Positions 1-64,000 of a stretch of DNA of 64,000 nucleotides are shown piece after piece. The stretch's first letter is position 1; every line of letters begins with the position of its first letter. Where the stretch lies: positions 82,584-146,583 of the forward strand of contig CACZKE010000005.1 of assembly GCA_902781705.1 (NCBI GenBank), given 5' to 3'. The notes beneath the pieces were generated by a model. The model saw only the letters and a list, made by a program, of their open reading frames with translations. It was not told the DNA's origin and did no database searches. A program made the translations under genes and the position numbers. Origin of the DNA: an uncultured Bacteroidia bacterium. Lineage in GTDB: Bacteria > Bacteroidota > Bacteroidia > Bacteroidales > UBA932.

Positions 1-1
1 C

Positions 2-2782
2 GAGGAAATCAGTTACGAAAAAGTAAAGGAAATCCTTGGAAACCAAGGGTTCGAGCGGGTGGACTTCGTATCGGCACCGGGACAGTATGCCATCCGCGGC
101 GCGGTCATCGACATATTCTCCTATTCCCTGGAATATCCCTACCGCCTGACTTTCTTCGGAAACGAGGTGGAGAAGATCCATACCTTCGACTGCAATACCC
201 AACTGTCCAAGGAAATTATGGACAAGGCCGATATCTATCCGGACATCGTCGCCGGGAATCCGGAGGAAGGTGGCGTGAGTATCCTGACGCTCCTGAAAAA
301 GGATACGACGGTATGGCTGGATTCGTCCGATATGTACCGTGACCGGGACTTTTTCCCGCAGTTGACGGATTTCCGCCACGTGTATCTGGATATTCCGCTG
401 TCCCGCCAGAACGAGGAAAGCGTCGCCTTCTACATCACGCCGCAGCCGGTTTTCAACAAGAACTTCGAACTGCTGCTTTCGGATATCCGGACCCGGATGG
501 AAAACGGGTACAAGGTTCATATTTTCGGTGAAAAGGAGGCGCAGTTGGAACGGCTCCGGTCCATCATCCTCCAGGACGAACATGCGCTTCTTCCGGAATT
601 CGTGAAGGGGAAAGTCATCCATGCGGGTTTCATCGACAATCAGGACAAGGTTTGCTGTTATTCCGATCATGAAATATTCGACCGCTTCCACCGGGTACGT
701 CTTCGCCGGACGGTGGAAAAGTCGGAACAACTCACGCTTAACGACCTCAGCGCCTTTAATATCGGCGATTATATCGTCCATATCGACCATGGCGTGGGGG
801 TGTTCGGCGGTCTGGTGAAGATGGCCGACGACAAGGGTCGCATCCACGAAGTGGTGAAACTCATGTACAAGGACAACGACGTGGTGTTCGTCTCCGTCCA
901 TTCCCTGCACAAGATTTCCCGCTTCCGCTCCAAGGAAGGGGAGATGCCCCGGATCAACAAACTCGGATCCAAGGCCTGGACGACGATGAAATCATCGGCC
1001 AAGTCCCGCGTGAAGGACATCGCCAAGGAACTCATCCAGCTCTATGCCCGCCGGAAGGCCTCGAAGGGATACGCCTTCTCGCCGGATAATTATTTGCAGG
1101 AGGAACTGGAATCTTCTTTCATGTACGAAGATACCCCGGACCAGGAAAAGGCGACCAGGGCGGTCAAGGAAGACATGGAGGACAATTGCCCGATGGACCG
1201 CCTGGTGTGCGGCGACGTGGGATTCGGAAAGACGGAAGTGGCCATCCGGGCCGCCTTCAAGGCCGTCTGCGACTCTAAGCAGGTGGCGGTTCTTGTGCCC
1301 ACGACGATTCTCGCCCTGCAGCATTTTGAAACTTTCAAGGCGCGTCTGAAAAACCTTCCCTGCAAGGTGGAATATGTGAGCCGCCTCCGGACGGCGAAAC
1401 AGATTACCGATATCAAAAAGCAACTGAAAGAAGGGAAGATAGACATCCTGATAGGAACGCACAAGATCCTTGGGGCCGGGTTCGAATTCAAGGATCTGGG
1501 CCTGCTTATCATCGATGAGGAACAAAAGTTCGGTGTCAGCGCGAAGGAAAAACTCCGCCAACTCAAGGCATCGGTCGATACCCTTACCTTGACGGCTACC
1601 CCGATTCCCCGGACTTTGCAGTTCTCGCTTCTCGGTGCCCGCGACCTGTCCATCATCAATACCCCGCCGCCGAACCGGATTCCCGTCCAGACGGAGATCA
1701 TCCTGTTCGACGAGCAGGAAATCAAGAGCATCGTCAATTACGAATTGAACCGGGGCGGCCAAATATTCTTCCTGCACAACAAGGTGGAGGAACTGCCGGC
1801 CATCCACGACATCCTGCACCGGCTGGTTCCGGACATGCGCATCTGTGTCGCCCATGGGCAGATGGAAGCGAAGGAACTGGAAAACAAGATGCTGGACTTC
1901 ATGCGCGGGGATTACGACATGCTCCTTTGCACGACCATCATCGAGAACGGCCTGGATATTCCCAATGCCAATACGATCATCGTGAACCAGGCGCAGAACA
2001 TCGGCCTGAGCGACCTGCACCAACTCCGCGGCCGGGTGGGACGGTCCAACCGGAAGGCCTTCTGCTACCTGATCGTTCCGCCGCTGGTGTCCATCACGGA
2101 CGACGCCCGCCGCCGTCTCCGGGCCATCGAAGAGTTTTCCGACCTGGGAAGCGGCTTCAACATCGCCATGCAGGACCTGGACATCCGGGGTGCCGGCAAC
2201 CTGCTGGGTGCCGAACAAAGCGGTTTCATTACCGACATGGGCTTCGAAACCTATCAGAAAATCCTGTCCGAGGCGATGGAGGAACTGGGTATGGAAACGG
2301 GAATAACCACCCGCGGCAAAGAAGAATCCTTCGTGGAGGACTGTACCGTGGAAACCGACCAGCCGGCCCTCATTCCGGACGATTATATCGATGTCACGGC
2401 GGAGAAGATCCGCATCTACAAACAGTTGGACAGTCTCACCGACGACCGCGAGATCGACCGCCTGGGCCGCCAGCTCGAAGACCGTTTCGGACCGGTCCCC
2501 GTGGAAGTGCGGAATCTTTTCAATGTCGTGAAAATAAGGAATTTAGGGGCTGCTTTCGGTTTCGAGAAAATCATTGTCAAGAACGGGATGCAGATCATGT
2601 TCTTCATCTCCAATCCCATGTCCGGCTTCTACAAATCCAAGCAGTTCGAAAGGATTGTCGGACGGATCAACGACCAGCCCGCGCTGTTCAAGGTGAACCA
2701 GGACAAGGGGAAACTCCGGACGGTGACCCGGGGAGTGGATTCCATGGAAAAAGCCCTCGCCACCCTGCAGCGGTTGCAATAA
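2..2782 (+). CDS. mfd: Transcription-repair coupling factor Mfd (5' truncated by window edge)
   Basis: The reading frame is open from base 2, so the true start lies upstream and about 920 residues of a roughly 1,100-residue protein are present. Mfd is a DNA translocase that removes RNA polymerase stalled at lesions and recruits UvrA. Visible in order are the end of the UvrB-like part, the CarD-like RNA-polymerase-interacting domain (FNIGDYIVHIDHGVGVF, near base 757), the helicase Walker A motif GDVGFGKTE (near 1210), the DEEQ box (near 1515), the RGRVGRS motif VI (near 2026), the translocation motif GAGNLLGAEQSGF and the C-terminal D7 domain. GTG at 59 is an internal valine, not a start. It ends 28 bp before coaX, which has its own promoter. 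Confidence 0.96.
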   Translation, partial: EEISYEKVKEILGNQGFERVDFVSAPGQYAIRGAVIDIFSYSLEYPYRLTFFGNEVEKIHTFDCNTQLSKEIMDKADIYPDIVAGNPEEGGVSILTLLKKDTTVWLDSSDMYRDRDFFPQLTDFRHVYLDIPLSRQNEESVAFYITPQPVFNKNFELLLSDIRTRMENGYKVHIFGEKEAQLERLRSIILQDEHALLPEFVKGKVIHAGFIDNQDKVCCYSDHEIFDRFHRVRLRRTVEKSEQLTLNDLSAFNIGDYIVHIDHGVGVFGGLVKMADDKGRIHEVVKLMYKDNDVVFVSVHSLHKISRFRSKEGEMPRINKLGSKAWTTMKSSAKSRVKDIAKELIQLYARRKASKGYAFSPDNYLQEELESSFMYEDTPDQEKATRAVKEDMEDNCPMDRLVCGDVGFGKTEVAIRAAFKAVCDSKQVAVLVPTTILALQHFETFKARLKNLPCKVEYVSRLRTAKQITDIKKQLKEGKIDILIGTHKILGAGFEFKDLGLLIIDEEQKFGVSAKEKLRQLKASVDTLTLTATPIPRTLQFSLLGARDLSIINTPPPNRIPVQTEIILFDEQEIKSIVNYELNRGGQIFFLHNKVEELPAIHDILHRLVPDMRICVAHGQMEAKELENKMLDFMRGDYDMLLCTTIIENGLDIPNANTIIVNQAQNIGLSDLHQLRGRVGRSNRKAFCYLIVPPLVSITDDARRRLRAIEEFSDLGSGFNIAMQDLDIRGAGNLLGAEQSGFITDMGFETYQKILSEAMEELGMETGITTRGKEESFVEDCTVETDQPALIPDDYIDVTAEKIRIYKQLDSLTDDREIDRLGRQLEDRFGPVPVEVRNLFNVVKIRNLGAAFGFEKIIVKNGMQIMFFISNPMSGFYKSKQFERIVGRINDQPALFKVNQDKGKLRTVTRGVDSMEKALATLQRLQ

Positions 2783-2804
2783 ACGCGTAAAATTCTTACA
2801 TTTG
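2774..2804 (+). promoter_or_regulatory. Bacteroidota-type promoter for coaX
   Basis: A -7 box TACATTTG lies at 2797-2804 and a -33 TTG at 2774-2776, with 20 bp between them. This fits the Bacteroidota primary-sigma consensus (TTG, 19-21 bp, TAnnTTTG). The -33 part lies in the last codons of mfd. The ATG at 2811 is only 6 bases past the box, so the transcript should be leaderless or nearly so. Confidence 0.6.
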
Positions 2805-2810
2805 CAGGCT

Positions 2811-3536
2811 ATGTCCAATCTGCTGGTAGAAATCGGAAACACCGCCCTGAAAGCGGCCTGGGCCGAGGGGATGACCCTCGGGAAGACTTTCCGTTACCAG
2901 GGGGAGAACCGTTTGGAATTCATCCTTTCACTGACCCGGAAGGATAAGCCGGAAGTGATGGTGGTTTCTTCCGTCTATCCGCTCGCCAAGGAAGAGATGG
3001 ACCTGCTGGAAAAAGAGTGCCGGCATTTTCTCCTGCTGGATAAGGACCACAAGGAAATTCTTCTGAGTCATGGACTTCCGTCCTACCTTTCCTATGACCG
3101 GGCGGCGTCGGTCCTGGCGGCCAGGTACCTTTTCCGCGGGATGCCCTGCACAATCGTGGACTTCGGGACGACGCTCAGCGTGGATTTCACGGACAAGGGC
3201 GGGCTCTATACGGGCGGCAACGTGTCCCTTGGCTGCCGTACCCGATTCAAGGCCCTGAACCGGTATTCCCGGGCGCTTCCGCTGGTCAATACGCCCGCTG
3301 CATGCGACGTCGTGGGCACTTCGGAACTGTCCTCGATCGAAAGTGGTGTCGTTTCAGGCATACAATTTGAAATAGAGGGATACCTGGCCCTCCATCCGGA
3401 GAACGTCCCCGTCTTCACGGGCGGAGACGCGAATTATTTTGCAAAACGGATGAAAAGTTCCATCTTTGTAATTTGTAACCTCGTGATGATGGGGTTGGCT
3501 TTAATAGCTGACGGATATGTCAAGAAAATGGTTTGA
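2811..3536 (+). CDS. coaX: Type III pantothenate kinase CoaX
   Basis: CoaX phosphorylates pantothenate in the first step of coenzyme A synthesis and belongs to the ASKHA fold. The N-terminal phosphate loop reads LVEIGNTALKAAW; VDFGTTLSVDF and GCRTRF supply the second phosphate-binding and pantothenate-site regions; FTGGDA lies near the C-terminus. Its 241 residues fit the family. ATG 2811 was preferred to the TTG at 2802, because the TTG is part of the -7 promoter box. The 3' end overlaps the next gene by 20 bp, so it probably heads the operon that runs to ychF. Confidence 0.93.
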   Translation: MSNLLVEIGNTALKAAWAEGMTLGKTFRYQGENRLEFILSLTRKDKPEVMVVSSVYPLAKEEMDLLEKECRHFLLLDKDHKEILLSHGLPSYLSYDRAASVLAARYLFRGMPCTIVDFGTTLSVDFTDKGGLYTGGNVSLGCRTRFKALNRYSRALPLVNTPAACDVVGTSELSSIESGVVSGIQFEIEGYLALHPENVPVFTGGDANYFAKRMKSSIFVICNLVMMGLALIADGYVKKMV

Positions 3537-4821
3537 CAGACTATGGATTACCGTGGCGGCCCTCATAGCGGCCGCTTTGCCTGTGTATGCCCAGAACGGC
3601 GCCTACAACGGCTACTCTCCGTATTCTGTCTATGGAATAGGCGACCTGCATGCAACCGGAACCTCCTTCAACGCCTCGATGGGCGGAGTGGGTGTGGCTA
3701 CCCGTAACCGCCGCTTTGTCAATACGGTGAACCCGGCTTCGGCGACCGCCCGCGACTCCCTCTCCTTCATGGCGGATTTCGGCCTGTCCGGCAAGTCTTC
3801 CCTGTTTACGGAAGGTGACCTGAAGGGAACGAAAACAGTCCTGAATATCAATGACTTCGTGATTTCCTTCCCCATGTGGCGCAAGACCGCTTTCATGGTG
3901 GGTGTCGCCCCTTTCAGCGACACGGGATTTTCGATGTCCTATATTGACAAGATCACTTCCGGCGACCAGAGCATCGGCTATACCGGAAACCGGGCCTACG
4001 GCGCTTTTGGGGACGGCGGCATCTATCAACTGTTCGCCGGCGCGTCCGTCACGCTGTGGAACCGTCTTTCCCTCGGTGCGCATTACAATATGTTCTTTGG
4101 CACCATCAGCAAGTATTCCGCCAGCACTTTCACGGATGCGAGTTACCGGAGCGTGACGCTCGGCGACACCCTCCAGGTGCGGGCTCATACGGCCAAGTTC
4201 GGTCTTCAGTATGAGCAACCCGTCGGTACCGGAAAATTTACCATCGGCGCCACTTACCGCATGAAAGCCAAGGTTTCGGGCTACGCCATCGAATACAGCA
4301 ACATCGCGGAAATGGACCTCGGAAGCCATTCCCTTTCCAAGGACGATATCTCCTTCGGCGACGAAATCGGCGTGGGACTTTCTTATGGACAGGGTGAAAA
4401 ATGGGCCGTGGAGGTCGATTACCTCCGGGGAGACTGGCGCGGCAGCAACTTCGATTCCGTCCGCGGATTCCGGAACAACGGCACCCACAAGTTCACCTCC
4501 GGGGTGGCCCAGTCGGTGAAGGCGGGCTTCGAAATCACTCCGAACCGGAGCGATATCCGCTACCGCTGGAAGCGCTGCACCTACCGGGTGGGTGCCTACA
4601 TGGACCAGTCCTATTTCCAGGTCGATGGACAGAACATCATCTCCGCCGGCATTACTTTGGGAATGACGATTCCGGTCTATCAGGGCTACAACGGCATTAC
4701 CTTTGCATTGGATGCGGGACAAAGGGGCATTGGAGCCGGATTCGTGAAGGAAAACTACATCGGATTCCATCTCGGGTTCAACATCTTCGACATCTGGTTC
4801 CGGAAGCCGCAATACCAGTAA
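3517..4821 (+). CDS. Putative outer-membrane beta-barrel protein
   Basis: A 434-residue protein with an N-terminal signal peptide (hydrophobic residues about 9-25, ending VYAQ) and a long run of alternating aromatic and polar strands typical of a beta-barrel. It ends in a short aromatic strand. Sequences of this kind sit directly after coaX in many Bacteroidales and are annotated as outer-membrane or FadL-like transport proteins; that is recall of gene order, not a search. It overlaps coaX by 20 bp and is followed 28 bp later by the TPR gene. The substrate is unknown. Confidence 0.75.
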   Translation: MSRKWFDRLWITVAALIAAALPVYAQNGAYNGYSPYSVYGIGDLHATGTSFNASMGGVGVATRNRRFVNTVNPASATARDSLSFMADFGLSGKSSLFTEGDLKGTKTVLNINDFVISFPMWRKTAFMVGVAPFSDTGFSMSYIDKITSGDQSIGYTGNRAYGAFGDGGIYQLFAGASVTLWNRLSLGAHYNMFFGTISKYSASTFTDASYRSVTLGDTLQVRAHTAKFGLQYEQPVGTGKFTIGATYRMKAKVSGYAIEYSNIAEMDLGSHSLSKDDISFGDEIGVGLSYGQGEKWAVEVDYLRGDWRGSNFDSVRGFRNNGTHKFTSGVAQSVKAGFEITPNRSDIRYRWKRCTYRVGAYMDQSYFQVDGQNIISAGITLGMTIPVYQGYNGITFALDAGQRGIGAGFVKENYIGFHLGFNIFDIWFRKPQYQ

Positions 4822-4849
4822 AAACGGACAAATACAAAATTCTGACGAT

Positions 4850-6190
4850 ATGAAAAAGTTAACCTCCATCCTCATGCTCGCCGTCATGGCGGCCTTCCTG
4901 GGACACAACGCCTCAGCCCAGGGAAAGTATGGTGCTGACAGTGCAGAGTGCATCAAGTACCTCTCCTATTACCAGGAGTATTACAAGCAGAAGAATTACG
5001 ATTCCGCCCTTCCCAACTGGAGAAAGGCCTATTCCATCTGCCCGGCTACCGCCTCGCAGAACCTGTTCGTGCACGGTTCCACCCTCATCAACCGGGAAAT
5101 CAACAAGAACCGCAAGAACGCCGCCTACTTCAACGCCCTCGTGGACACCCTGCTCACCCTGCAGGACCAGCGTCTTGAGCACTATCCGCGCACCGCGAAG
5201 GGTGTGGACCAGAAGGCCACCATCCTGAACAACAAGGGCCAGTACATGATCAACTTCCGCGGTGAGGATTCCCAGTACCTGTACGACAACCTCACCCCGA
5301 TCATCGCCGACCTGGGCAGTGCCACGAAGGGCGGCATCCTGGTGAACAACCTCCAGGCCGCCATCAATCTCTACCGGGAGAACAAACTCACGGCCGATGA
5401 CGTGATCAACATGTACGACACCGTTTCCGAGGCTATCTCCGGTGCTACCGCCAAGAGCGACGCCGAGGCGGAGGACAACCTCAAGACCAAGGCCACCATC
5501 GAGAGCGTCTTCGCGGACAGCAAAGTGGCTTCCTGCGAAAACCTCATCAATATCTTCACCCCGCGCTTCGAGGCCGATCCGAACAATATCAGTGTCGTCG
5601 CGAACATCGTGAAGCTCATGAACAACGCCGAGGATTGCGCCACGAACGACCTCTATTTCAAGGCCGTCACCCAGATGCACAAGCTGGATCCGTCCTATCG
5701 CAGCGCCTATGGCCTGTACAAGCTGAACGCCGCCCGCGACAATGTGGCCGAGGCTTGCCAGTACCTGGAGGAGGCCATCGACTCCGAGGAATCCGACGAG
5801 GCCACCGACGCCCAGTACCTGTATGAACTCGCCCGCTTCTGCTATGCGAACAACATGCGCGGCCGCGCCTTCGACGCCGCCGGCAAGGCGGTCCGCCTGG
5901 ACAACGGCTATGCCGGCAAGGCCTACATGATCATGGGTAACCTCTGGGCTTCCGCGAGCTGCGGCGGCGACGTGGACAAGTACGCCCGGTACTGGGCCGC
6001 CACCGACTACTACCAGAAGGCCCGTGCGGCGGACGAGTCCCTCGCCGCGGATGCCAATGCCGCCATCGGCAAGGTGAGCATCTACTATCCGGAGGCCAGC
6101 GAAATCTTCATGTACGACCTGGGCAAGGGTCAGGTGTACACGGTCTCCTGCGGTGGCATGACCACCACCACCACGGTCCGCGTCCGGTAA
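4850..6190 (+). CDS. Secreted tetratricopeptide-repeat protein
   Basis: A 446-residue protein with a signal peptide (MKKLTSILMLAVMAAF, cleavage after ASAQ) followed by helical TPR-like repeats. Clear examples are the N-terminal CIKYLSYYQEYYKQKNYDSA and a C-terminal pair around 300-350. TPRs mediate protein contacts, so a periplasmic scaffold role is likely. It lies between the outer-membrane protein and lptC with gaps of 28 and 4 bp, which suggests co-transcription and an envelope-assembly context. No catalytic motif is visible. Confidence 0.8.
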   Translation: MKKLTSILMLAVMAAFLGHNASAQGKYGADSAECIKYLSYYQEYYKQKNYDSALPNWRKAYSICPATASQNLFVHGSTLINREINKNRKNAAYFNALVDTLLTLQDQRLEHYPRTAKGVDQKATILNNKGQYMINFRGEDSQYLYDNLTPIIADLGSATKGGILVNNLQAAINLYRENKLTADDVINMYDTVSEAISGATAKSDAEAEDNLKTKATIESVFADSKVASCENLINIFTPRFEADPNNISVVANIVKLMNNAEDCATNDLYFKAVTQMHKLDPSYRSAYGLYKLNAARDNVAEACQYLEEAIDSEESDEATDAQYLYELARFCYANNMRGRAFDAAGKAVRLDNGYAGKAYMIMGNLWASASCGGDVDKYARYWAATDYYQKARAADESLAADANAAIGKVSIYYPEASEIFMYDLGKGQVYTVSCGGMTTTTTVRVR

Positions 6191-6194
6191 GGCT

Positions 6195-6875
6195 GTGAAA
6201 GCAAACCGCATATTGACGACGATGGCAACCGCGCTTGCGGTTGCTTTCGTTGTCTATTCCTGCAAGGGAAACTTGTCCGAGGCGGAGAAACTGGACCTGT
6301 CCGTCACGCCCCTCCAGGTCGTCGACAGCATGTTCTTCGTCCAGACGGAGAACGGGAAACTGAGAATGCGTGTGGAGGCCCCTGTAATGGAGGTTTACGA
6401 CCACGACAGCCTGTCCTATGAACTGTTCCCGAAAGGGATTTCCGTGTACGGCTATACGGAGGAAGGCTCCCTGGAAACGACCATCAAGTCCCAGAAAGCC
6501 CGCCATGATACCCGGAAGGACAAGGAGGACAAGTGGTCGGCCTTCGGCGCGGTCGTGATCCGGAACATCGTCAAGAACGAGACGATGGAGACGGACACCA
6601 TCTACTGGGACCAGAAGAAGAAGGAAATATGGACCGACTGTTATGTCAAGATGTACTCTTCGGCCGGTTATATGCAGGGTTTCGGAATGCGCTCCGACGA
6701 CATGGCCCGCAACGCCATCATCCAGCGTCCTTTCAACAGTTACGGCGTCGTGGAGCAGGATACGACCAAGGTGGTCCTGGATTCTGTCAATTTCATAGGC
6801 CCTTTTCCCCGTCCGCGAGTGGCAAAACGGCCTGATGTGCGAAAAAATAGTGGTAAATTGAAAGAAAATCACTAA
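6195..6875 (+). CDS. lptC: LPS export periplasmic protein LptC (lipoprotein form)
   Basis: LptC bridges the LptBFG transporter and LptA during lipopolysaccharide export. The 226-residue product has a basic start, a hydrophobic helix and a lipobox-like VYSC near residue 23. It continues with the beta-rich OstA/LptC fold (VEAPVMEVYDHDSLSYELFPKGI, then DTIYWDQKKKEIWTD). The GTG at 6195 was chosen because it gives the basic n-region (MKANR) and lies 4 bp after the TPR stop; ATG 6222 is an alternative that shortens the signal. An OstA-like protein elsewhere in the window (24371) belongs to the same process. Confidence 0.85.
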   Translation: MKANRILTTMATALAVAFVVYSCKGNLSEAEKLDLSVTPLQVVDSMFFVQTENGKLRMRVEAPVMEVYDHDSLSYELFPKGISVYGYTEEGSLETTIKSQKARHDTRKDKEDKWSAFGAVVIRNIVKNETMETDTIYWDQKKKEIWTDCYVKMYSSAGYMQGFGMRSDDMARNAIIQRPFNSYGVVEQDTTKVVLDSVNFIGPFPRPRVAKRPDVRKNSGKLKENH

Positions 6876-6927
6876 ATTCGCACCCTTGACTGAAAATTGA
6901 CGAAAATTTTAAAAAAGTAACGATAAA

Positions 6928-9018
6928 ATGGCAGTTTTAGAGAAACTTCGCGGCTGGGGTATCATCCTCTCCATCCTGGTGGCCCTCCCGCTCCTGTTGT
7001 TCATCATCGATCCGAGCCAGATCATCCAGACGGTCCAGTCCGTCTCGTCCAAGTATGACGTGGGCAAGATCGCCGGCAAGTCCATCTCCTATTCGGACTT
7101 CCAGCAGGCCGTGGAACAGTATTCCCGCATCAGCGAGCAACTTTCCGGGAACTCCGCTTCCTCCGAGCAGCAGCAACAGCAGATCCGCAATGCCGTCTGG
7201 CAGAACTTCGTGGACCAGAACCTGTTCATCAAGAACGCCCAGGCCGCCGGCCTGAACGTGGGTAAGGACGAACTCCTGGACCTCACGAACGGTGAGCATG
7301 TCTCCCCGGTCATCGCGTCCATCTTCGTGGACCAGAACGGCAATTTCTCCGACGCCCAGCTCCGCGCTTTCCTCGAGAACGTGGCTGACGGCGACGAGAA
7401 CGCCCGTGCCATCTGGAATTACCTCCAGCAGGCCGTGATCACGAGCCAGTACTACAACAAGTACAACAGCCTGTTCACCGGTTCCAACATCCAGAACGCG
7501 ATCCAGGTGAACCGCAGCATCGCCGACAACAACACCACGGCCGACGTGGACTTCGTCATGAGCCCGTTCTCCTTCGCCACCGACAGCACCGTCGTCGTGT
7601 CCGACAGCGAGATCAAGGATTTCTACAACAACCACAAGGACTTCTTCAAGCAGGTGGCCACCCGCGACATCGAATATGCCGTCTTCCAGGTGGTTCCTTC
7701 CGCTGAGGACATCGCTGCCACGAACAATGATTTCGTGAAGCAGTACGACGAGTTCGCCGTGACGGACAACATGCGTTCCTTCCTGCAGCGCAACTCCGAC
7801 GTCCAGTGGAGCGACCGCTGGTACAAGGCCGGTGACCTGAAGTCCGTGAACACGGAACTCGACACCTTCGTTTCCGAGAATGCCGAGGGCGTTTCCCCGG
7901 TGTACACCTCCGGAAACACCTTCTATGCCGGCCGCATCATGGCCAGCGCCACGATGCCCGAAACCGTGACCGTGCGTCACATGATGTTCCAGAGCAACGC
8001 GGACGGCCAGCACCTGGCTGACAGCCTCCTCGGTGTGCTGAAGCAGGGCGGCGACTTCGCCGCGCTTGCCCAGGAGCATTCCCTCGACCGCGGTTCCAAC
8101 GCGGACGGCGAGTTCGGCAAGATCGGCCAGATCTCCCAGGCCACCGTGTCCTACCTCCCGACCGGCTTCGACGCCATCTTCACCGCGAAGAAGGGTGAGC
8201 CGTTCATCCTCCAGTCCAACGTCGCCACCCACATCGTGGAGGTGACCGAGACCGGCGCTCCCGCCCTGTTCAAGCAGGTCGCCGTCTTCCAGAAGGAGGC
8301 CCTCGCCAGCAAGGAGACCTTCAACAAGTTCTACAACGACGCGAACCGTCTCGCCACCCTCGCCGGCGGCAAGTATGCGAACTATCGCGCCGCCTGCGAC
8401 TCCATCGGCACCTACTCCCACAACCTGACCATCAACGAGGCCACCGATACCTACGGTTCCATCGGCCATGCGAAGGAAGTCACCCGCTGGGCTTTCGACA
8501 ACAAGCCGGGCAAGGTGTCCAACATCATCACCGTGGACAACAACTACTTCTTCGTCGTCGCCGTGAAGGGTGCGCACAAGGAGGGTTATGCCGAGGTTTC
8601 CGAGGTCGCCGACCAGATCAAGAACCAGCTCTACTCCGAGAAGTACGCCGAGAAGCGTCAGGGTGAGGTGGCCGCCCAGATCTCCGGCATGGAAGACCTC
8701 GAGGCCATCGCCGAGAAGCTCGGAACGACCGTGAGCCATCAGAACGACGTCGCCTTCGCCGCGATGTCCGCCCGCAGCCTGGATCCGAAGTTCGTCGGTG
8801 CCATCGCCGCCGCTCCGGAAGGAAAGGTCTGTGGCCCGGTCGCCGGTTCCTACGGTGTGTATGTGTTCAAGGTGCTCGGCCGTGAGACCGGTTCCTTCTA
8901 CACCGATACCGATGCCAAGAACGCCAACGCCGACATCCTGAACTACGCCGTCCAGATGATCGTCCCCGTGATGATGCAGGACGCCGACGTGAAGGATAAC
9001 CGCGCGAGATTCTATTAG
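6928..9018 (+). CDS. PpiD-like SurA_N / parvulin-type peptidyl-prolyl isomerase
   Basis: A 696-residue periplasmic chaperone anchored by one N-terminal membrane helix (about 12-28, IILSILVALPLLLFII). A SurA_N-like helical region follows (about 40-200), then a parvulin domain (about 347-440) starting TVRHMMFQS and containing FAALAQEHSLD and the GEFGKIG segment. A C-terminal helical domain completes it. This is the usual PpiD arrangement for folding outer-membrane proteins. It starts 52 bp after lptC and ends 6 bp before ychF. The codon use is strongly biased to C- and G-ending codons, suggesting high expression. Confidence 0.88.
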   Translation: MAVLEKLRGWGIILSILVALPLLLFIIDPSQIIQTVQSVSSKYDVGKIAGKSISYSDFQQAVEQYSRISEQLSGNSASSEQQQQQIRNAVWQNFVDQNLFIKNAQAAGLNVGKDELLDLTNGEHVSPVIASIFVDQNGNFSDAQLRAFLENVADGDENARAIWNYLQQAVITSQYYNKYNSLFTGSNIQNAIQVNRSIADNNTTADVDFVMSPFSFATDSTVVVSDSEIKDFYNNHKDFFKQVATRDIEYAVFQVVPSAEDIAATNNDFVKQYDEFAVTDNMRSFLQRNSDVQWSDRWYKAGDLKSVNTELDTFVSENAEGVSPVYTSGNTFYAGRIMASATMPETVTVRHMMFQSNADGQHLADSLLGVLKQGGDFAALAQEHSLDRGSNADGEFGKIGQISQATVSYLPTGFDAIFTAKKGEPFILQSNVATHIVEVTETGAPALFKQVAVFQKEALASKETFNKFYNDANRLATLAGGKYANYRAACDSIGTYSHNLTINEATDTYGSIGHAKEVTRWAFDNKPGKVSNIITVDNNYFFVVAVKGAHKEGYAEVSEVADQIKNQLYSEKYAEKRQGEVAAQISGMEDLEAIAEKLGTTVSHQNDVAFAAMSARSLDPKFVGAIAAAPEGKVCGPVAGSYGVYVFKVLGRETGSFYTDTDAKNANADILNYAVQMIVPVMMQDADVKDNRARFY

Positions 9019-9024
9019 TAGTCT

Positions 9025-10128
9025 ATGGCACTGAAATGTGGAATAGTCGGACTTCCCAATGTTGGGAAGTCCACTTTATTTAACTGCGTCAGTTCCGGGA
9101 AGGCCCAGAGCGCCAATTATCCGTTCTGCACCATCGAACCGAATGTCGGGTCCACCAACGTGCCGGACAAGCGCCTGGAGGTCCTGACGGAGATCTGCCA
9201 GCCCAAACGCACCATTCCCGCCACGGTGGAAATCGTGGACATCGCCGGTCTGGTGAAGGGCGCTTCCAAGGGAGAGGGTCTCGGAAACCAGTTCCTCGCG
9301 AACATCCGGGAAACCGACGCCATCCTGCACGTCCTCCGCTGCTTCGACGACGGAAACATCACCCATGTCGATGGTTCCGTGGACCCGGTCCGGGACAAGG
9401 AAGTCGTGGACATGGAACTGCAGATCAAGGACCTGGAAACGGTGGAAAACCGGATCAAGAAGGTGGAGAAGCAGGCCACGACAGGTGGGGACAAGGAAGC
9501 GAAGAAACTGCTGGCGCTGCTCCAGCGGTACCGCGAGGCGTTGCTGCAGGGTCATTCCTGCCGGACCGTCGTTCCCGAGAACGCGGAAGAGGAGCAGATG
9601 GCCCATGACCTGTTCCTCCTGACCAACAAACCGGTCATGTACATCTGCAATGTCGATGAGGCCTCCGCCGTATCCGGCAATGCCTATGTCGATGCCGTCC
9701 GCGCCGCCGTCGCCGCCGAGAATGCGGAGATCCTCGTCATCGCCGCCAAGACTGAGTCCGAAATCGCCGAGATCGAAGAATACGAGGACCGTCAGATGTT
9801 CCTCGAGGAGATGGGCCTGGAAGAGTCCGGCGTCGTCCGCCTCATCCAGGGCGCCTACCGCCTCCTTGGCCTCCGCACCTTCTTCACGGCCGGTGCCGAC
9901 GAATGCCGCGCCTGGACCATCCACGTGGGCGACAAAGCCCCCCGCGCCGCCGGTGTCATCCATACCGACTTCGAACGCGGCTTCATCCGTGCCGAGGTCA
10001 TCAAGTACGAAGACTTCGTGCAGTACAAGACCGAAGCCGCCGTCCGCGCCGCCGGCAAGATGGGCATCGAAGGCAAGGACTACGTCGTCCAGGACGGTGA
10101 TATCATGCACTTCCTGTTCAACGTGTAG
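9025..10128 (+). CDS. ychF: Redox-regulated ATPase/GTPase YchF
   Basis: YchF (OLA1 family) is a ribosome-associated nucleotidase. The 367-residue product has the P-loop GLPNVGKST at residues 8-16, the switch segment DIAGLVKGASKGEGLGNQFL, and NVDE in place of the usual NKxD, which explains the ATP preference known for this family. A C-terminal TGS domain ends in GDIMHFLFNV. It follows the ppiD-like gene by 6 bp and is probably the last gene of the coaX operon. Downstream is repeat-rich intergenic DNA with a strong hairpin. Confidence 0.96.
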   Translation: MALKCGIVGLPNVGKSTLFNCVSSGKAQSANYPFCTIEPNVGSTNVPDKRLEVLTEICQPKRTIPATVEIVDIAGLVKGASKGEGLGNQFLANIRETDAILHVLRCFDDGNITHVDGSVDPVRDKEVVDMELQIKDLETVENRIKKVEKQATTGGDKEAKKLLALLQRYREALLQGHSCRTVVPENAEEEQMAHDLFLLTNKPVMYICNVDEASAVSGNAYVDAVRAAVAAENAEILVIAAKTESEIAEIEEYEDRQMFLEEMGLEESGVVRLIQGAYRLLGLRTFFTAGADECRAWTIHVGDKAPRAAGVIHTDFERGFIRAEVIKYEDFVQYKTEAAVRAAGKMGIEGKDYVVQDGDIMHFLFNV

Positions 10129-10133
10129 GATTT

Positions 10134-10247
10134 CCTGTCGTTTCGATCGGAGCACACTTTGTCATTCCGATCGAAGCGCCCTTTGTCGTTCTGAACTAAG
10201 TTGCCCTTTGTCATTTCGAGCGGAGCGAAGCGAAGTCGAGAAATCTA
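10134..10247. repeat. Interspersed GTCATTTCGAG-type repeat cluster
   Basis: Four imperfect copies, about 25 bp each, begin TGTCGTTTCGATCGG, TTTGTCATTCCGATCG, TTTGTCGTTCTGAAC and TTTGTCATTTCGAGCGG. The last runs on into AGCGAAGCGAAGTCGAG. The same family recurs at 20851, 30695 and 34616 in this window. It is palindrome-rich and dispersed like REP sequences. Nothing else is evident in the 252-bp gap except the hairpin that follows. Confidence 0.75.
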
Positions 10248-10255
10248 TTTTGTTG

Positions 10256-10287
10256 AATCGCCATCTGACGCATGTCAGATGGCGATT
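10256..10287. terminator. Strong intergenic hairpin, possible terminator of the ychF operon
   Basis: A perfect 14-bp stem (AATCGCCATCTGAC against GTCAGATGGCGATT) closes a GCAT loop. The downstream strand is moderately T-rich (TCCGTTATCTTTCTTTG) without a clean T run, so intrinsic termination is plausible but not certain. Confidence 0.5.
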
Positions 10288-10380
10288 TCCGTTATCTTTC
10301 TTTGAAACAACCAGAAAAGATTCCGCCACATTTTTACGTTTCCGGTCCTGTGATCCGTTCCGCCGTCCTATCTTGGGCGC

Positions 10381-11778
10381 ATGAGAACGCACTTTCCTTG
10401 CTCCGGGCCGTTCCGCCCGGTATTCCATTTACGGAGAAAACTGCTCTCCGTTTTCCTTCTCCTTGTACATATCTCGGTTGTACAGGGAAATCCTTGTCTG
10501 GGTGCCTCAGACTGTTCAAATCAAAAGGAAAAGGCCAAAGACAAGCCTATTTCGGGAGATTTGTACACGAACAGTTCGATTGAAGGCCAAAAACCTGTTC
10601 AAACCACATTTGTACAAGGTGGGGATGGAGAGCCGGGGAGAACGCTGTCCGTGATGTTCTGGAATGTGGAGAATTTCTTCGACTGGCGGAAGGATTCGAC
10701 GACGGTATCGGATGCGGAGTTTTCGGCGGCGGGGGAGCGGCATTGGACCTGGAAACGATTCCAGGCCAAGGCGAACGCTTTCGCGAAGGCCCTGCTGTGG
10801 GTGAGTGCCGATACGGGCCGACTGCCGGATATTGTGGGCCTGGCGGAGGTGGAGAATGCCTTTGTGCTGCGGCAGGTATTGACAAAGACCCTTCTCCGGA
10901 AGCTGGACTACAAGTATGTCCATTACGATTCCCCGGATCGCCGCGGCATCGACGTCGCCCTCCTGTACCGGAGTTCGATTCTGGAACTGCTTGATTCCAA
11001 GCCCTGTCACCTGTATGCCGATGCCGGTCCTCCCGGTGCTCCCGGCGTTTCCGGCACACCTGGCGCGGCGGCCGATTCCGTAATGGAGACCCGGGACATC
11101 CTCCTGTGCATATTCCGGGAAAAGCGCTCCGTCATTCCTGGCTCGACCGGGGATCTCCCGGAAATAGAGAACAGTCCCCCATTCGAAGGCGCTTGTGGCG
11201 GGAAATTCGCGGTGTTGGTGAACCATCATCCCTCCAAATATGGAGGCGCTTCCGAGTCGGATTCGCGTCGGCGTTTGGCGGTGCAGCGCCTGCGCTTCCT
11301 GGCGGATTCCCTGTCGGCGGCGGGCATCGACCGGATCATCGCCTGCGGTGACTTCAACGACACCCCGGACAATCCCGTCTTCCAGTTGCTGGAACCAGCC
11401 TTAGTGCCCATGCACACGGACCTTTTCCGTCGCGGGGAAGGAACCATCAAGTATGAAGGCAAGTGGGACCTTATTGACCACATCTATGTTTCGCCGGGAT
11501 GGCTGTCGGACCGGACGGGAACTGCTTCCGGACCTGCAGGAAAACTGCCTTCTTCCGGACCTGCAGGAAAACAACTATCTACCAGACCGGCAGGACAGCA
11601 ACCGTTGATGCGCATCCTCCGGATACCTTTCTTACTTACCCGCGATACGGCCTACACCGGCGAAAAGCCCCTGCGCACCTATGTCGGCCCTCGCTACACC
11701 GGCGGAGTCTCCGATCATCTGCCAGTCCTGGTGGTAGTGAGGCTCCCTGGACAGGATGTGGCTGCCGAGCCGCCATGA
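10381..11778 (+). CDS. Secreted endonuclease/exonuclease/phosphatase-family protein carrying repeat insertions
   Basis: The 465-residue product keeps the full catalytic core of the Mg-dependent EEP fold: MFWNVENFFDW, VGLAEVEN, RRGIDVALLYRS, LVNHHPSKY, IIACGDFNDTPDNP, WDLIDHIYVSP and SDHLPVL. The substrate (nucleic acid, phosphoester or lipid) cannot be told. The N-terminal hydrophobic stretch LLSVFLLL runs straight into a 153-bp palindromic element (10464-10616) read in frame as 51 residues. A second insertion-like stretch (about 11125-11215) and a 27-bp triplicated linker (11525-11605) lie between core motifs. A TATCTTGG box 4 bases before ATG 10381 supports the start. The inserts appear confined to non-core segments. 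Confidence 0.82.
   Translation: MRTHFPCSGPFRPVFHLRRKLLSVFLLLVHISVVQGNPCLGASDCSNQKEKAKDKPISGDLYTNSSIEGQKPVQTTFVQGGDGEPGRTLSVMFWNVENFFDWRKDSTTVSDAEFSAAGERHWTWKRFQAKANAFAKALLWVSADTGRLPDIVGLAEVENAFVLRQVLTKTLLRKLDYKYVHYDSPDRRGIDVALLYRSSILELLDSKPCHLYADAGPPGAPGVSGTPGAAADSVMETRDILLCIFREKRSVIPGSTGDLPEIENSPPFEGACGGKFAVLVNHHPSKYGGASESDSRRRLAVQRLRFLADSLSAAGIDRIIACGDFNDTPDNPVFQLLEPALVPMHTDLFRRGEGTIKYEGKWDLIDHIYVSPGWLSDRTGTASGPAGKLPSSGPAGKQLSTRPAGQQPLMRILRIPFLLTRDTAYTGEKPLRTYVGPRYTGGVSDHLPVLVVVRLPGQDVAAEPP
10464..10616 (+). repeat. 153-bp palindromic element, copy 1 (inside the EEP gene)
   Basis: This copy carries the four boxes of the family: GGTTGTACA at 10476, GTTCAAAT at 10514, ATTTGTACA at 10559 and GTTCAAAC at 10597 (offsets 0, 38, 83, 121). 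Its 21-bp ends are imperfect palindromes that match each other inverted at 16 of 21 positions. It is exactly 153 bp, so it adds 51 codons without shifting frame. It is translated just after the signal-peptide hydrophobic core of the host gene. Confidence 0.85.
11525..11605 (+). repeat. 27-bp tandem triplication within the EEP gene
   Basis: Three in-frame copies, period 27 bp (9 codons), share a CTTCCGGACCTGCAGGAAAA-like unit. They encode a glycine/proline/alanine linker (SGPAGK, SGPAGK, TRPAGQ) between the DH motif and the C-terminal SDH motif. The third copy is more diverged. Confidence 0.8.
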
Positions 11779-11820
11779 CGGGATCCTTTATTTCGGCCGT
11801 GAATAATCCGGAGGCCTCCC

Positions 11821-11974
11821 CGTACGAGTCTCGTTTGTACAAGCAATTGTGCTTGATAGGCCGAAATCCTGTTCAAATCTCGGAGAAAACGCAGGTATCT
11901 GTACTGTTCGTTTGAGGTTTGAACAAATAAACGGTGTTTCAGTTGGAGTTGGCTGTACAAACCCAATTTGAATT
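11821..11974 (+). repeat. 153-bp-family palindromic element, copy 2 (upstream of the transposase gene)
   Basis: Boxes are GTTTGTACA at 11833, GTTCAAAT at 11871, GTTTGAACA at 11917 and GTACAAAC at 11955. The second half is displaced by one base, giving 154 bp. The left end is a slightly diverged copy of the 21-bp palindrome; the right end keeps TGTACAAAC and ATTTG. It ends 17 bp before the transposase ATG, and its right edge (TGAATTTG, 11969-11976) resembles a -7 promoter element. Confidence 0.82.
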
Positions 11975-11991
11975 TGTCAATAAACCATAGT

Positions 11992-12927
11992 ATGCTCAAG
12001 ACTTATCACCTTTGTTTCAGTTCCCATCGGGAAGTAATGTATCGGAATGCCGAGGATATGAACCATTCCTTCAATTGTTTATGCTCCGCATTATATAAGA
12101 CGGGAAGCCGTTGCCTGGCGGAGAATGACATGCCGTCCCATCATCATGGATGTTATGAGACGGAGTGTCCGGATGAATTGATCCGGACCAAACGCCACGC
12201 CTACACCCTTTATTTCAATGAGAAGTATGACCGCAAAGGACCTCTTGGGGACCCGGGATACTTTTCCATCGTGCTGGAAGGCCTGCGGCATTTGTTGGCG
12301 GCCTTGTCCTACATCATCAGAAATACAGTCCATCATGGCATTACATCCACGCCGTTCGAGTGGCCCTATTGCTCGGCCAATGCGTTCTTCCGCAAAGAGT
12401 TGGGAAAGTTGTATTCTCCTGATATCCTGTTATCTCCGGCACAGATCGAGCGAACTTTGCCACGCCGTGCCGCTTTCGATCCGCAATGGAAGATGGGGGT
12501 CGAGGGGGTCTTTCTGCGCGAGTCCGTCCTGGAAGTGCCCATGGTGGAGAACCTGTACGCGACTCCCAAGGCCTTCAACTACTTGATCACCCGACTCAGT
12601 GGGGAGGATTGGTCCAAGGAACAGGAGGCCGACGGCAACGGCCTTCCGCCCATTACGCTGGAGAACATGGAGTCTTTGATTCTTCAGCATGCCGTTTCCC
12701 GGGAGCAAGTCATCGCAGATATGCTCCGTAACGAAAAAGCCCGCTATGCGCCAGCCCGTCTGAATGATTTACAACTATGTGAAATCATAGACAATCAATA
12801 TGTTACAAAATACCATGCCTATTCCGTCTATCATCTTACAGACTTCCAGAAAAACGAAATTGCCAATGAATTGTACCGCCGCCATCATGCAGGCGTCGCC
12901 CAGATCCGTCGTTGTCTGGTCATGTGA
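11992..12927 (+). CDS. REP-associated tyrosine transposase-like (Y1/HUH) protein
   Basis: The 311-residue protein shows the IS200/RAYT Y1 fold. The HUH metal site is MPSHHHGCYE with histidines 50-52. YFNEKYDRKGPLGDPGYFSI (about 74-93) corresponds to the YFNxRxxRxGxL segment, and the candidate catalytic tyrosine is Tyr107 in SYIIRNTVHHG. Typical Y1 enzymes are 130-230 residues; the extra C-terminal third ends in a likely helix-turn-helix (LTDFQKNEIANEL, then AGVAQIRRCL). The ATG at 11992 was preferred to a TTG at 11968 that lies in the flanking repeat. Family elements end 17 bp before and begin 13 bp after the gene, the arrangement of a REPtron. Activity is inferred, not shown. Confidence 0.82.
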   Translation: MLKTYHLCFSSHREVMYRNAEDMNHSFNCLCSALYKTGSRCLAENDMPSHHHGCYETECPDELIRTKRHAYTLYFNEKYDRKGPLGDPGYFSIVLEGLRHLLAALSYIIRNTVHHGITSTPFEWPYCSANAFFRKELGKLYSPDILLSPAQIERTLPRRAAFDPQWKMGVEGVFLRESVLEVPMVENLYATPKAFNYLITRLSGEDWSKEQEADGNGLPPITLENMESLILQHAVSREQVIADMLRNEKARYAPARLNDLQLCEIIDNQYVTKYHAYSVYHLTDFQKNEIANELYRRHHAGVAQIRRCLVM

Positions 12928-12940
12928 CGGATTCCGCTCA

Positions 12941-13357
12941 GGAACAAACCTCGTTTGTACATCTTTTGCACAGAGGTGAATGGCTTTCATGTTCAAATCT
13001 CCTGTTTAAGCCCGATTTTTCCGGTGATTCTCGCGGTTTGTACACGTAATCAATGTTTGAGGGGCAAATCGTTGTTCAAACGGGGTTTGTACATCTTGAG
13101 TACAGTGGCGAATGGAAATTTTGTTCAAATCTCCTGTTTAAGCCCGATACGTCCACGGATTCTCACGGTTTGTACACGTAATCAATGTTTGAGGGGCAAA
13201 TCGTTGTTCAAACGGGGTTTGTACAACTTGAGCACATTGACGAATGGATTTCGTGTTCAAGTCTCCTGTTTTAGCCCGATTTTTCCGGTGATTCTCGCGG
13301 TTTGTACACGTAATCAATGTTTGAAGGGCAAATCGTTGTTCAAACGAGGTTTGTACA
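12941..13357 (+). repeat. Tandem array of three overlapping 153-bp palindromic elements
   Basis: Three copies repeat with period 132 bp. The total of 417 bp equals 153 plus twice 132, so neighbouring copies share one 21-bp terminal palindrome. Box starts are 12953, 12991, 13036, 13074, then +132 and +264, closing with GTTTGTACA at 13349. The second half of each unit (CGTAATCAATGTTTGAGGGG core) is almost invariant, while the first half varies. It begins 13 bp after the transposase stop. The remaining gap to 13436 shows nothing else recognisable. Confidence 0.9.
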
Positions 13358-13436
13358 AAAGATGGCTGGGCTCGTGATGTACTTCCATCAAGATATAGCG
13401 GATCGGAAACCCGAAACTCCGAAAAAAATACGGAAT

Positions 13437-13457
13437 ACTCCTAAAAAAATTAGGAGT
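13437..13457. promoter_or_regulatory. Probable BlaI-type operator dyad
   Basis: A perfect inverted repeat (ACTCCTAA and TTAGGAGT around AAAAA) lies where the -33 region of the blaI promoter should be, 15 bp upstream of its -7 box. The position suits autorepression by the dimeric repressor encoded next to it. Confidence 0.6.
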
Positions 13458-13472
13458 TAGGGAAACTTTGTT

Positions 13473-13480
13473 TATATTTG
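13473..13480 (+). promoter_or_regulatory. -7 box TATATTTG of the blaI operon
   Basis: It matches TAnnTTTG exactly and ends 4 bases before the blaI ATG, implying a leaderless transcript. Confidence 0.6.
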
Positions 13481-13484
13481 CACA

Positions 13485-13850
13485 ATGAAACAGAAACTGA
13501 CAGCCAAGGAAGAGCAACTGATGACCCTTTTCTGGGAGCATGGCGACCTCTTCATCCGCGACCTAGTGGCGCTGCTGCCGGAGCCGCGACCTCATTACAA
13601 CACGGTGGCGACCCTGGTCAAGTTCCTGGAGGAGAAAGGCTTCCTGGAGCGTGAACCGATGGCGAACACTTTCCGCTACCACGTGAAAGTCTCCGAGAAG
13701 CAGTACCGCGGGGATACCGTGGGCGAGGTCGTAGCTCAGTACTACAACAATTCTTACGCGAGCCTTGTATCGCAGTTCGTGGAGGAAGACCGCATGGACC
13801 TGCAGGAACTCAAGGACCTGATTGCCCGGATTGAAAGCGCAAGGAAATGA
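13485..13850 (+). CDS. BlaI/MecI/CopY-family transcriptional repressor
   Basis: A 121-residue winged-helix repressor: TAKEEQLMTLFWEHGDLFIRD, then the recognition-helix region PRPHYNTVATLVKFLEEKGFL and a C-terminal dimerisation helix. Family members are cleaved by a partner M56 protease (BlaR1/MecR1), and the next gene, overlapping by 4 bp (ATGA), encodes such a protease. It probably represses its own operon through the dyad at 13437. No beta-lactamase gene is adjacent, so the target response is probably envelope stress rather than drug resistance; that last step is inference. Confidence 0.9.
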   Translation: MKQKLTAKEEQLMTLFWEHGDLFIRDLVALLPEPRPHYNTVATLVKFLEEKGFLEREPMANTFRYHVKVSEKQYRGDTVGEVVAQYYNNSYASLVSQFVEEDRMDLQELKDLIARIESARK

Positions 13851-15388
13851 CGCCCTTCCTTTTATACATCGCCCGGAGCAGCCTGTATTTGGCCCTTTTC
13901 TACGCATTCTTCCTGCTGGTGATGCGGAGGACATCCTTCTTTCGTCTGAACCGAATCCTGCTGCTGGCGGGGACGCTGTTGTGCTTCCTGCTGCCATGGC
14001 TGCGAATCAGGACGGTGGAGGTTCCGCTTCTTGCGGCCGATCTCCTGACGGAGACGGCTTCCGAGCCGTCCCTGACGCCCGTTCCTTCCGCCACCCCGTT
14101 CCCCTACCTGGAAATTCTGTACGGCATCGGTTTCCTGGCCGTGCTGGGATGGACCCTGATGGCAGCGGTCCGGATGCACCGGACTATCCGGAAAGGCACC
14201 GCCACACGCCTGGAAGACGGTACGAGGATCGTATTGACGGAGGACGGAATTTCCTCCTTCAGCTGGGGCCGCACCATCGTCATGAGCCGGAAAGACGCAG
14301 AAACGAATCCCGCCATCCTGCTGCATGAAAAGGCCCATGTCCAAAAAAGACACACACTGGATATCCTGCTGTTTACGGCCGTCACCCTGGTCCATTGGTT
14401 CAATCCCCTCGTCTGGATCACCCTCAGCGAACTCAAACTCCTGCACGAGTATGAGGCCGATGACGCCGTCCTCCATCATGGCATCGATGCTACCCAATAC
14501 CAACTGCTGCTGGTCCGGAAGGCCGTCGGGGAAAAGCGCTTTTCCCTGGCCAACGGATTCCAGCACGCCAAACTCAAAAATCGAATCGACATGATGCTCC
14601 AAGCCCCTTCTTCCGGATGGAAGCGCCTCTCCTGGCTTGCCCTCCTTCCCTTCCTCGCCGGGACCATGTTCCTGTGCAATCCCGTCCGTGCCAAGGTCGT
14701 CTCCGTCGATCAGCCCGAGACGGTCCTCTCTGAAACGGTTCCGGCCGCTCTCCCCGACACGACCAAGGGTCTCCCCTACAGTCTCGTCGAAGTCAAGCCG
14801 ACCTTCAACGGCGGCGAAGCCGGCGCAGCATTCTCCAAATGGGTCAATGAAAACCTTCAGTACCCGCAGGCGGCCAAAGATGCTGGCGCCCAGGGGCGCA
14901 TACTACTGCAATTCACCGTCTATCCCGACGGCTCAGTCCGTGATGCCCAAGTCCTTCGCGGTGTGAACCCCGACCTGGATGCCGAGGCGCTCCGCGTCGT
15001 TTCCGCCTCCCCGGATTGGACGCCCGGCTACGTTAATGGCAAACCGGTAATGGTCACTTACAACTTTCCGGTCATCTTTAAATTGAAGGGAGGCGAATCT
15101 GGCCCCAACACCTCTAAAAAGGATCAAACCGTTAACGTAGTCAACATCACCGACGGCATCTATACCATCGAAGGCTTGCCGCAGGGGGAGGGAGTCTTCT
15201 TAGTAGGTCCCGACTCCGAGTCCGCGTTGTTCATCTTGGACGGAAAAGAAATCACGAAAGCACAATTGAAAGAAATCAATCCGGCAACCCTTGAATCTAT
15301 CCAGATTCTGAAAGACGAAAAAGCCGTTGAGAGATATGGTGAGAAAGGCCGTAACGGCGTCGTTATTATTACTTCCATGAAACAATGA
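13847..15388 (+). CDS. M56 (BlaR1-like) membrane metalloprotease fused to TonB_C and a plug-like tail
   Basis: The 513-residue protein begins with membrane helices (about 5-25, 35-55, 90-110). The zinc motif HEKAH is at 160-164, with the downstream ligand segment ELKLLHEYEADDA. A TonB C-terminal domain (about 315-405, GRILLQFTVYPDGSV) follows a further membrane helix near 265-285. The tail (about 440-513) resembles the plug of TonB-dependent receptors (ILDGKEIT, SIQILKDEKA, YGEKGRNGVVIIT). It presumably senses envelope state and inactivates the upstream repressor. It overlaps both neighbours by 4 bp, indicating translational coupling. Confidence 0.88.
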   Translation: MTPFLLYIARSSLYLALFYAFFLLVMRRTSFFRLNRILLLAGTLLCFLLPWLRIRTVEVPLLAADLLTETASEPSLTPVPSATPFPYLEILYGIGFLAVLGWTLMAAVRMHRTIRKGTATRLEDGTRIVLTEDGISSFSWGRTIVMSRKDAETNPAILLHEKAHVQKRHTLDILLFTAVTLVHWFNPLVWITLSELKLLHEYEADDAVLHHGIDATQYQLLLVRKAVGEKRFSLANGFQHAKLKNRIDMMLQAPSSGWKRLSWLALLPFLAGTMFLCNPVRAKVVSVDQPETVLSETVPAALPDTTKGLPYSLVEVKPTFNGGEAGAAFSKWVNENLQYPQAAKDAGAQGRILLQFTVYPDGSVRDAQVLRGVNPDLDAEALRVVSASPDWTPGYVNGKPVMVTYNFPVIFKLKGGESGPNTSKKDQTVNVVNITDGIYTIEGLPQGEGVFLVGPDSESALFILDGKEITKAQLKEINPATLESIQILKDEKAVERYGEKGRNGVVIITSMKQ

Positions 15389-16614
15389 AACGCCTCCTCC
15401 TGACCGCCGCCCTGCTGGTCTGCGCCGCCACCCTTCAGGCGCAGACCAGGGGCGATCTGGCGCGTCTGGACAGCCTCCTGTCTGCCGCCGAACCCCGTGA
15501 AGTACGGGAGTTGACCCTCCGGAAAGCTTCCATGCTCAAGCGGATGTACCGATTCGACGAGGCGGCGGAAGTATTGGCGAACCTGCTGGAGCCGGGTCGC
15601 ATGGACCCGGAGATCCTGGGAGAGATTGCCGACAATCACTACCAGGCCGGCAATGCGGAGGAGGCATCGGCCCTATACGGCATCCTGACGCAGTTGCAAC
15701 CGCACAACATCGGATTCCGGGTCCGGTACCTGAATCTCGCTTTCCGGGCGAAGGCGTATAAGGACGTGGTTTCGGACGGCCGGGACATCCTGCAGCGGGA
15801 TACGCTGCTACCCGTATTGACCCTGGTTGCCGATGCGTTCCAGAAACTGGAACAGCCGGATTCCGCCCTGGTTTACTACCGGGCCGCCCTTCGGAAAAAG
15901 CCCAAGAACGCTTCCGTCGTCAGCAAGGTGTCCGACATCCTGCTGACCCGGAAACTTTATGACGAAGTGCTTTCCCTGGCGGAAAACTACCTGTCGATGG
16001 ATCCGGACAACATCCCGGTCGGGAAGGTCAAGGGCCTGGCGCTCTACCTGAAAAAAGAGTACAAACCCTCCAGCGAAGCCTTCGAACATGTCCTGGCCGT
16101 GGGGGACGATTCCTATGGCTCTCACTATTATCTGGGACGGGACTTTCACGAGCTGCGTTTGCACAAGGAGGCGGACGAACACTATCTGAAAGCTTGGCAG
16201 ATCGATTCGTCCGACGTTTTCCTGGCGACCGCCATCGGCACGAACCGGTCCACGGGTTATTATCCCGATTTCGAAAGAATGGTCGAGCCCTGGTTCCGGA
16301 AGGCCCTTGAAATGATGGAACCGGACCAGGACAAGCTGGCGGTCATCTACCAAAGTTACGGCGAAGCGGCCTATGTCTGGAACCGCTGGGACGACGCGCT
16401 TCCGCTTTACCGGAAGGCGGCCCAATATAACCCGAAGAACCTGTCCTTCCTTTCCACGATCGGCTATATCTATGAGCAGAAAAAGGACTACAAGTCGGCC
16501 CTGGAATGGTATGAGCGCTATCTTGCTCTCGGAAAACCGGGGACGAAGGCCTATCGGTTCGTCGAAGAATCGGTCCGGTATCTCAAGGCCGAGAAATTCA
16601 TGACGCAGGAGTGA
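15385..16614 (+). CDS. Secreted TPR protein of the blaI operon
   Basis: The 409-residue product has a signal peptide (MKRLLLTAALLVCAATLQAQ) and at least six TPR-like helical hairpins, the clearest being PDSALVYYRAALRKKPKNAS and KSALEWYERYLALGKPG. It overlaps the M56 gene by 4 bp, so the three genes form one operon. A periplasmic adaptor to the M56/TonB protein is plausible. No enzyme motif is seen. Confidence 0.82.
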   Translation: MKRLLLTAALLVCAATLQAQTRGDLARLDSLLSAAEPREVRELTLRKASMLKRMYRFDEAAEVLANLLEPGRMDPEILGEIADNHYQAGNAEEASALYGILTQLQPHNIGFRVRYLNLAFRAKAYKDVVSDGRDILQRDTLLPVLTLVADAFQKLEQPDSALVYYRAALRKKPKNASVVSKVSDILLTRKLYDEVLSLAENYLSMDPDNIPVGKVKGLALYLKKEYKPSSEAFEHVLAVGDDSYGSHYYLGRDFHELRLHKEADEHYLKAWQIDSSDVFLATAIGTNRSTGYYPDFERMVEPWFRKALEMMEPDQDKLAVIYQSYGEAAYVWNRWDDALPLYRKAAQYNPKNLSFLSTIGYIYEQKKDYKSALEWYERYLALGKPGTKAYRFVEESVRYLKAEKFMTQE

Positions 16615-16649
16615 GTTTTTTTCCGTAACTTCGCGGAAAAGAACGGACA

Positions 16650-17474
16650 ATGAACAAGAATACGAAATCCCTTCTTTCCGCCGCGGCGCTGGTCGTGATT
16701 TTCGCCGCCTGGCTGATCCTTCAGCGGACAGGGGGAAGCGGTGGCCGCATGGCGACGCCGGTGGCGGACCTGGATCCGGGCGAACAGATCGAACTTCCGG
16801 CGCAGAAGCCGACCGACAGGATCAAGCGCTACCAGGGCTATGTGACGTCCTATAATACGGAAACGCTCATCCCGGACTGGGTGGCCTATGAGCTCACCAA
16901 AGAGGAGACCCGGGGTGACGCGACCCGGGATGACAAGAATTTCTCCATGGACCTGAGTTTCAAGGGGAAACAGGCGATGCGGGAGGATTACATGGGCTCC
17001 GGGTGGACCCGGGGGCACATGGCGCCGGCGGGGGACTTCTTCTGGAGCGACGAGGCGATGGCGGAGACCTTCTATTTCCTGAACATCTGCCCGCAGCGGG
17101 AAGAACTCAACAACAAGGACTGGCAGTACCTAGAAAAACAGGTGCGCGAGTGGGCGAACCGCTACGGAAAGGTCTGGGTTGTGTCCGGGCCCATCATCGG
17201 TGACAATATCTACGGAACCATTGGCAGGGACCATGTGGTCGTGCCGGATGCCTTCTTCAAGGCGGTCATGGTCCATGACGGGCGCCGCTACCAGAGCATC
17301 GCCTTCGTGATGGGCAATGACGCGGAGCGGTACTGGCTGCAAGACTGTGCACTGACCATCGACGAACTGGAACAGCGCACCGGCATCGACTTCTATCCGG
17401 CCCTCCCGGACGACGTGGAGGAAGATGCCGAGTCCCGCTACGATTTCTCCGTCTGGGGCATCCGCAAGCGGTAA
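16650..17474 (+). CDS. DNA/RNA non-specific endonuclease (NUC family), membrane-anchored or secreted
   Basis: The 274-residue product has an N-terminal hydrophobic helix (about 8-25) and a NUC/beta-beta-alpha-metal nuclease domain. The catalytic motif appears as TRGHMAPAGDF, equivalent to DRGHxxPA, followed by FYFLNICPQREELNNKDW, which carries the conserved metal-binding asparagine. Such enzymes degrade extracellular nucleic acid for nutrition. It stands alone, 35 bp after the TPR gene; a degenerate TAACTTCG lies in the gap. Confidence 0.9.
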   Translation: MNKNTKSLLSAAALVVIFAAWLILQRTGGSGGRMATPVADLDPGEQIELPAQKPTDRIKRYQGYVTSYNTETLIPDWVAYELTKEETRGDATRDDKNFSMDLSFKGKQAMREDYMGSGWTRGHMAPAGDFFWSDEAMAETFYFLNICPQREELNNKDWQYLEKQVREWANRYGKVWVVSGPIIGDNIYGTIGRDHVVVPDAFFKAVMVHDGRRYQSIAFVMGNDAERYWLQDCALTIDELEQRTGIDFYPALPDDVEEDAESRYDFSVWGIRKR

Positions 17475-17482
17475 AAAATCGC

Positions 17483-17490
17483 TATATTTG
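17483..17490 (+). promoter_or_regulatory. -7 box TATATTTG of galK
   Basis: An exact TAnnTTTG match 27 bases before the galK start codon, giving one of the few normal-length leaders in this window. Confidence 0.55.
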
Positions 17491-17517
17491 TGAATCGACA
17501 CTAAACGAACCACTGAT

Positions 17518-18663
17518 ATGATGAAAGAAAAGATCCAGGAAAAATTCAAGGCCCTGTTCGGCGAGCACGGTGACGTGTACGCCTCCGCCGGCCGTATCAA
17601 CCTCATCGGCGAACACACCGACTACAACGGCGGTTACGTGTTCCCGGGCGCCATCGACTGCGGCATCATGGCCGAGATCAAGGTCAACGGGACTGCCAAA
17701 GTGAAGGCGTTCGCCCTCGACAAGGACGAATTCGTGGAGTTCGGCCTCAATGAGGAGGACAAGCCCGAACAGTCCTGGGCCCGCTATATCTTCGGCGTCT
17801 GCCGGGAGATGATCAAGCGCGGCGGCAAGGTGGAGGGCTTCAACACCGTCTTTGCGGGTGACGTGCCCCTGGGCGCCGGCCTGAGTTCCAGCGCAGCCCT
17901 CGAAAGCACCTATGCGTTCGCCCTGAACGAGATCTTCGGCAACGGGATCGACAAGTTCGAACTCGCGAAGATCGGCCAGGCCACCGAACATAACTACTGC
18001 GGCGTGAAGTGCGGCATCATGGACCAGTTCGCCTCCATCTTCGGAAAGGAAGGATCCCTGATCCGTCTGAACTGCAAGACGCTGGAGTACAAGTATTTCC
18101 CGTTCAAGCCCGAGGGATACCGCCTCGTTCTCATCGACTCCTGCGTGAAGCATGAACTCGCTTCCAGCGCCTACAACAAGCGCCGCGAGTCCTGCGAGAA
18201 CGCTGCGGCCGCCATCCGCAAGAACCACCCCGAGGTGGAATTCCTTTCCGACGCCAAGCGCGTCTGGCTGGACGAGGTCCGTGAAGAGATTCCCGAGGAG
18301 GACTTCCTCCGCGCGGAATACGTCATCGGCGAAGTCCAGCGCGTCCTGGACGTCTGCGACGCCCTGGAGCGTGGCGATTACGAGACCGTGGGCGAGATGA
18401 TGTACCAGACCCATTTCGGCCTGAGCCGTCTCTATGAGGTTTCCTGCGAGGAACTCGACTTCTTGAACAAGCTGGCCCGCAAGATGGATGTCACCGGCTC
18501 CCGCGTCATGGGCGGCGGCTTCGGCGGCTGCACGATCAACCTGGTGAAGGACGAACTCTACGACAGCTTCATCAACGCGGCCGTGGGCAAGTTCACCGAG
18601 AAGTTCGGCCACGCCCCGAAGATTTACAACGTGGTCATTTCCGATGGTGCCCGCAAACTGTAG
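17518..18663 (+). CDS. galK: Galactokinase
   Basis: A GHMP kinase of 381 residues that phosphorylates galactose for the Leloir pathway. The galactose-binding motif GRINLIGEHTDYNGG lies at the N-terminus, the nucleotide loop PLGAGLSSSAALE in the middle and GGGFGGCTINLV near the C-terminus. ATGATG at 17518 offers two starts. galM, the pathway's mutarotase, is in the window at 33556 but not linked. The CpXC gene overlaps its last 20 bp. Confidence 0.96.
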   Translation: MMKEKIQEKFKALFGEHGDVYASAGRINLIGEHTDYNGGYVFPGAIDCGIMAEIKVNGTAKVKAFALDKDEFVEFGLNEEDKPEQSWARYIFGVCREMIKRGGKVEGFNTVFAGDVPLGAGLSSSAALESTYAFALNEIFGNGIDKFELAKIGQATEHNYCGVKCGIMDQFASIFGKEGSLIRLNCKTLEYKYFPFKPEGYRLVLIDSCVKHELASSAYNKRRESCENAAAAIRKNHPEVEFLSDAKRVWLDEVREEIPEEDFLRAEYVIGEVQRVLDVCDALERGDYETVGEMMYQTHFGLSRLYEVSCEELDFLNKLARKMDVTGSRVMGGGFGGCTINLVKDELYDSFINAAVGKFTEKFGHAPKIYNVVISDGARKL

Positions 18664-19258
18664 CCGCTGCGGCGGAACCCATTCCGTCGAGACTTTTCCG
18701 AGTATCAACACCGCCCTGGATCCGACCCTCAAGGCCCGGGTCCGGGACGGTTCCTTATTCGTCTGGGAGTGCCCCTATTGCGGTACCCGGAACCTCCTGA
18801 AATACGAAACGTTATACCACGACCCGGCCGAGCGCCTGATGGTCTGGCTCCTGCCCGGCGACGCCCTTCCGCCCGCCGCAGTGGCCGACGCCGTGAAGGA
18901 ACTGGACGGCTACACCCTCCGCCTCGTCCGCGAAGTGGGCGACCTGGTGGAGAAGGTGAATATCCATGCCGCCGGCCTGGACGACGTCCTCGTGGAGATG
19001 TGCAAGTATGTCACCCGGATGGAACTCTCTGAAAAACAGGGAAGTGTCGTGGAGGCCCCGCTCAAGTTCTATAAGTTGGACGGCCCCGACAACGACCTCC
19101 TCTTCTCCTTCCCCCAGGACGGCGAAATGAAAGTCGTGAACGTGGGCTTCCATGTATACGAAGACGCCCGGGGAATCCTCGGGCGCCATCCATCGGTCCG
19201 TCCCGAACCCGGCTTCGCGCAAGTGGACGCGGCCTGGCTGGGACAGTATTTCCGTTAG
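18644..19258 (+). CDS. CpXC-domain protein
   Basis: The 204-residue protein starts with two paired cysteine motifs (CSRCG at 6-10 and CPYCG near 43), the zinc-ribbon-like signature of the CpXC family, whose function is unknown. It continues as a mixed alpha/beta region. It begins inside the last codons of galK and is probably co-transcribed. It meets the next gene tail to tail with a 4-bp overlap. Confidence 0.75.
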   Translation: MVPANCSRCGGTHSVETFPSINTALDPTLKARVRDGSLFVWECPYCGTRNLLKYETLYHDPAERLMVWLLPGDALPPAAVADAVKELDGYTLRLVREVGDLVEKVNIHAAGLDDVLVEMCKYVTRMELSEKQGSVVEAPLKFYKLDGPDNDLLFSFPQDGEMKVVNVGFHVYEDARGILGRHPSVRPEPGFAQVDAAWLGQYFR

Positions 19259-19821
19259 AATTTGGGCAGTTCGAACAGGGAAGCGTCCACGGGGCCTTCC
19301 TTGAGTTCGACGACAGTGGCCGTGACATTCAGGCCCATCGCTTCCGTGACGGTCTTCATCGGGATGCCTTCCCAGACGGAGGCCTTGGATTTCGCGGTCT
19401 GGCCCTGCTGGGAGACCTCGAGGGAGAAGACGACGCAACTCTTGCCGGCGACCTCTTCCACGCCTTCGCTCTTGACCTTGTATTTCTTGACGGTCTCGTC
19501 GCTCAGGTCCATGTAGTTGATGGTCTCCTGGGCGGGCATTTCCTGGACCTGTTTGTCACCATAGTTGATCATGTAGGTCTTGCCGCCTTTCATGAGCGTG
19601 CCCATGTCCATGTCCATGCCCATCATGCTCATCTTGGTCTTGGTGAGCTGGGTGTTGCCGTAGTCGTCGAAATACGTCGTGGCCACGATTTTCTGGCCCA
19701 TCATGTTGGTTTCGGTCTTGAACTGACCGGACTTGATGCCGTAACGCTTGGGAGCGTCTTGGGCGAGCGCCGCCACCGTGATGAGCAGCATGGCGCAGAG
19801 GGTTGTAAGAATCCGTTTCAT
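19255..19821 (-). CDS. Secreted DUF4412-like protein
   Basis: The 188-residue product has a signal peptide (MKRILTTLCAMLLITVAALAQ) and a beta-rich body with a methionine-rich stretch (MSMMGMDMDMG, about 64-74). The pattern fits DUF4412 envelope proteins; no function is established. A TATATTTG box lies 19 bases upstream of its ATG. It overlaps the CpXC gene by 4 bp in convergent orientation. Confidence 0.7.
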   Translation of the reverse strand: MKRILTTLCAMLLITVAALAQDAPKRYGIKSGQFKTETNMMGQKIVATTYFDDYGNTQLTKTKMSMMGMDMDMGTLMKGGKTYMINYGDKQVQEMPAQETINYMDLSDETVKKYKVKSEGVEEVAGKSCVVFSLEVSQQGQTAKSKASVWEGIPMKTVTEAMGLNVTATVVELKEGPVDASLFELPKF

Positions 19822-19840
19822 ATTCAGTGTCTTTGTGATG

Positions 19841-19848
19841 CAAATATA
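19841..19848 (-). promoter_or_regulatory. -7 box TATATTTG of the DUF4412-like gene
   Basis: An exact TAnnTTTG match on the minus strand, ending 19 bases before the ATG at 19821 and lying just past the stop of the UvrA paralogue. Confidence 0.55.
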
Positions 19849-19857
19849 AACATTATT

Positions 19858-22326
19858 CTATAAATACCTACCGGTCACGCTGTCCGGATTGGCGGCAATC
19901 TCCGCCGGGGTGCCCGAGGCGACGATCCGACCGCCCTGCAGTCCGCCGCCGGGGCCCATGTCCACGATCCAGTCGGCACTCCGGATGACGTCCAGGTCAT
20001 GCTCGATGACGATGACGGTGGCGCCGAGGCCGATCAGGTGGCGGAAGACGCCGAGGAGCGTCTGCACGTCCAACGGGTGAAGGCCGATGGTGGGCTCGTC
20101 GAAGACGAAGACCGTGTCGCCCTGGCCGCGGCCCATTTCGCTGGCGAGTTTGAGCCGCTGCGCTTCGCCGCCGGAGAGACTGGGTGTCGCTTCGCCGAGG
20201 GTCAGATACCCGAGGCCCAGGTCGTGGAGAACCTGCAGCCGGCTCCGGACGAGGGAGAGGTCATCACATTCCGTAAGCGCCTCATCGACCGAGAGGTCCA
20301 TTACTTCCGGAAGGGAGAGGTCCTTGTTTTTCCGATGCACGCGGAAGGCCTCGCGGGCGTAGCGCGAGCCGTGGCAGTCCGGGCAGGGGATATCCACATC
20401 GGGCAGGAACTGGACATCCAGGCTGATGGAACCGGTGCCGTCACAGGTGGGGCAGCGCAGGTTGCCGGTGTTGTAGGAGAAGTCGCCGGCCTTGAAGCCC
20501 TTCGCCTTCGCCTCTTCGCTCCGTGCATAGACCTTGCGGAGTTCGTCATGGACATTGCTGTAAGTCGCGACGGTGGAGCGCACGTTGATTCCGATCGGGG
20601 TCGCATCGATGAGCTTGACCTGGCCGATGCCCTCGGCCTCGAGGCTCAACACATGCCCAGGCAGCCTTTTTCCGGCGATTTGGGCCTGCAATCCGGGGAT
20701 GAGGCTCTCCAGTACCATCGTCGTCTTTCCGGACCCGGAAACGCCCGTTACGACGCTCAGCCGCCCCTTCGGGAACGCCACCTCCAACGGCTTCACCGTA
20801 TGGATCTCCCCCGTCCGCATCCTCACCGCCCCGTAGGCGAACACTTCGTCTTTTGTCATTCCGAGCGAAGCGAAGGAATCTCTTCCTCCCAGGAACGCCC
20901 CGATCCTCGACACCGGATTCCGGCAAATCTCGGCCACAGACCCTTCTGCAATGACGTTTCCGCCCTTCGCCCCCGCTTCCGGACCCAGTTCGATGATCCA
21001 GTCCGCATGGGCCAGGACCTGCGTGTCATGGTCCACCAGAACGACGGAATTGCCGTCGGCCACGAGATCGTCCATCACGCCCGTAAGCCCTTCCAAATTA
21101 GAAGGATGCAGGCCGATGGAAGGCTCGTCCAGCACATACAGTACGCCCGTCGTCCGGTTCCGGACGGAACGGGCCAGCTGCACCCGCTGGCGCTCCCCCG
21201 TAGACAGGGTCGAGGCGGCCCGGTCCAGCGACAGGTAGGAAAGGCCCAGGTCCACCAGCCGCTTGGCCGTATCCTGGAAGGATTCGCAGATGCGCTCGGC
21301 CATCGGCCGCATGGGCTCCGGCAGGGAGGCCGGGACGCCATCGACCCAGTCGATGAGTTCGGACAGGGTCATCCGGCAGGCCTCGGCGAGGGAAATCCCG
21401 CGGAGACGCGGCGCCCGGGCGGCCTCCGACAGGCGCGTCCCGTGGCAATCGGGGCAGGGGTCTTCCTTGAGGAACTTCTCCACGCGCTTCATGCCGGTCT
21501 CGTCCTTGACCTTGGCGAGGGCGTTCTCCACACTGTAAACGGCGTTGTAGTAGGTGAAATCCATCTCCGCGAAGTTGTTCGTCTTCTCGTTGCGGTACAG
21601 GATATGCTTCTTTTCGGCCGGGCCGTGATAGACGATCTCCTTCTCTTCCGGCGTTAAATCCTTGAAGGGGACGTCGGTCCGGACGCCCATCTCCCGGGCG
21701 ATGTCCTTCATCAGGGACCACATCAGCGTTCCCCAGGGCAGGACCGCCCCTTCGTCGATGGTCAGGTTCTCGTTGGGCACGAGGGTCGATTCGTCCACGG
21801 TGCGGACGATTCCCGTTCCCCCGCAAGTGCGGCACGCGCCTTGGCTGTTGAAAGCAAGTTCCTCAGCGCCAGGTGCATAGAAGTGCGCTCCGCAGACAGG
21901 GCACACCTGCTCCTGCTCGGCGGCGACAGCGAGGGACGGCTCCAGATAGTGCCCGTTGGGACACCGGTGGCTGGCGAGGCGGGAGAACATCAGCCGCAGA
22001 CTGTTCAGCAGTTCCGACATCGTCCCGAACGTGCTCCGGATCCCCGGCACTCCCGGCCGCTGATGCAGCGCCAAGGCCGCCGGCACATAGCGCACGTCAT
22101 CGACCTGCGCCCGCGCCGCCTGCGTCATCCGGCGCCGCGTATAGGTGGACAGCGACTCCAGGTATCGCCGCGACCCCTCGGCATACAGCACTCCCAGCGC
22201 CAGCGAACTCTTTCCCGAGCCCGACACCCCGGCGATCCCCACGATCTTCCCCAGGGGAATGTCCACATCGATATTCTTCAGGTTGTGCGCCCTTGCCCCG
22301 CGCACCTCGATACAGTCCTTTTTCAT
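19858..22326 (-). CDS. Short UvrA paralogue (UvrA2-type ABC ATPase)
   Basis: The 822-residue protein has two ABC ATPase halves. Walker A motifs are GVSGSGKSS (33-41) and GVSGSGKTT; signature motifs are LSTGERQRVQLA and LSGGEAQRLKLA. The zinc-binding CxxC pairs are CPVCG, CRTCGGTG, CPTCDGTG and CPDCHGSR. It is shorter than canonical UvrA (about 940), as in UvrA2 forms that lack the UvrB-binding domain and are linked to drug or damage tolerance. A repeat insertion (peptide RDSFASLGMTK) sits in the linker between halves. ATG 22326 was preferred to upstream codons because MKKDCIEVRGARAHNLKNI matches the family's beginning. Confidence 0.9.
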   Translation of the reverse strand: MKKDCIEVRGARAHNLKNIDVDIPLGKIVGIAGVSGSGKSSLALGVLYAEGSRRYLESLSTYTRRRMTQAARAQVDDVRYVPAALALHQRPGVPGIRSTFGTMSELLNSLRLMFSRLASHRCPNGHYLEPSLAVAAEQEQVCPVCGAHFYAPGAEELAFNSQGACRTCGGTGIVRTVDESTLVPNENLTIDEGAVLPWGTLMWSLMKDIAREMGVRTDVPFKDLTPEEKEIVYHGPAEKKHILYRNEKTNNFAEMDFTYYNAVYSVENALAKVKDETGMKRVEKFLKEDPCPDCHGTRLSEAARAPRLRGISLAEACRMTLSELIDWVDGVPASLPEPMRPMAERICESFQDTAKRLVDLGLSYLSLDRAASTLSTGERQRVQLARSVRNRTTGVLYVLDEPSIGLHPSNLEGLTGVMDDLVADGNSVVLVDHDTQVLAHADWIIELGPEAGAKGGNVIAEGSVAEICRNPVSRIGAFLGGRDSFASLGMTKDEVFAYGAVRMRTGEIHTVKPLEVAFPKGRLSVVTGVSGSGKTTMVLESLIPGLQAQIAGKRLPGHVLSLEAEGIGQVKLIDATPIGINVRSTVATYSNVHDELRKVYARSEEAKAKGFKAGDFSYNTGNLRCPTCDGTGSISLDVQFLPDVDIPCPDCHGSRYAREAFRVHRKNKDLSLPEVMDLSVDEALTECDDLSLVRSRLQVLHDLGLGYLTLGEATPSLSGGEAQRLKLASEMGRGQGDTVFVFDEPTIGLHPLDVQTLLGVFRHLIGLGATVIVIEHDLDVIRSADWIVDMGPGGGLQGGRIVASGTPAEIAANPDSVTGRYL
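20851..20885. repeat. GTCATTCCGAGCG-type repeat inside the UvrA paralogue
   Basis: TTTGTCATTCCGAGCGAAGC with its extension GAAGGAATCTC is the same family as the intergenic copies at 10134 and 34616. It is read in frame on the minus strand as RDSFASLGMTK, in the linker between the ABC halves. Confidence 0.75.
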
Positions 22327-22414
22327 AACGGGGACAAAGGTACGCATTTTTGCGGGGTATGCAGCGGGGAGGCCCGCCCCTAGCCGGTGGCGCGCTACGA
22401 AAATGCAGGAAAAC

Positions 22415-22483
22415 GTGTCCTGCGACGTGCTCCGGCATGTGGCGGGGCACATACAATGCCCGAAATGTGTCCTGCGACGTGCT
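22415..22483 (+). repeat. Pair of 17-bp direct repeats between uvrA2 and the YhfC gene
   Basis: GTGTCCTGCGACGTGCT occurs at 22415-22431 and 22467-22483 with similar flanks, period 52 bp. The 238-bp gap holds no gene or clear promoter. Confidence 0.6.
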
Positions 22484-22564
22484 ACCGCACCATTACCGTA
22501 AAAGGTGAACCAGCAAAAGGGCAATTGGCTGCGTGATGGGAGTGTGTTTCAAAGAAGATTCTGT

Positions 22565-23350
22565 TTACCGACAGGCCCTCCGGACGAGCAGCCAGGCGAG
22601 GGCGGCGACGGCGAGGGCTTCGGCAAAGACGAGGAGTTCGAGGGCGACCATGCCGGCGGATTTGGAGAGGAGGACGGTGCCGGCATCGACTCCGGCATGG
22701 AGGAGGATGGCGGCGGGGAAGAGCCAGAGCCAGCTGCCGCCTTTGCGGACGGCCAGCCAGACGAGGACGGAAAGGCTCAGTTGCAGGATCAGGGCCGATG
22801 CGCGCTCCCATAGGCCCAGCAGGTAGTCTCCGGGCTTGGAGGCGACGAGTTTGTCGATCTGCTCACTCACCTGCGCCTGCGCCTCGGCGGATGCCTGCCC
22901 GAGGATGGTATCGGCCTGGCCGGCATTGACCATGACCGCCATCGCGAGGGAGGAAACCATCGTCATGCCGAAGACGAAGAGCATCTCCGCGCCCCCGTGG
23001 CCGATGCCGTAGGCAATCCCCGGCAGGGCGGTCGAGGGCTCCTTCTTCAGGAGGTACTTCATGGCGAGGAACCGGCCGGTTTCCTCAAAGAGGCCCGCCA
23101 TCAGACCGCCGTACAGCGCGTAGTACCAGAGATTTCCCTGAATGGCCGCTCCATGCGGCCCCTTCAGGACCACCCCATGCACCAGCGCCTCCAGCACCAG
23201 GACGAACACGAAGAACGTCGCCGCGCCGATGAGGATCGTGGACCATTTGACCCGATATTTCCGGACCATCCACCAGGCCAGGCCGATGGGAACGACGAAC
23301 CCCAGCACGAGGTTCAGGACAATCATGAGGAGGGAAGCTGTGGGGACCAT
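22565..23350 (-). CDS. YhfC-family intramembrane protease-like protein
   Basis: A 261-residue protein with about seven hydrophobic segments. The two conserved patches of the YhfC glutamic-type intramembrane protease family are visible: FEETGRFLAMKYL and YGIGHGGAEML. Family members are predicted to cleave within the membrane, with unknown substrates. No promoter of standard type is clear upstream. The gene lies between the UvrA paralogue and an isolated 153-bp element. Confidence 0.72.
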   Translation of the reverse strand: MVPTASLLMIVLNLVLGFVVPIGLAWWMVRKYRVKWSTILIGAATFFVFVLVLEALVHGVVLKGPHGAAIQGNLWYYALYGGLMAGLFEETGRFLAMKYLLKKEPSTALPGIAYGIGHGGAEMLFVFGMTMVSSLAMAVMVNAGQADTILGQASAEAQAQVSEQIDKLVASKPGDYLLGLWERASALILQLSLSVLVWLAVRKGGSWLWLFPAAILLHAGVDAGTVLLSKSAGMVALELLVFAEALAVAALAWLLVRRACR

Positions 23351-23453
23351 GGTTGTTCAAACAAAGGTTTCTGGACAAAAATAATCATTTTTTATTGAAA
23401 CACAATAATTGTTTCAGAATATTCAACAAGTAAAAGCGAGGCTTTCCCTTTCG

Positions 23454-23606
23454 TGTACAAATCTCGTTTGTACAACCACATGCCGCTCTTTCGCAGATTC
23501 TTTGTACAAACGGACCGGGAAACCAAGCAAAGCGCCGGTTTCTTCTGAGATATGAACAGAAAAGGGCGACAGGATGCCGAAACCGTGTACAAACGAGATT
23601 TGTACA
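23454..23606 (+). repeat. 153-bp palindromic element, copy 4 (isolated)
   Basis: Exactly 153 bp. The terminal 21-mers are perfect inverted copies of each other, and each is a hairpin with arms TGTACAAA and TTTGTACA around TCTCG or CGAGA. Boxes are GTTTGTACA (23466), GTACAAAC (23504), a diverged ATATGAACA (23550) and GTACAAAC (23587). It occupies most of the 350-bp gap between the YhfC and PHP genes, more than 10 kb from the transposase gene. Confidence 0.88.
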
Positions 23607-23670
23607 CCGAAAAGGCAGGACGATGAAGAGGAAAATGCTTCCCAGCGAACGGGGTTTGCCGAATAACCGC

Positions 23671-23678
23671 TATCTTTG
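23671..23678 (+). promoter_or_regulatory. -7 box TATCTTTG of the PHP phosphatase gene
   Basis: Fits TAnnTTTG and lies 22 bases before ATG 23701, just downstream of the 153-bp element. Confidence 0.55.
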
Positions 23679-23700
23679 CAGTCCTAAATTGACAGAAACC

Positions 23701-24417
23701 ATGAAAAAGATAGAACTGGACATCCATACCCATACCATCGCTTCGGGACATGCGTACAGCACGCTGTCGGAGATGATTGCGGAGGGGCAGCGGAAGGGGC
23801 TGAAAATCCTGGGCATTACAGAGCACGGGGAGTCTATCCCGGGGACGTGCAACCGTATCTATTTCAGGAACTTGCATGTGATTCCGAGACAATGGGGCGA
23901 CATGCGCCTCATGCTCGGCGCGGAACTGAACATCCTGGATACGAAGGGGACGCTGGACATGAACGAGGATACCTGGAAGCGGCTGGATATCCGGATCGCG
24001 GGCATCCATCGGCTTTGCTGGACCGGTGGTACGGTGGAGGAGAATACGGCGGGGATGGTCGCGGCCATCCGGAATCCGTGGACCCATATCATCAGCCATC
24101 CCGGCGACGGAACGGCGGAACTGCTGTTCGAGCCCATCGTCCTGGCGGCGAAAGAGACGCATACCCTGCTGGAAATCAACAGTTCCACGTTCAGGCCGAT
24201 GCGACATTTCCCCAACGCGCGGGAGAATAACCTGGAAATCCTCCGGCTATGCAAGCAGTATGACGTGCCGGTTATCCTGGGCAGTGATGCGCATTTTGCC
24301 CTGGACATTGCGAATTATGAGTACTGCTATCCGCTGCTGGCGGAAACGGAATTCCCTGACGAGTTGATCGTCAATTACGACGAGGAGCGCTTTCTGGCTT
24401 ATCTGGGGCTGCAATAA
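23701..24417 (+). CDS. PHP-domain phosphatase (YcdX-like)
   Basis: The 238-residue TIM-barrel metal phosphoesterase has the PHP motif DIHTHT (H9, H11), TEHGES near 40, a GAELNI segment (near 80) and the closing motif GSDAHFALD. This matches YcdX-type tri-metal phosphatases; the physiological substrate is unknown. ATG 23701 was chosen over upstream codons because it follows the -7 box and gives the family's usual beginning. Its 3' end overlaps the OstA-like gene by 47 bp in convergent orientation, which is unusually long. Confidence 0.85.
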   Translation: MKKIELDIHTHTIASGHAYSTLSEMIAEGQRKGLKILGITEHGESIPGTCNRIYFRNLHVIPRQWGDMRLMLGAELNILDTKGTLDMNEDTWKRLDIRIAGIHRLCWTGGTVEENTAGMVAAIRNPWTHIISHPGDGTAELLFEPIVLAAKETHTLLEINSSTFRPMRHFPNARENNLEILRLCKQYDVPVILGSDAHFALDIANYEYCYPLLAETEFPDELIVNYDEERFLAYLGLQ

Positions 24418-27178
24418 CCTCCCCTTTCTCGCGGGCCTTTTCGGCGGCGCGGGCTTCCTTCTCAGCGGCACGGGCGGCCTTCTCGGCCTCCTTTGCCGCT
24501 TGTTTTTCGGCGCGGATGCGTTCCTTTTCCAGATACTTTTCGAAGATCTTGCGCTCCTTGGCGGCCTTCTTTTCCAGTTTCTGCAAGGCCTTGAGTTTGC
24601 GCTTGCGCTCCTTCTCGAGTTTCTTCTGGGCCTTGGCGGCCTGCCGCTCCTCGTCTTTCCTGTTCTCCTCGGCCCATTTCGCTTCGCGGGCGGCCTGTTT
24701 CTCGGCGGCGATGCGGGCTTTTTCCTCCGCCTTCAGGCGTCTCTCTTCGGCCTTGCGGGCCTTTTCGGCATCCCGGGCGGCCCTTTCCTCCGCCTTCCGG
24801 GTTTTCTCGATTTCGGCCTTCTGGGAGAGCGGATCCAGGTTCGAAAAATCCACCTCGGTCATTTCCTGCTCCGGAGCGACCGGCTTATCCGCCGACAGGG
24901 AATCCTGCATCGGGGCAACGCCCAGGGTGTCGAGTGCCGGGACAACGCCCAGGGAATCAGCCCCCGAAGGCACCAAGGCCGTTTCCAGCGAATCTTTCGC
25001 CATTCCCAAGGAATCCACTGCCGGCAGGGTTCCCAGGGAATCCAGCGCCACCCGCAGCGAATCGTCTGCGGGACTCAGGGGCGTGACAGGCGCCGTCTCC
25101 GCCGGTTTCTCCTTGGCCTGCCGGGCTTTCACGACCTCCATGGAATCGCGGTAGGCGATGTCCTTGTAGATCTTGTTGATGTGGCCCGGGAAGTACACGT
25201 TCGTTTCCTTGAACTGCGCGTGGGGACGGGCCAGGTAGGACGTCCGCTGGCTCTTGCGGGCCACGAGCGGGGTAATGTCCTGCGGACCGCGCGGCTTCCG
25301 CTCGGGATCCCAACGGAAACCTTTCATATAACGCTCGTCCTTCGGGAGTTGCACCACCGGATAGGCGTCGTTCTTCGCTTCCTCGAAGTAATAGATCTTG
25401 TCCAGGTTCCCCTTGTCGAAGAGGGCGTACAGCATCTTGGATTCCACCTTGTTCACGGTGGCCAGGGCGTCGTTCTCCGTGAGGAAGAACAGGGCCGTCG
25501 CCCCGCCCAGCGCATCGAACCGCCGGAGCGTCCGGGTGCTGTCGAAATAGGCCATCATCTCGGCGCCCTTGATCTGGTCGTAGCAGAGGGTGTCCTCCTG
25601 GGTGGTGATAAAGGCGTTGGACATGAGCCGTGCGCGGTCGGCCTTCCGGTCCTTGATGACGACATAGATGCTGTCCGCGGAGTACTGCCGGTTCCCTTCG
25701 TTGAATACGAGCGGGTCCCGGTATAGCCGCACCAGGGAATCCAAATCGTTGTAAACCAAAGAGTCGCAGGACATCTGGATATCCTGCCGGAACAGTTTCA
25801 CCCGGCTTGTCGCCCAGATGAAGGAAATCTGTGACGTGTCCACGGGGGCGGGAACCGTCACCGTCGTGGAATCCGTCGGTGTACCGGGAACGCCGTCCTT
25901 ACCCGAAGCCGCGCTATCCTTACCCGGAGCCGCACCGTCTTTCCCGGGCGCCGCTCCGGCATCCGGCGGCAACGCCGCCTTGCCGTCCGGTGCCACCGGT
26001 CCGCCGTCCTTCTTTGCAGGCGCACCGCCCTTCGCTCCCTGCGGTCCCATATCCCGTCCCGCCATGGCGTTGGGATCCTTCTTGGCCGCCTCTTCCGCCG
26101 CCTTGGCCGCGGCTTCGGCCGCCTTCCGCCGGTATTCCGTCACCGGGTCGCCCACGAGATCCTTCAGGCGCTTGTCGGCGTCGATCTTCCACAAGGAGTC
26201 CACTTTGTGGCGCTTGATACCCCGGTACACGATCGTATCGGCCCCGAACCAGACGGTGTCCACCCGTTCCTTCTCCTCGGAAATCCCCATCACGGCGGGC
26301 GTACGGGTCATTTTCACCCGGGACAGGGTGTCGGTGTATTCCAGCCGGCCGGCAAGGGCGAAGACATTCCGCGTCGTGTCCATCAGTTCCACCTGCCCCA
26401 GCATTTCCACGTCATTGACGGCGCGGTGGTAGTAGAGCGTATCGGACCATGTTTCCTGGTCCTTCGTGAGCAGGTGCACGTTCCGTCGGAAGAAGAACAG
26501 TTCCTTGTCCCGGTCGTACCAGCCGTCGTTGGCGGAGAGCATGTTGTCGTCCTGCCACATGTCGGTCCCATAGCCGAAATAGGCCGTATTCAGGTCGCTG
26601 CGGTATTCCAGGCGGGAGGTCTTCACGAAGGTGGTGTCCATGTACATGTTCACCTGGTCGTTGAACACGAACAGCCGGGCCTTGGAGTCGTAGGAACCGT
26701 ACAGACTCTCGATGATCTGTCCGTCCTTGTCCCGCATGGACGCGCCGTTCTGGAAGATGGCGACGGAGTCCTTGGTATTATAGTCCAGATACCGCGTGCG
26801 GAGGGTATTCTTGTCCTTGTCCTCGAGTTGGACGATGCCGCCGCGGAACTTCGCCAGGTCGTCGTCCACCACGTATTGGAGCGAGCCCGAAGTAAGCCGG
26901 GTCCGGTCCTGGATGATCTGGACATGCCCCACGGCGTCGATGATGTTCGTCGAGACGTTCCAGAGGGCCGTGTCGCAGAGGAGGTAGGTATTGTTGTGCA
27001 GGAAGCGGGCCGGGCCCACGACCTTACGGAAACTCTGCCCGTCCTTCTCGATGAGTTGGGCCGATTTCGCGCTGACCAGCGTCACGAGCGAGTCCTTCTT
27101 CTCCTCCTGGGCCCGAAGCGGCATCGACACCGCCCACAGGGACAGTGCCGACAGGAGATATGGGACGAGACGGCGCAC
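24371..27178 (-). CDS. OstA/LptA-like organic solvent tolerance protein with coiled-coil tail
   Basis: The 935-residue protein starts at a GTG sharing a base with the surA stop (TAGTG), so the two are translationally coupled. After a signal peptide (to LRAQ), residues about 25-330 form OstA-type beta repeats (CDTALWN, DTLYYHRAVNDVEMLG), followed by a low-complexity alanine/glycine/lysine/aspartate linker (about 350-440). More OstA-like sequence follows (SCDSLVYNDLDSLVRLY). The last 170 residues are a charged coiled coil rich in KAEEK and AEKEARAA. OstA-fold proteins carry LPS across the periplasm; this is larger than LptA, and the tail is unusual. Confidence 0.82.
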   Translation of the reverse strand: MRRLVPYLLSALSLWAVSMPLRAQEEKKDSLVTLVSAKSAQLIEKDGQSFRKVVGPARFLHNNTYLLCDTALWNVSTNIIDAVGHVQIIQDRTRLTSGSLQYVVDDDLAKFRGGIVQLEDKDKNTLRTRYLDYNTKDSVAIFQNGASMRDKDGQIIESLYGSYDSKARLFVFNDQVNMYMDTTFVKTSRLEYRSDLNTAYFGYGTDMWQDDNMLSANDGWYDRDKELFFFRRNVHLLTKDQETWSDTLYYHRAVNDVEMLGQVELMDTTRNVFALAGRLEYTDTLSRVKMTRTPAVMGISEEKERVDTVWFGADTIVYRGIKRHKVDSLWKIDADKRLKDLVGDPVTEYRRKAAEAAAKAAEEAAKKDPNAMAGRDMGPQGAKGGAPAKKDGGPVAPDGKAALPPDAGAAPGKDGAAPGKDSAASGKDGVPGTPTDSTTVTVPAPVDTSQISFIWATSRVKLFRQDIQMSCDSLVYNDLDSLVRLYRDPLVFNEGNRQYSADSIYVVIKDRKADRARLMSNAFITTQEDTLCYDQIKGAEMMAYFDSTRTLRRFDALGGATALFFLTENDALATVNKVESKMLYALFDKGNLDKIYYFEEAKNDAYPVVQLPKDERYMKGFRWDPERKPRGPQDITPLVARKSQRTSYLARPHAQFKETNVYFPGHINKIYKDIAYRDSMEVVKARQAKEKPAETAPVTPLSPADDSLRVALDSLGTLPAVDSLGMAKDSLETALVPSGADSLGVVPALDTLGVAPMQDSLSADKPVAPEQEMTEVDFSNLDPLSQKAEIEKTRKAEERAARDAEKARKAEERRLKAEEKARIAAEKQAAREAKWAEENRKDEERQAAKAQKKLEKERKRKLKALQKLEKKAAKERKIFEKYLEKERIRAEKQAAKEAEKAARAAEKEARAAEKAREKGEVIAAPDKPESAPRRN

Positions 27179-28557
27179 TAGAGTTTGGTTTTCCAGATAT
27201 CACGCTTGAAGGCGCACTCCTTGAACATCGGGTCGATGACGATGTAGGTGTCCTTGATCTTCTTCTCCAGGAACTCGTCGATCGCCTTCATCTGCCGCTG
27301 GTTACGGACACGGTCCTGCAACTCGGTGTAGTCGTTCGTGAAAGTGGCGCTGTGGGCCGGGACGATCTTGTCCACCCGGATGATCTTGTACACGGTGTTG
27401 CCCTGGCGGCCCTGCTGGTATCCCTCGTTGTCGGTGGATTCCACCGGCTCCGAAATCTCACCCTCCTTCAGATCCTTGATGGCGGCATAGTCGGCCGGCT
27501 TGAGCTGGTCGATCTCGAAATAGGACGAGCCCGTGTTGGGATCGGCCATCTGGCCGCCGTTGGTGCGGGTGGCCGGATCCTCGGAGAAGAAGCGGGCCGC
27601 GAGCGGGAACTTGATCTCGTCTTCCAGGACCTTGGTCCGCAGGCTGTCCAGGCGGGAAAACGCCTTTTCGCGGTCCTCTGCCGTATATTGCGGTTTCAAG
27701 AGGATGTGGCGGGCGTTGAACATGTCGCCCTTCTTCTCGATCACTTCGATGATATGGAAGCCGTCCGGGGTCTCCACGATCTGGGAGATGGTGCCGGGGC
27801 GCAGGGCCATGGCGGCGTCGGAGAACGCCGGCCAGAAGATGGACTTGGAGGCCATGCCCAGTTCTCCGCCCTTGCGGGCGCTGCCCGGGTCCTCGGAATA
27901 GATGCGGGCGAGGGTCGCGAACTTTTCCCCGTTGATGATGCGCTCCCGGAGCGAAAGGAGGCGCTCCTTCACGGCCAGGTTGGCCGCCTCCCGGTCGGGA
28001 TAGATGCAGATCTGGCTCAGCTGGTATTTGATCGGAACCACCGGCAGGTCTTCCACGGCGACCGTGTCCAGGAACTGCTGGACGTCATAGGGGGTGATTT
28101 CCGGGATGGACTGGGCGATGGTGGCCTGCTCCTGCTGGGTGAGGCTCATGTCCTCGAACATCTGGCGCCATTCCTGGCGGAGACGGTACAGGGGCTTGCC
28201 GAAGTACTTTTCCAGCTCTTCGTCGCCGCCCAGCATGGTGCGGGCATTGTCGATGCGGTTGGTCAGTTCTCCCTCCACCATGTCGCTGTTCACGGTCAGG
28301 GAGTCGATGCGGGCCTGCATCAGGAAGATCTTGCTCTCCATCATGCTTTCCAGGATGCTGCAGCGCATGTCCCGGTCGGAGGACCGGCCTTGTATGCGCA
28401 TCTGCTGCACTTCGCTCTCGATGTCGGAAATCAGAATCACCTCGTTGCCCACGACGGCGACGGTCTTGTCGATGAGGCCGCCCTCATACTTCTGGGCGGA
28501 AAGGGCCGTGCATGCGAGCAGGGCCGCCGTGAGGACGATCACTCTTGGCTTTGTCAT
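27178..28557 (-). CDS. surA: Periplasmic chaperone/peptidyl-prolyl isomerase SurA
   Basis: The 459-residue product has a signal peptide, an N-terminal SurA domain (DKTVAVVGNEVILISDIE) and two parvulin domains. The first lies about 175-275 (FATLARIYSEDPGSARKGGE) and the second about 285-390 (ARHILLKPQ, FPLAARFFSEDPATRTNGG). SurA delivers unfolded outer-membrane proteins to the BAM complex. It is the middle gene of a three-gene block with the SurA-like lipoprotein 1 bp upstream and the OstA-like protein downstream. Confidence 0.92.
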   Translation of the reverse strand: MTKPRVIVLTAALLACTALSAQKYEGGLIDKTVAVVGNEVILISDIESEVQQMRIQGRSSDRDMRCSILESMMESKIFLMQARIDSLTVNSDMVEGELTNRIDNARTMLGGDEELEKYFGKPLYRLRQEWRQMFEDMSLTQQEQATIAQSIPEITPYDVQQFLDTVAVEDLPVVPIKYQLSQICIYPDREAANLAVKERLLSLRERIINGEKFATLARIYSEDPGSARKGGELGMASKSIFWPAFSDAAMALRPGTISQIVETPDGFHIIEVIEKKGDMFNARHILLKPQYTAEDREKAFSRLDSLRTKVLEDEIKFPLAARFFSEDPATRTNGGQMADPNTGSSYFEIDQLKPADYAAIKDLKEGEISEPVESTDNEGYQQGRQGNTVYKIIRVDKIVPAHSATFTNDYTELQDRVRNQRQMKAIDEFLEKKIKDTYIVIDPMFKECAFKRDIWKTKL

Positions 28558-28558
28558 A

Positions 28559-29419
28559 TCAGTAAATCACAAATTTTTCCTTGTTCCGGGCGTCACTGAG
28601 CAACTCCTGTTCCAAACCGGAAACAAGTTCGTGCTTTCGCGCGCTCAGGATGATATCCCGGATCCGGTCCGCGCAGTATTCCAGCGGCGCCGGCTCCCCT
28701 TTCTTCACCAGGTCCACGACGTAGGCCACCCGGAGGTTGCCGTCGTCCCCCTTGAACTCGATGAACTTGTTTTTCAGGGCCTTCATCATGGATTCCTCGT
28801 CCGTTCCCAGTTCCCGGGCCAGCAGCAGGGCGTCCATCCAGCTGTCCGAACTGTCCGCATACCGGACGGCGGCGGTGAAGGCCAGGCTGTCGGCCGCGAT
28901 GGCGTCCATGGCATCGTCCGAGCCCATGAGTTCCCGGATGGTCCTGAGATTCCGGGAATCGGCCGGGATGACCATGTACCGGGTCTTCAGGAGGGGACGG
29001 GCCAGGGTAAAGCGGTCGGCATGGGCCTCATAGTAGTTCCGGACTTCGGCGTCGGTGATGAGGGTGTCCAGCCGCTCGTTGATGTAGCGTTCTTCGTAGC
29101 GGTACTTCAGGAGCGTGCGGCGGTATTCCTCCAGCTCCTTGTCCACATTCTTTTCCTCCTTGGAGAGTTGCGCCTCCGCCATGTCCAGGAAAAGGAGTTC
29201 CTCCGCCCAGGAATGGATGTACTGCTGCGCGAGGGCCAGACTGTCCTCGGACGACGCGCCGGCGGGGATGTATCCCGCCAGTTCCGACCGGAACAGCTTG
29301 TGGTCGCCCACGCGGGCCACGACCTCGTCGCCGAACAGCACGGCCGCCGTGTCGGAAACACGGTGGACAGCCTGGCAGGACGAGACCGCCAGCACGAGAA
29401 GCAGCAGACCCTTTTTCAT
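28559..29419 (-). CDS. SurA-related periplasmic lipoprotein
   Basis: The 286-residue protein has a lipoprotein signal (LLLLVLAVSSC) and a helical SurA_N-like body (ARVGDHKLFRSELAGYIP, YYEAHADRFTLARPLLKTRY). It lacks a complete parvulin domain, so it may act as a chaperone without isomerase activity. ATG 29419 was chosen because the in-frame codon at 29428 overlaps the -7 box. It is the first gene of the surA block, separated from surA by one base. Confidence 0.75.
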   Translation of the reverse strand: MKKGLLLLVLAVSSCQAVHRVSDTAAVLFGDEVVARVGDHKLFRSELAGYIPAGASSEDSLALAQQYIHSWAEELLFLDMAEAQLSKEEKNVDKELEEYRRTLLKYRYEERYINERLDTLITDAEVRNYYEAHADRFTLARPLLKTRYMVIPADSRNLRTIRELMGSDDAMDAIAADSLAFTAAVRYADSSDSWMDALLLARELGTDEESMMKALKNKFIEFKGDDGNLRVAYVVDLVKKGEPAPLEYCADRIRDIILSARKHELVSGLEQELLSDARNKEKFVIY

Positions 29420-29425
29420 AACCTG

Positions 29426-29450
29426 CAAATATAGGAAATATTTCCTATAT
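29426..29450 (-). promoter_or_regulatory. surA-block promoter overlapped by a perfect 22-bp palindrome
   Basis: The -7 box TATATTTG (minus strand, 29426-29433) ends 6 bases before the ATG. A perfect palindrome, ATATAGGAAAT followed by its complement ATTTCCTATAT, covers 29429-29450. It overlaps both the box and the stop codon of the upstream surface-protein gene. A dimeric regulator bound there would block the promoter. Confidence 0.55.
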
Positions 29451-32400
29451 GTCGAAACTGAAGACCATTTCGACGCTCCAGGGGCTCCGGTCGTCGGTGG
29501 CGAGGGTGTTGTAATACGGGCCGCCGGTCCAGGTGGCGGAGACGCCGACGGAGCAGGGGAAGGGGACCCAGAGGAAGTTCGCGAGTTCCACGGTGAAATC
29601 GGCCCCGGCGCTCAGGAGGGAGGATTTCACGGGCGTGCCCTTTCCGTTCCGGGCACCGCCGAAGGTGGTCCAGTCCACATGCGGGATCAGGAGGAAGTGC
29701 GTGATATACGCTACGGGAGAGAACCACGAGATGTCTCCGAAGTACAGGGGAATGGCATAATCGGCCGTGAGACGGAGCGCCCGGGCGGCATTCCGTCCGA
29801 TGGCCGTACCGTCGGCCGCAGCAAAGCCGCGCGGAATGACGGAAACGCCGTATTCCCCGAAGGGTGCGCCCGAGTGGATCTGCTGCGCGCCGATGGCGGA
29901 AAGCCGCAGTCCCTGGGTACGGGTGAATCCCGGCAGGTAGCCGTATAGGTAACCGTAGCAGGCCGGGGAGTAGATGCCTGTCAGGCCGGGCCGGAAACTG
30001 CCGCCGAGTTCGGCGCCGATGCCTAGGCGCGGATATACCTGGCTGTCAGCCGCTTGCTGCACGATGTAGCCCCGGAGCGAGCCGCGGAGATTCTGCATCA
30101 GGACGCTCTCCCCCGGTTCATACCCCAGGAATTCCGCATGGGCCTTGTCCTGGATCAGGTCCTGGTGCATCTCCAGGTAGGTCGTGCCGGTGTCGAAGGG
30201 ATTGTTCGAAATGCTCCAGTTCACCTGCGGAATCAGTCCCCGCTGGAGGCCATCCTTGTTGAAGCGGAGAGGAACATAGGCCGACAATTGACCCCTCCAG
30301 GTAACGTGGTCAAGGGCCCGGCGGACCACTGCATAGCCGGTCCGTTCCGCATAGGCGCGGTCCTGGAAGGAATAGAGGGCGCCACCCTTGTCGTAGATGT
30401 CGAAACTGGCTTCCAGGACGGGATACAGCCCCGCATGGGTGAACTGCAGGTGCCCGCCGTGCCGCCACTCGCCGGCGCGGTCCTCATCCGGATGCGCGGA
30501 GTAACCGACTGCCCCCCAGGTGGTTCCGAGTTCGTTCTGGAACAGGCCGATGAGACCGGGGGACGCCGTGTCATAACTCAGGTCGCCGCTCATGGACTCG
30601 ATGACGTCATAACTGAACCACAGCGGAGCCCAGGAATGGAACTTCATCCAGTGCAGCGGCTTCAGGTACGGCCGCGGCTCGCTGACGGGAATGTCCTCCG
30701 TCGTCTCTCCGGTCGTACCGTATCCTGTCATTTCGGCCGTCGTGCCGTCCTCTGTCATTTCGACCGAGCGGAGCGAGTGGAGAAATCTCTCCTGCTCCGA
30801 CAACTTGTCCGCCACCCGGTACTTGTGTACATCCCGGATATTCACCTCCACCGGCTTCGGAGGCACCGCCTTGAAGATGGCATTTCCTTCCGGAGTCATG
30901 GACCGGAACCAGAGTTCCCCATCGTCTGACATGGAAAAGTCGTTGGCCCCGTAGCGGGTGTTCGTGAGTTGCCAGGCCCTTCCGGTTTCCGGATCATAGC
31001 GGTAGAGTTCCTTGACCCCGTTCCGGTCGCTGACCAGTTCCAGCATGTCCCCGCCGTCCAGGTTTTCCATCATCTGGGCGCTGGGTTCCAGCACGCAGGT
31101 CCAGTTCCCGTCCCGGAGCCGCCAGATGCCGTAGCCACGGTCGTCCAGGCCCAGGCAGTGGATGTCGTTGCCGATCCAGGCCGATTCCGTGAGCTGGATC
31201 CCCTCCGGCGCCGGTGTCCTGCGGAGGATGGAGCCATCTTTTTCGCTGACAATCAGCAGGTTGCATCCGCCTTCCACGGGATATTCCACCACGGCGAGCA
31301 CGCCGTCCGGACCGGGCTGGGGGTTGTACATCCGCCCCTTCGTGGTCAGGTCGTGCCGAAGCTTTCCGTCCAGGTCCATCCAGCGGAGGATGGATTCCCC
31401 GTCCAGGGTCCACCGCCGTCCGGGCAGGGTCTCGGACCAGTAAATGCGGTCTTCGCTCACATAGAAGGAACTGGCGCTCCCGGAGAAGGAACCCATGTCG
31501 TGCTCGGTGCCGTCCGGGTCCAGACGGATCATTCGCGGCGCCGTCGTCTTTCCTTCCTTGATAACGTAATACTTCCCGTCCACCCAGGAGCCGCCGGCGT
31601 AATCCGTGGCGAAGGCCGGTTTTCGGGTGACTTGTTCCATCGGCATGAAGGGCCCGCGGGCCTCGGCCTCTTCGGTCCAGATGTCGTGGAATCCTTCCTG
31701 AATGGTCCGGAAGGTCTTTTTGAAGGACTGGCCGGACTGTTTCCGGATATAGCGCTGGAGCGGTGTGACGGGGAAGGGATGACGCGAGACCCAGTTAAAG
31801 TAATCGGCCGTGAAGGTGGGCCGGTCATAGAAATACCGCATGCCCGCGACGGTCATGTAGCCGGTCGTGTAGTAGTCCGGGGCGGCCTTCTTGAAGGAGC
31901 CGTACACCCACTTGTACCAGTTGCGCCAGTCGCCGTTGTCAAAGGCGACATGGTAATAATTCAGGAAATCCCCGTCCCGGCCCCGGCCGGAAGCCGTCAG
32001 GGCTGTTTCGGCGACGACGGCATCCCCTTCCAGGAAGGTCTGCGGGGTGAACAGGGCGGAAACGGCGCCCGGCCACATTTCGCCCACCAGGTAGTTGACC
32101 CAGCGGAAGGGCCGGCGGTAGGCGAGTTGCATCTGCGCGACATGGCGGGATTCATGGACCGTGAGTTGGGTCATCCAGGACAGGGCCATGGATCCGTAGG
32201 GCTCCGGATGTGTGTACAGGTCCATGCGCTTGGGGGCCCATGCCACCGAGCCGTTGGAGTGGGGATAGAAGGGATGGAGGACGACCGGAAGCCGGCCCCA
32301 CTGGAGGCTGACGGGATCCATTTCGGCGCTCACGCCCACGGTGGGCTGCCATTTTTCGAGGTCCAGGACATAGGCCCGGGCCAGGGAATCCATCTTTTCG

Positions 32401-32549
32401 GGATATACGATGCGGTAGTGCGGCGTGCGGAGGGTGGACCAGCGGCCGAACGGGTCGGCCCCGTTCTGGTAGAACTGGGCCCGGGCGGGGAGGCTGGCAA
32501 GAAGGCCGGCAAGGAGTATGAGGATGCCGGTTTTGCGGAAAGTCGTCAT
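29445..32549 (-). CDS. Large secreted TolB-like / outer-membrane surface protein
   Basis: The 1,034-residue protein has a signal peptide (ending ARAQ). A peptidase-MA-like N-terminal region carries VHESRH (about 132-137) but no clear full HExxH. A central beta-propeller-like stretch (repeats such as DGKLRHDL, RNGVKELYRYDPETGR) leads to a C-terminal beta-barrel of the surface-antigen type ending in VEMVFSFDI. Similar proteins in this phylum are annotated as TolB-like. An in-frame repeat insertion (30695-30790) sits between propeller and barrel. A TAGTTTTG box lies 4 bases from its start. Confidence 0.72.
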   Translation of the reverse strand: MTTFRKTGILILLAGLLASLPARAQFYQNGADPFGRWSTLRTPHYRIVYPEKMDSLARAYVLDLEKWQPTVGVSAEMDPVSLQWGRLPVVLHPFYPHSNGSVAWAPKRMDLYTHPEPYGSMALSWMTQLTVHESRHVAQMQLAYRRPFRWVNYLVGEMWPGAVSALFTPQTFLEGDAVVAETALTASGRGRDGDFLNYYHVAFDNGDWRNWYKWVYGSFKKAAPDYYTTGYMTVAGMRYFYDRPTFTADYFNWVSRHPFPVTPLQRYIRKQSGQSFKKTFRTIQEGFHDIWTEEAEARGPFMPMEQVTRKPAFATDYAGGSWVDGKYYVIKEGKTTAPRMIRLDPDGTEHDMGSFSGSASSFYVSEDRIYWSETLPGRRWTLDGESILRWMDLDGKLRHDLTTKGRMYNPQPGPDGVLAVVEYPVEGGCNLLIVSEKDGSILRRTPAPEGIQLTESAWIGNDIHCLGLDDRGYGIWRLRDGNWTCVLEPSAQMMENLDGGDMLELVSDRNGVKELYRYDPETGRAWQLTNTRYGANDFSMSDDGELWFRSMTPEGNAIFKAVPPKPVEVNIRDVHKYRVADKLSEQERFLHSLRSVEMTEDGTTAEMTGYGTTGETTEDIPVSEPRPYLKPLHWMKFHSWAPLWFSYDVIESMSGDLSYDTASPGLIGLFQNELGTTWGAVGYSAHPDEDRAGEWRHGGHLQFTHAGLYPVLEASFDIYDKGGALYSFQDRAYAERTGYAVVRRALDHVTWRGQLSAYVPLRFNKDGLQRGLIPQVNWSISNNPFDTGTTYLEMHQDLIQDKAHAEFLGYEPGESVLMQNLRGSLRGYIVQQAADSQVYPRLGIGAELGGSFRPGLTGIYSPACYGYLYGYLPGFTRTQGLRLSAIGAQQIHSGAPFGEYGVSVIPRGFAAADGTAIGRNAARALRLTADYAIPLYFGDISWFSPVAYITHFLLIPHVDWTTFGGARNGKGTPVKSSLLSAGADFTVELANFLWVPFPCSVGVSATWTGGPYYNTLATDDRSPWSVEMVFSFDI
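30695..30790. repeat. GTCATTTCG-type repeat with 27-bp tandem units inside the surface-protein gene
   Basis: Three imperfect 27-bp units (TCCTCCGTCGTCTC, TATCCTGTCATTTCGG, TCCTCTGTCATTTCGACC starts) lead into GAGCGGAGCGAGTGGAG. On the minus strand they are read in frame as FLHSLRSVEMTEDGTTAEMT and following, with a 9-residue period. Confidence 0.72.
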
Positions 32550-32553
32550 GGTA

Positions 32554-32561
32554 CAAAACTA
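32554..32561 (-). promoter_or_regulatory. -7 box TAGTTTTG of the surface-protein gene
   Basis: Fits TAnnTTTG on the minus strand and ends 4 bases before the ATG at 32549. It faces a divergent box only 12 bp away. Confidence 0.55.
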
Positions 32562-32573
32562 ATAATTTTTATT

Positions 32574-32581
32574 TAATTTTG
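32574..32581 (+). promoter_or_regulatory. -7 box TAATTTTG of the thioredoxin-fold lipoprotein gene
   Basis: Fits TAnnTTTG and ends 4 bases before ATG 32586. The two divergent start codons are only 36 bp apart, so the two promoters must share DNA. Confidence 0.55.
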
Positions 32582-32585
32582 CGGT

Positions 32586-33542
32586 ATGCGAAAGTATGGA
32601 AGCCTCATAGCGGTCCTTCTCTTGTGCGCCTGCGGGCCCCGGGGAGGGAAAACGGCCGCTCCGGCCCCGGCCGTGCGGGATTTCCCGCAGGCGGAGGTGC
32701 CGGCCATGTACACGGATGCGATGGACCGCGTGATGTGGGCCACCGGCCATTTCTGGGACCGGTTCACGGACACGTCGGCCGTCTATGCCTGCGACTCGGT
32801 GACGGTGAACGGCGTCCCGGTCGATGCGGTGGAATCGCAGATGGGTATGTTTGCCACCTTGTTGGAGCAACTGCCCCTGGACGAAGGCGGCAAGGCGGTC
32901 GCCCGGCTCTATGACCGGGTCGAGGCCTTTGAACGGAAGTTCCCGGAAACCAATGTGTTCGAGGAACTCTGCCGGCTTACGAAACGCTATCTGTACGACC
33001 CCAACTCCCCCGTCCGGAACGAGGATCTGTACCTTTCCTTCGTGGAAAAACTGGGGCAGTCGGACCTCATTGACAACGGTTACCGGATGGGCTATGAATG
33101 GGATGCCCGGATGTGCCGGCTCAACCGGGTGGGGACGCAGGCGGCGGACTTCTCCTTCACCGACATCCGCGGCCGCGTCCGGACGCTTTACGGCGTAAAG
33201 GCGGAATACACCGTCCTCATCTTCGGCAATCCCGGCTGCAACGCCTGCCAGGAAATCATGCACGCAATGGCTTCCACGCCCGAAATCGCCTCGCTCATCG
33301 ACGAAGGGCGCCTGCAGGTCGTGGACATTTACATCGACCAGGAAATCGAGGACTGGAAGGCGCATATCCCCGAGTACCCTGCCGCCTGGATCAATGGTTA
33401 CGACCACAACTACGCCATCCGTACGGACCTTCTGTATAATGTCCGGGGCATCCCGTCCATCTATCTGCTGGACAAGGACAAGACCGTATTAATGAAAGAC
33501 GCCGTCCAGGAGAAGGTCCTGACGGCGCTCATGAATCTGTAG
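32586..33542 (+). CDS. DUF5106-type lipoprotein with thioredoxin-like domain
   Basis: The 318-residue lipoprotein (lipobox LLCAC near residue 16) has an N-terminal helical DUF5106-like region. Its C-terminal half is a thioredoxin fold with the redox motif GCNAC, followed by IPSIYLLDKDKTVLM, which holds the cis-proline. It is likely an outer- or inner-membrane-anchored periplasmic disulfide or thiol-disulfide protein. It stands alone between divergent and convergent neighbours. Confidence 0.8.
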   Translation: MRKYGSLIAVLLLCACGPRGGKTAAPAPAVRDFPQAEVPAMYTDAMDRVMWATGHFWDRFTDTSAVYACDSVTVNGVPVDAVESQMGMFATLLEQLPLDEGGKAVARLYDRVEAFERKFPETNVFEELCRLTKRYLYDPNSPVRNEDLYLSFVEKLGQSDLIDNGYRMGYEWDARMCRLNRVGTQAADFSFTDIRGRVRTLYGVKAEYTVLIFGNPGCNACQEIMHAMASTPEIASLIDEGRLQVVDIYIDQEIEDWKAHIPEYPAAWINGYDHNYAIRTDLLYNVRGIPSIYLLDKDKTVLMKDAVQEKVLTALMNL

Positions 33543-33555
33543 GGCGTTTTCCCGT

Positions 33556-34602
33556 TTAAGCCGTAAAGGCCCAGATGATGGCCTCCTCGTACACTTCGCC
33601 GGGGTGGAGAACCGTTGTGGGGAACTGCGGCTGGTTGGGGGCGTCGGGCGTGTGCTGGCACTCGATGGCGACAGCGTCGTAGTCCTCGTATTCGCGGCCG
33701 GATTTGCCCTTCGGGCAGCCCTTGAGCCAGTTTCCGGTATAGACCTGCACGGCCGGCTGCGTGGTGAAGACCTCCACCTTGCGGCCGGATTTCGCGGCCC
33801 AAAGTTCCGCGGCGCTGGTGAGTTGGCCGGGCATGGCGCCGTCGATGAGCCAGCAATGGTCGTAGCCCTTGCCGATCTTCAGGGCTTCGAAATCCGCGTG
33901 GATGTCCTGGCCGATGGGCTTGGCCTCCACGAAGTCCATCGGGGTGCCGGCGACGTCGGCCGGTTCGCCGAGGGGAATCTGGGTGGGATCCGTCGGAAGG
34001 TACTGGGAGGCATTGAGTTCCAACTTGTGGTCGAGGACCGTTCCGGAGCCTTCGCCGTCCAGGTTGAAATAGACGTGGTTCGTGAGATTCACGACCGTGG
34101 TGGCGTCGGTTTCGGCCGTGAGGATGAGTTTGAGTTCGTTCTCTTCGCTCCACTCGTAATGGGCGATGACCTTCATGTTGCCCGGGTAGCCGGCCTCGCC
34201 GTCTTCGGAGAAATACATGAATTCCACGGCGTCGCCCTCGATGCGGCTTTCCCAGACCTGGTTCTGGAAGCCCTGGGGGCCGCCGTGCAGGTGATTGGGG
34301 CCGTTGTTGATGGGGAGGGTGTATTCCACGCCTTCCACGGTGATCTTTCCCTTGGCGATGCGGTTCGCAAAACGGCCGGGAACCTTTCCCGCGCAGGGAC
34401 CGTCGCCGAAATAATCCAGGGCGTTCGGATAGCCCAGGACGACATCGTCCAGCTTGCCTTCCTTGTCCGGGACGACGATGGAGACGATGGCTGCCCCGAC
34501 GCTTCCGAGTTGCACATACGCGCCCGACGCGTTTTTCAGGGTGTATTTGTAGATTTCCTTTCCATCCGGGGCGGTGCCCCACAGTTCTTTCGTGATTTCC
34601 AT
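33556..34602 (-). CDS. galM: Aldose 1-epimerase (galactose mutarotase)
   Basis: The 348-residue enzyme interconverts alpha and beta anomers of galactose, feeding galactokinase. Family motifs are NRIAKGKI, NNGPNHLHGGPQGFQNQVW (catalytic histidine), NLTNHVYFNLDG and the C-terminal ECQHTPDAPNQPQFP and LHPGEVYEE (catalytic glutamate). ATG 34602 was chosen. An extension upstream to 34644 would add FRAKSRNLKSK, which is translation of a dispersed repeat rather than galM sequence. It converges with the preceding gene, 13 bp apart. Confidence 0.93.
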   Translation of the reverse strand: MEITKELWGTAPDGKEIYKYTLKNASGAYVQLGSVGAAIVSIVVPDKEGKLDDVVLGYPNALDYFGDGPCAGKVPGRFANRIAKGKITVEGVEYTLPINNGPNHLHGGPQGFQNQVWESRIEGDAVEFMYFSEDGEAGYPGNMKVIAHYEWSEENELKLILTAETDATTVVNLTNHVYFNLDGEGSGTVLDHKLELNASQYLPTDPTQIPLGEPADVAGTPMDFVEAKPIGQDIHADFEALKIGKGYDHCWLIDGAMPGQLTSAAELWAAKSGRKVEVFTTQPAVQVYTGNWLKGCPKGKSGREYEDYDAVAIECQHTPDAPNQPQFPTTVLHPGEVYEEAIIWAFTA

Positions 34603-34615
34603 ATGTTTGCTTTTT

Positions 34616-34677
34616 AGATTTCTCGACTTCGCTCGAAATGACAAGGGTTACTCGTTCGAAATGACAAGGGTGACCCT
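34616..34677. repeat. GTCATTTCGAGCG-type repeat between galM and thyA
   Basis: Minus-strand copy of the family: AGATTTCTCGACTTCGCTCG, then TCGAAATGACAAGGGT repeated twice with a 22-bp period. It forms the divergent spacer between galM and thyA. Confidence 0.75.
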
Positions 34678-34713
34678 TCTGTTACAAATATAAGGATTTT
34701 TAGGAATTATTCG

Positions 34714-34721
34714 TACATTTG
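34714..34721 (+). promoter_or_regulatory. -7 box TACATTTG of thyA-folA
   Basis: Exact TAnnTTTG, ending 6 bases before the thyA ATG. Confidence 0.6.
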
Positions 34722-34727
34722 CAACTT

Positions 34728-35522
34728 ATGAAACAATACCTGGATTTACTGAGACATATCCGCGAAAACGGCGTGATGAAGGAGGACCGGACCGGGACCG
34801 GCACGCAGAGCGTGTTCGGTTACCAGATGCGGTTCGACCTGTCGGAGGGCTTCCCGCTCCTGACGACCAAGAAGGTGCACCTGAAGTCCATCATTTACGA
34901 ACTCCTGTGGTTCATCGCCGGCGATACGAACGTGAAGTATCTCCAGGACCACGGTGTCACCATCTGGGACGAGTGGGCCGATGAAAACGGCGACCTGGGC
35001 CCGGTCTATGGGCACCAGTGGCGCTCGTGGCCGGCACCGGACGGACGGGCCATCGACCAACTTTCGATGGTCATCGACACGATCCGGCGGAATCCGGACT
35101 CCCGGCGGATGCTCGTGACCGCCTGGAACCCGGCGGAGGTGGACAAGATGGCGCTGCCGCCCTGCCACTGTCTGTTCCAGTTCTACGTGGCGGACGGAAA
35201 ACTTTCCTGCCAACTCTACCAGCGCAGCGCGGACGTCTTCCTGGGCGTTCCGTTCAACATCGCCTCCTACGCACTCCTCACGATGATGATCGCACAAGTG
35301 TGCGGCCTCCAGCCGGGCGAGTTCGTCCACACGACCGGCGACACCCATATCTACCGGAACCACTTCGACCAGGTGGCGACGCAACTCTCCCGTGAGCCCC
35401 GTCCGCTTCCCCGGATGCACCTGAACCCGGACGTCAAGTCCATCTTTGATTTCACCTACGAGGATTTCACCCTGGAAGGCTACGACCCGTGGCCGGCCAT
35501 CAAAGCCCCTGTTGCCGTTTAA
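34728..35522 (+). CDS. thyA: Thymidylate synthase ThyA
   Basis: The 264-residue enzyme makes dTMP from dUMP with methylene-tetrahydrofolate. The catalytic cysteine lies in [11 protein letters not shown] (Cys146, the same number as in E. coli), with the phosphate-binding [13 protein letters not shown] and the N-terminal [12 protein letters not shown]. It shares an operon with folA, which starts 1 bp after its stop and regenerates the tetrahydrofolate it consumes. Confidence 0.97.
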
Positions 35523-35523
35523 C

Positions 35524-36012
35524 ATGGAAAAGAGCCTTATCGTCGCGATTGCCGACAACAACGCCATCGGCCGCAAGAACGCCCTGCTGTGGAACCTGCC
35601 GGGCGACATGAAATACTTCCGGCAGCAGACGACCGGCTGCGCCGTCATCATGGGCTGGATGACCTACCAGTCCATCGGCCGTCCGCTCCCCAAACGCCAC
35701 AACATCGTCATCTCCCTCTTCCCCTGGCCCGAAGCCCCCGCCGAAGTCACGGTCGTGGACTCCCTGGACGCCGCTTTCAAGGCCGCGGACGGTGGAAAAG
35801 CGTTCGTCATCGGCGGCGCCTACACCTACGCCGAGGCGATGGAAGTGGTTGACAGCATGTATATTACCCATGTCCACGATGCACCGGAGGACGCCGATGC
35901 CTTCTTCCCTGAGATCGACCCGGCCGTCTGGTACGTGGACTCCCGCAGCGAATTGCAGACCGACCCGGAGACGGGCATCACCTACGAATTCGTCGTTTAT
36001 CGGCGGAAATGA
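35524..36012 (+). CDS. folA: Dihydrofolate reductase
   Basis: The 162-residue enzyme reduces dihydrofolate. Conserved parts are IVAIADNNAIGRKNALLWNLPGD (Met20-loop equivalent), the active-site acidic segment DMKYFRQQT, VIMGWMTYQSIGRPLP (NADPH site) and FVIGGAYTYAEAM. It follows thyA by 1 bp, a common pairing. A long inverted repeat follows its stop codon. Confidence 0.95.
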   Translation: MEKSLIVAIADNNAIGRKNALLWNLPGDMKYFRQQTTGCAVIMGWMTYQSIGRPLPKRHNIVISLFPWPEAPAEVTVVDSLDAAFKAADGGKAFVIGGAYTYAEAMEVVDSMYITHVHDAPEDADAFFPEIDPAVWYVDSRSELQTDPETGITYEFVVYRRK

Positions 36013-36020
36013 CAACCTCG

Positions 36021-36058
36021 CGGAAAACGGGAGAAGCCCCTGAAACCTCCGTTTTCCG
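36021..36058. terminator. Inverted repeat after folA
   Basis: A 10-bp perfect stem (CGGAAAACGG with CCGTTTTCCG) encloses an 18-base loop between folA and the first NSS transporter. No T run follows, so it could be an attenuator or protein site rather than an intrinsic terminator. Confidence 0.35.
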
Positions 36059-36076
36059 ACAGAACGAACGAGACAA

Positions 36077-37435
36077 ATGAAACAACGCGAACACTTCGGC
36101 GGCCGGATGGCCGTCATCATGGCTTTTGCAGGGTCGGCGATCGGCCTGGGGAATCTCTGGCGCTTCCCGTACCTGGTCGGCCAGGACGGTGGTGCGGCCT
36201 TTATCGTCGTCTATATCCTCTCCACCATCATCCTCAGTCTCCCGATCTTTTTTGCGGAGTCCATCATCGGGCGTCGGAGCGGAAAGAACTGCCGCGGAGC
36301 GTTCGTGGCCCTGGCTCCGGATTCCAAATGGCGCTTCCTGGGCTTCCTGATGGTGTTCACGCCCATGTGGATCGTCTCGTACTACAGCGTCGTGGGCGGC
36401 TGGTCCCTGGAATACCTGATGCAGTCGCTCCGGCTGGAGTTCATCCATCAGGCGCCGGAGTCCGTGAGCGGCACCTTCGCCCGGTTCATCGCCCGTCCCA
36501 AGATGCCTGTGGCCTGTCACCTGGCCTTCCTGGCCGCGACCGTGATGATCGTCGCCCTTGGCGTGAAATCGGGCATCGAGAAATTCAGCAAGATATCCCT
36601 GCCGGTTCTGTTTATCCTGGTGGTGCTGATCGCCGTCTATTCCATGTCCCTGCCGGGAGCCCAGAAAGGCGTCGCCTATCTCCTCAAGCCTGATTTTTCC
36701 AAACTGACCCTGGACGCCTGCCTGGATGCCCTGGGGCAGTCCTTCTTCTCGCTGTCGCTGGGCATGGGCATCATCATTACCTATTCCTCGTATGTAAGCA
36801 GGAAGGAGAACATCCTCGTGACCGGGGTGGGAACGGCGGTTTCGGACCTGTTGTTCGCGATGCTGGCGGGCTTTGCCATCATGCCGGCGGTATTTGCCGC
36901 GGGCATCGAGCCGGGCAGCGGTCCGGGGCTGATCTTCGATACGCTGCCGTTCATCTTTGCGCAGATGGGCCAGACCATGCCCTGGCTCAGTTCCATCGCC
37001 GCCATCCTGTTTTTCCTGACCGTCCTCATTTCGGCCCTGACTTCGTCGGTTTCACTGATCGAGGTGGGGGTGGCCTACCTCACGGAAGAACGGGGGATGA
37101 AGCGGGGATGGGCCTGCGCCCTGCTGTTCGTGCTCACCGGCGTGGTGGGTGCGCTCTGCTCCCTGTCCTTCGGCCCGCTTGCGGACCGGACGATCCTCGG
37201 CATGAACCTGTTCGAGTTCTTCGACACCGTCGCGTCCAACGTCCTTCTCACGATCGGCGGTCTCCTTGTGGTCCTGTTCGTGGGCTGGAAGATGTCCCGG
37301 GAGGATGTCCGTGACGAGTTCACCAACGGCGGCACCAAGATCCGGAACGCCCGCCTGTTCGACTTCTTCTACTTTCTGATCCGCTATGTCGCCCCTGTGG
37401 GCGTCATCATCCTGTTTATTTCCAATCTGTTCTGA
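36077..37435 (+). CDS. Sodium:neurotransmitter-symporter (NSS) family transporter, copy 1
   Basis: A 452-residue membrane protein of about 11-12 helices. Helix 1 carries the NSS sodium/substrate motif AGSAIGLGNLWRFPYL, followed by GGAAFIVVYI. Bacterial NSS proteins import amino acids with sodium (LeuT, MhsT, TnaT types); the substrate cannot be assigned. Its TGA overlaps the next start (TGATG). The two genes are clear paralogues in tandem. Confidence 0.92.
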   Translation: MKQREHFGGRMAVIMAFAGSAIGLGNLWRFPYLVGQDGGAAFIVVYILSTIILSLPIFFAESIIGRRSGKNCRGAFVALAPDSKWRFLGFLMVFTPMWIVSYYSVVGGWSLEYLMQSLRLEFIHQAPESVSGTFARFIARPKMPVACHLAFLAATVMIVALGVKSGIEKFSKISLPVLFILVVLIAVYSMSLPGAQKGVAYLLKPDFSKLTLDACLDALGQSFFSLSLGMGIIITYSSYVSRKENILVTGVGTAVSDLLFAMLAGFAIMPAVFAAGIEPGSGPGLIFDTLPFIFAQMGQTMPWLSSIAAILFFLTVLISALTSSVSLIEVGVAYLTEERGMKRGWACALLFVLTGVVGALCSLSFGPLADRTILGMNLFEFFDTVASNVLLTIGGLLVVLFVGWKMSREDVRDEFTNGGTKIRNARLFDFFYFLIRYVAPVGVIILFISNLF

Positions 37436-38796
37436 TGGCCCCGCGCGAGAGTTTCGGCAGCCGCTTTGCGGTGATCATGGCGATGGCGGGAAGCGCCGTC
37501 GGCCTGGGCAATATCTGGCGTTTTCCCTACATGGTGGGGGAGCACGGCGGTGCGGCCTTCATCATCGTGTACATGCTGTCGAGTTTCATCCTGGTCCTCC
37601 CCATCTTCTTCGCGGAGACGATCATCGGCCGGCGCAGCCGCCAGGGGACCTTCGGAGCGATGGAGAAACTGGCCCCCGGCACGCCCTGGAAATGGCTGGG
37701 ACTTTTCACGGTCGTCTCGCCCATCATCATCCTGAGCTACTACAGCGTCGTGGGCGGATGGTCGGTGGAATACCTGTTCAAGGCCGCGTGCCTGGACTTT
37801 ACCAAAGCGGAACCTGCTGATATCCAGGGATTTTTCGGACAATTCATCTCCTCCACCGGCGGCCCGATCGCGGTCCATACCATCTTCATGCTCTTGGTCG
37901 CGGGCATCGTCCTCGCCGGCGTGAAGAAAGGCATCGAGGGATTCACGAAAGTGACGATGCCGGTCCTTTTCGTCCTCATCGTCGCCCTTGCCGTCTATTC
38001 CGTCACCCTGCCGGGCGCGTCGGAAGGGGTCAGGTATCTTGTGAGGCCGGATTTCTCCAAGGTCGATGCGCACGCCGTCGCCGCCGCCATGGGCCAGGCC
38101 TTCTTCTCGCTGTCGCTGGGGGTGGGAACCATCCTGACTTATGCTTCCTACATGCGGAAAGACGAAAACATCTTCGCTTCCGGCATGGGCACGGCCGTCT
38201 CGGACCTCCTGTTCGCCATCATCGCGGGCTTTGCGGTGATGCCGGCCGTCTTCGCCGCGGGGATCGAACCCGGTGCTGGCCCCGGCCTGGTCTTCGACAC
38301 GTTGCCGTTCATTTTCAACAAGATGGGTGCAGGCATCCCTTGGCTCAGCGCCGTCATCGCCATCATCTTTTTCGTGACGATCCTCGTCACCGCCCTCACG
38401 TCGGCCATCTCCATGATGGAGGTGGGCGTCGCTTACCTGACGGAAGAAAAGGGGATGCGGCGCGGTTCGGCCGTTCTCGTCATCACGGCTTTCGCCTGGA
38501 CGGTCGGTGTCCTGTGCAGCCTCTCCTTCGGCCCTCTGTCCGATGTCAAACTCCTGGGAAACAGCATCTTCGACTTCCTGGACAAACTTTGCTCCAACTG
38601 GCTTCTCCCGGCCGGCGGCCTCCTGTTCACGCTGTTCGTGGGCTGGAAAATGTCCCGGGCCGATGTCTATGACGAGTTTACCAACGGCGGCACCCTCAAG
38701 GCGAACGTCGCCTTGTTCGACACCGTCTGGTTCCTGTTGCGTTTTGTCGCTCCGGTGGGAATCGTCGTCGTTTTCCTGACGAATCTCTTTTTGTAA
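37435..38796 (+). CDS. NSS family transporter, copy 2 (tandem paralogue)
   Basis: A 453-residue paralogue of the preceding gene with the same first-helix motif (AGSAVGLGNIWRFPYM) and the same C-terminal MSRADVYDEFTNGGT signature (MSREDVRDEFTNGGT in copy 1). The pair overlaps by one base and should be co-expressed. Divergence is spread along the length, suggesting an old duplication with different substrate preference. It converges with mutS, 1 bp apart. Confidence 0.92.
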   Translation: MAPRESFGSRFAVIMAMAGSAVGLGNIWRFPYMVGEHGGAAFIIVYMLSSFILVLPIFFAETIIGRRSRQGTFGAMEKLAPGTPWKWLGLFTVVSPIIILSYYSVVGGWSVEYLFKAACLDFTKAEPADIQGFFGQFISSTGGPIAVHTIFMLLVAGIVLAGVKKGIEGFTKVTMPVLFVLIVALAVYSVTLPGASEGVRYLVRPDFSKVDAHAVAAAMGQAFFSLSLGVGTILTYASYMRKDENIFASGMGTAVSDLLFAIIAGFAVMPAVFAAGIEPGAGPGLVFDTLPFIFNKMGAGIPWLSAVIAIIFFVTILVTALTSAISMMEVGVAYLTEEKGMRRGSAVLVITAFAWTVGVLCSLSFGPLSDVKLLGNSIFDFLDKLCSNWLLPAGGLLFTLFVGWKMSRADVYDEFTNGGTLKANVALFDTVWFLLRFVAPVGIVVVFLTNLFL

Positions 38797-38797
38797 G

Positions 38798-41428
38798 TTA
38801 CACCCCCAGTTCGTCCTTCATCGCCCGGAGGGCATCGAAGGCCTGCAAGGGTGTCATGTTGTTGAGGTCCAGGCCTTTGAGGCGGTCGCGCAAAGACTCC
38901 AGAAGCGGGTCGTCCAGTTGGAACATGGACAGTTGGATGGATCCGTCCTTCTCCACGCGGCCCTCTTTCGTGGTATGCGGCTTCACGGGGGTGAGGGCGC
39001 CGATGGCCTCGAGCGCCTGGGAGTTCTCCAGGGCCTTGAGCGTGCGCTCGGCGCTTTCCAGCACCTGCTGCGGCATGCCGGCCATGCGGGCGACATGGAT
39101 ACCGAAACTGTGGGCCGTACCCCCTTCCTTGATCTTGCGGAGGAAGATGACCTCCTTGCCCACCTCCTTCACCGTCACATGGAAGTTCTTGACCCGCGGG
39201 AAAATGCCCTCCAGGTCGTTCAGTTCGTGATAATGGGTGGCGAACAGTGTCTTCGCGCCCTTCCCGTACTCGTGGATGTACTCCACGATGCCGCGGGCGA
39301 TGGACATGCCGTCATAGGTCGATGTCCCCCGCCCGATCTCGTCCAGCAGCACCAGCGACCGGGCGCTGAGATTGTGGAGGATCATGGAGGTTTCCAGCAT
39401 CTCCACCATGAAGGTGGATTCGCCACGGGAAATGTTGTCCGTCGCGCCCACGCGGGTGAAGATCTTGTCGAAATACCCGATCCGGGCCGATTCCGCCGGG
39501 ACGAAGGACCCCGTCTGCGCCAGCAGGACGATGAGGGCCGTCTGCCGCAGGAGGGCCGACTTACCGGCCATGTTCGGACCGGTTAAGATAATGATTTGCT
39601 GGGATTTGGAGTCCAGGAAGACATCGTTCGGGACATACTCCTCACCGGCGGGCATCAGGGTTTCGATGACCGGATGGCGGCCTGCCTTGATGTCCAGCGA
39701 GAGGGAATCGTCCACGACGGGGCGGCAGTAGTGCCGGTCCACGGCCTGTTCGGCAAAGCCGGCCAGCACGTCCAGTTTCGCCAGGATGCGGCTGTTCTTC
39801 TGGATGGCGACGATCCCGTCCTGGATATGGGCGATGAGGGCGGCGTAGAGCCGGGTCTCGATCTCATAGATGCGGCTTTCGGCCGTGACGATCTTCTCCT
39901 CGTATTCCTTGAGTTCCTCGGTGATGTAGCGCTCGGCGCTCACGAGCGTCTGCTTGCGGATCCACTCCGGCGGAACCTTGTCCCGGAAAGTGTTGCGGAC
40001 CTCGATATAGTAACCGAAAACGTTGTTGTAAGCGATTTTGAGCGAAGGGATTCCGGTGCGTTCGGACTCCCGCTGCTGCATCTGCAGGAGATAGTCTTTC
40101 CCGCTTCCGGACAGGCCCCGGAGTTCGTCCAGTTCCTCGTCCACGCCCTCCGCGATGACCGGACCCTTGCCGATCTGGGCGGCCGGCTCCGGATCCAGGG
40201 TGTTCACGATTTCCTTCAGGATTTTCTCGCAGCCCACGAGTCCCTTCATGAGCCGGTCCACGGCGTCGCAACCCTTGCCCAGGCAGTTCTCCTGCAGCGG
40301 CTTCATCTGCGCGAGGCCGCGGCTCAGTTGCAGGACCTCCCGGGGGAGGGCCTTGCCGTTCGCCACGCGGCCGAGGATGCGGTCCAGGTCGCCGAGTTTC
40401 CCCAGTTCTTCCTGTACGGCGGAGAGGGTCTCCGGCCGCTCCACGAAGAACTGCACGATATCATACCGGAGGTTCAGTTCCTTCCGGTCCATGATGGGCA
40501 TGGCCAGCCAGCCCCGCAGCATCCGGGCGCCCATCGGCGAGGAGCAGCGGTCCACCGTCTGTACCAGGGAAACGCCTTCCCGCCCCGATGCTGCCTGGAA
40601 TACTTCCAGGTTGCGGAGGGTGAAGGGATCCATCCAGACCACTTTGGCCTCGTCGATGCGGCCGAGGGTGGAGATATTGCGAAGCCCCGCGTGCTGTGTC
40701 TGCTCCAGATAGACCATCAGGGCCCCGGCGGCGCAGATGCCGAGCGGCATCGTGTCCACGGCGAATCCCTTCAGGGAGTCCACGCGGAGTTGCCGCCTGA
40801 GTTTTTCCACCGCGGCATCGTACACGAAGGCCCATTCGTCCAGACTCGTCACGTAATAGTCGCCGAAGCGGTCCTTCACGCCCCGTTCGTAACTCCGGGG
40901 GACGACCAGTTCCTTGGGCGAGAGCGACCCCATGAGGGTGCCGATATACTCGAGCGATCCCTGCGCCACCTGGAACTGTCCCGTGGACACGTCCAGGAAG
41001 GCGGCGCCGCAGCCGTCGCGGTCGAAGGCCAGTCCGCACAGGAAGTTGTTCTCCTTGACTTCCAACATGTTCTCGCCGAAGGAAATACCCGGCGTGACAA
41101 TTTCCGTCACCCCGCGCTTGACGAGTTTCTTGGCGAACTTCGGATCTTCCAACTGGTCGCAGATGGCGACCTTGAAGCCCGCCCGGACCAGTTTCGTGAG
41201 GTAGTTCTCGATGGCATGGTGCGGGAATCCGGCCATGGGGATGGGCCCCTTGTCGCCGTTGGATTTCTTGGTCTGTACCAGCCCCAGCACGCGGGAGGCC
41301 GTGACGGCGTCGTCCGAGTAGGTCTCGTAAAAGTCGCCTACCCGGTACAGCAGCAGCGCCTCGGGGTGCTGTGCCTTCACCTCGAAAAACTGTTTGATCA
41401 AGGGGGTGTCTTCCGCCATTTTCGCCAT
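38798..41428 (-). CDS. mutS: DNA mismatch repair protein MutS
   Basis: An 876-residue MutS1. The N-terminal mismatch-recognition domain contains the stacking-phenylalanine motif VGDFYETY, a core/lever region follows, and the ATPase has Walker A TGPNMAGKSALLRQ and Walker B LVLLDEIGRGTSTYDG. A C-terminal helix-turn-helix dimerisation part completes it. ATG 41428 (MAKMAED) is used. Upstream in-frame codons run through the -7 box (41454-41461) and the divergent promoter. Confidence 0.97.
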   Translation of the reverse strand: MAKMAEDTPLIKQFFEVKAQHPEALLLYRVGDFYETYSDDAVTASRVLGLVQTKKSNGDKGPIPMAGFPHHAIENYLTKLVRAGFKVAICDQLEDPKFAKKLVKRGVTEIVTPGISFGENMLEVKENNFLCGLAFDRDGCGAAFLDVSTGQFQVAQGSLEYIGTLMGSLSPKELVVPRSYERGVKDRFGDYYVTSLDEWAFVYDAAVEKLRRQLRVDSLKGFAVDTMPLGICAAGALMVYLEQTQHAGLRNISTLGRIDEAKVVWMDPFTLRNLEVFQAASGREGVSLVQTVDRCSSPMGARMLRGWLAMPIMDRKELNLRYDIVQFFVERPETLSAVQEELGKLGDLDRILGRVANGKALPREVLQLSRGLAQMKPLQENCLGKGCDAVDRLMKGLVGCEKILKEIVNTLDPEPAAQIGKGPVIAEGVDEELDELRGLSGSGKDYLLQMQQRESERTGIPSLKIAYNNVFGYYIEVRNTFRDKVPPEWIRKQTLVSAERYITEELKEYEEKIVTAESRIYEIETRLYAALIAHIQDGIVAIQKNSRILAKLDVLAGFAEQAVDRHYCRPVVDDSLSLDIKAGRHPVIETLMPAGEEYVPNDVFLDSKSQQIIILTGPNMAGKSALLRQTALIVLLAQTGSFVPAESARIGYFDKIFTRVGATDNISRGESTFMVEMLETSMILHNLSARSLVLLDEIGRGTSTYDGMSIARGIVEYIHEYGKGAKTLFATHYHELNDLEGIFPRVKNFHVTVKEVGKEVIFLRKIKEGGTAHSFGIHVARMAGMPQQVLESAERTLKALENSQALEAIGALTPVKPHTTKEGRVEKDGSIQLSMFQLDDPLLESLRDRLKGLDLNNMTPLQAFDALRAMKDELGV

Positions 41429-41453
41429 TTCGTGTGCTTCTGAAGGGTAAATG

Positions 41454-41461
41454 CAAAGATA
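41454..41461 (-). promoter_or_regulatory. -7 box TATCTTTG of mutS
   Basis: Exact TAnnTTTG on the minus strand, 25 bases before the mutS ATG, in a 61-bp divergent region. Confidence 0.55.
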
Positions 41462-41473
41462 CTGTTTTTTTAT

Positions 41474-41481
41474 TAACTTTG
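41474..41481 (+). promoter_or_regulatory. -7 box TAACTTTG of the glycosyltransferase gene
   Basis: Exact TAnnTTTG ending 8 bases before ATG 41490. It lies 12 bp from the opposing mutS box. Confidence 0.55.
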
Positions 41482-41489
41482 TACCTTGT

Positions 41490-42818
41490 ATGAAGCGCGT
41501 CCTCGTCATCACCTATTACTGGCCGCCCTCCGGCGGTTCCGGCGTCCAGCGCTGGGTAAAATTCGCCAAATACCTTCCTGCGGAGGGGTGGCAGCCGGTC
41601 ATCTACACGCCGGAGAATCCGGAGTACACGGCCATCGACCATACCCTGGAGTCGGAGATCCCGCACAGCGCCGAGATCGTCCGCCGGCCCATCCTGGAAC
41701 CCTACGGCATCTACCGCAAACTCATGGGCAAAGGCGCCTCGACCGACATGAAAACCCTGACTGCGGGCGCCTCGAAAGGAGAGGTGACCGAGATTTCCTC
41801 CGGCCGGAAGACCTTCAAGCAGCGCCTATCGCTCTGGATCCGGGGCAACCTGTTCGTCCCCGACCCCCGCGTGGGCTGGGTGCGTCCGAGCGTCCGGTTC
41901 CTGAAGGAATATCTCAAGGAACATCCTGTCGATGTGATCGTTACGACGGGACCGCCCCACTCGATGCACCTTATCGGGCAGCGGCTGCACAAGGAACTCG
42001 GCATTCCCTGGATCCCGGATTTCCGCGACCCCTGGAGCCGGATGTACTACCTCAAGCATCTGCCCATGACGCGCCGCACCTGGCGCCGGCTCCGGGCGAT
42101 GGAGCAGGCCGTCCTGGACGACTGTTCCACGGTCCTTGCCGTCACGCCGCTCGTGCAGGAGGAGTTCCAGGCCCAGACATCGACCCCGGTCGCCATGATC
42201 ACGAACGGGTACGACGGGGGCGATTTCGAGCAGGCGGTGGAACCGGACGGGCACTTCAACATTGTCCATACGGGACTCTTTGCCGCCGACGGCAATCCGC
42301 TGACTTTCTGGAAAGTACTGGGAGTCAAGGCCTGGGCGGAGCCGGACTTCAAAGAGGCCTTGCGCCTTCGGCTCGTGGGCAAGGTGGACCGCGAGGTCTA
42401 CGACGCCATCGAGGAGGCCGGGCTCAAGGACAATGTCGTGGACCTGGGTTACAAGGACCACCTGACGGCCGTGCGGGAGCAACTCGCCGCCACGATGCTT
42501 GTCCTGCCCCTCAGGAATGACCCGGAGTACCGTCCCATCCTTCCCGGCAAACTGTTCGAATATCTGGCGTCCCGGAGACCCGTCCTGGGCATCGGCCAGG
42601 AGGACGGCGCCATGGCCCGCGTGCTGGCGGAAACCGGCGCCGGCGTCACGGCCGGCTGGGACAACATGGACGCGATGCGCTCCTTCGTCGACAAGGCCTG
42701 GGAGCAGTTCAAGGCCGGGGAGGTCCCGCCCGTCGCGGGCGATATCACCCGCTTCTCCCGCCGCAGTCTCACCCACGAACTGGCCGACCTGCTGGAGCAG
42801 GTCTCACAAGAACAATAA
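41490..42818 (+). CDS. GT4-like glycosyltransferase
   Basis: A 442-residue GT-B fold protein. The N-terminal part has MKRVLVITYYWPPSGGSGVQ and the C-terminal part the nucleotide-sugar region (LPGKLFEYLASRRPVLGIG, typical of GT4). Such proteins of this phylum take part in surface glycan synthesis. The acceptor and donor are unknown. The next gene (YfhO-type) follows after 6 bp. Confidence 0.85.
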   Translation: MKRVLVITYYWPPSGGSGVQRWVKFAKYLPAEGWQPVIYTPENPEYTAIDHTLESEIPHSAEIVRRPILEPYGIYRKLMGKGASTDMKTLTAGASKGEVTEISSGRKTFKQRLSLWIRGNLFVPDPRVGWVRPSVRFLKEYLKEHPVDVIVTTGPPHSMHLIGQRLHKELGIPWIPDFRDPWSRMYYLKHLPMTRRTWRRLRAMEQAVLDDCSTVLAVTPLVQEEFQAQTSTPVAMITNGYDGGDFEQAVEPDGHFNIVHTGLFAADGNPLTFWKVLGVKAWAEPDFKEALRLRLVGKVDREVYDAIEEAGLKDNVVDLGYKDHLTAVREQLAATMLVLPLRNDPEYRPILPGKLFEYLASRRPVLGIGQEDGAMARVLAETGAGVTAGWDNMDAMRSFVDKAWEQFKAGEVPPVAGDITRFSRRSLTHELADLLEQVSQEQ

Positions 42819-42824
42819 ACAACT

Positions 42825-45335
42825 ATGGACCAGAAGAAACTGTTGAAGAACATCGGAATAGGCCTCGGAGCCATCGTCCTTTTCCTCCTGCTCAGTTATG
42901 GGTACGTGCCGCAGGTGCTGGACGGGAAAATCGTGAACCAGAGCGACATCTCGGGTTATATGGGGATGTCGCACGAGATGAGCGAGTGGAATGCCGCACA
43001 TCCGGACGATCCGACCTATTGGACGGACTCCATGTTCGGCGGGATGCCCACGACGGCCATTTCCACGCAGAACGGCGGGGATTATACGCAATCCATTTAT
43101 AATCTGCTGCTTACCGGAAAGCGTCCGGCGACCTACCTGTTCATTGCCCTGCTGGGGGCATTCCTGCTCATGCTGGCCCTCGGAATCAGTTGGCCGCTGG
43201 CGCTCGGCGGCGCCGTGGCCGTGGCGTTCTGTTCGTACAATTTCCAGATCATCCAGGTGGGCCACAACACCAAGATGCAGGCGATCGCCTTCTTCCCGTG
43301 GGTGCTGGCGGCGCTGGTGTACACGTACCGCAGCACGAAGGGGAAGGGCCGGTGGCTGGCGAAAACGCTCCTCGGGGCCGTGCTCTTCGGGGTGGCGCTG
43401 AGTATGCAGGTCAAGGCGAACCATCAGCAGATCACGTACTATCTCGCGATCCTGGTGCTGCTCTATGCGTTGGTGGAACTGATTGACGTATTGACGAAAA
43501 ACAAGGACCGGATCGGGAGGTTCTTCGTTGCGTCGGCCCTGCTTCTGATCGTTGGCTGCGTGGGAATCGCGACCAATGTGAACAAACTTCTGCCGTTGGC
43601 GAAATATACCCCGCACACCATGCGCGGCGGATCCGAACTTACGCAGGACGGGGATGTCAAGGGCGGCGGCCTGGACCTGGACTATGCCACGGCGTGGTCC
43701 TACGGCTGGGAGGAACTGCCGAACCTGATGATCCCGAACTTCAACGGGGGCGCATCGGCCCAGGCCGTGGATCCGGCGAAGTCCGAGACCATCAAACTCC
43801 TCAAGCGAGCCGGGCAGTCCAACACCCGCGAAATCGCCAAGTCCCTGCCGATGTACTGGGGTCCCCAGCCCTTCACGGCCGGTCCCATGTATATGGGCGC
43901 CATCACCGTCTTCCTGTTCATCCTGGGTCTGTTCTGCTACAAGGGGAAGGAAAAATGGTGGCTCGTCGTGGGGACGGTCATCGCCGTCCTGATGGCCGTG
44001 GGGAACCACTTCATGGCCTTTACAAAGTTCTGTTTCAACGTCTTGCCGCTGTATAACAAGTTTCGGACGGTGTCCATGGCCCTCGTGCTCCTGCAGGTCA
44101 CCCTGCCCATGCTGGGCTTCCTGGCCCTGGACCGCATCGTCAAGGAAGGGGTGGAGCCGAAGGACTTCCTGAAAAAGAGCGGCATCGCCTTCGCCCTCAC
44201 CGGCGGCCTGTGCCTGCTGTTCTTCCTCATCCCGACGCTGGCGGGAGACTTCACGGCGGCATCCGACGCCGGGCAGCAGGACGTCCTCGTGGAGGCCTTC
44301 CAGCAGGACCGCATCGCCCTGCTGCGCCAGGACGCCCTCGTCTCCTTCATCCTGATTGCCGTGGCATGGGGGCTCCTCCTCTGGGCCCTTCTGCCCAAGG
44401 ATGCGCCCCGTTACCGCAAACTCATCGCCGGCGTGGCCATTTGCGCCCTTGTCACGGTGAACCTTTTCACCACCGGCAAGCGCTACCTGAACGCCGACCA
44501 TTTCACCACCCCGAAGGACTTCGGCAAACCCTTCGCCGAGCGTCCCGTGGACCAGATGATCAAGGCCGACCCGGATCCGTCCTACCGGGTCCTGGACCTC
44601 AGTGTCAACGTGTTCAACTCCTCCATCCCCTCTTACCACCACAAGAGCGTGGGCGGTTACTCTCCGGCGAAACTCCAGCGCTATCAGGACCTCATCGAGC
44701 ATTACCTGACGGGTGAGATCAATGCCGTCTACGGGTCCATGCAGGAGGCGAAAACCATCGATGACGTGGAGGCCGGTCTCCCGGAGACGCCGGTGCTTAA
44801 TGCGCTGAACACCAGGTATATCGTTGTCGGTGGTGACTATGCTCCGGTATATAACAAAGCGGCCTTGGGCAATGCCTGGTTTGTCGATGAGGCCGTCCGT
44901 GCGGCATCTCCCGACGAAGAAATCGCTTTCCTGGGCAGCGTGGACCTGCGGCACCAGGCCGTCATCGGCAAGGACATGCCTGACGTGACTTTCGCCCCGG
45001 CGGATTCCACGGACACGATCGTTCTTGCATCCTACGCCCCGAACGAACTCCGTTACCATTACAAGGCCGCCGGCAACCGCCTCGCCGTCTTCAGCGAGAT
45101 CTACTATCCCGACGGCTGGAAAGCACAGGTGGACGGTGCTCCGGCCGATGTTCTGCGCTCAGATTGGACTTTGCGTTCCATGGCCCTCCCGGCGGGCGAG
45201 CACGACATCGTCATGCGCTTCGAGCCCGACTCCTACCGCGTGGGCGCCGGCATCTCCCGTGCCTCCTCCATCACGTTGATCCTCCTCCTCCTGCTTTCCC
45301 TGGGCGGAATGTTCCTCCCGGCCCGGAAGAAATGA
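42825..45335 (+). CDS. YfhO-family polytopic membrane protein
   Basis: An 836-residue protein with about 12 membrane helices, periplasmic loops and a C-terminal extracytoplasmic beta domain (FSEIYYPDGWKAQVDG) before a last helix. This matches the YfhO family, related to GT-C glycosyltransferases that modify lipoteichoic acid or glycolipids in other phyla. Its partnership with the upstream glycosyltransferase suggests surface glycan modification. Its stop overlaps the start region of the TonB-domain gene. Confidence 0.85.
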   Translation: MDQKKLLKNIGIGLGAIVLFLLLSYGYVPQVLDGKIVNQSDISGYMGMSHEMSEWNAAHPDDPTYWTDSMFGGMPTTAISTQNGGDYTQSIYNLLLTGKRPATYLFIALLGAFLLMLALGISWPLALGGAVAVAFCSYNFQIIQVGHNTKMQAIAFFPWVLAALVYTYRSTKGKGRWLAKTLLGAVLFGVALSMQVKANHQQITYYLAILVLLYALVELIDVLTKNKDRIGRFFVASALLLIVGCVGIATNVNKLLPLAKYTPHTMRGGSELTQDGDVKGGGLDLDYATAWSYGWEELPNLMIPNFNGGASAQAVDPAKSETIKLLKRAGQSNTREIAKSLPMYWGPQPFTAGPMYMGAITVFLFILGLFCYKGKEKWWLVVGTVIAVLMAVGNHFMAFTKFCFNVLPLYNKFRTVSMALVLLQVTLPMLGFLALDRIVKEGVEPKDFLKKSGIAFALTGGLCLLFFLIPTLAGDFTAASDAGQQDVLVEAFQQDRIALLRQDALVSFILIAVAWGLLLWALLPKDAPRYRKLIAGVAICALVTVNLFTTGKRYLNADHFTTPKDFGKPFAERPVDQMIKADPDPSYRVLDLSVNVFNSSIPSYHHKSVGGYSPAKLQRYQDLIEHYLTGEINAVYGSMQEAKTIDDVEAGLPETPVLNALNTRYIVVGGDYAPVYNKAALGNAWFVDEAVRAASPDEEIAFLGSVDLRHQAVIGKDMPDVTFAPADSTDTIVLASYAPNELRYHYKAAGNRLAVFSEIYYPDGWKAQVDGAPADVLRSDWTLRSMALPAGEHDIVMRFEPDSYRVGAGISRASSITLILLLLLSLGGMFLPARKK

Positions 45336-45337
45336 GC

Positions 45338-46042
45338 ATGAAACGTTTATCCGTCATAATCCTTGCGCTGGCCACGACCCTTCCCGCCATGGCCCAGGGC
45401 GTCCGCAAGACCGCAGAGGAGTTCAACCGGATGTCCCGGAACGACACTTCGCTGGTAATCCTGCACGGGGTGATGACCCGGCCGCGGGCCAATGACCAGC
45501 GCGGCGTGTTCCACTTGAAAGACGAAACGGGCGAGGCCTACATCTACGGCCTCGTGGACGGCCGCCCCGGATCGGACCAGTCGTACGTCCAGATGGGCAT
45601 CGTCCCCGGCGACACCCTGACCATTTCCGGCCGACGCACCGTTTATGACGGCCGCATCATCGAAATGACCGGCGGACACCTGCTCCGCAAGGCCGACGGT
45701 CCCCGCCACGCGGAGATGCTGGAAAGCATGAAGGCGCCGGACAAGTGGCCCACTTTCAAAGGCAAAGACGCCAACGCGTTCTCGTCCTGGGTGACCGCCC
45801 GCCTCAAATACCCTGCGGACGCCCGGAGCGCCCATATCGACGGGACGGTCATCGTGAAGTTCGTCATCGGGACCAACGGCGGCGTTCAGGAAGTGGAGGT
45901 GACGAAAGGGGTCTTCCCGTCCCTGGATGCGGAGGCCGTCCGCGTGATCAAAAGTTCCCCGAAATGGAAGCCGGGTATCAAGGACGGCAAGCCGGTCCGG
46001 GTCACCTACCATCACCCTGTCGTCTTCGTCCTGCCGGAGTAG
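45338..46042 (+). CDS. Secreted protein with OB-like and TonB C-terminal domains
   Basis: A 234-residue protein with signal peptide (MKRLSVIILALATTLPAMAQ), an N-terminal OB-fold-like stretch (GVFHLKDETGEAYIYGLVD, GDTLTISGRR) and a C-terminal TonB_C domain (IDGTVIVKFVIGTNGGVQEV, AEAVRVIKSSPKWKPG). It lacks the usual proline-rich spanning region, so energy transduction is doubtful and a periplasmic binding role is possible. ATG 45338 was chosen; 45332 is two codons earlier in frame. Confidence 0.78.
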   Translation: MKRLSVIILALATTLPAMAQGVRKTAEEFNRMSRNDTSLVILHGVMTRPRANDQRGVFHLKDETGEAYIYGLVDGRPGSDQSYVQMGIVPGDTLTISGRRTVYDGRIIEMTGGHLLRKADGPRHAEMLESMKAPDKWPTFKGKDANAFSSWVTARLKYPADARSAHIDGTVIVKFVIGTNGGVQEVEVTKGVFPSLDAEAVRVIKSSPKWKPGIKDGKPVRVTYHHPVVFVLPE

Positions 46043-46045
46043 TCT

Positions 46046-48487
46046 CTATTTCAATCCTTTCTCGATCTGCTTCGCGAGACTCTGCCAATGGGCCTGGGTA
46101 GCGGCGTCGGAGGACTTGGCCTTGCCGGCCTTCTTCTGGATGTCCAGGAGCTGGCCCAGGAGGAGGGTGCGGCCGTCGGTGGTAGCGGCGGCGGGGCTGT
46201 TCACCACATCCAGGGCGACGGTCACGTAGCGGCGCTGGAGGTAGCGGCGGTAACTGTCGGTGGCGCGGCCCTTATAGAGTTCCTCGAAGATCATGCCGGC
46301 GAGGTCGTCCAGGTACTCCTGCGGGGCATAGTTGCCGGAGCCGTAGGTCGCGAACTGCTCCATGCGCGTAAGCTTCTGGATGTTCAGGAGGTTGGAGGCG
46401 CTTACTACGTTGTTCACAAGGGTGTACAGGTAGGAGTCGGGACGGTCCGTGAGGTTGAAGATCCAGGGCTCGGACACGAGCCAGGTCGGTTTCCGGAACA
46501 GATTGTCGTTGAGCCAGTTCAGGGCGCGCTTCTGGCGCTCTTTCGGAACCGGGGCGTATTTGATGACGCCTTCCTGCTCGATGCTGTGGTTGGTCACGAA
46601 GCGGCCGCCGATATTGGCCGACACATGGCCCAGGTAGCGGTTGTACTGGCCGGTGAGGGAGGTGTACATCCGGGAGAGGTTCTCGTACTGGTTGGCCTCC
46701 TCGGCATTCCACTCGGGAAGTTTGCCGATGATGCGCTTGAGGTTCGCGATGCCGTAGTCGCTGGCCGCGACGGCGTCGTCACCGAGGTCCTCCCGTTGGG
46801 CGCGCGGGTCGAAGTCGGAGCCCTCGCCGCCGAACCAGAGTTCGGGATGGTCCTTCAGTCGCTCGATGATCACCTTGTTCCAATAGAGATGGTCTTCCTT
46901 CGGGGTCTTGAACTCCGTCGGACGGTAGCCGTACTCGATGGCCCACTTGTCATAGTCGTTGATCCGGGGATACAGGCCTTCCTTGCCGATGCCGTCCTCC
47001 GGCTGCGCCACGTAGTTGAACCGGGCGTAGTCCATGATGGACACGGTATGGCCGTGCTTTTCCACCCACTCCTTGTCACGGAGTTTCTCCACCGGGGTGA
47101 AACTGCTGGAGCCCATGTTGTGCCGGAGGCCCAGGGTGTGGCCCACCTCGTGGGAGGAGACGAAACGGATGAGGTCGCCCATGAGTTCGTCGTCATACTT
47201 GAAGGAACGGGCGCGCGGGTCCACGGCGCCGGCCTGCACCTGGTACCAGTCGTGGACCAGGGTCATCACGTTGTGGTACCAGCCGATGTGGCTTTCCAGG
47301 ATTTCGCCGGAACGGGGGTCATGGACATTGGGCCCATAGGCGTTGGCCGTGGAGGAGGCGAGGTAGCGGATGACGGAGAAACGGGCGTCCTCCATACTCA
47401 TGTCGGGGTTGTCCTCCGGCCATTCCTCGGCCCGGATGGCGTTTTTCCAGCCGGCCTGCTCGAAGGCCTTCTGCCAGTCGTTGACGCCGGCGATCAGGTA
47501 CGGCCGCCACTGTTTCGGGGTAGCCGGGTCGATGTAATAGACGATCGGCTTGACGGGCTCCACGAGTTCGCCGCGCTTCTGCTTCTCCACGTCCTCGGGA
47601 CGGGCTTCCAGACGCCAGCGGGCGATGAAGCGCACGCGCTCGACGGCTTGCTGCTCGTCGGAGAACTTAGTGTAGCCGTCGGCGAAATAGCCCACTCGGG
47701 AGTCGAACAGGCGCGGCTGCATGGGCACTTCCGGGAGGAGGACCATCGAGGTATTGAGGACGAGGGTCACCACGCCGGCCTCATTGCCGGCCGGGAGGGT
47801 GGCCGCAGCCCGGGCGGGACCCATGGCGGGCGTCGCCGGTGCGTTATAAGTAAATGTCTTGGTGACAGTTACTTCTGTGTTTATGGGATAGGTGCGGATG
47901 CTCTCGATGAAACTAGCGTCGCCCTTGAGGTTCCCGAGGTTGTAGGCCTTCTTGGTGCGGGGGCTCAGGGAGAACACCTGCGTGTCGCCCTCGAAAAGGG
48001 ACGTCACTTTCACGCGGGTGCAGCCAGGGGCCGATTTCTTCTCCGGCTTGAGGGAGGCGACGATCGGGGCTTCGGAACTGGCGCGGACGGCCCGGGCGAT
48101 TTCGTCGCCTTCATCGGCCTGGAGCGTATAGGTGTCCACCCGGAGAAGCAGGTTCCCGTTGGAGGCTTTCTCCCAGTAGATCATGCGGTTCTGGAGCATC
48201 TCCCCACCGTATTCGGAGGCGCCGGGGGTATGGTTCACGAAGCGGGTGACGGCGAGGATCCGGCGGCCCAGCAGGCTGTCCGGCACGTCGAAGTACCAGT
48301 CCTTCTCGTGGTGGGACACCCCGACCATGCCGGCGGTGACAGTGAGTTCCGGTTCCGGCTTTTCCGGGGTTTCCTTCTTTTCGGTTTCGGCATTCTTGCC
48401 GGTCCGGGGACCGGGTTTCTGCGCCAGGGAGACGGGAGCCGCGACAACGAGCAGTGCCACGGTGGCGAGGAGGAAACGTTTCATCAT
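46046..48487 (-). CDS. Secreted zinc-dependent metalloprotease (DUF5117/DUF5118 type)
   Basis: An 813-residue secreted protein. It has a signal peptide (to VSLAQ), an N-terminal beta-rich region (about 50-300) and a metzincin-like catalytic site HEVGHTLGLRHN with the downstream Met-turn-like VSIMDYARFNY. Proteins with this layout are widespread in Bacteroidota as outer or periplasmic proteases of unknown substrate. The paired ATGs at 48487 and 48484 are both plausible starts. No exact -7 box is seen; TATCTTCA near 48507 is a weak candidate. Confidence 0.87.
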   Translation of the reverse strand: MMKRFLLATVALLVVAAPVSLAQKPGPRTGKNAETEKKETPEKPEPELTVTAGMVGVSHHEKDWYFDVPDSLLGRRILAVTRFVNHTPGASEYGGEMLQNRMIYWEKASNGNLLLRVDTYTLQADEGDEIARAVRASSEAPIVASLKPEKKSAPGCTRVKVTSLFEGDTQVFSLSPRTKKAYNLGNLKGDASFIESIRTYPINTEVTVTKTFTYNAPATPAMGPARAAATLPAGNEAGVVTLVLNTSMVLLPEVPMQPRLFDSRVGYFADGYTKFSDEQQAVERVRFIARWRLEARPEDVEKQKRGELVEPVKPIVYYIDPATPKQWRPYLIAGVNDWQKAFEQAGWKNAIRAEEWPEDNPDMSMEDARFSVIRYLASSTANAYGPNVHDPRSGEILESHIGWYHNVMTLVHDWYQVQAGAVDPRARSFKYDDELMGDLIRFVSSHEVGHTLGLRHNMGSSSFTPVEKLRDKEWVEKHGHTVSIMDYARFNYVAQPEDGIGKEGLYPRINDYDKWAIEYGYRPTEFKTPKEDHLYWNKVIIERLKDHPELWFGGEGSDFDPRAQREDLGDDAVAASDYGIANLKRIIGKLPEWNAEEANQYENLSRMYTSLTGQYNRYLGHVSANIGGRFVTNHSIEQEGVIKYAPVPKERQKRALNWLNDNLFRKPTWLVSEPWIFNLTDRPDSYLYTLVNNVVSASNLLNIQKLTRMEQFATYGSGNYAPQEYLDDLAGMIFEELYKGRATDSYRRYLQRRYVTVALDVVNSPAAATTDGRTLLLGQLLDIQKKAGKAKSSDAATQAHWQSLAKQIEKGLK

Positions 48488-48526
48488 ATCTGTCAAGATT
48501 TTCCGTGAAGATAGGGATAATTTTCG

Positions 48527-48534
48527 TAACTTTG
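48527..48534 (+). promoter_or_regulatory. -7 box TAACTTTG upstream of a small membrane-protein gene
   Basis: Exact TAnnTTTG, 40 bases before ATG 48575, so this transcript has a real leader. Confidence 0.5.
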
Positions 48535-48574
48535 GGCCTGACCCCCGAAAAACGGAATGATAAACTCCTGAATC

Positions 48575-49183
48575 ATGAAAGAATCCGTCTCCAGTTTCCT
48601 GAGCAATGTCCTGTCCGTTATCCTGGGCATAGCCATCACGTTTGCCGTCCAGGGCATGATCGACCGTTCCCGGGTCCGGAAGGATGTCCGCTCGGCCTTG
48701 AAGTTGATTCGGACAGAACTGCAGTCCAATCAGGCGGATATCGCCACGATGGCGGACTATCTGGATTCGGAGCGCGCCGCGGCGAAATATTTCCTGTCGC
48801 TGGATGACGGGTGGACCGGCGCTTCTTCCGATTCCGTGGGCATATATGGCGGAATCCTGCTGTCCGACGCCTCCATCGCCCTGTCCGACGATGCCCTGCA
48901 ACTCCTGAAGATGTCCTCCCTGTTCCAGTCCATCGGGAACGACGGCCTGTCCATGAAGATCATCCACGCTTATGATACGTGCGAACTGATTGCAGCGGCG
49001 TTGAACCGGCATATCGAAGCCCGGAACGTGCGCTTGGGCGAGGTGGAGGACATCCGGACGTTCTTTACGTCCGCTGAAGGCCGGAAGGCGCTCCGCCTGA
49101 TTTCCCTTCAGGCCAATCCGGCCCGGATCTCCGAAACCGAAGACCTGGAAACGGCGATCCAAGCCATTGACAATTACCTGTAA
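48575..49183 (+). CDS. Hypothetical membrane-anchored protein (DUF6090-like)
   Basis: The 202-residue product has one N-terminal membrane helix (about 8-28, FLSNVLSVILGIAITFAVQG) followed by an all-helical cytoplasmic or periplasmic region. The layout (short amphipathic start, one helix, RTELQSNQADI) recalls DUF6090-type proteins, but the match is weak and no function is known. A small acidic-tailed gene follows 13 bp later. Confidence 0.6.
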   Translation: MKESVSSFLSNVLSVILGIAITFAVQGMIDRSRVRKDVRSALKLIRTELQSNQADIATMADYLDSERAAAKYFLSLDDGWTGASSDSVGIYGGILLSDASIALSDDALQLLKMSSLFQSIGNDGLSMKIIHAYDTCELIAAALNRHIEARNVRLGEVEDIRTFFTSAEGRKALRLISLQANPARISETEDLETAIQAIDNYL

Positions 49184-49196
49184 TAAACATACGGTC

Positions 49197-49370
49197 ATGA
49201 AAACGGTCAAGAACCCCTCCAAAGTAATCATCATTCCCCGTCCGCCCGTGCAGAACCAGCAGGCGGACAACTCTCCGGAACAGGCCGGGGAAACCGAGAA
49301 GGACCCGGTCCAGGAGACGAAAGAAACGGCGTCTTCAGAGGAAGACACCGTCCAGCAAGCGGAAGAATAG
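49197..49370 (+). CDS. Small hypothetical acidic protein
   Basis: A 57-residue protein: a short basic start with IIIPRPPV, then a glutamate/glutamine-rich disordered tail. It lies 13 bp after the membrane-protein gene in the same direction and is probably co-transcribed. There is no recognisable domain, and coding status rests on position and a conserved-looking start. Confidence 0.45.
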   Translation: MKTVKNPSKVIIIPRPPVQNQQADNSPEQAGETEKDPVQETKETASSEEDTVQQAEE

Positions 49371-49373
49371 TCC

Positions 49374-50003
49374 TTATTTCGTACCGAAGATGCGGTCTCC
49401 GGCGTCGCCGAGGCCCGGGACGATGTAGGCGTTCTCGTTCAGGTGGTCGTCCACCGAGGCGAGATAGATATCTACGTCCGGATGCTCGGCCTGCACCTTG
49501 GCGATACCCTCCGGGGCGCCCACGAGGCACATCAGGCGGATGTGTTTGCAACCACGCTCCTTGAGCATCGTGAGGGCGTCGCTGGCGCTGCCGCCGGTGG
49601 CAAGCATCGGGTCGGTCACGATGACCGTGCGCTTCTGGATGTCCTCCGGGAGTTTGCAGTAATACACTACGGGAAGGTGCGTTTCCTCGTTGCGATACAG
49701 GCCGATATGGCCCACCCTGGCGACAGGGACGAGTTCCAGAAGGCCCTCGACCATGCCCATGCCGGCCCTGAGGATCGGGACGACGGCGAGTTTCCGGCCG
49801 GAAACCATCTTTCCCGTCATCTTGCACAGAGGCGTTTCGATTTCCACGCTTTCCAACGGGATGTCGCGGGTGACTTCGTAGCCCATCAGGAGGGAAATCT
49901 CTTTGAGCAGTTCCCGGAAATCCTTGGATCCGGTTTCCTTCTTGCGCATGATGGTCAGCTTGTGCTGGATCATCGGGTGGTCGATTACATGCAGTTGGCT
50001 CAT
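49374..50003 (-). CDS. upp: Uracil phosphoribosyltransferase
   Basis: A 209-residue pyrimidine-salvage enzyme converting uracil and PRPP to UMP. The PRPP-binding loop is [16 protein letters not shown], the flexible loop is near [10 protein letters not shown], and the uracil site is near [16 protein letters not shown]. The N-terminal [18 protein letters not shown] is typical of the family. It has its own TAACTTTG promoter box. Confidence 0.96.
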
Positions 50004-50031
50004 AGTTTCGTGTTCTTGTAGATTCGGTTCC

Positions 50032-50039
50032 CAAAGTTA
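50032..50039 (-). promoter_or_regulatory. -7 box TAACTTTG of upp
   Basis: Exact TAnnTTTG on the minus strand, 28 bases before the upp ATG. A weaker TATCTTGC (50061-50068) serves the divergent hydrolase gene 4 bases before its ATG. Confidence 0.55.
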
Positions 50040-50072
50040 GCAATTAATCCTGAAAATGACTATCTTGCGGGT

Positions 50073-51410
50073 ATGAAAACGAAGACCTTGAAAACGATTC
50101 TCCGCATCGTCCTGTGCGTCCTTGCGGCCGGACTCATCGGCGGATGCCTGTATTTGAATTCCCTCATGCCCATCATCACGGGGTATGCCGCCAAGAACCT
50201 GGCCTCGGCGGTGTTCGTCTCCGGACGGAACCAGGCCGACGTGGAGGCGCTGGACCTGCATTTCTCGTTCATCAAGTTCAATAAGAACAAGGTGGACTAC
50301 GAGAACAAGACCGTGACGAGCCGTTTCCTCTGGGCGAAGTCCACGGCCGTGTACCGGGACGGGTACGGTGTTACGCTGCTGCGGGGGAAGACCGTCGAGG
50401 AACTGAAGGCGGAGAAGTTTCCGCTGCCCCTCGAGGAGGCCGGCGATCCGCGGCCGCTCGCCCTGGGCGATTCCGCCTTGCGGGCCCGTCTGGAGCCCTT
50501 AGCGGAGGCGTTCGTGGACAAGCAGTATTACAACGGAACGCCTTTCGCCTTCGTCGTCCTGCATAAGGGCGGCATCGTGGCGGAGCGCTACCGGAAGGGC
50601 ATCACCCGGGATACGCGCCTGTTGAGTTGGAGCATGGGCAAGAGCGTTACCAGCGCCCTGGTCGGGTGCATGGTGGAAGACGGCCATGTGGACCTGTATG
50701 AGCCCATGGACATTCCCGAATGGCAGGGGGATGAGCGTAGGAACATCACCCTGAACGACCTTTTGCAGATGCAGAGCGGGCTGGAATGGAACGAGAACTA
50801 CGGCACCCGGTCGGACGTGAACCTGATGCTGCACCGCGAGCAGGACATGGGCCTCTACGCCCTCTCCAAGCCCCTGGAGCACAAGCCCGGGACCTATTGG
50901 TATTACTCCAGCGGCACGACGAACATCGTCATGCGCTACCTGCGGAGCCGCTTCGCCTCCGATACCGAATTCCTCTCCTATATTCGCAGGGAGATTTTCG
51001 AGCCCCTGGGAATCCGCAATGCGTGCTTCGAGCCGGATATGAGCGGGACGCCCGTGGGGTCGTCCTACCTGTACATGACGGCGCGGGACTTTGCCAAATT
51101 CGGGCAGCTGTATCTGGACAACGGGAAAGCCGGGGACCTGCGCGTGTTCCCCGAGGGCTGGGTGGAATACTCGGCGGCCCCCACTTCCGGCAGCCAGGGC
51201 GAGTACGGGGCTTTCTTCTGGCTCAACCGTGGCGGCAAATACCCGGATGCCCCGGCCGACATGTTCGAGTGCCGCGGGCATGACGGACAGGAAATCTTCA
51301 TCGTCCCGTCCAAGGACCTGGTGGTCGTGGTGCTGGGTTATTCCCCGAAGCCGGACCGCGTGGTTGAGTGGAACCGGCTGCTGAAGGAGATTATCGAGGT
51401 TTTACCGTAG
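50073..51410 (+). CDS. Membrane-anchored serine hydrolase (beta-lactamase class C-like)
   Basis: A 445-residue protein with an N-terminal anchor helix (about 8-28) and a serine hydrolase fold. The SxxK motif is SMGK (Ser187), the YxN/YSS-type motif is in YWYYSSGTTN, and the third box is near CRGHDGQEIFIVP. This resembles 6-aminohexanoate-dimer hydrolase and esterase relatives more than true beta-lactamases. It converges with the metallophosphoesterase gene with a 9-bp overlap. Confidence 0.87.
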   Translation: MKTKTLKTILRIVLCVLAAGLIGGCLYLNSLMPIITGYAAKNLASAVFVSGRNQADVEALDLHFSFIKFNKNKVDYENKTVTSRFLWAKSTAVYRDGYGVTLLRGKTVEELKAEKFPLPLEEAGDPRPLALGDSALRARLEPLAEAFVDKQYYNGTPFAFVVLHKGGIVAERYRKGITRDTRLLSWSMGKSVTSALVGCMVEDGHVDLYEPMDIPEWQGDERRNITLNDLLQMQSGLEWNENYGTRSDVNLMLHREQDMGLYALSKPLEHKPGTYWYYSSGTTNIVMRYLRSRFASDTEFLSYIRREIFEPLGIRNACFEPDMSGTPVGSSYLYMTARDFAKFGQLYLDNGKAGDLRVFPEGWVEYSAAPTSGSQGEYGAFFWLNRGGKYPDAPADMFECRGHDGQEIFIVPSKDLVVVVLGYSPKPDRVVEWNRLLKEIIEVLP

Positions 51411-52538
51411 TTGGAAGCGGCGGGAGCGGCGGGCGCTGTCTCCGGCGTAGAAATCCACATGGATATCCGTGTCTCCTACGAAGAGTTTGTAGGAGCCGGC
51501 GGCATCGGCCCAACTGTAGCGGAGAAGACCGGGACGGTATTCGTCGAAAAGGTCCCGGGCAACGCCGGGCTCGCCCAGTTCGGGCTTGGACTTCACCATC
51601 AGGGAACCATATCCTTCCGGGGTGTCAACTTTCTCGGTATAAGATCCTTGCTCTTCCTTGGCCCAGACGCTGGACATCGTCATCTGGGTGATCTGGCCAC
51701 CGTCGCCGTACCAGTTCAGCAGTTCGGTCTTATGCGTGTGACCGCACAGGACGACGGCATTCCGGGACGCCATCAGCCGGCGCACGGCGCGGCGCTCTTC
51801 GGCCTTTGAATCCTGCCGGTTGCCGAACAGGATCCACCACCAGTAGGATGCGCTGTCGTAGGGGAAGACGGGACTGTGGACGACGACGAAGGTGTGCCGG
51901 GCGCCATCGGCCTTTTTGAACAGGTTCTCGATGGTGGCCAGGTCGGGACGGGTGAAGTTGAGGACGATGTAGGCGTCGTCTCCCATGTTGAACAGGAAAC
52001 TCGTGCCGGTGATTTCCCTGCCCAGTTCCTGGGATAGGCGGACTGTCATGTATTCTTCGTAGGCCTGGGCGATGACCGCGTCGTCATTGCCGCGGAGGTC
52101 GTGGTTGCCGGCCACGGTGACGAAGGGGAGGTCCGGGGCGAGGTCCCGCTTGAAGAGGTTCATCGCATCGTCCAGGAAGCGCTTGTGGATCTCCGCCGTG
52201 GCGGTGTCGCCCTGCACGAGGTCGCCCATCTGGAGGACAAAGCGGGTGTCTTCGTCCACGAGGCAGGCCGCCCGCTTGACGAGGGCCGGGCAGCGCTCCG
52301 CCCACATTTTCCCGTTCCGGACGAACTCCTTGCGGTGGTTGGCCTCCCGCGTAGGGTTCGGATCCGTATATCCGGCGTGATACAGTTCCGGGTCCGCAGC
52401 GTCATAATGCGTGTCGCCCAGGATGACGACATTGTACTTCCCGCCGTTTTCCCTTGCGAAAAGTTCTCCGGCCCTGCCGAGCATCGACGTGCTCAGCACG
52501 GCGCCTGCGGAATACTTGAAAAACGTTCTTCTGTCCAT
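51402..52538 (-). CDS. Exported calcineurin-like metallophosphoesterase
   Basis: A 378-residue phosphoesterase with the five metal-binding blocks: GDTHYD, GDLVQGD, GNHDLRG, VVHSP and GHTHKTE. The N-terminus (MDRRTFFKYSAGAVLS) resembles a twin-arginine signal with RR-T-FF. The substrate is unknown. A degenerate TAAATTCG lies about 30 bases upstream. Its 3' end overlaps the preceding gene by 9 bp. Confidence 0.88.
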   Translation of the reverse strand: MDRRTFFKYSAGAVLSTSMLGRAGELFARENGGKYNVVILGDTHYDAADPELYHAGYTDPNPTREANHRKEFVRNGKMWAERCPALVKRAACLVDEDTRFVLQMGDLVQGDTATAEIHKRFLDDAMNLFKRDLAPDLPFVTVAGNHDLRGNDDAVIAQAYEEYMTVRLSQELGREITGTSFLFNMGDDAYIVLNFTRPDLATIENLFKKADGARHTFVVVHSPVFPYDSASYWWWILFGNRQDSKAEERRAVRRLMASRNAVVLCGHTHKTELLNWYGDGGQITQMTMSSVWAKEEQGSYTEKVDTPEGYGSLMVKSKPELGEPGVARDLFDEYRPGLLRYSWADAAGSYKLFVGDTDIHVDFYAGDSARRSRRFQLR

Positions 52539-52716
52539 GGTCCTTTCCGTTCGTCAAACAATGCAACGAATTTACGGGTTTTTCCGAATTTGTCCTAATT
52601 ATCTCCGGCCCCTTTTCCGAATACAGGAAGGGGCTGAATTCAAGGAAAACTCGCCTTCTTCTTTTCATCAAAAAACAAAATGCATGCTGATGAGATGAAA
52701 TAACGGGGAAAAACAC

Positions 52717-52724
52717 TATATTTG
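52717..52724 (+). promoter_or_regulatory. -7 box TATATTTG of the esterase gene
   Basis: Exact TAnnTTTG ending 5 bases before ATG 52730, the reason that start was preferred. Confidence 0.55.
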
Positions 52725-52729
52725 AAAAA

Positions 52730-53605
52730 ATGCTTACTGATATGAAAAGATTGATGGCCAGCTTCTTCGCATGCCTGCTGCTCCTTCCGGCCGTCCTCGG
52801 CCAGCCGCTCCGTCAGAGTGTAATCCGTGCCGACCAGGTGGAAAGTCCCCTGCTCGGCGGCCCCGTCGACATCAACGTGTACCTGCCCGCCGGCTTCGAC
52901 GCCGCCTCGGACACCAAATACCCGGTCGTCTATCTCCTCCACGGCCTGTACGGCACCTATAAAGACTGGGCGACCACGGGTCACATGAAGGACGTGGTCG
53001 ACGAACTCATCGCCAGCGGCGAGATCCTGCCGATGGTCATCGTCATGCCCAACGCCGGCGATCCCGACATCCACAACAACTGGAACGGCTATTTCAACAT
53101 GCCCGGCCATCCCTACGAGGATTTTTTCTTCCAGGAACTGATTCCCACGGTCGAGGCCCGCTACAAGATCTACGGCGACAAGCAGCACCGCGCCGTGATG
53201 GGCCTGTCGATGGGCGGCGGAGGCAGCACCGTCTATGCCCAGCGCCACCCGGACATGTTTTCCAGTTGCTATGCGATGAGCGCCTGGCTGGACAGTTCCG
53301 TGCGCGAAGACATGCCCAAGGACAAGTTCTACCTGGTGAACAAGGCCGTCCACGAGCACTCCGCCCTCGATTTCATCGACAATGCCGATGATGCCACGCT
53401 GGAGCAACTCCGCACCGTGAAGTGGTTCTTTGACTGCGGCGACGACGACGGCCTGATGGACCTGTCCGTCGCCCTTTTCCAGAAGATGCGCGCCCGCCAC
53501 GTCCGCAGCGAACTCCGCATCCGCGACGGCTGGCACAGTTGGGAATACTGGCACACCGCCCTCCGCCTCTCGCTTCCCTTCGCTTCGCGCAATTTCGCCA
53601 AATAG
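52730..53605 (+). CDS. Secreted esterase (feruloyl/acetyl-xylan esterase D-like)
   Basis: A 291-residue alpha/beta hydrolase with a signal peptide (FFACLLLLPAVLGQ). Motifs are LLHGLYGTYKDW (oxyanion), VVIVMPNAGD, the nucleophile elbow GLSMGGG (Ser160) and the C-terminal histidine in GWHSWEYW. This is the esterase-D/antigen-85-like family that includes many carbohydrate esterases. ATG 52742 is an alternative start giving a shorter n-region. Confidence 0.87.
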   Translation: MLTDMKRLMASFFACLLLLPAVLGQPLRQSVIRADQVESPLLGGPVDINVYLPAGFDAASDTKYPVVYLLHGLYGTYKDWATTGHMKDVVDELIASGEILPMVIVMPNAGDPDIHNNWNGYFNMPGHPYEDFFFQELIPTVEARYKIYGDKQHRAVMGLSMGGGGSTVYAQRHPDMFSSCYAMSAWLDSSVREDMPKDKFYLVNKAVHEHSALDFIDNADDATLEQLRTVKWFFDCGDDDGLMDLSVALFQKMRARHVRSELRIRDGWHSWEYWHTALRLSLPFASRNFAK

Positions 53606-53672
53606 CGGAAAGGGGTTATTGGAGAATCCGCACGTAATCTCTTACTGCCGATGAAGATGGGGTTTGATTATG

Positions 53673-54689
53673 TCATTCGTCGACAATAATCACTTCTTTT
53701 TCCTCTACCGTCTGTGTCTCTCCTTCGTCTGTGGTTATGGTGACCCGACGTTTGCTCCACCATTGGGTGGTCCAGCCGGAAGCCAAATGGATTTCCGTCG
53801 CCGTGAATTGTTCCATCGTCGCTTGCATATGGGACTCGGCGATGCCCTTGTCGATTTCTTTCTCCATTTCGTCCAGTGGCTGATCCTCCGGGAGAACGGT
53901 TTTCGTTGCGGCGAGCACGGACTCCCGGAGAAAAGGCATCAAGGCATCACTGTCCACCTTGAAATAAGAGCAGATGAGCACATGGGTAGAGTCCGTGAGC
54001 TCCTCGTCTACCCAAAAGTGCATATCGATCGGCAACTGTCCGGTCGTGTTCGGAAGGGGGCTGTTGAGTTCCTGTGTTATGGAATACTCTTGATCGAGAC
54101 GAAGCCTTGCGCCGTGATAATGAAGCATGGGAGCGACATCCTCCAGACAAGCCGAGACAATGGTTTCGGGACGGCAAACAAGGTCCGTGTAGGTGTCGAT
54201 AAGACCTTGCCGGGTCAGGCCGAGTTCTTTTTGTGTCTTCTTGTCGTGCTTCGCCAGGACGGCATCGACCGAGAGAGGAATCGTCCGTTTCATGGATTCT
54301 GTCAGTTCATCCAGGTTGACGATGTCTTGGACGGTACCGAATTCATTGGTCTGGGTTTGGATTACGATCCCTTCTGCGACCTGGCTTAAGACGGCAGCAC
54401 CGACACTCAGGCTCAAGTCGGAAGAGAACACATCCTTGTAAGAAGTCTGAAGGATATAGGATTTTTCTGTTTCGTCGATGACCTCGAAAATCCTTGTCTC
54501 CGAGGCCGCTTTCGATGTGGTTTCCGTACCATCCTGTTCAATCTTGACCGTTGAACTTTTGCATTCATATACCGCGCGGTCTCCCTTATGCCAATAAGCA
54601 CAAACTTGGACGGTGGAGTCAGGCATCATCTGAGCCGACGCAAGAAAAGGAAGGAAGGTAATTAAAGCCGCAAATATGCGTTGTTTCAT
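53673..54689 (-). CDS. Hypothetical secreted protein
   Basis: A 338-residue protein with signal peptide (MKQRIFAALITFLPFLASAQ) and no recognised domain. The body alternates beta-type segments (DRAVYECKSSTVKIEQDGTE) and helices and ends in a highly acidic tail. ATG 54689 was chosen; ATG 54698 is three codons upstream. The gene sits left of a 99-bp cassette that is also found upstream of the last gene of the window. Its GC content is lower than the core genes to its left, suggesting an accessory gene. Confidence 0.6.
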   Translation of the reverse strand: MKQRIFAALITFLPFLASAQMMPDSTVQVCAYWHKGDRAVYECKSSTVKIEQDGTETTSKAASETRIFEVIDETEKSYILQTSYKDVFSSDLSLSVGAAVLSQVAEGIVIQTQTNEFGTVQDIVNLDELTESMKRTIPLSVDAVLAKHDKKTQKELGLTRQGLIDTYTDLVCRPETIVSACLEDVAPMLHYHGARLRLDQEYSITQELNSPLPNTTGQLPIDMHFWVDEELTDSTHVLICSYFKVDSDALMPFLRESVLAATKTVLPEDQPLDEMEKEIDKGIAESHMQATMEQFTATEIHLASGWTTQWWSKRRVTITTDEGETQTVEEKEVIIVDE

Positions 54690-54723
54690 AGAGGTCATCT
54701 TTACTCAGGCAGGGAATCCGATT

Positions 54724-54822
54724 TATCGGTGTAAATATAAGTCAATTAGCTGAAAAGAAAAAGGGCGTGGCCCTTTCTTCGATAGCACTCATCCGACGAC
54801 TTCATACTGATCCACCCTCGGG
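54724..54822. repeat. 99-bp direct repeat, copy 1 (upstream cassette)
   Basis: Identical over 99 bp to 63902-64000 and running off the window there. Both copies lie just upstream of a leftward secreted-protein or lipoprotein gene. Both contain the hairpin terminator described next. Confidence 0.92.
54752..54776 (-). terminator. Intrinsic terminator on the minus strand
   Basis: Stem AAAGGGC and GCCCTTT around GTG, followed on the minus strand by a T-rich run (TTTCTTTTC). The copy at 63930-63954 is identical. Confidence 0.6.
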
Positions 54823-54887
54823 CCCTCGGGATTAGCGCAATTCCGGGGTCTTCGAGGTGAATCTGTCCGACCGGGTCGATGCCGTGA

Positions 54888-55040
54888 TGTACAAGTCTCG
54901 CTTGTACATCAAAATGCATCTTTGGTCGGGGTTTTCTGCTCAAGTCTTTCGGGATTGGGCGATAACCGACCAAATCCGCGAGACTTGTACATGGAAACGT
55001 CGTTTTGCCGATGTTTTCGTGTACAAATGAGACTTGTACA
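54888..55040 (+). repeat. 153-bp palindromic element, copy 5 (isolated, next to the tRNA fragment)
   Basis: Exactly 153 bp with boxes GCTTGTACA (54900), GCTCAAGT (54938), ACTTGTACA (54983) and GTACAAAT (55021): offsets 0, 38, 83, 121. The terminal 21-mers match inverted at 19 of 21 positions. It sits between the 99-bp repeat and the terminator of the tRNA remnant, over 41 kb from the transposase gene. Confidence 0.87.
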
Positions 55041-55070
55041 CGAGCCGAGCAGGGCAAACCAGCCGGTACA

Positions 55071-55105
55071 CAAACAAAAACGCCCCGCAGCAATGCGAGG
55101 CGTTT
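55071..55105 (-). terminator. Terminator of the tRNA-Gly remnant
   Basis: On the minus strand, AAACGCC and GGCGTTT pair around an inner 4-bp stem and a TTGC loop and are followed by TTTTGTTTG. It directly follows the tRNA CCA end, as expected for a native tRNA terminator. Confidence 0.7.
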
Positions 55106-55128
55106 GGAGCGGGAAACGAGACTCGAAC
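55105..55128 (-). other. 3' fragment of tRNA-Gly (probable integration-site remnant)
   Basis: The minus strand reads GTTCGAGTCTCG then TTTCCCGCTCCA: T-arm and acceptor 3' half of a Bacteroidales tRNA-Gly with encoded CCA, followed by a terminator. The D-arm and anticodon are absent; unrelated AT-rich DNA (55129 on) takes their place. This is what an integrative element leaves at its distal attachment site. The element side would be to the right. No integrase gene is visible in the window, and 55129-55372 shows no gene (only AT-rich sequence with a 16-bp tandem repeat near 55312). Confidence 0.65.
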
Positions 55129-55372
55129 CATTACTTATAATATATTGATAATCAATGATTCAGTGGAAACCAAAAAGACATTGGGTGAAACATAGGTGAA
55201 ACTTTCGTGGCTTTTCAGGACGTATGGGGAAAGCGACTTGTACGGCCATCTTTATCTATTAAGACGACTTCTGCGGACTTCAAATACAAGCCCCGATAAT
55301 GGGCGGAACTGGATTATTTAATTTTGGATTATTTAATCTTGCATAATTCAATTCATCATGGAATGGATTGTC

Positions 55373-55433
55373 GCGCTGAGTCTATGAGCCGGGAGTAAAA
55401 GCCATCCAAGTCTCCGCCCGTGAATGGATTGGG
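55373..55433 (+). repeat. 61-bp dispersed repeat, copy 1
   Basis: GCGCTGAGTCTATGAGCCGG through CCGCCCGTGAATGGATTGGG. It is similar over its full length to 62519-62579, and its last 24 bp recur at 63241-63264. All are in the same orientation and all lie in the accessory end of the window. Confidence 0.75.
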
Positions 55434-55436
55434 TTT

Positions 55437-55608
55437 TCACTTCCCTCCGAACGAAATCCTATATGTGAAGTTCGGCATGATCGGGAAGATGCTCAACTTC
55501 TTCCAACGCCCCGCCTCCTGGAGCAACCACCTCGAATACCGCCTCCTCGAAGACAGCCAGTACAATTTCTTCAAGGTGAAGGCCGGTGTGGTGGGGAAGA
55601 TGCAATAA
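55437..55608 (+). pseudogene. Short coding-like remnant (3' end of an unidentified gene)
   Basis: An open frame ending at 55608 encodes about 56 residues (FPPNEILYVKFGMIGK, later EYRLLEDSQYNFFKVKAG) with codon use like a real gene. It has no credible start: the frame enters from the 61-bp repeat. A terminator-like hairpin lies downstream. The parent family was not recognised. It could also be a small real gene. Confidence 0.35.
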
Positions 55609-55742
55609 CCTTGAAACGAATGGCTTTGTTTTTGCATCAATAGAATAGTATGATTATGGCCATTCTCATCAGTTGTTTCTTTCTTTGTCGCAGAAACCGA
55701 CGAAAGTCCTCGTAGTGTCCTTTCCGACAAACGACTGATTCC

Positions 55743-55770
55743 CGCGCACTCTCCGGAGGCGCGTTTTTCA
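55743..55770 (+). terminator. Rho-independent terminator
   Basis: Stem CGCGC(A)CTC with GAGGCGCG, followed by TTTTTC on the plus strand. It would end any transcript through the remnant and faces the patatin gene's 3' end. Confidence 0.5.
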
Positions 55771-55808
55771 TTTTCGGTGCAAGCGCCACCTGGAAGGCGC
55801 CGGCGCTT

Positions 55809-58274
55809 CTAGAAATCGAATCCCACCGACAGGGCGACGGAGAATCCGGTCTTGTTGCACCACTGGGCCCCGAACTTCATCGGGCCGACGATGGTCTTCT
55901 GGCCGAACTCCGCACCGAAGGCATAGGCCGAAAGAGGGGTCTTGACGAGGTCCGCCAATTCTCCCTTATCCTGGAATACGCCGCCACGCACGGTGAGGAA
56001 GTTCTTGTGGTTGAGACGGAAACGGACATCCATCTGCGCTGTGGCGGCAAAACTGTCACAAACAAAGAACCCCTGGCTGAACCCGAAGAACGGAATCTGG
56101 TTGTCGATGTAACGGCTCGCCAGGGTGCCGCCCGCGGCCAGCGTGTGGATGAAATTCAGGTGCCCGGGCTGCTCCGTCTGCCAGCCGAAATACACGGAGG
56201 GCTGCAGGACGACCACCCGGCCAAGGGGCAGTGCGACGGACGCATGGGCCGTTCCGACGCTGTAGGGCGGAACCTCCCCTTCATAGTGTTCGCCGGCCTC
56301 CATTCCCTTGTCTTCCAGATAGATGGAGTATCCGTCGAACACGTAGCGGGTGTCCAACTTGAGCCGGTAACCGCGGGTTGGGAAATAGCTCTCGTTGAAC
56401 GTGTCATATCGGAGGGAGGCGAAGGTGGAGAACCAACGGCTCTTGAGGTCCCAGCCTTCCCAGTGCAACTGGTCGTCCAAGTAGTTCTCGTAGGGCTCCA
56501 TTTCATAGGCGGCGCCGAAACGGACGTTTCCATAGACCATATGCGCGTCTTCGGCGTATACTTCCACGCGGGAGTTCACCCCGTTGTACCGCGCCTTCGA
56601 GAAAGTCCGGGCCTGGGCGTCGTCGTCGATCCGGTAGCTGAAGTTCCGGTAGGAGTTCTTCCAGGTGACGCCGACCACGGGCAGTTGCGCGAGCGGCTTG
56701 TAGGAGAGGTCCAGGTCCAACTGCGAGACTTGGCCGATCTTGAGTTCCGACACGAAGCGGAGCCCGGAAAGCCGCCGCGTGCCGATGCCCAGGTGGGCGC
56801 CCAGGTAGATCGCTTCATCCAGGTCCACGTGGAGGCCGACGCCGGCCTCGCTGGTCTGGCCCTTCTGGCAGTCGAAAATGAGCGTGTAGGGTTCCTCCGC
56901 GCCGCTGACCCGGTAGGTGACCGACTCGAAGGCTTTCGTGCCGTACAGGGCGGAGAGGATGCCCTCGATCTCTTCCCGTCCATACATTCCATCCCGGGGA
57001 AGCAGGGTGGGACTGATGATGTATTGAGATTCCTTCTCGGTGACGCCCTCGTAGCGGATCTCCCCGACCCGGACCTTGCGCTTGGCCAGGTCGATGGCCT
57101 GACGGCGCTCCTGGGCCGGTGCGCCCGGTGCGCCCGCTGCGGCGCCCACCCGCTTCGCGATCTTCTCGAAGGCCTCCTTGTTCTCCACGGCCTTGGCGTA
57201 GCCCTGGGCGATGATGTCATCCACGCTCTTGGAGTCGAAGGACAGCATTGTGTAGCCCTTCAGCTCGTGCTGGAGCAGGATGTCCGTATTCTTCCGGTTG
57301 GCCTCGCAGATGTCGACGGACATCAGGGTGATGTTCTGCATGATGAGGTTTGCGAGGCCGCCGAGATCGGCCAGGGTGCGGGGCGTGGGCATTTCCGAGC
57401 CGATGACGATGTCCGCGCCCATCGCCTTCGCGATGTCCACCGGGAAGTTGTTGCGCGTACCGCCGTCCACCAGCACCATGCCTTCGATTCGCACGGGCCG
57501 GAAGTAGCCGGGAATGGCCATCGTGGACCGCATCGCGTCCACCAGGCTGCCCGCGGTCCAGTTCTTCTCGTTCATGCTCAGCATGTCCGTGGCAACGCAG
57601 AAGAAGGGGACCGGGAGCTGGTCGAAAGCCACGGAATCCTGGTAGCCGACGGTGACGGAACTGAGGGTGTTCCGGACATTGTATCCGAACAGGAAACCGT
57701 CCGGCAGGCCCATTCCGATCTTGGCCATCATCTCTTGGCTCATATCGCCGGAGCGGGTGTCGCTTTGTTCATAGTTCTTGTTGAAGCGCGTCTGCCGCAT
57801 GATCCTGTTCCGCATATCCTCGTCATCATAGTGGAACGGGACCGTCAGGGCGAAACGCTCCTTGTTGCGGCGGACCTTGTATGTCTGGAAACTGTCCGGA
57901 ATCTTGTCGGACATCATCACGGTCCAGTCGATGGCGCGCACCAGCGAATCCAGGTATTCGGCGCCGAAACCGAGCGAGTAGAGGCCCGAGACCAGGCCGC
58001 CCATGCTGGTGCCGCCCACCAAATCCACCGGGATGCCCATCTCTTCCAGATACCGCAGGACGCCCAGGTGAGCCATGCCACGCGCGCCGCCTCCACCCAG
58101 CACGACGGCCACGGTAGGCCTATACTGGCGGATGGAATCCATCTTCGCCCGGACACGGGCGACTGCAAGAGAGTCTTCCATCGGATTGACACTGGGTGCA
58201 ATGATTCGGTGCTGTGCCGCCAGGACGGTCGGCAGGCATGCGCAGATTAACAGCAGGGCGCCTTTTAGAGTCAT
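55809..58274 (-). CDS. Patatin-like phospholipase fused to outer-membrane beta-barrel (PlpD/BamA-like)
   Basis: An 821-residue protein with signal peptide (to LAAQ). The patatin domain has oxyanion loop GGGGARG (60-66), nucleophile GTSMGG (Ser90) and catalytic Asp in DGGTRNNFP. A POTRA-like segment (about 440-510) and a C-terminal 16-strand-type barrel ending in ALSVGFDF follow. This is the type Vd-like layout of PlpD and Bacteroidota relatives. ATG 58274 was chosen for the signal peptide. Confidence 0.9.
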   Translation of the reverse strand: MTLKGALLLICACLPTVLAAQHRIIAPSVNPMEDSLAVARVRAKMDSIRQYRPTVAVVLGGGGARGMAHLGVLRYLEEMGIPVDLVGGTSMGGLVSGLYSLGFGAEYLDSLVRAIDWTVMMSDKIPDSFQTYKVRRNKERFALTVPFHYDDEDMRNRIMRQTRFNKNYEQSDTRSGDMSQEMMAKIGMGLPDGFLFGYNVRNTLSSVTVGYQDSVAFDQLPVPFFCVATDMLSMNEKNWTAGSLVDAMRSTMAIPGYFRPVRIEGMVLVDGGTRNNFPVDIAKAMGADIVIGSEMPTPRTLADLGGLANLIMQNITLMSVDICEANRKNTDILLQHELKGYTMLSFDSKSVDDIIAQGYAKAVENKEAFEKIAKRVGAAAGAPGAPAQERRQAIDLAKRKVRVGEIRYEGVTEKESQYIISPTLLPRDGMYGREEIEGILSALYGTKAFESVTYRVSGAEEPYTLIFDCQKGQTSEAGVGLHVDLDEAIYLGAHLGIGTRRLSGLRFVSELKIGQVSQLDLDLSYKPLAQLPVVGVTWKNSYRNFSYRIDDDAQARTFSKARYNGVNSRVEVYAEDAHMVYGNVRFGAAYEMEPYENYLDDQLHWEGWDLKSRWFSTFASLRYDTFNESYFPTRGYRLKLDTRYVFDGYSIYLEDKGMEAGEHYEGEVPPYSVGTAHASVALPLGRVVVLQPSVYFGWQTEQPGHLNFIHTLAAGGTLASRYIDNQIPFFGFSQGFFVCDSFAATAQMDVRFRLNHKNFLTVRGGVFQDKGELADLVKTPLSAYAFGAEFGQKTIVGPMKFGAQWCNKTGFSVALSVGFDF

Positions 58275-58291
58275 GTTATCGATTCGTTTAC

Positions 58292-58858
58292 TTATTCTTT
58301 TCCAACCAGCACGCTCCTCAAAAACCAAGCGTACCAGATTTCTACGGAGATGGTGACGATTTCCATGATCGCATTCCCCCAGGAACTTTCCAAAATACCT
58401 ATCACATAAAACAGGACAGGTAGCAGAATGGTTACCAGTATGCGAATAATCGTCCAAAATCCCACCTTGCCGAGACGTCCACGATACCAGACCATGAGGA
58501 GCGTTCCCAGCGGGATATAGATGAGCGGAAGTGCAGTGGCGGTGGCTGCTGACAAATCATGCATCGATTCCCCCAGGCAGAAAATCACGAAATCACACAG
58601 ATTGACCACAATGGCGATCCACCACAAAGCCGTCAACGGATGGGCAAGTCCCTTCATTCCACGAAGGAAGGCATAGTAGATGACAGCCTCCCCCACCGTA
58701 TGGATCAATCCGAGCACGACGGGAATGTGCAAATACATCCAATTATTGACGGGCACGTAGGAACAGCTGGCCGAAATGACCATCACCGCAAAGGCGGATT
58801 CGATGACGGGGCGCGGGAGTCCGCTTTGCAAAGAGTCGACCTGCAGTTGTTTATTCAT
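58292..58858 (-). CDS. Hypothetical polytopic membrane protein
   Basis: A 188-residue protein with about five hydrophobic segments (near 25-40, 45-65, 75-95, 105-125, 140-160) and no recognised family. It lies 17 bp upstream of the patatin gene on the same strand and is divergent from the AraC-type regulator. A TACATTTG box ends 6 bases before its ATG. Regulation by its divergent neighbour is a reasonable guess. Confidence 0.65.
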   Translation of the reverse strand: MNKQLQVDSLQSGLPRPVIESAFAVMVISASCSYVPVNNWMYLHIPVVLGLIHTVGEAVIYYAFLRGMKGLAHPLTALWWIAIVVNLCDFVIFCLGESMHDLSAATATALPLIYIPLGTLLMVWYRGRLGKVGFWTIIRILVTILLPVLFYVIGILESSWGNAIMEIVTISVEIWYAWFLRSVLVGKE

Positions 58859-58864
58859 AGTCTA

Positions 58865-58872
58865 CAAATGTA
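58865..58872 (-). promoter_or_regulatory. -7 box TACATTTG of the membrane-protein gene
   Basis: Exact TAnnTTTG on the minus strand, ending 6 bases before ATG 58858. Confidence 0.55.
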
Positions 58873-58990
58873 AGAATAATAAGGCAGGAATGAGAAAAAA
58901 AGGCATCCCGTAAAGCCGGAAGTGCCGATATTTCGCCATAATGCAACGGATTTGACCAATGCTTTATGGGGATAATGTGGAAGAAATCTT

Positions 58991-58998
58991 TACCTTTG
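58991..58998 (+). promoter_or_regulatory. -7 box TACCTTTG of the AraC-type regulator
   Basis: Exact TAnnTTTG, 18 bases before ATG 59017. This favours that start over an in-frame codon at 58966 that would precede the box. Confidence 0.55.
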
Positions 58999-59016
58999 CC
59001 TTTCATTAGAATTGAG

Positions 59017-59562
59017 ATGATTCCACCTTCTACCATCGTTGTTCTGGCTTTGCTCTTTGCCTTGTTGGCCATGATTCTGGTGATTGTCCTGCTCATCAGG
59101 ACGACCCGGAAAGTTGTCGACAACAACGCGCAGCTCATCGAACAAATGAAGAAGACGCCTGTCGACAGAATCAAGGAGGAAGTCTCCTCCGTAGAGCAAC
59201 CGATGAAGATGGAAGATGACCAGTTGATGGCCTGGCTGGAAGAGAAGATGCAGGAAAACCCGCTGTATCAGCAGCCGGACTTGGGCTTGAAGACGATGGC
59301 CGAAGCGCTGGGCGTCTCCCAGCGACGCATCATCCGGTTGTTGAAGAGCCAGCCGAAGTACGGCAGTTTCAGCGCCTTCATTACTGAAAAACGTCTGGAG
59401 AAGGCTTGCGAACTGTTGAAATCACACCCGGAATTCACGATTGAAGGGATCAGCCAGGATGCCGGTTTCGCCTCCAGGCGCACTTTCCAGACGGTTTTCA
59501 AAAACCATTTGGGCATGAGTCCGTCTGAATACCGGAGCGCCGTATTGAATAAAACGAAATAG
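59017..59562 (+). CDS. Membrane-anchored AraC-family transcriptional regulator
   Basis: The 181-residue protein begins with a single membrane helix (about 7-27, VVLALLFALLAMILVIVLLI), then a short linker and a C-terminal AraC-type double helix-turn-helix. That domain shows KTMAEALGVSQRRIIRLLK, KRLEKACELLKSHPEFTIEGI and GFASRRTFQTVFKNHLGMSPSEYR. It lacks periplasmic sensor or kinase domains. Membrane tethering of such a small regulator is unusual and implies control through a membrane partner, perhaps the divergent polytopic protein. Confidence 0.85.
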   Translation: MIPPSTIVVLALLFALLAMILVIVLLIRTTRKVVDNNAQLIEQMKKTPVDRIKEEVSSVEQPMKMEDDQLMAWLEEKMQENPLYQQPDLGLKTMAEALGVSQRRIIRLLKSQPKYGSFSAFITEKRLEKACELLKSHPEFTIEGISQDAGFASRRTFQTVFKNHLGMSPSEYRSAVLNKTK

Positions 59563-59594
59563 CTTCAACAAAGGCCTTGTCTCCGGCAGGCCCG

Positions 59595-60755
59595 CTAAAA
59601 CTTCACACCCAGTTTGAGGCTTGCGGACCAACGGCTGAAGCGGCCGGAGGTGTAGATTCTGCCGAACTCGACTTCATCATCCGAAAAGTCCTCGGGAACA
59701 GCAGTGGACCCCCTGTAATTATAGCGGTCATAACTGCCCGAGACGCCGACAAAAAACCGGTCCCAGGAATAAATGGCGCCTGCTTTGAACACATAGTTCA
59801 CGTGCAACTTGCCGTTGATCACATTCTTGACCAAGACCGGATCCCCCTCCTCCATTTCCCTCCTCATCGTGGAGGAGAACTGATTGAAAAGGGTGACCAT
59901 CGGGATGGCCGTCAAGTTGAAGGTCAGGTTGCGGAGCCCTTTCCCGTCGGCGCCGGGCTGCCGGTGGAAAGGCACCAGGTTGTACGAAAAACCGCCTCCG
60001 AAGGAAACCTGCCGGGTGTCTTGCCGATACATCCCGAACCACAGATCGGAAAGGACATCGTCCGGATCATATTCGACCAGTCCCTGAAGGTATTTGACAC
60101 CGAACAGCCAGGTCCCGGCGGACCGCCGCTGGATCACGTTTCCTTTGTAGACGGCGGAATATGCGAAAGTGCGCCGGTTGAAAGCATAGAACGCGTCGGC
60201 GATGAAGGAGGTCATGCGTCCCGGTTTTTCGGTCTTGCCGGAGTCTTCCATATACCCCCAATCATGACCAAGCGCGATCTTCATCTCATAGTCGATTGGC
60301 CGGCGGAAGTCGTAATACTGCAATTGCAGGGCATAGCCCGGAGCGAGGTAGTCGAAGGAGAAGGACGTGTTCGCGCTCGTTCGACCGCCTCCGACTTGGT
60401 GGTTCCAGCCCAAAGAAAGGTTGCCGTACCCGACCTGCAAGCCGACGATCTTGTCCACACCGCCCAAGAGCTTGAACGTGGAAGAGGCATCCAAGAGTTC
60501 GGGGTCGTCTTCGAACGCGTAGAGATACTCCATCTTGTTGTCCATGGTTGTTCCCACCTGGTTCAGCGCGCCCGACACCGCGACGCTCCAGCGCGGGGCC
60601 GGCTGGTAGACGGCGTTCGGATCCAGCTCCATGGACGGAGCCGCGATCACGTCGACAATCTTCCCCCAAAAAGAATCCTGCCGCTGGGAATACGCAGGAA
60701 GGCAAAAGGCCGGCAAAAGGACGAGAAGGGCGAGTGTTTTTCGAAGATCAAGCAT
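59595..60755 (-). CDS. DUF4421-like outer-membrane protein
   Basis: A 386-residue protein with signal peptide (LALLVLLPAFCLPAYSQ) and a beta-barrel pattern (GYGNLSLGWNHQVGG, FGGGFSYNLVPF, ASLKLGVKF at the very end). The layout matches DUF4421 proteins common in this phylum, of unknown function. ATG 60755 gives the best signal peptide. It converges with the AraC-type gene. Confidence 0.7.
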   Translation of the reverse strand: MLDLRKTLALLVLLPAFCLPAYSQRQDSFWGKIVDVIAAPSMELDPNAVYQPAPRWSVAVSGALNQVGTTMDNKMEYLYAFEDDPELLDASSTFKLLGGVDKIVGLQVGYGNLSLGWNHQVGGGRTSANTSFSFDYLAPGYALQLQYYDFRRPIDYEMKIALGHDWGYMEDSGKTEKPGRMTSFIADAFYAFNRRTFAYSAVYKGNVIQRRSAGTWLFGVKYLQGLVEYDPDDVLSDLWFGMYRQDTRQVSFGGGFSYNLVPFHRQPGADGKGLRNLTFNLTAIPMVTLFNQFSSTMRREMEEGDPVLVKNVINGKLHVNYVFKAGAIYSWDRFFVGVSGSYDRYNYRGSTAVPEDFSDDEVEFGRIYTSGRFSRWSASLKLGVKF

Positions 60756-60851
60756 GGTTTGTTTCTCTGTATTTACAACCAAAAGCCCCTTCAACTCTTT
60801 CTGAAGAAGAGGCTTTTGGCCAGCACTTCGTGGACGATTTAGTTTTCAGTG

Positions 60852-61244
60852 CTATTTTTTGCCGAATACATAATTGCCGCTCGCGGAAAAGGAAACGTTC
60901 ATGGACGATCCGGATACGGTGCCGGTGATGTCCTGCTCCTGGTCATTCAGCAGTTTTCCCTTGGTTTTCATCGTCCCGCCGCTGTAGGTGTACGGGTAGG
61001 TGCAGGTGGTCGTATTGCCGTTGGAAACGCGCTTCAGGGTCGCATCCTTGTCGGTGAAAGACAGCGTCAGAGTTCCAATGCCCACCAAATCTGCGGTGGA
61101 CCAGGTGGTTCCCTTGAGGGAGGCGAGGGTGCCTTCCTGATTCCCGCTGCCTCCGTCGCCTCCGGAATTGTCCTTGGTGCAGGAGACGGTGGCTATGGCT
61201 AGGCAGCAGGCGGCCAGCAGGCTGAATAATTTCAAATATCTCAT
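60852..61244 (-). CDS. Small hypothetical lipoprotein, lipocalin-like pattern
   Basis: A 130-residue lipoprotein (lipobox near IATVSC) with a glycine/serine linker and a beta-rich domain beginning LKGTTWS, a typical start for lipocalin-like or META-type domains of this phylum. There is no enzyme motif. It follows the next gene on the same strand by 17 bp and is probably co-transcribed with it. Confidence 0.6.
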   Translation of the reverse strand: MRYLKLFSLLAACCLAIATVSCTKDNSGGDGGSGNQEGTLASLKGTTWSTADLVGIGTLTLSFTDKDATLKRVSNGNTTTCTYPYTYSGGTMKTKGKLLNDQEQDITGTVSGSSMNVSFSASGNYVFGKK

Positions 61245-61261
61245 GAGGTTGGATAAAAGGA

Positions 61262-61969
61262 TTAGCGGATGAATTCTTTCAAGAGTTTGTGGAGGAGCTC
61301 ACTGACGTTGGACGTCTCCTCGGGGTGGGAGGCGAAGGTCGGAGTCTCGTTGACGAAATGGACGACCCGGTCCGTCTCTCCGTCGATGACGGCGCAGTAA
61401 AGGACATTGCCATACGGATCGCTGACGTAATAATTTTTGGAGGGATTGGTCAGGCCGCTGATCCCGGTCAGTTTTTCGATGGCCGAGTCGATGACTTTGG
61501 AGGCCGCCTTCTCCACCTTTTCTTTCTGGTAGCCAGCCTTGGTCTGGACATAGCCATAAGAGTAGATGACTACACCGTAGCGGAGGCCGCTCTTGTCCAG
61601 CATCTTCTTGAGGGATTTGGGGACGCGGAGACGGTCCGCCTTGGCGGGATCCACGTCCGGGAAAGTCTTCAGCCAATTCTTGATGTCCGCGTTTTCTCCG
61701 TCGTAATCCGCGGGAATCATGTCGGAGAAAGGAAAGCGCTCCGAATTGATGATGTTCGAGACTGCTTTTGTGGCGATGGCGGAGGATTCTTCATTGTAGA
61801 ATCCCTTTCCGTCGTCGCCATAAAGGATGATGTAAGAATATGGCTGGATGAAGGCATACTCCGGAACGGATGCCACGTTGAAGTTGGAGCTCGTGTAACG
61901 GGAAGGGCCGCAAGCTACTGCAAGGAAAAGGGCGGAGAGGCCGATGATCAGATGACGGGTGTTTTTCAT
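61262..61969 (-). CDS. Hypothetical lipoprotein
   Basis: A 235-residue lipoprotein (FLAVACGPSRYTSS) with an alpha/beta body and no recognised domain. A TAACTTTG box lies about 87 bases upstream (62057-62064), giving a long leader. Gene order with the smaller lipoprotein suggests a two-gene unit. Function is unknown. Confidence 0.6.
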   Translation of the reverse strand: MKNTRHLIIGLSALFLAVACGPSRYTSSNFNVASVPEYAFIQPYSYIILYGDDGKGFYNEESSAIATKAVSNIINSERFPFSDMIPADYDGENADIKNWLKTFPDVDPAKADRLRVPKSLKKMLDKSGLRYGVVIYSYGYVQTKAGYQKEKVEKAASKVIDSAIEKLTGISGLTNPSKNYYVSDPYGNVLYCAVIDGETDRVVHFVNETPTFASHPEETSNVSELLHKLLKEFIR

Positions 61970-62056
61970 ATGATGTTTTAATGTTGATTTGCATCACGGA
62001 CGAGGCGGACGGACCGGCCGTTGCCAGGGTCTGAAGTGAGCGTGGATTCAAGTGGC

Positions 62057-62064
62057 CAAAGTTA
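62057..62064 (-). promoter_or_regulatory. -7 box TAACTTTG of the lipoprotein pair
   Basis: Exact TAnnTTTG on the minus strand. The roughly 80-base leader to 61969 contains no obvious riboswitch. Confidence 0.5.
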
Positions 62065-62193
62065 CGGAATCTCAAACAGATTCAAGCGATGCTTTATTGG
62101 CCGAATCACTGGCATTATGGCGAAAACCGATACATTATTCCCAGACGACCATCAACCTCAATAAATAACAGCCACATGCAGCTTGGCACATAC

Positions 62194-62329
62194 AAAAAAT
62201 CCGCCGCTGGATAGCGCCGGGTATATAGTGAGGTTGTTTCAGGTGCAAGCGGTTTCGTACTCACCGGCTTGCTTATATCGTATGTTCAGTAGCGGGAGTG
62301 GGTCACGTACACACAAGCTCACCTCCGCT
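62194..62329 (-). ncRNA. Candidate structured RNA or 3' UTR with terminator
   Basis: Three hairpins line up on the minus strand: 62291-62329 (10-bp stem, one mismatch), 62245-62272 (9-bp stem with a bulge) and 62201-62220 (8-bp stem, one mismatch). The last is followed by an ATTTTTT run (62194-62200), as in an intrinsic terminator. The DNA between 61970 and 62589 has no gene. No TAnnTTTG box was found upstream, so it may be the 3' UTR of the gene at 62590 rather than a separate RNA. It does not carry the hallmarks of RNase P RNA or tmRNA. Confidence 0.35.
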
Positions 62330-62518
62330 CTTTAACGACGCAAAACACCAGCTGAACCACCTGGAAAAGACCTGACCGCCGAATATCCAACCGCCGAATT
62401 TTAGCCGCCGTCCCTACTCTAATCAAACACCTGCATACTCGAAAACATTCATCGGCTCATGATAACAGCGCGGATTACCGGGTAGTCAATCTACACTCGT
62501 TTCGGGAATGTGTTGTGT

Positions 62519-62579
62519 GCGCTGAATCTATGAGCCGGAAGAATTAGCCGTCCAAGATTCCGCCCGAGAATGGATTGGG
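62519..62579 (+). repeat. 61-bp dispersed repeat, copy 2
   Basis: Partner of 55373-55433, with about 50 of 61 positions shared (GCGCTGAATCTATGAGCCGG start, GAGAATGGATTGGG end). It lies just past the stop of the DUF4943-like gene. Confidence 0.72.
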
Positions 62580-62589
62580 TGGAGCGGCG

Positions 62590-63102
62590 TTACCAAGACA
62601 GGCCGCTTCCGTCCAGCGGGTTCTTGGCCTTGATGTTGGCGAACGCGCCGGAATTCCACCAGGCGCGGTAGGCATCGGCCGCCTTTCTTTGGGTGGCCGG
62701 ATAGGCCTCTGTTCCATAATAGACACGACCGCTTGTCTGCTCGTCGAAGAGAATCGGGTTCAGGGAAGGATATCCCATGAACACCTTGGTCTTTTCGCTA
62801 TCGACTTCGGCCACCCGGATGCCCTCGATCATCCAAAGGGCATACATGCCGAGAGAACTCACAGACAGGTAGGAAGACAGCGGGTTTGCCGGTGGATGGA
62901 CTTCGCGTTCATCGTTCGCATACGACAGAAGGTTGGGAATCTGAGCCGGGTCAAACAACTTCATTTCCAATTGGCTTTCGTATTTCCCTTCCAGAAGGCC
63001 CGCCATATAGGAGTCCACGTCGTCCTTCTGCCTCTGCGCTTCCGTTTTTCCGCAGGCAGACAAAAGTACAAATGCCAATAAGCCGATGATTCTGAGTTTC
63101 AT
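62590..63102 (-). CDS. DUF4943-like lipoprotein
   Basis: A 170-residue lipoprotein (lipobox LLSAC) with a helical body (VDSYMAGLLEGKYES, ATQRKAADAYRAWW) that resembles DUF4943 proteins of this phylum; function unknown. ATG 63102 gives the clean signal peptide and was preferred to a codon at 63120. A TATTTTTG box lies 54 bases upstream. Confidence 0.65.
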   Translation of the reverse strand: MKLRIIGLLAFVLLSACGKTEAQRQKDDVDSYMAGLLEGKYESQLEMKLFDPAQIPNLLSYANDEREVHPPANPLSSYLSVSSLGMYALWMIEGIRVAEVDSEKTKVFMGYPSLNPILFDEQTSGRVYYGTEAYPATQRKAADAYRAWWNSGAFANIKAKNPLDGSGLSW

Positions 63103-63156
63103 ATCGTTTGTTTTCCTCAAAAACCTCCGGAATCCGGAAATCTTGCATGTTTGTTA

Positions 63157-63164
63157 CAAAAATA
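63157..63164 (-). promoter_or_regulatory. -7 box TATTTTTG of the DUF4943-like gene
   Basis: Fits TAnnTTTG on the minus strand within AT-rich DNA. Confidence 0.45.
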
Positions 63165-63240
63165 AACAATTATTGACAATGGACAAAAAGGCGCCAGGCA
63201 TCTTGGGTGTTCCGGGCATCTATATACTCGGTTTGCCGAG

Positions 63241-63264
63241 ATTCCGCCCGTGAATGGATTGGGG
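63241..63264 (+). repeat. 24-bp partial copy of the 61-bp repeat
   Basis: ATTCCGCCCGTGAATGGATT followed by GGGG repeats the 3' part of the copies at 55373 and 62519. Confidence 0.65.
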
Positions 63265-63314
63265 TGGATGGGGCGTTGTTTCAAAGATAGTGGAAGAGAT
63301 CGACAAATCCGAAT

Positions 63315-63872
63315 TTAGTTTCTTCTCCTTTTCCTCCATTTCATTACTAATATCATAATGATTATTGCAATTACAATATAAATGAAGTTTCTCACGATGA
63401 ATAAAATGCAAAGTAGAATTGTTTGGGAGCAATATTGTCCAATCTGCTCAAGAAAAGGAGCATTGCTGTCAATATGATATAACTGATATTTAGGCAAAAT
63501 GTACTCTTCGCTCCTCTCGTATATCCTTAGCGTGTCTAATGATTCATTGACAATGATTGAGTCTGGACATGGAATAACGTTTGTATACACGTCATTGTCG
63601 GCATCCGCTTTTTCCCATGTTATTGCTATGTGTGGATGCTTATACTCATAGTGTCCATATAAACGGTCACTAAAGCGACCTACAAAATCAGTAGAGGAGA
63701 TAATACCCACGACCTCTGAGTTCTTTCTAAACTCTAAAGACATCCTTTCAATAGGCTTGTAATACCCTACATATTCTTTTCCATCCATGCCGTCTTTACT
63801 ACAAGAGCAAAGGCATAAAAATACTATTATAGCGAGGCTTGTTAAAATTGAATTCAATGGTGTCTCTTTCAT
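63315..63872 (-). CDS. AT-rich hypothetical lipoprotein with C-terminal membrane helix
   Basis: A 185-residue protein with a lipoprotein signal (FLCLCSC), a soluble middle (about 35-130) and a strongly hydrophobic C-terminal helix (FIYIVIAIIIMILVM) followed by KWRKRRR. Being tethered at both ends is unusual. Its base composition is clearly more AT-rich than the rest of the window, a sign of transfer. ATG 63872 was preferred to a codon at 63923 that would translate the duplicated upstream cassette. Confidence 0.6.
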   Translation of the reverse strand: MKETPLNSILTSLAIIVFLCLCSCSKDGMDGKEYVGYYKPIERMSLEFRKNSEVVGIISSTDFVGRFSDRLYGHYEYKHPHIAITWEKADADNDVYTNVIPCPDSIIVNESLDTLRIYERSEEYILPKYQLYHIDSNAPFLEQIGQYCSQTILLCILFIVRNFIYIVIAIIIMILVMKWRKRRRN

Positions 63873-63901
63873 GCTTGTAAATTCCGATTTATCGGTGTAA
63901 A

Positions 63902-64000
63902 TATCGGTGTAAATATAAGTCAATTAGCTGAAAAGAAAAAGGGCGTGGCCCTTTCTTCGATAGCACTCATCCGACGACTTCATACTGATCCACCCTCGGG
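63902..64000. repeat. 99-bp direct repeat, copy 2 (runs off the window)
   Basis: Identical to 54724-54822 at a spacing of 9,178 bp. The flanking TCCGATTTATCGGTG is also shared, and here a 12-bp unit (CGGTGTAAATAT) is duplicated once. It includes the same minus-strand terminator (63930-63954). Confidence 0.92.

Follow-up and report, generated by a model that had tools for sequence, protein, structure and literature searches.

The window, a stretch of 64,000 nt from an uncultured Bacteroidales bacterium, contains a gene for a 311-aa Y1/HUH RAYT-like protein (11992..12927, on the + strand like the elements and the preceding gene given here), which was recognised from its open reading frame, its homologues, an NCBIfam match and its predicted fold. 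A 153-bp palindromic element with decayed outer arms lies directly upstream (11821..11974), ending 17 bp before the ATG at 11992, and a three-copy array lies directly downstream, starting 13 bp after the end of the gene at 12927. The array copies, delimited by repeat comparison and a covariance model, occupy 12941..13093, 13073..13225 and 13205..13357, with hairpin 13073-13093 common to copies 1 and 2 and hairpin 13205-13225 common to copies 2 and 3. The gene 5′ of the HUH gene belongs to the Exo_endo_phos_3 (exo/endonuclease) family (10381..11778, E 5.6e-57) and hosts a further copy, in frame and spanning 51 codons (10464..10616), while the next gene after the array, starting at 13485, is of the penicillinase-repressor type. 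Two dispersed elements were located at 23454..23606, between divergent ORFs, and at 54888..55040. The covariance model, on which the four copies outside the array are based, detected exactly these seven copies in the window. Both gaps flanking the HUH gene, the copy in the preceding gene and the placement of five of the seven window copies in a 3-kb stretch, as proposed in a preliminary description of this DNA, were thereby confirmed.

The 153-bp length originally given for the element also holds, with the refinement that the unit contains three hairpins and that its array repeats every 132 bp. Both ends of the unit are formed by a 21-nt hairpin, TGTACAAA(TCTCG)TTTGTACA, with an 8-bp stem and a 5-nt loop, and a third, internal hairpin with a long loop lies between them. 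The array has a period of 132 rather than 153 bp because adjoining copies have one hairpin in common; copies 2 and 3 are 87% and 89% identical to copy 1 (149 nt). The window contains 18 occurrences of the box GTTTGWACA (0.50 expected), a count reached by 0/100 shuffles. In the whole assembly the covariance model found 14 copies spread over seven contigs, with unrelated flanks and sharp ends, and identity between copies outside the hairpins was at background in 10-nt blocks (0.22–0.32, single columns at most 0.45). The hairpins covary in part: the tight and internal hairpins had 18 double-changed cells (2/500 shuffles as high) and a covariation score matched by 6/500 shuffles, while three of five measures were no better than shuffles (68, 76 and 436 of 500 as high). 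An alternative 38-nt pairing of the boxes was rejected, as its double changes were no commoner than in shuffles (128/500 as high). No Rfam family matched within the window. Copies take three forms, namely solo 21-nt hairpins, 153-bp units and arrays with a 132-bp period, and this coexistence indicates gain or loss of units between one hairpin and the next.

The HUH protein carries H50, H52, Y107 and N111, with the Tyr motif YIIRNT, and divides into an HUH core (approximately residues 1–135) and a C-terminal extension of some 175 residues (approximately 136–311). Its AF2 model was of high confidence (pLDDT 94.7, pTM 0.92), and the top Foldseek match in the PDB was 4er8, the REP-associated transposase of E. 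coli in complex with a REP hairpin, followed by ISDra2 and then IS608, in agreement with the HUH fold predicted beforehand. The NCBIfam model REP_Tyr_transpos (NF047646) gave 20 bits (E 5e-4), below its 80-bit cut-off. As Pfam yielded no family at E 1, the protein was assigned to HUH by its homologues, NCBIfam and fold. The C-terminal region on its own was modelled less confidently (pLDDT 80.0, pTM 0.40), and neither a convincing family nor a fold match at E 0.001 was obtained for it; a viral fold library likewise contained no match at E 0.001.

Related loci were searched with a nine-sequence alignment of closer homologues, and the 311-aa protein was aligned with 61 sequences chosen from the 80 loci kept. 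The catalytic residues named in the preliminary description, including the candidate Tyr107, were invariant in 62/62 members, position 111 (Tyr+4) was N in 37 and Q in 25, and the H52-Y107 spacing was 55 in 57/62 and 57 in the other five. Only one of the 62 members had a Trp in the stretch between positions 80 and 107. At E 0.01, REP_Tyr_transpos matched 21 of the 62 and Pfam Y1_Tnp eight. Among the genomes sampled, full-length homologues were restricted to the Bacteroidales family of the window, and searches of 72,556 plasmids, 50,697 phages and IMG/VR contigs yielded no relatives at the limits used.

These homologues are mostly accompanied by repeats of their own. Close to the gene (500 bp), 49/57 named loci had 10 or more inverted 9-mer pairs (eight loci fell short), compared with 9/57 and 10/57 in control windows at 1.1 kb and 2.2 kb, which contain more coding DNA than the gene-adjacent windows. 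At least four copies in both orientations were seen at 36/57 loci (controls 3/57 and 0/57), and at least four 10-mers were common to the upstream and downstream flanks at 39/57 (controls 2/57 and 5/57). Inverted k-mer counts were used here instead of a screen demanding perfect 7-bp stems, which found repeated hairpins at only 1/50 loci with a hit. Box sets were obtained for 53/76 loci, and box sharing dropped with protein identity, from 28/31 ordered pairs at ≥80% identity to 11/20 at 70–80%, 21/92 at 60–70%, 20/399 at 50–60%, 48/1486 at 40–50% and 47/1947 below 40%, a trend that cannot be separated from common ancestry of the flanks. Some sharing was seen at 33–50% protein identity. Paralogues in one genome have different repeats, and the closest paralogue of the window protein in its own genome is 36% identical.

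Comparison of sites between genomes showed that units are gained or lost at homologous positions. The array has three copies here versus one in the sister genome G199, and the in-gene site is full in two species, reduced to a solo hairpin in G268 (where a second solo hairpin was found) and without any element in G204. Both 132-bp arrays and solo hairpins could likewise result from slippage, or from homologous recombination of one 21-bp hairpin with another. The element at 23454..23606 is present at the collinear place in G199, and that at 54888..55040 has a counterpart of uncertain orthology with similar flanks on G199 contig C25 (~163.3 kb). A clean pair of empty and filled sites at a new locus was not found at the two sites tried, the C3 element, for which one outer flank only was recovered, and the G199 C13 element, which offers no simple empty site because the genome of the window lacks ~3.2 kb there from the end of a tRNA-Met gene. 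As all copy positions compared with G199 were filled in that genome as well, recent movement is not demonstrated.

Co-occurrence was assessed in 101 genomes of the genus. An orthologue at ~75% identity or more was present in three (G000, G204 and G268), and all three carry elements (14, 6 and 10 loci); in G204 and G268 the elements bracket the 75–76% identical orthologues. Four genomes of 87–98% completeness (G263, G295, G129 and G218) had 1–2 strong element loci each without the orthologue, which speaks against strict pairing. None of these four carries many elements.

The Rickettsia palindromic element is likewise palindromic and lies in frame within a coding gene, resembling the copy at 10464..10616, but differs from the window system in having no dedicated transposase. 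The RPE of R. conorii end in CGTC, and CGTC repeats are presented as having no dedicated transposase in the available text of PMC3733652. The TnpAY1 subclasses 2.1 and 2.3 have a long C-terminal domain and no REP association, whereas the window protein is long yet has repeats both at its gene and elsewhere. With IS200/IS605 elements such as IS608 and ISDra2 the window gene shares the Y1 fold, but it has no near-identical gene copies and bears no sign of moving with the repeats. To our knowledge, none of the taxa named as TIRtron carriers by Di Nocera (2013) belongs to the Bacteroidales. TIRtrons/TIRYTs resemble the locus in placing a tyrosine transposase between long repeats, some of them self-complementary, which belong to small families and lack GTAG, a likeness by description, although the available description includes no 132/153-bp three-hairpin unit (Di Nocera 2013, PMC3733652).

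The closest parallel is with REPtrons as described for E. coli and Stenotrophomonas in the available text of PMC8266576 and PMC6006769. Both have the HUH-Tyr core, Tyr+4 N/Q (corresponding to the essential N119 and Q131 of known enzymes, PMC6006769) and a match to 4er8, a single chromosomal gene between its own palindromes with copies elsewhere, and several gene-repeat pairs per genome. The window system differs in lacking the GT[AG]G foot, the canonical 5′ tetranucleotide (found in 1/117 boxes, counting both strands of 14 elements and array overlaps twice), in its three-hairpin 153-bp unit instead of a single short hairpin, in its few copies, and in the C-terminal extension, the HUH-Tyr spacing and the score below the NF047646 cut-off. 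The view that RAYT/REP systems are firmly documented chiefly in Proteobacteria has to be revised, as the TnpAREP subclasses 2.4 and 2.6 were reported in Bacteroidetes (Quentin et al. 2018, PMC6006769). The window system has in common with subclass 2.6 (Bertels group 5) the phylum, flanking structures of a non-GTAG kind, termed 'atypical secondary structures' in that subclass, and further copies at other genomic positions. According to the same source, subclass 2.6 has a median length of 179 aa (window protein 311 aa), a median HUH-Tyr spacing of 82 (55–57 in the window family), the Tyr motif YIH[QN]NP and a WQ motif before the Tyr that the window protein lacks. The suggestion of an undescribed Bacteroidales version is therefore retained in narrower form: with 2.4 and 2.6 published, the locus would not be the first REPtron of the Bacteroidetes but appears to be a new subclass. 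Such a subclass was not found in open-licence PMC papers on RAYT, REP, REPIN or REPtron, including those on Bacteroidetes.

The fold, bracketing elements, homologue flanks and dispersed copies support the original REPtron-like reading, and we consider it probable (about 0.75) that the locus comprises a vertically inherited, apparently non-self-mobile Y1/HUH REP-type transposase and the private palindromes that it recognises. The data show the association of gene and repeats, the sharp element ends and the change of box sequence with the protein; that the enzyme acts on the element, and moves it, is inferred. A chance position beside the gene, with the repeats serving as ordinary terminators or as dyad binding sites for a regulator unrelated to it, is hardly credible: hairpins are common in intergenic DNA, a penicillinase-repressor-type gene is at hand and the control windows were richer in coding DNA, but the inverted-repeat excess at the 57 loci is limited to the 500 bp nearest the HUH gene, repeat sequence varies along with the protein and is not the same for paralogues of a single genome, and Rfam recognised nothing in the window. 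An IS200/IS605-type insertion sequence, with the hairpins as its ends and gene and flanking elements moving as one unit, would account for the Y1 fold and for hairpin repeats on both sides of the gene; the distance to the best paralogue, an exo/endonuclease-family gene as upstream neighbour in 8/8 loci checked, gene-less elements dispersed in the genome and the lack of relatives in the plasmid, phage and IMG/VR searches make it very improbable.

We regard as unlikely, but more plausible than these, that the protein has been domesticated for a host or autoregulatory role, controlling expression by binding hairpins at its own gene and elsewhere, the repeats being spread and lost by slippage and recombination instead of by the protein. 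This would fit the constant upstream neighbour, the low number of copies (14) and the occupied sites in G199, and slippage can produce both array and solo forms. Slippage cannot, however, seed sharp-ended copies with unrelated flanks on seven contigs, and the invariance of H50, H52 and Y107 also argues against domestication.

For the REPtron-like reading, the following mechanism can be proposed. When the 153-bp unit is single-stranded, for example on the lagging-strand template, the protein would probably bind its internal hairpin as well as the 21-nt hairpins at its ends, and Tyr107 would cleave the DNA at a hairpin or directly next to it, with formation of a 5′-phosphotyrosine link. If the cut end is then rejoined to another hairpin, the DNA would become longer or shorter by one 132-nt unit, which would produce the solo, single-unit and array forms, and such exchange may occasionally seed a copy elsewhere; the unit changes would then be made by the protein rather than by general recombination. 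More tentatively, the family may represent an undescribed REP-type subclass of hairpin-exchange recombinases, a possibility to which we give somewhat less than even odds, which would pass 132-nt units in and out between near-identical 21-nt hairpins and leave a solo hairpin as footprint. Most genes of the family would then own a private palindrome because a specificity carried by the C-terminal region would change fast.

Little is understood of how REP-type transposases select their palindromes and disseminate them, and experiments rest on a few proteobacterial enzymes, as presented in the available text of PMC8266576. Related gut bacteria offer many homologues with diverged palindromes, including same-genome paralogues with different repeats, together with one gene site that is full, reduced to a solo hairpin or devoid of the element depending on the related species examined, and both specificity and the gain and loss of units are therefore directly testable. 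If hairpin exchange is indeed the activity of these proteins, the family would provide dozens of natural enzyme-site pairs.

The gene for the HUH protein (P0001, 311 residues) is an ORF at 11992–12927 surrounded by five 153-bp elements starting at 10464, 11821, 12941, 13073 and 13205, which bears out the anatomy of gene and elements given in the preliminary description; two further elements in the window start at 23454 and 54888. A covariance model (R1) built from 21 copies, 13 from the window's genome (G000) and 8 from the sister genome G199, located 14 element places on 7 contigs of the 3.07-Mb assembly, 13 of which were already in the model's own alignment, and since the unit is nearly palindromic these 14 places appear as 28 strand matches. 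Independently of this model, the box GTTTGWACA was found 18 times in the window versus 0.50 expected, and the 21-nt hairpin pattern at 12 genome sites versus 0 for a reversed control pattern. At locus L013 1501–1834 (G000:C16:43036–43369), a local tandem duplication copied most of one element plus adjoining sequence, with G199 being single there. The dispersed elements at window 54888, L003 1501, L152 and L221 adjoin, by eye, a terminator-like sequence and a stretch resembling a tRNA 3′ end, and ARAGORN, run on the window, L003 and L152, detected no tRNA. These four elements have flanks in common, as if they belonged to a more extensive duplicated or island-linked stretch. The window also holds another interspersed repeat, GTCATTTCGAGCG, at 10210, 20855, 30754, 34630 and 34653 (5 sites with one mismatch permitted, versus 0.15 expected).

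Each end of the unit is a hairpin, TGTACAAR-(5 nt, often TCTCG)-YTTGTACA, with an 8-bp stem, while the middle consists of an identical box pair with a loop of ~36 nt; the array period is 132 bp because adjacent copies have one hairpin in common. Outside the hairpins, block identities were 0.22–0.32 and single adjacent columns did not exceed 0.45, as compared over 12 of the 14 copies and their 60-bp flanks (the other two were omitted, and 2/12 have array sequence as one flank). In a 21-row alignment, the three hairpins had 18 double-changed cells versus 11.4 in shuffles (2/500 as high) and a covariation score equalled in 6/500 shuffles, counts which are not probabilities since the rows are related. 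There was no excess over shuffles in percentage paired (68/500 as high), double-change pairs (76/500) or pair types (436/500), nor for the competing 38-nt box pairing, and no Rfam family matched the window at gathering scores.

P0001 had no Pfam match at E 1, and scored 20 bits against the NCBIfam model REP_Tyr_transpos, which has a cut-off of 80. Among the 62 aligned members, 8 matched Pfam Y1_Tnp at E 0.01 and 21, including P0001, matched REP_Tyr_transpos. The AlphaFold2 model obtained with this alignment had a pLDDT of 94.7 and pTM of 0.92, and its best PDB match in Foldseek was 4er8, the REP transposase bound to a REP hairpin (E 2.7e-5 over 148 columns); ISDra2, IS608 and further Y1 transposases came next. 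H50, H52 and Y107 are identical in 62/62 members, with a H52–Y107 spacing of 55 in 57 members and 57 in five, and at residue 111 (Tyr+4) 37 members have N and 25 have Q. An extra region begins at about residue 136, has E227, D259, C263 and D267 among its invariant positions, and terminates in three confidently predicted helices; it gave neither a convincing Pfam family nor a PDB fold match at E 0.001, and a helix-turn-helix in this region would be a guess.

Repeats beside the gene are usual in the wider family. Sufficient flank was available for 57 of the 80 named loci, and at least 10 inverted 9-mer pairs were present within 500 bp of the gene in 49/57, versus 9/57 at 1.1 kb and 10/57 at 2.2 kb. 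A 9-mer present four or more times, with both orientations represented, was found at 36/57 loci (3 and 0 in controls), and four or more 10-mers common to upstream and downstream flanks at 39/57 (2 and 5 in controls). Coding DNA makes up more of the control windows and so works in favour of the contrast, for which reason the multiplicity counts deserve more trust. Box sets were recovered for 53/76 usable loci, and box sharing dropped with protein identity, from 28/31 ordered pairs at ≥80% to 47/1947 below 40%. Homologues at 75% retain the TGTACAAG/CTTGTACA boxes, those at 53–59% are mixed (TGTACATA boxes in L066, L067 and G229, a TGTGTAC form in G235 and still CTTGTACA in G279), and most boxes of homologues below 50% are unrelated.

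Protein matches were found in 69/101 genomes at genus level (E 1e-5), in 83/199 sampled genomes at family level (E 1e-5, many being partial or distant paralogues) and in 52/296 at phylum level (E 1e-10). Among the matches listed for these 296 genomes, only two proteins, both from the window's genome, covered the whole profile, the remainder covering the HUH core or slightly more. A named-genome scan yielded 204 relatives, of which 80 were kept, all titled Bacteroidales or Bacteroidia, with many isolate names indicating ruminant and other herbivore guts. No relatives were found in IMG/VR contigs, 72,556 plasmids or 50,697 phages at the limits used. The identical 101 genus genomes were searched with both element model and protein: three genomes with ~75% protein identity or more had 14, 6 and 10 element loci (our own count of the places listed, in which short and solo forms are counted too), the gene is bracketed by elements in G204 and G268, and G199 (gene locus L065, 97% protein identity) likewise carries hairpins around the gene as well as at other places. 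At E 0.001, 12/101 genomes gave at least one element match. Strong matches at 1–2 loci each in G263, G295, G129 and G218, which have no orthologue, count against strict gene-element pairing, and with completeness of 87–98% it is unlikely that gaps in the drafts by themselves account for all four; gene loss is our guess. In the three genomes with 55–59% homologues, element matches were weak (G229, G279) or absent (G235), and in G284 weak matches (25–27 bits) bracket a homologue of just 36% identity.

The collinear array has three copies in the window versus one in G199. The preceding exo/endonuclease-family gene (10381–11778) contains, in both genomes, an in-frame 153-bp element (51 codons, no stop), at a site with a solo 21-nt hairpin in G268 and neither form in G204; the junction is not mappable to the base, as the leader is too diverged. 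This element lies before the catalytic domain, and the gene also has a tandem 27-bp repeat at 11522–11575. G268 has another solo hairpin at C7:506, whose left flank aligns with the left flanks of the full copies at C3:9286 (96/120), 54888 (98/120) and G199 C25 (89/115), far exceeding shuffles, but not with that of G199 C13. Its right flank looks similar to C3:9286 by eye over ~15 nt, but a 30-nt alignment test reached significance for none of the copies. A solo hairpin is present in G218 too. Element activity looks slow, since G199 is occupied at every aligned place (10464, 11821, the array, 23454 and C16); the 54888 element has a G199 counterpart of uncertain orthology. Directly after the array, at 13485–15388, a penicillinase-repressor-type gene is followed by an ORF, presumably an M56-type sensor from its motifs, in an order collinear in G199.

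TnpAREP recognises a single strand, cleaves at CT, forms a 5′-phosphotyrosine link and transfers strands (PMC8266576). By analogy, we infer that the window protein would bind its hairpins when the DNA is single-stranded, with Tyr107 cutting and the hairpins then being rejoined, which could produce gain or loss of ~132-nt units. The chief alternative origin of both arrays and solo hairpins is slippage from one hairpin to another.

Other Y1 genes of the window's genome bear repeats of other sequence. A second REPtron-like locus (L001, G000:C11:87728–90167; gene 883–1800, minus strand) encodes a Y1 protein of 305 aa; upstream of the gene lie six AGGTGCAC hairpins at a 65-bp period and downstream another two, and the genome has 17 such sites, spread over 7 contigs. 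The window protein has a 36% paralogue (L045 4143–5069, G000:C29) flanked on either side by 83-bp repeat units of its own, which have one partial match elsewhere, on C3. Pfam Y1_Tnp detects two Y1 proteins in this genome and the window-family profile seven other places, the window gene among them, so that there are at least nine Y1-like genes, most missed by the Pfam model.

The window system probably works like a REPtron, with which it has the defining architecture in common. It differs from canonical REPtrons in lacking the GT[AG]G foot (within 6 nt of the box in 1/117 boxes) and in a protein scoring below the curated model's cut-off, and from subclass 2.6 in length, HUH-Tyr spacing, Trp motif and Tyr motif. 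Repeats of its own set the window protein apart from the long subclasses (2.1 and 2.3) of Quentin et al. (PMC6006769), and the TIRtrons described by Di Nocera et al. (PMC3733652) are a fair analogy. The suggestion of a REPtron-like system was broadly right in meaning, but overstated the newness of Bacteroidetes REPtrons: with that architecture kept and canonical and subclass features differing, the window system is a variant of the known REPtron kind.
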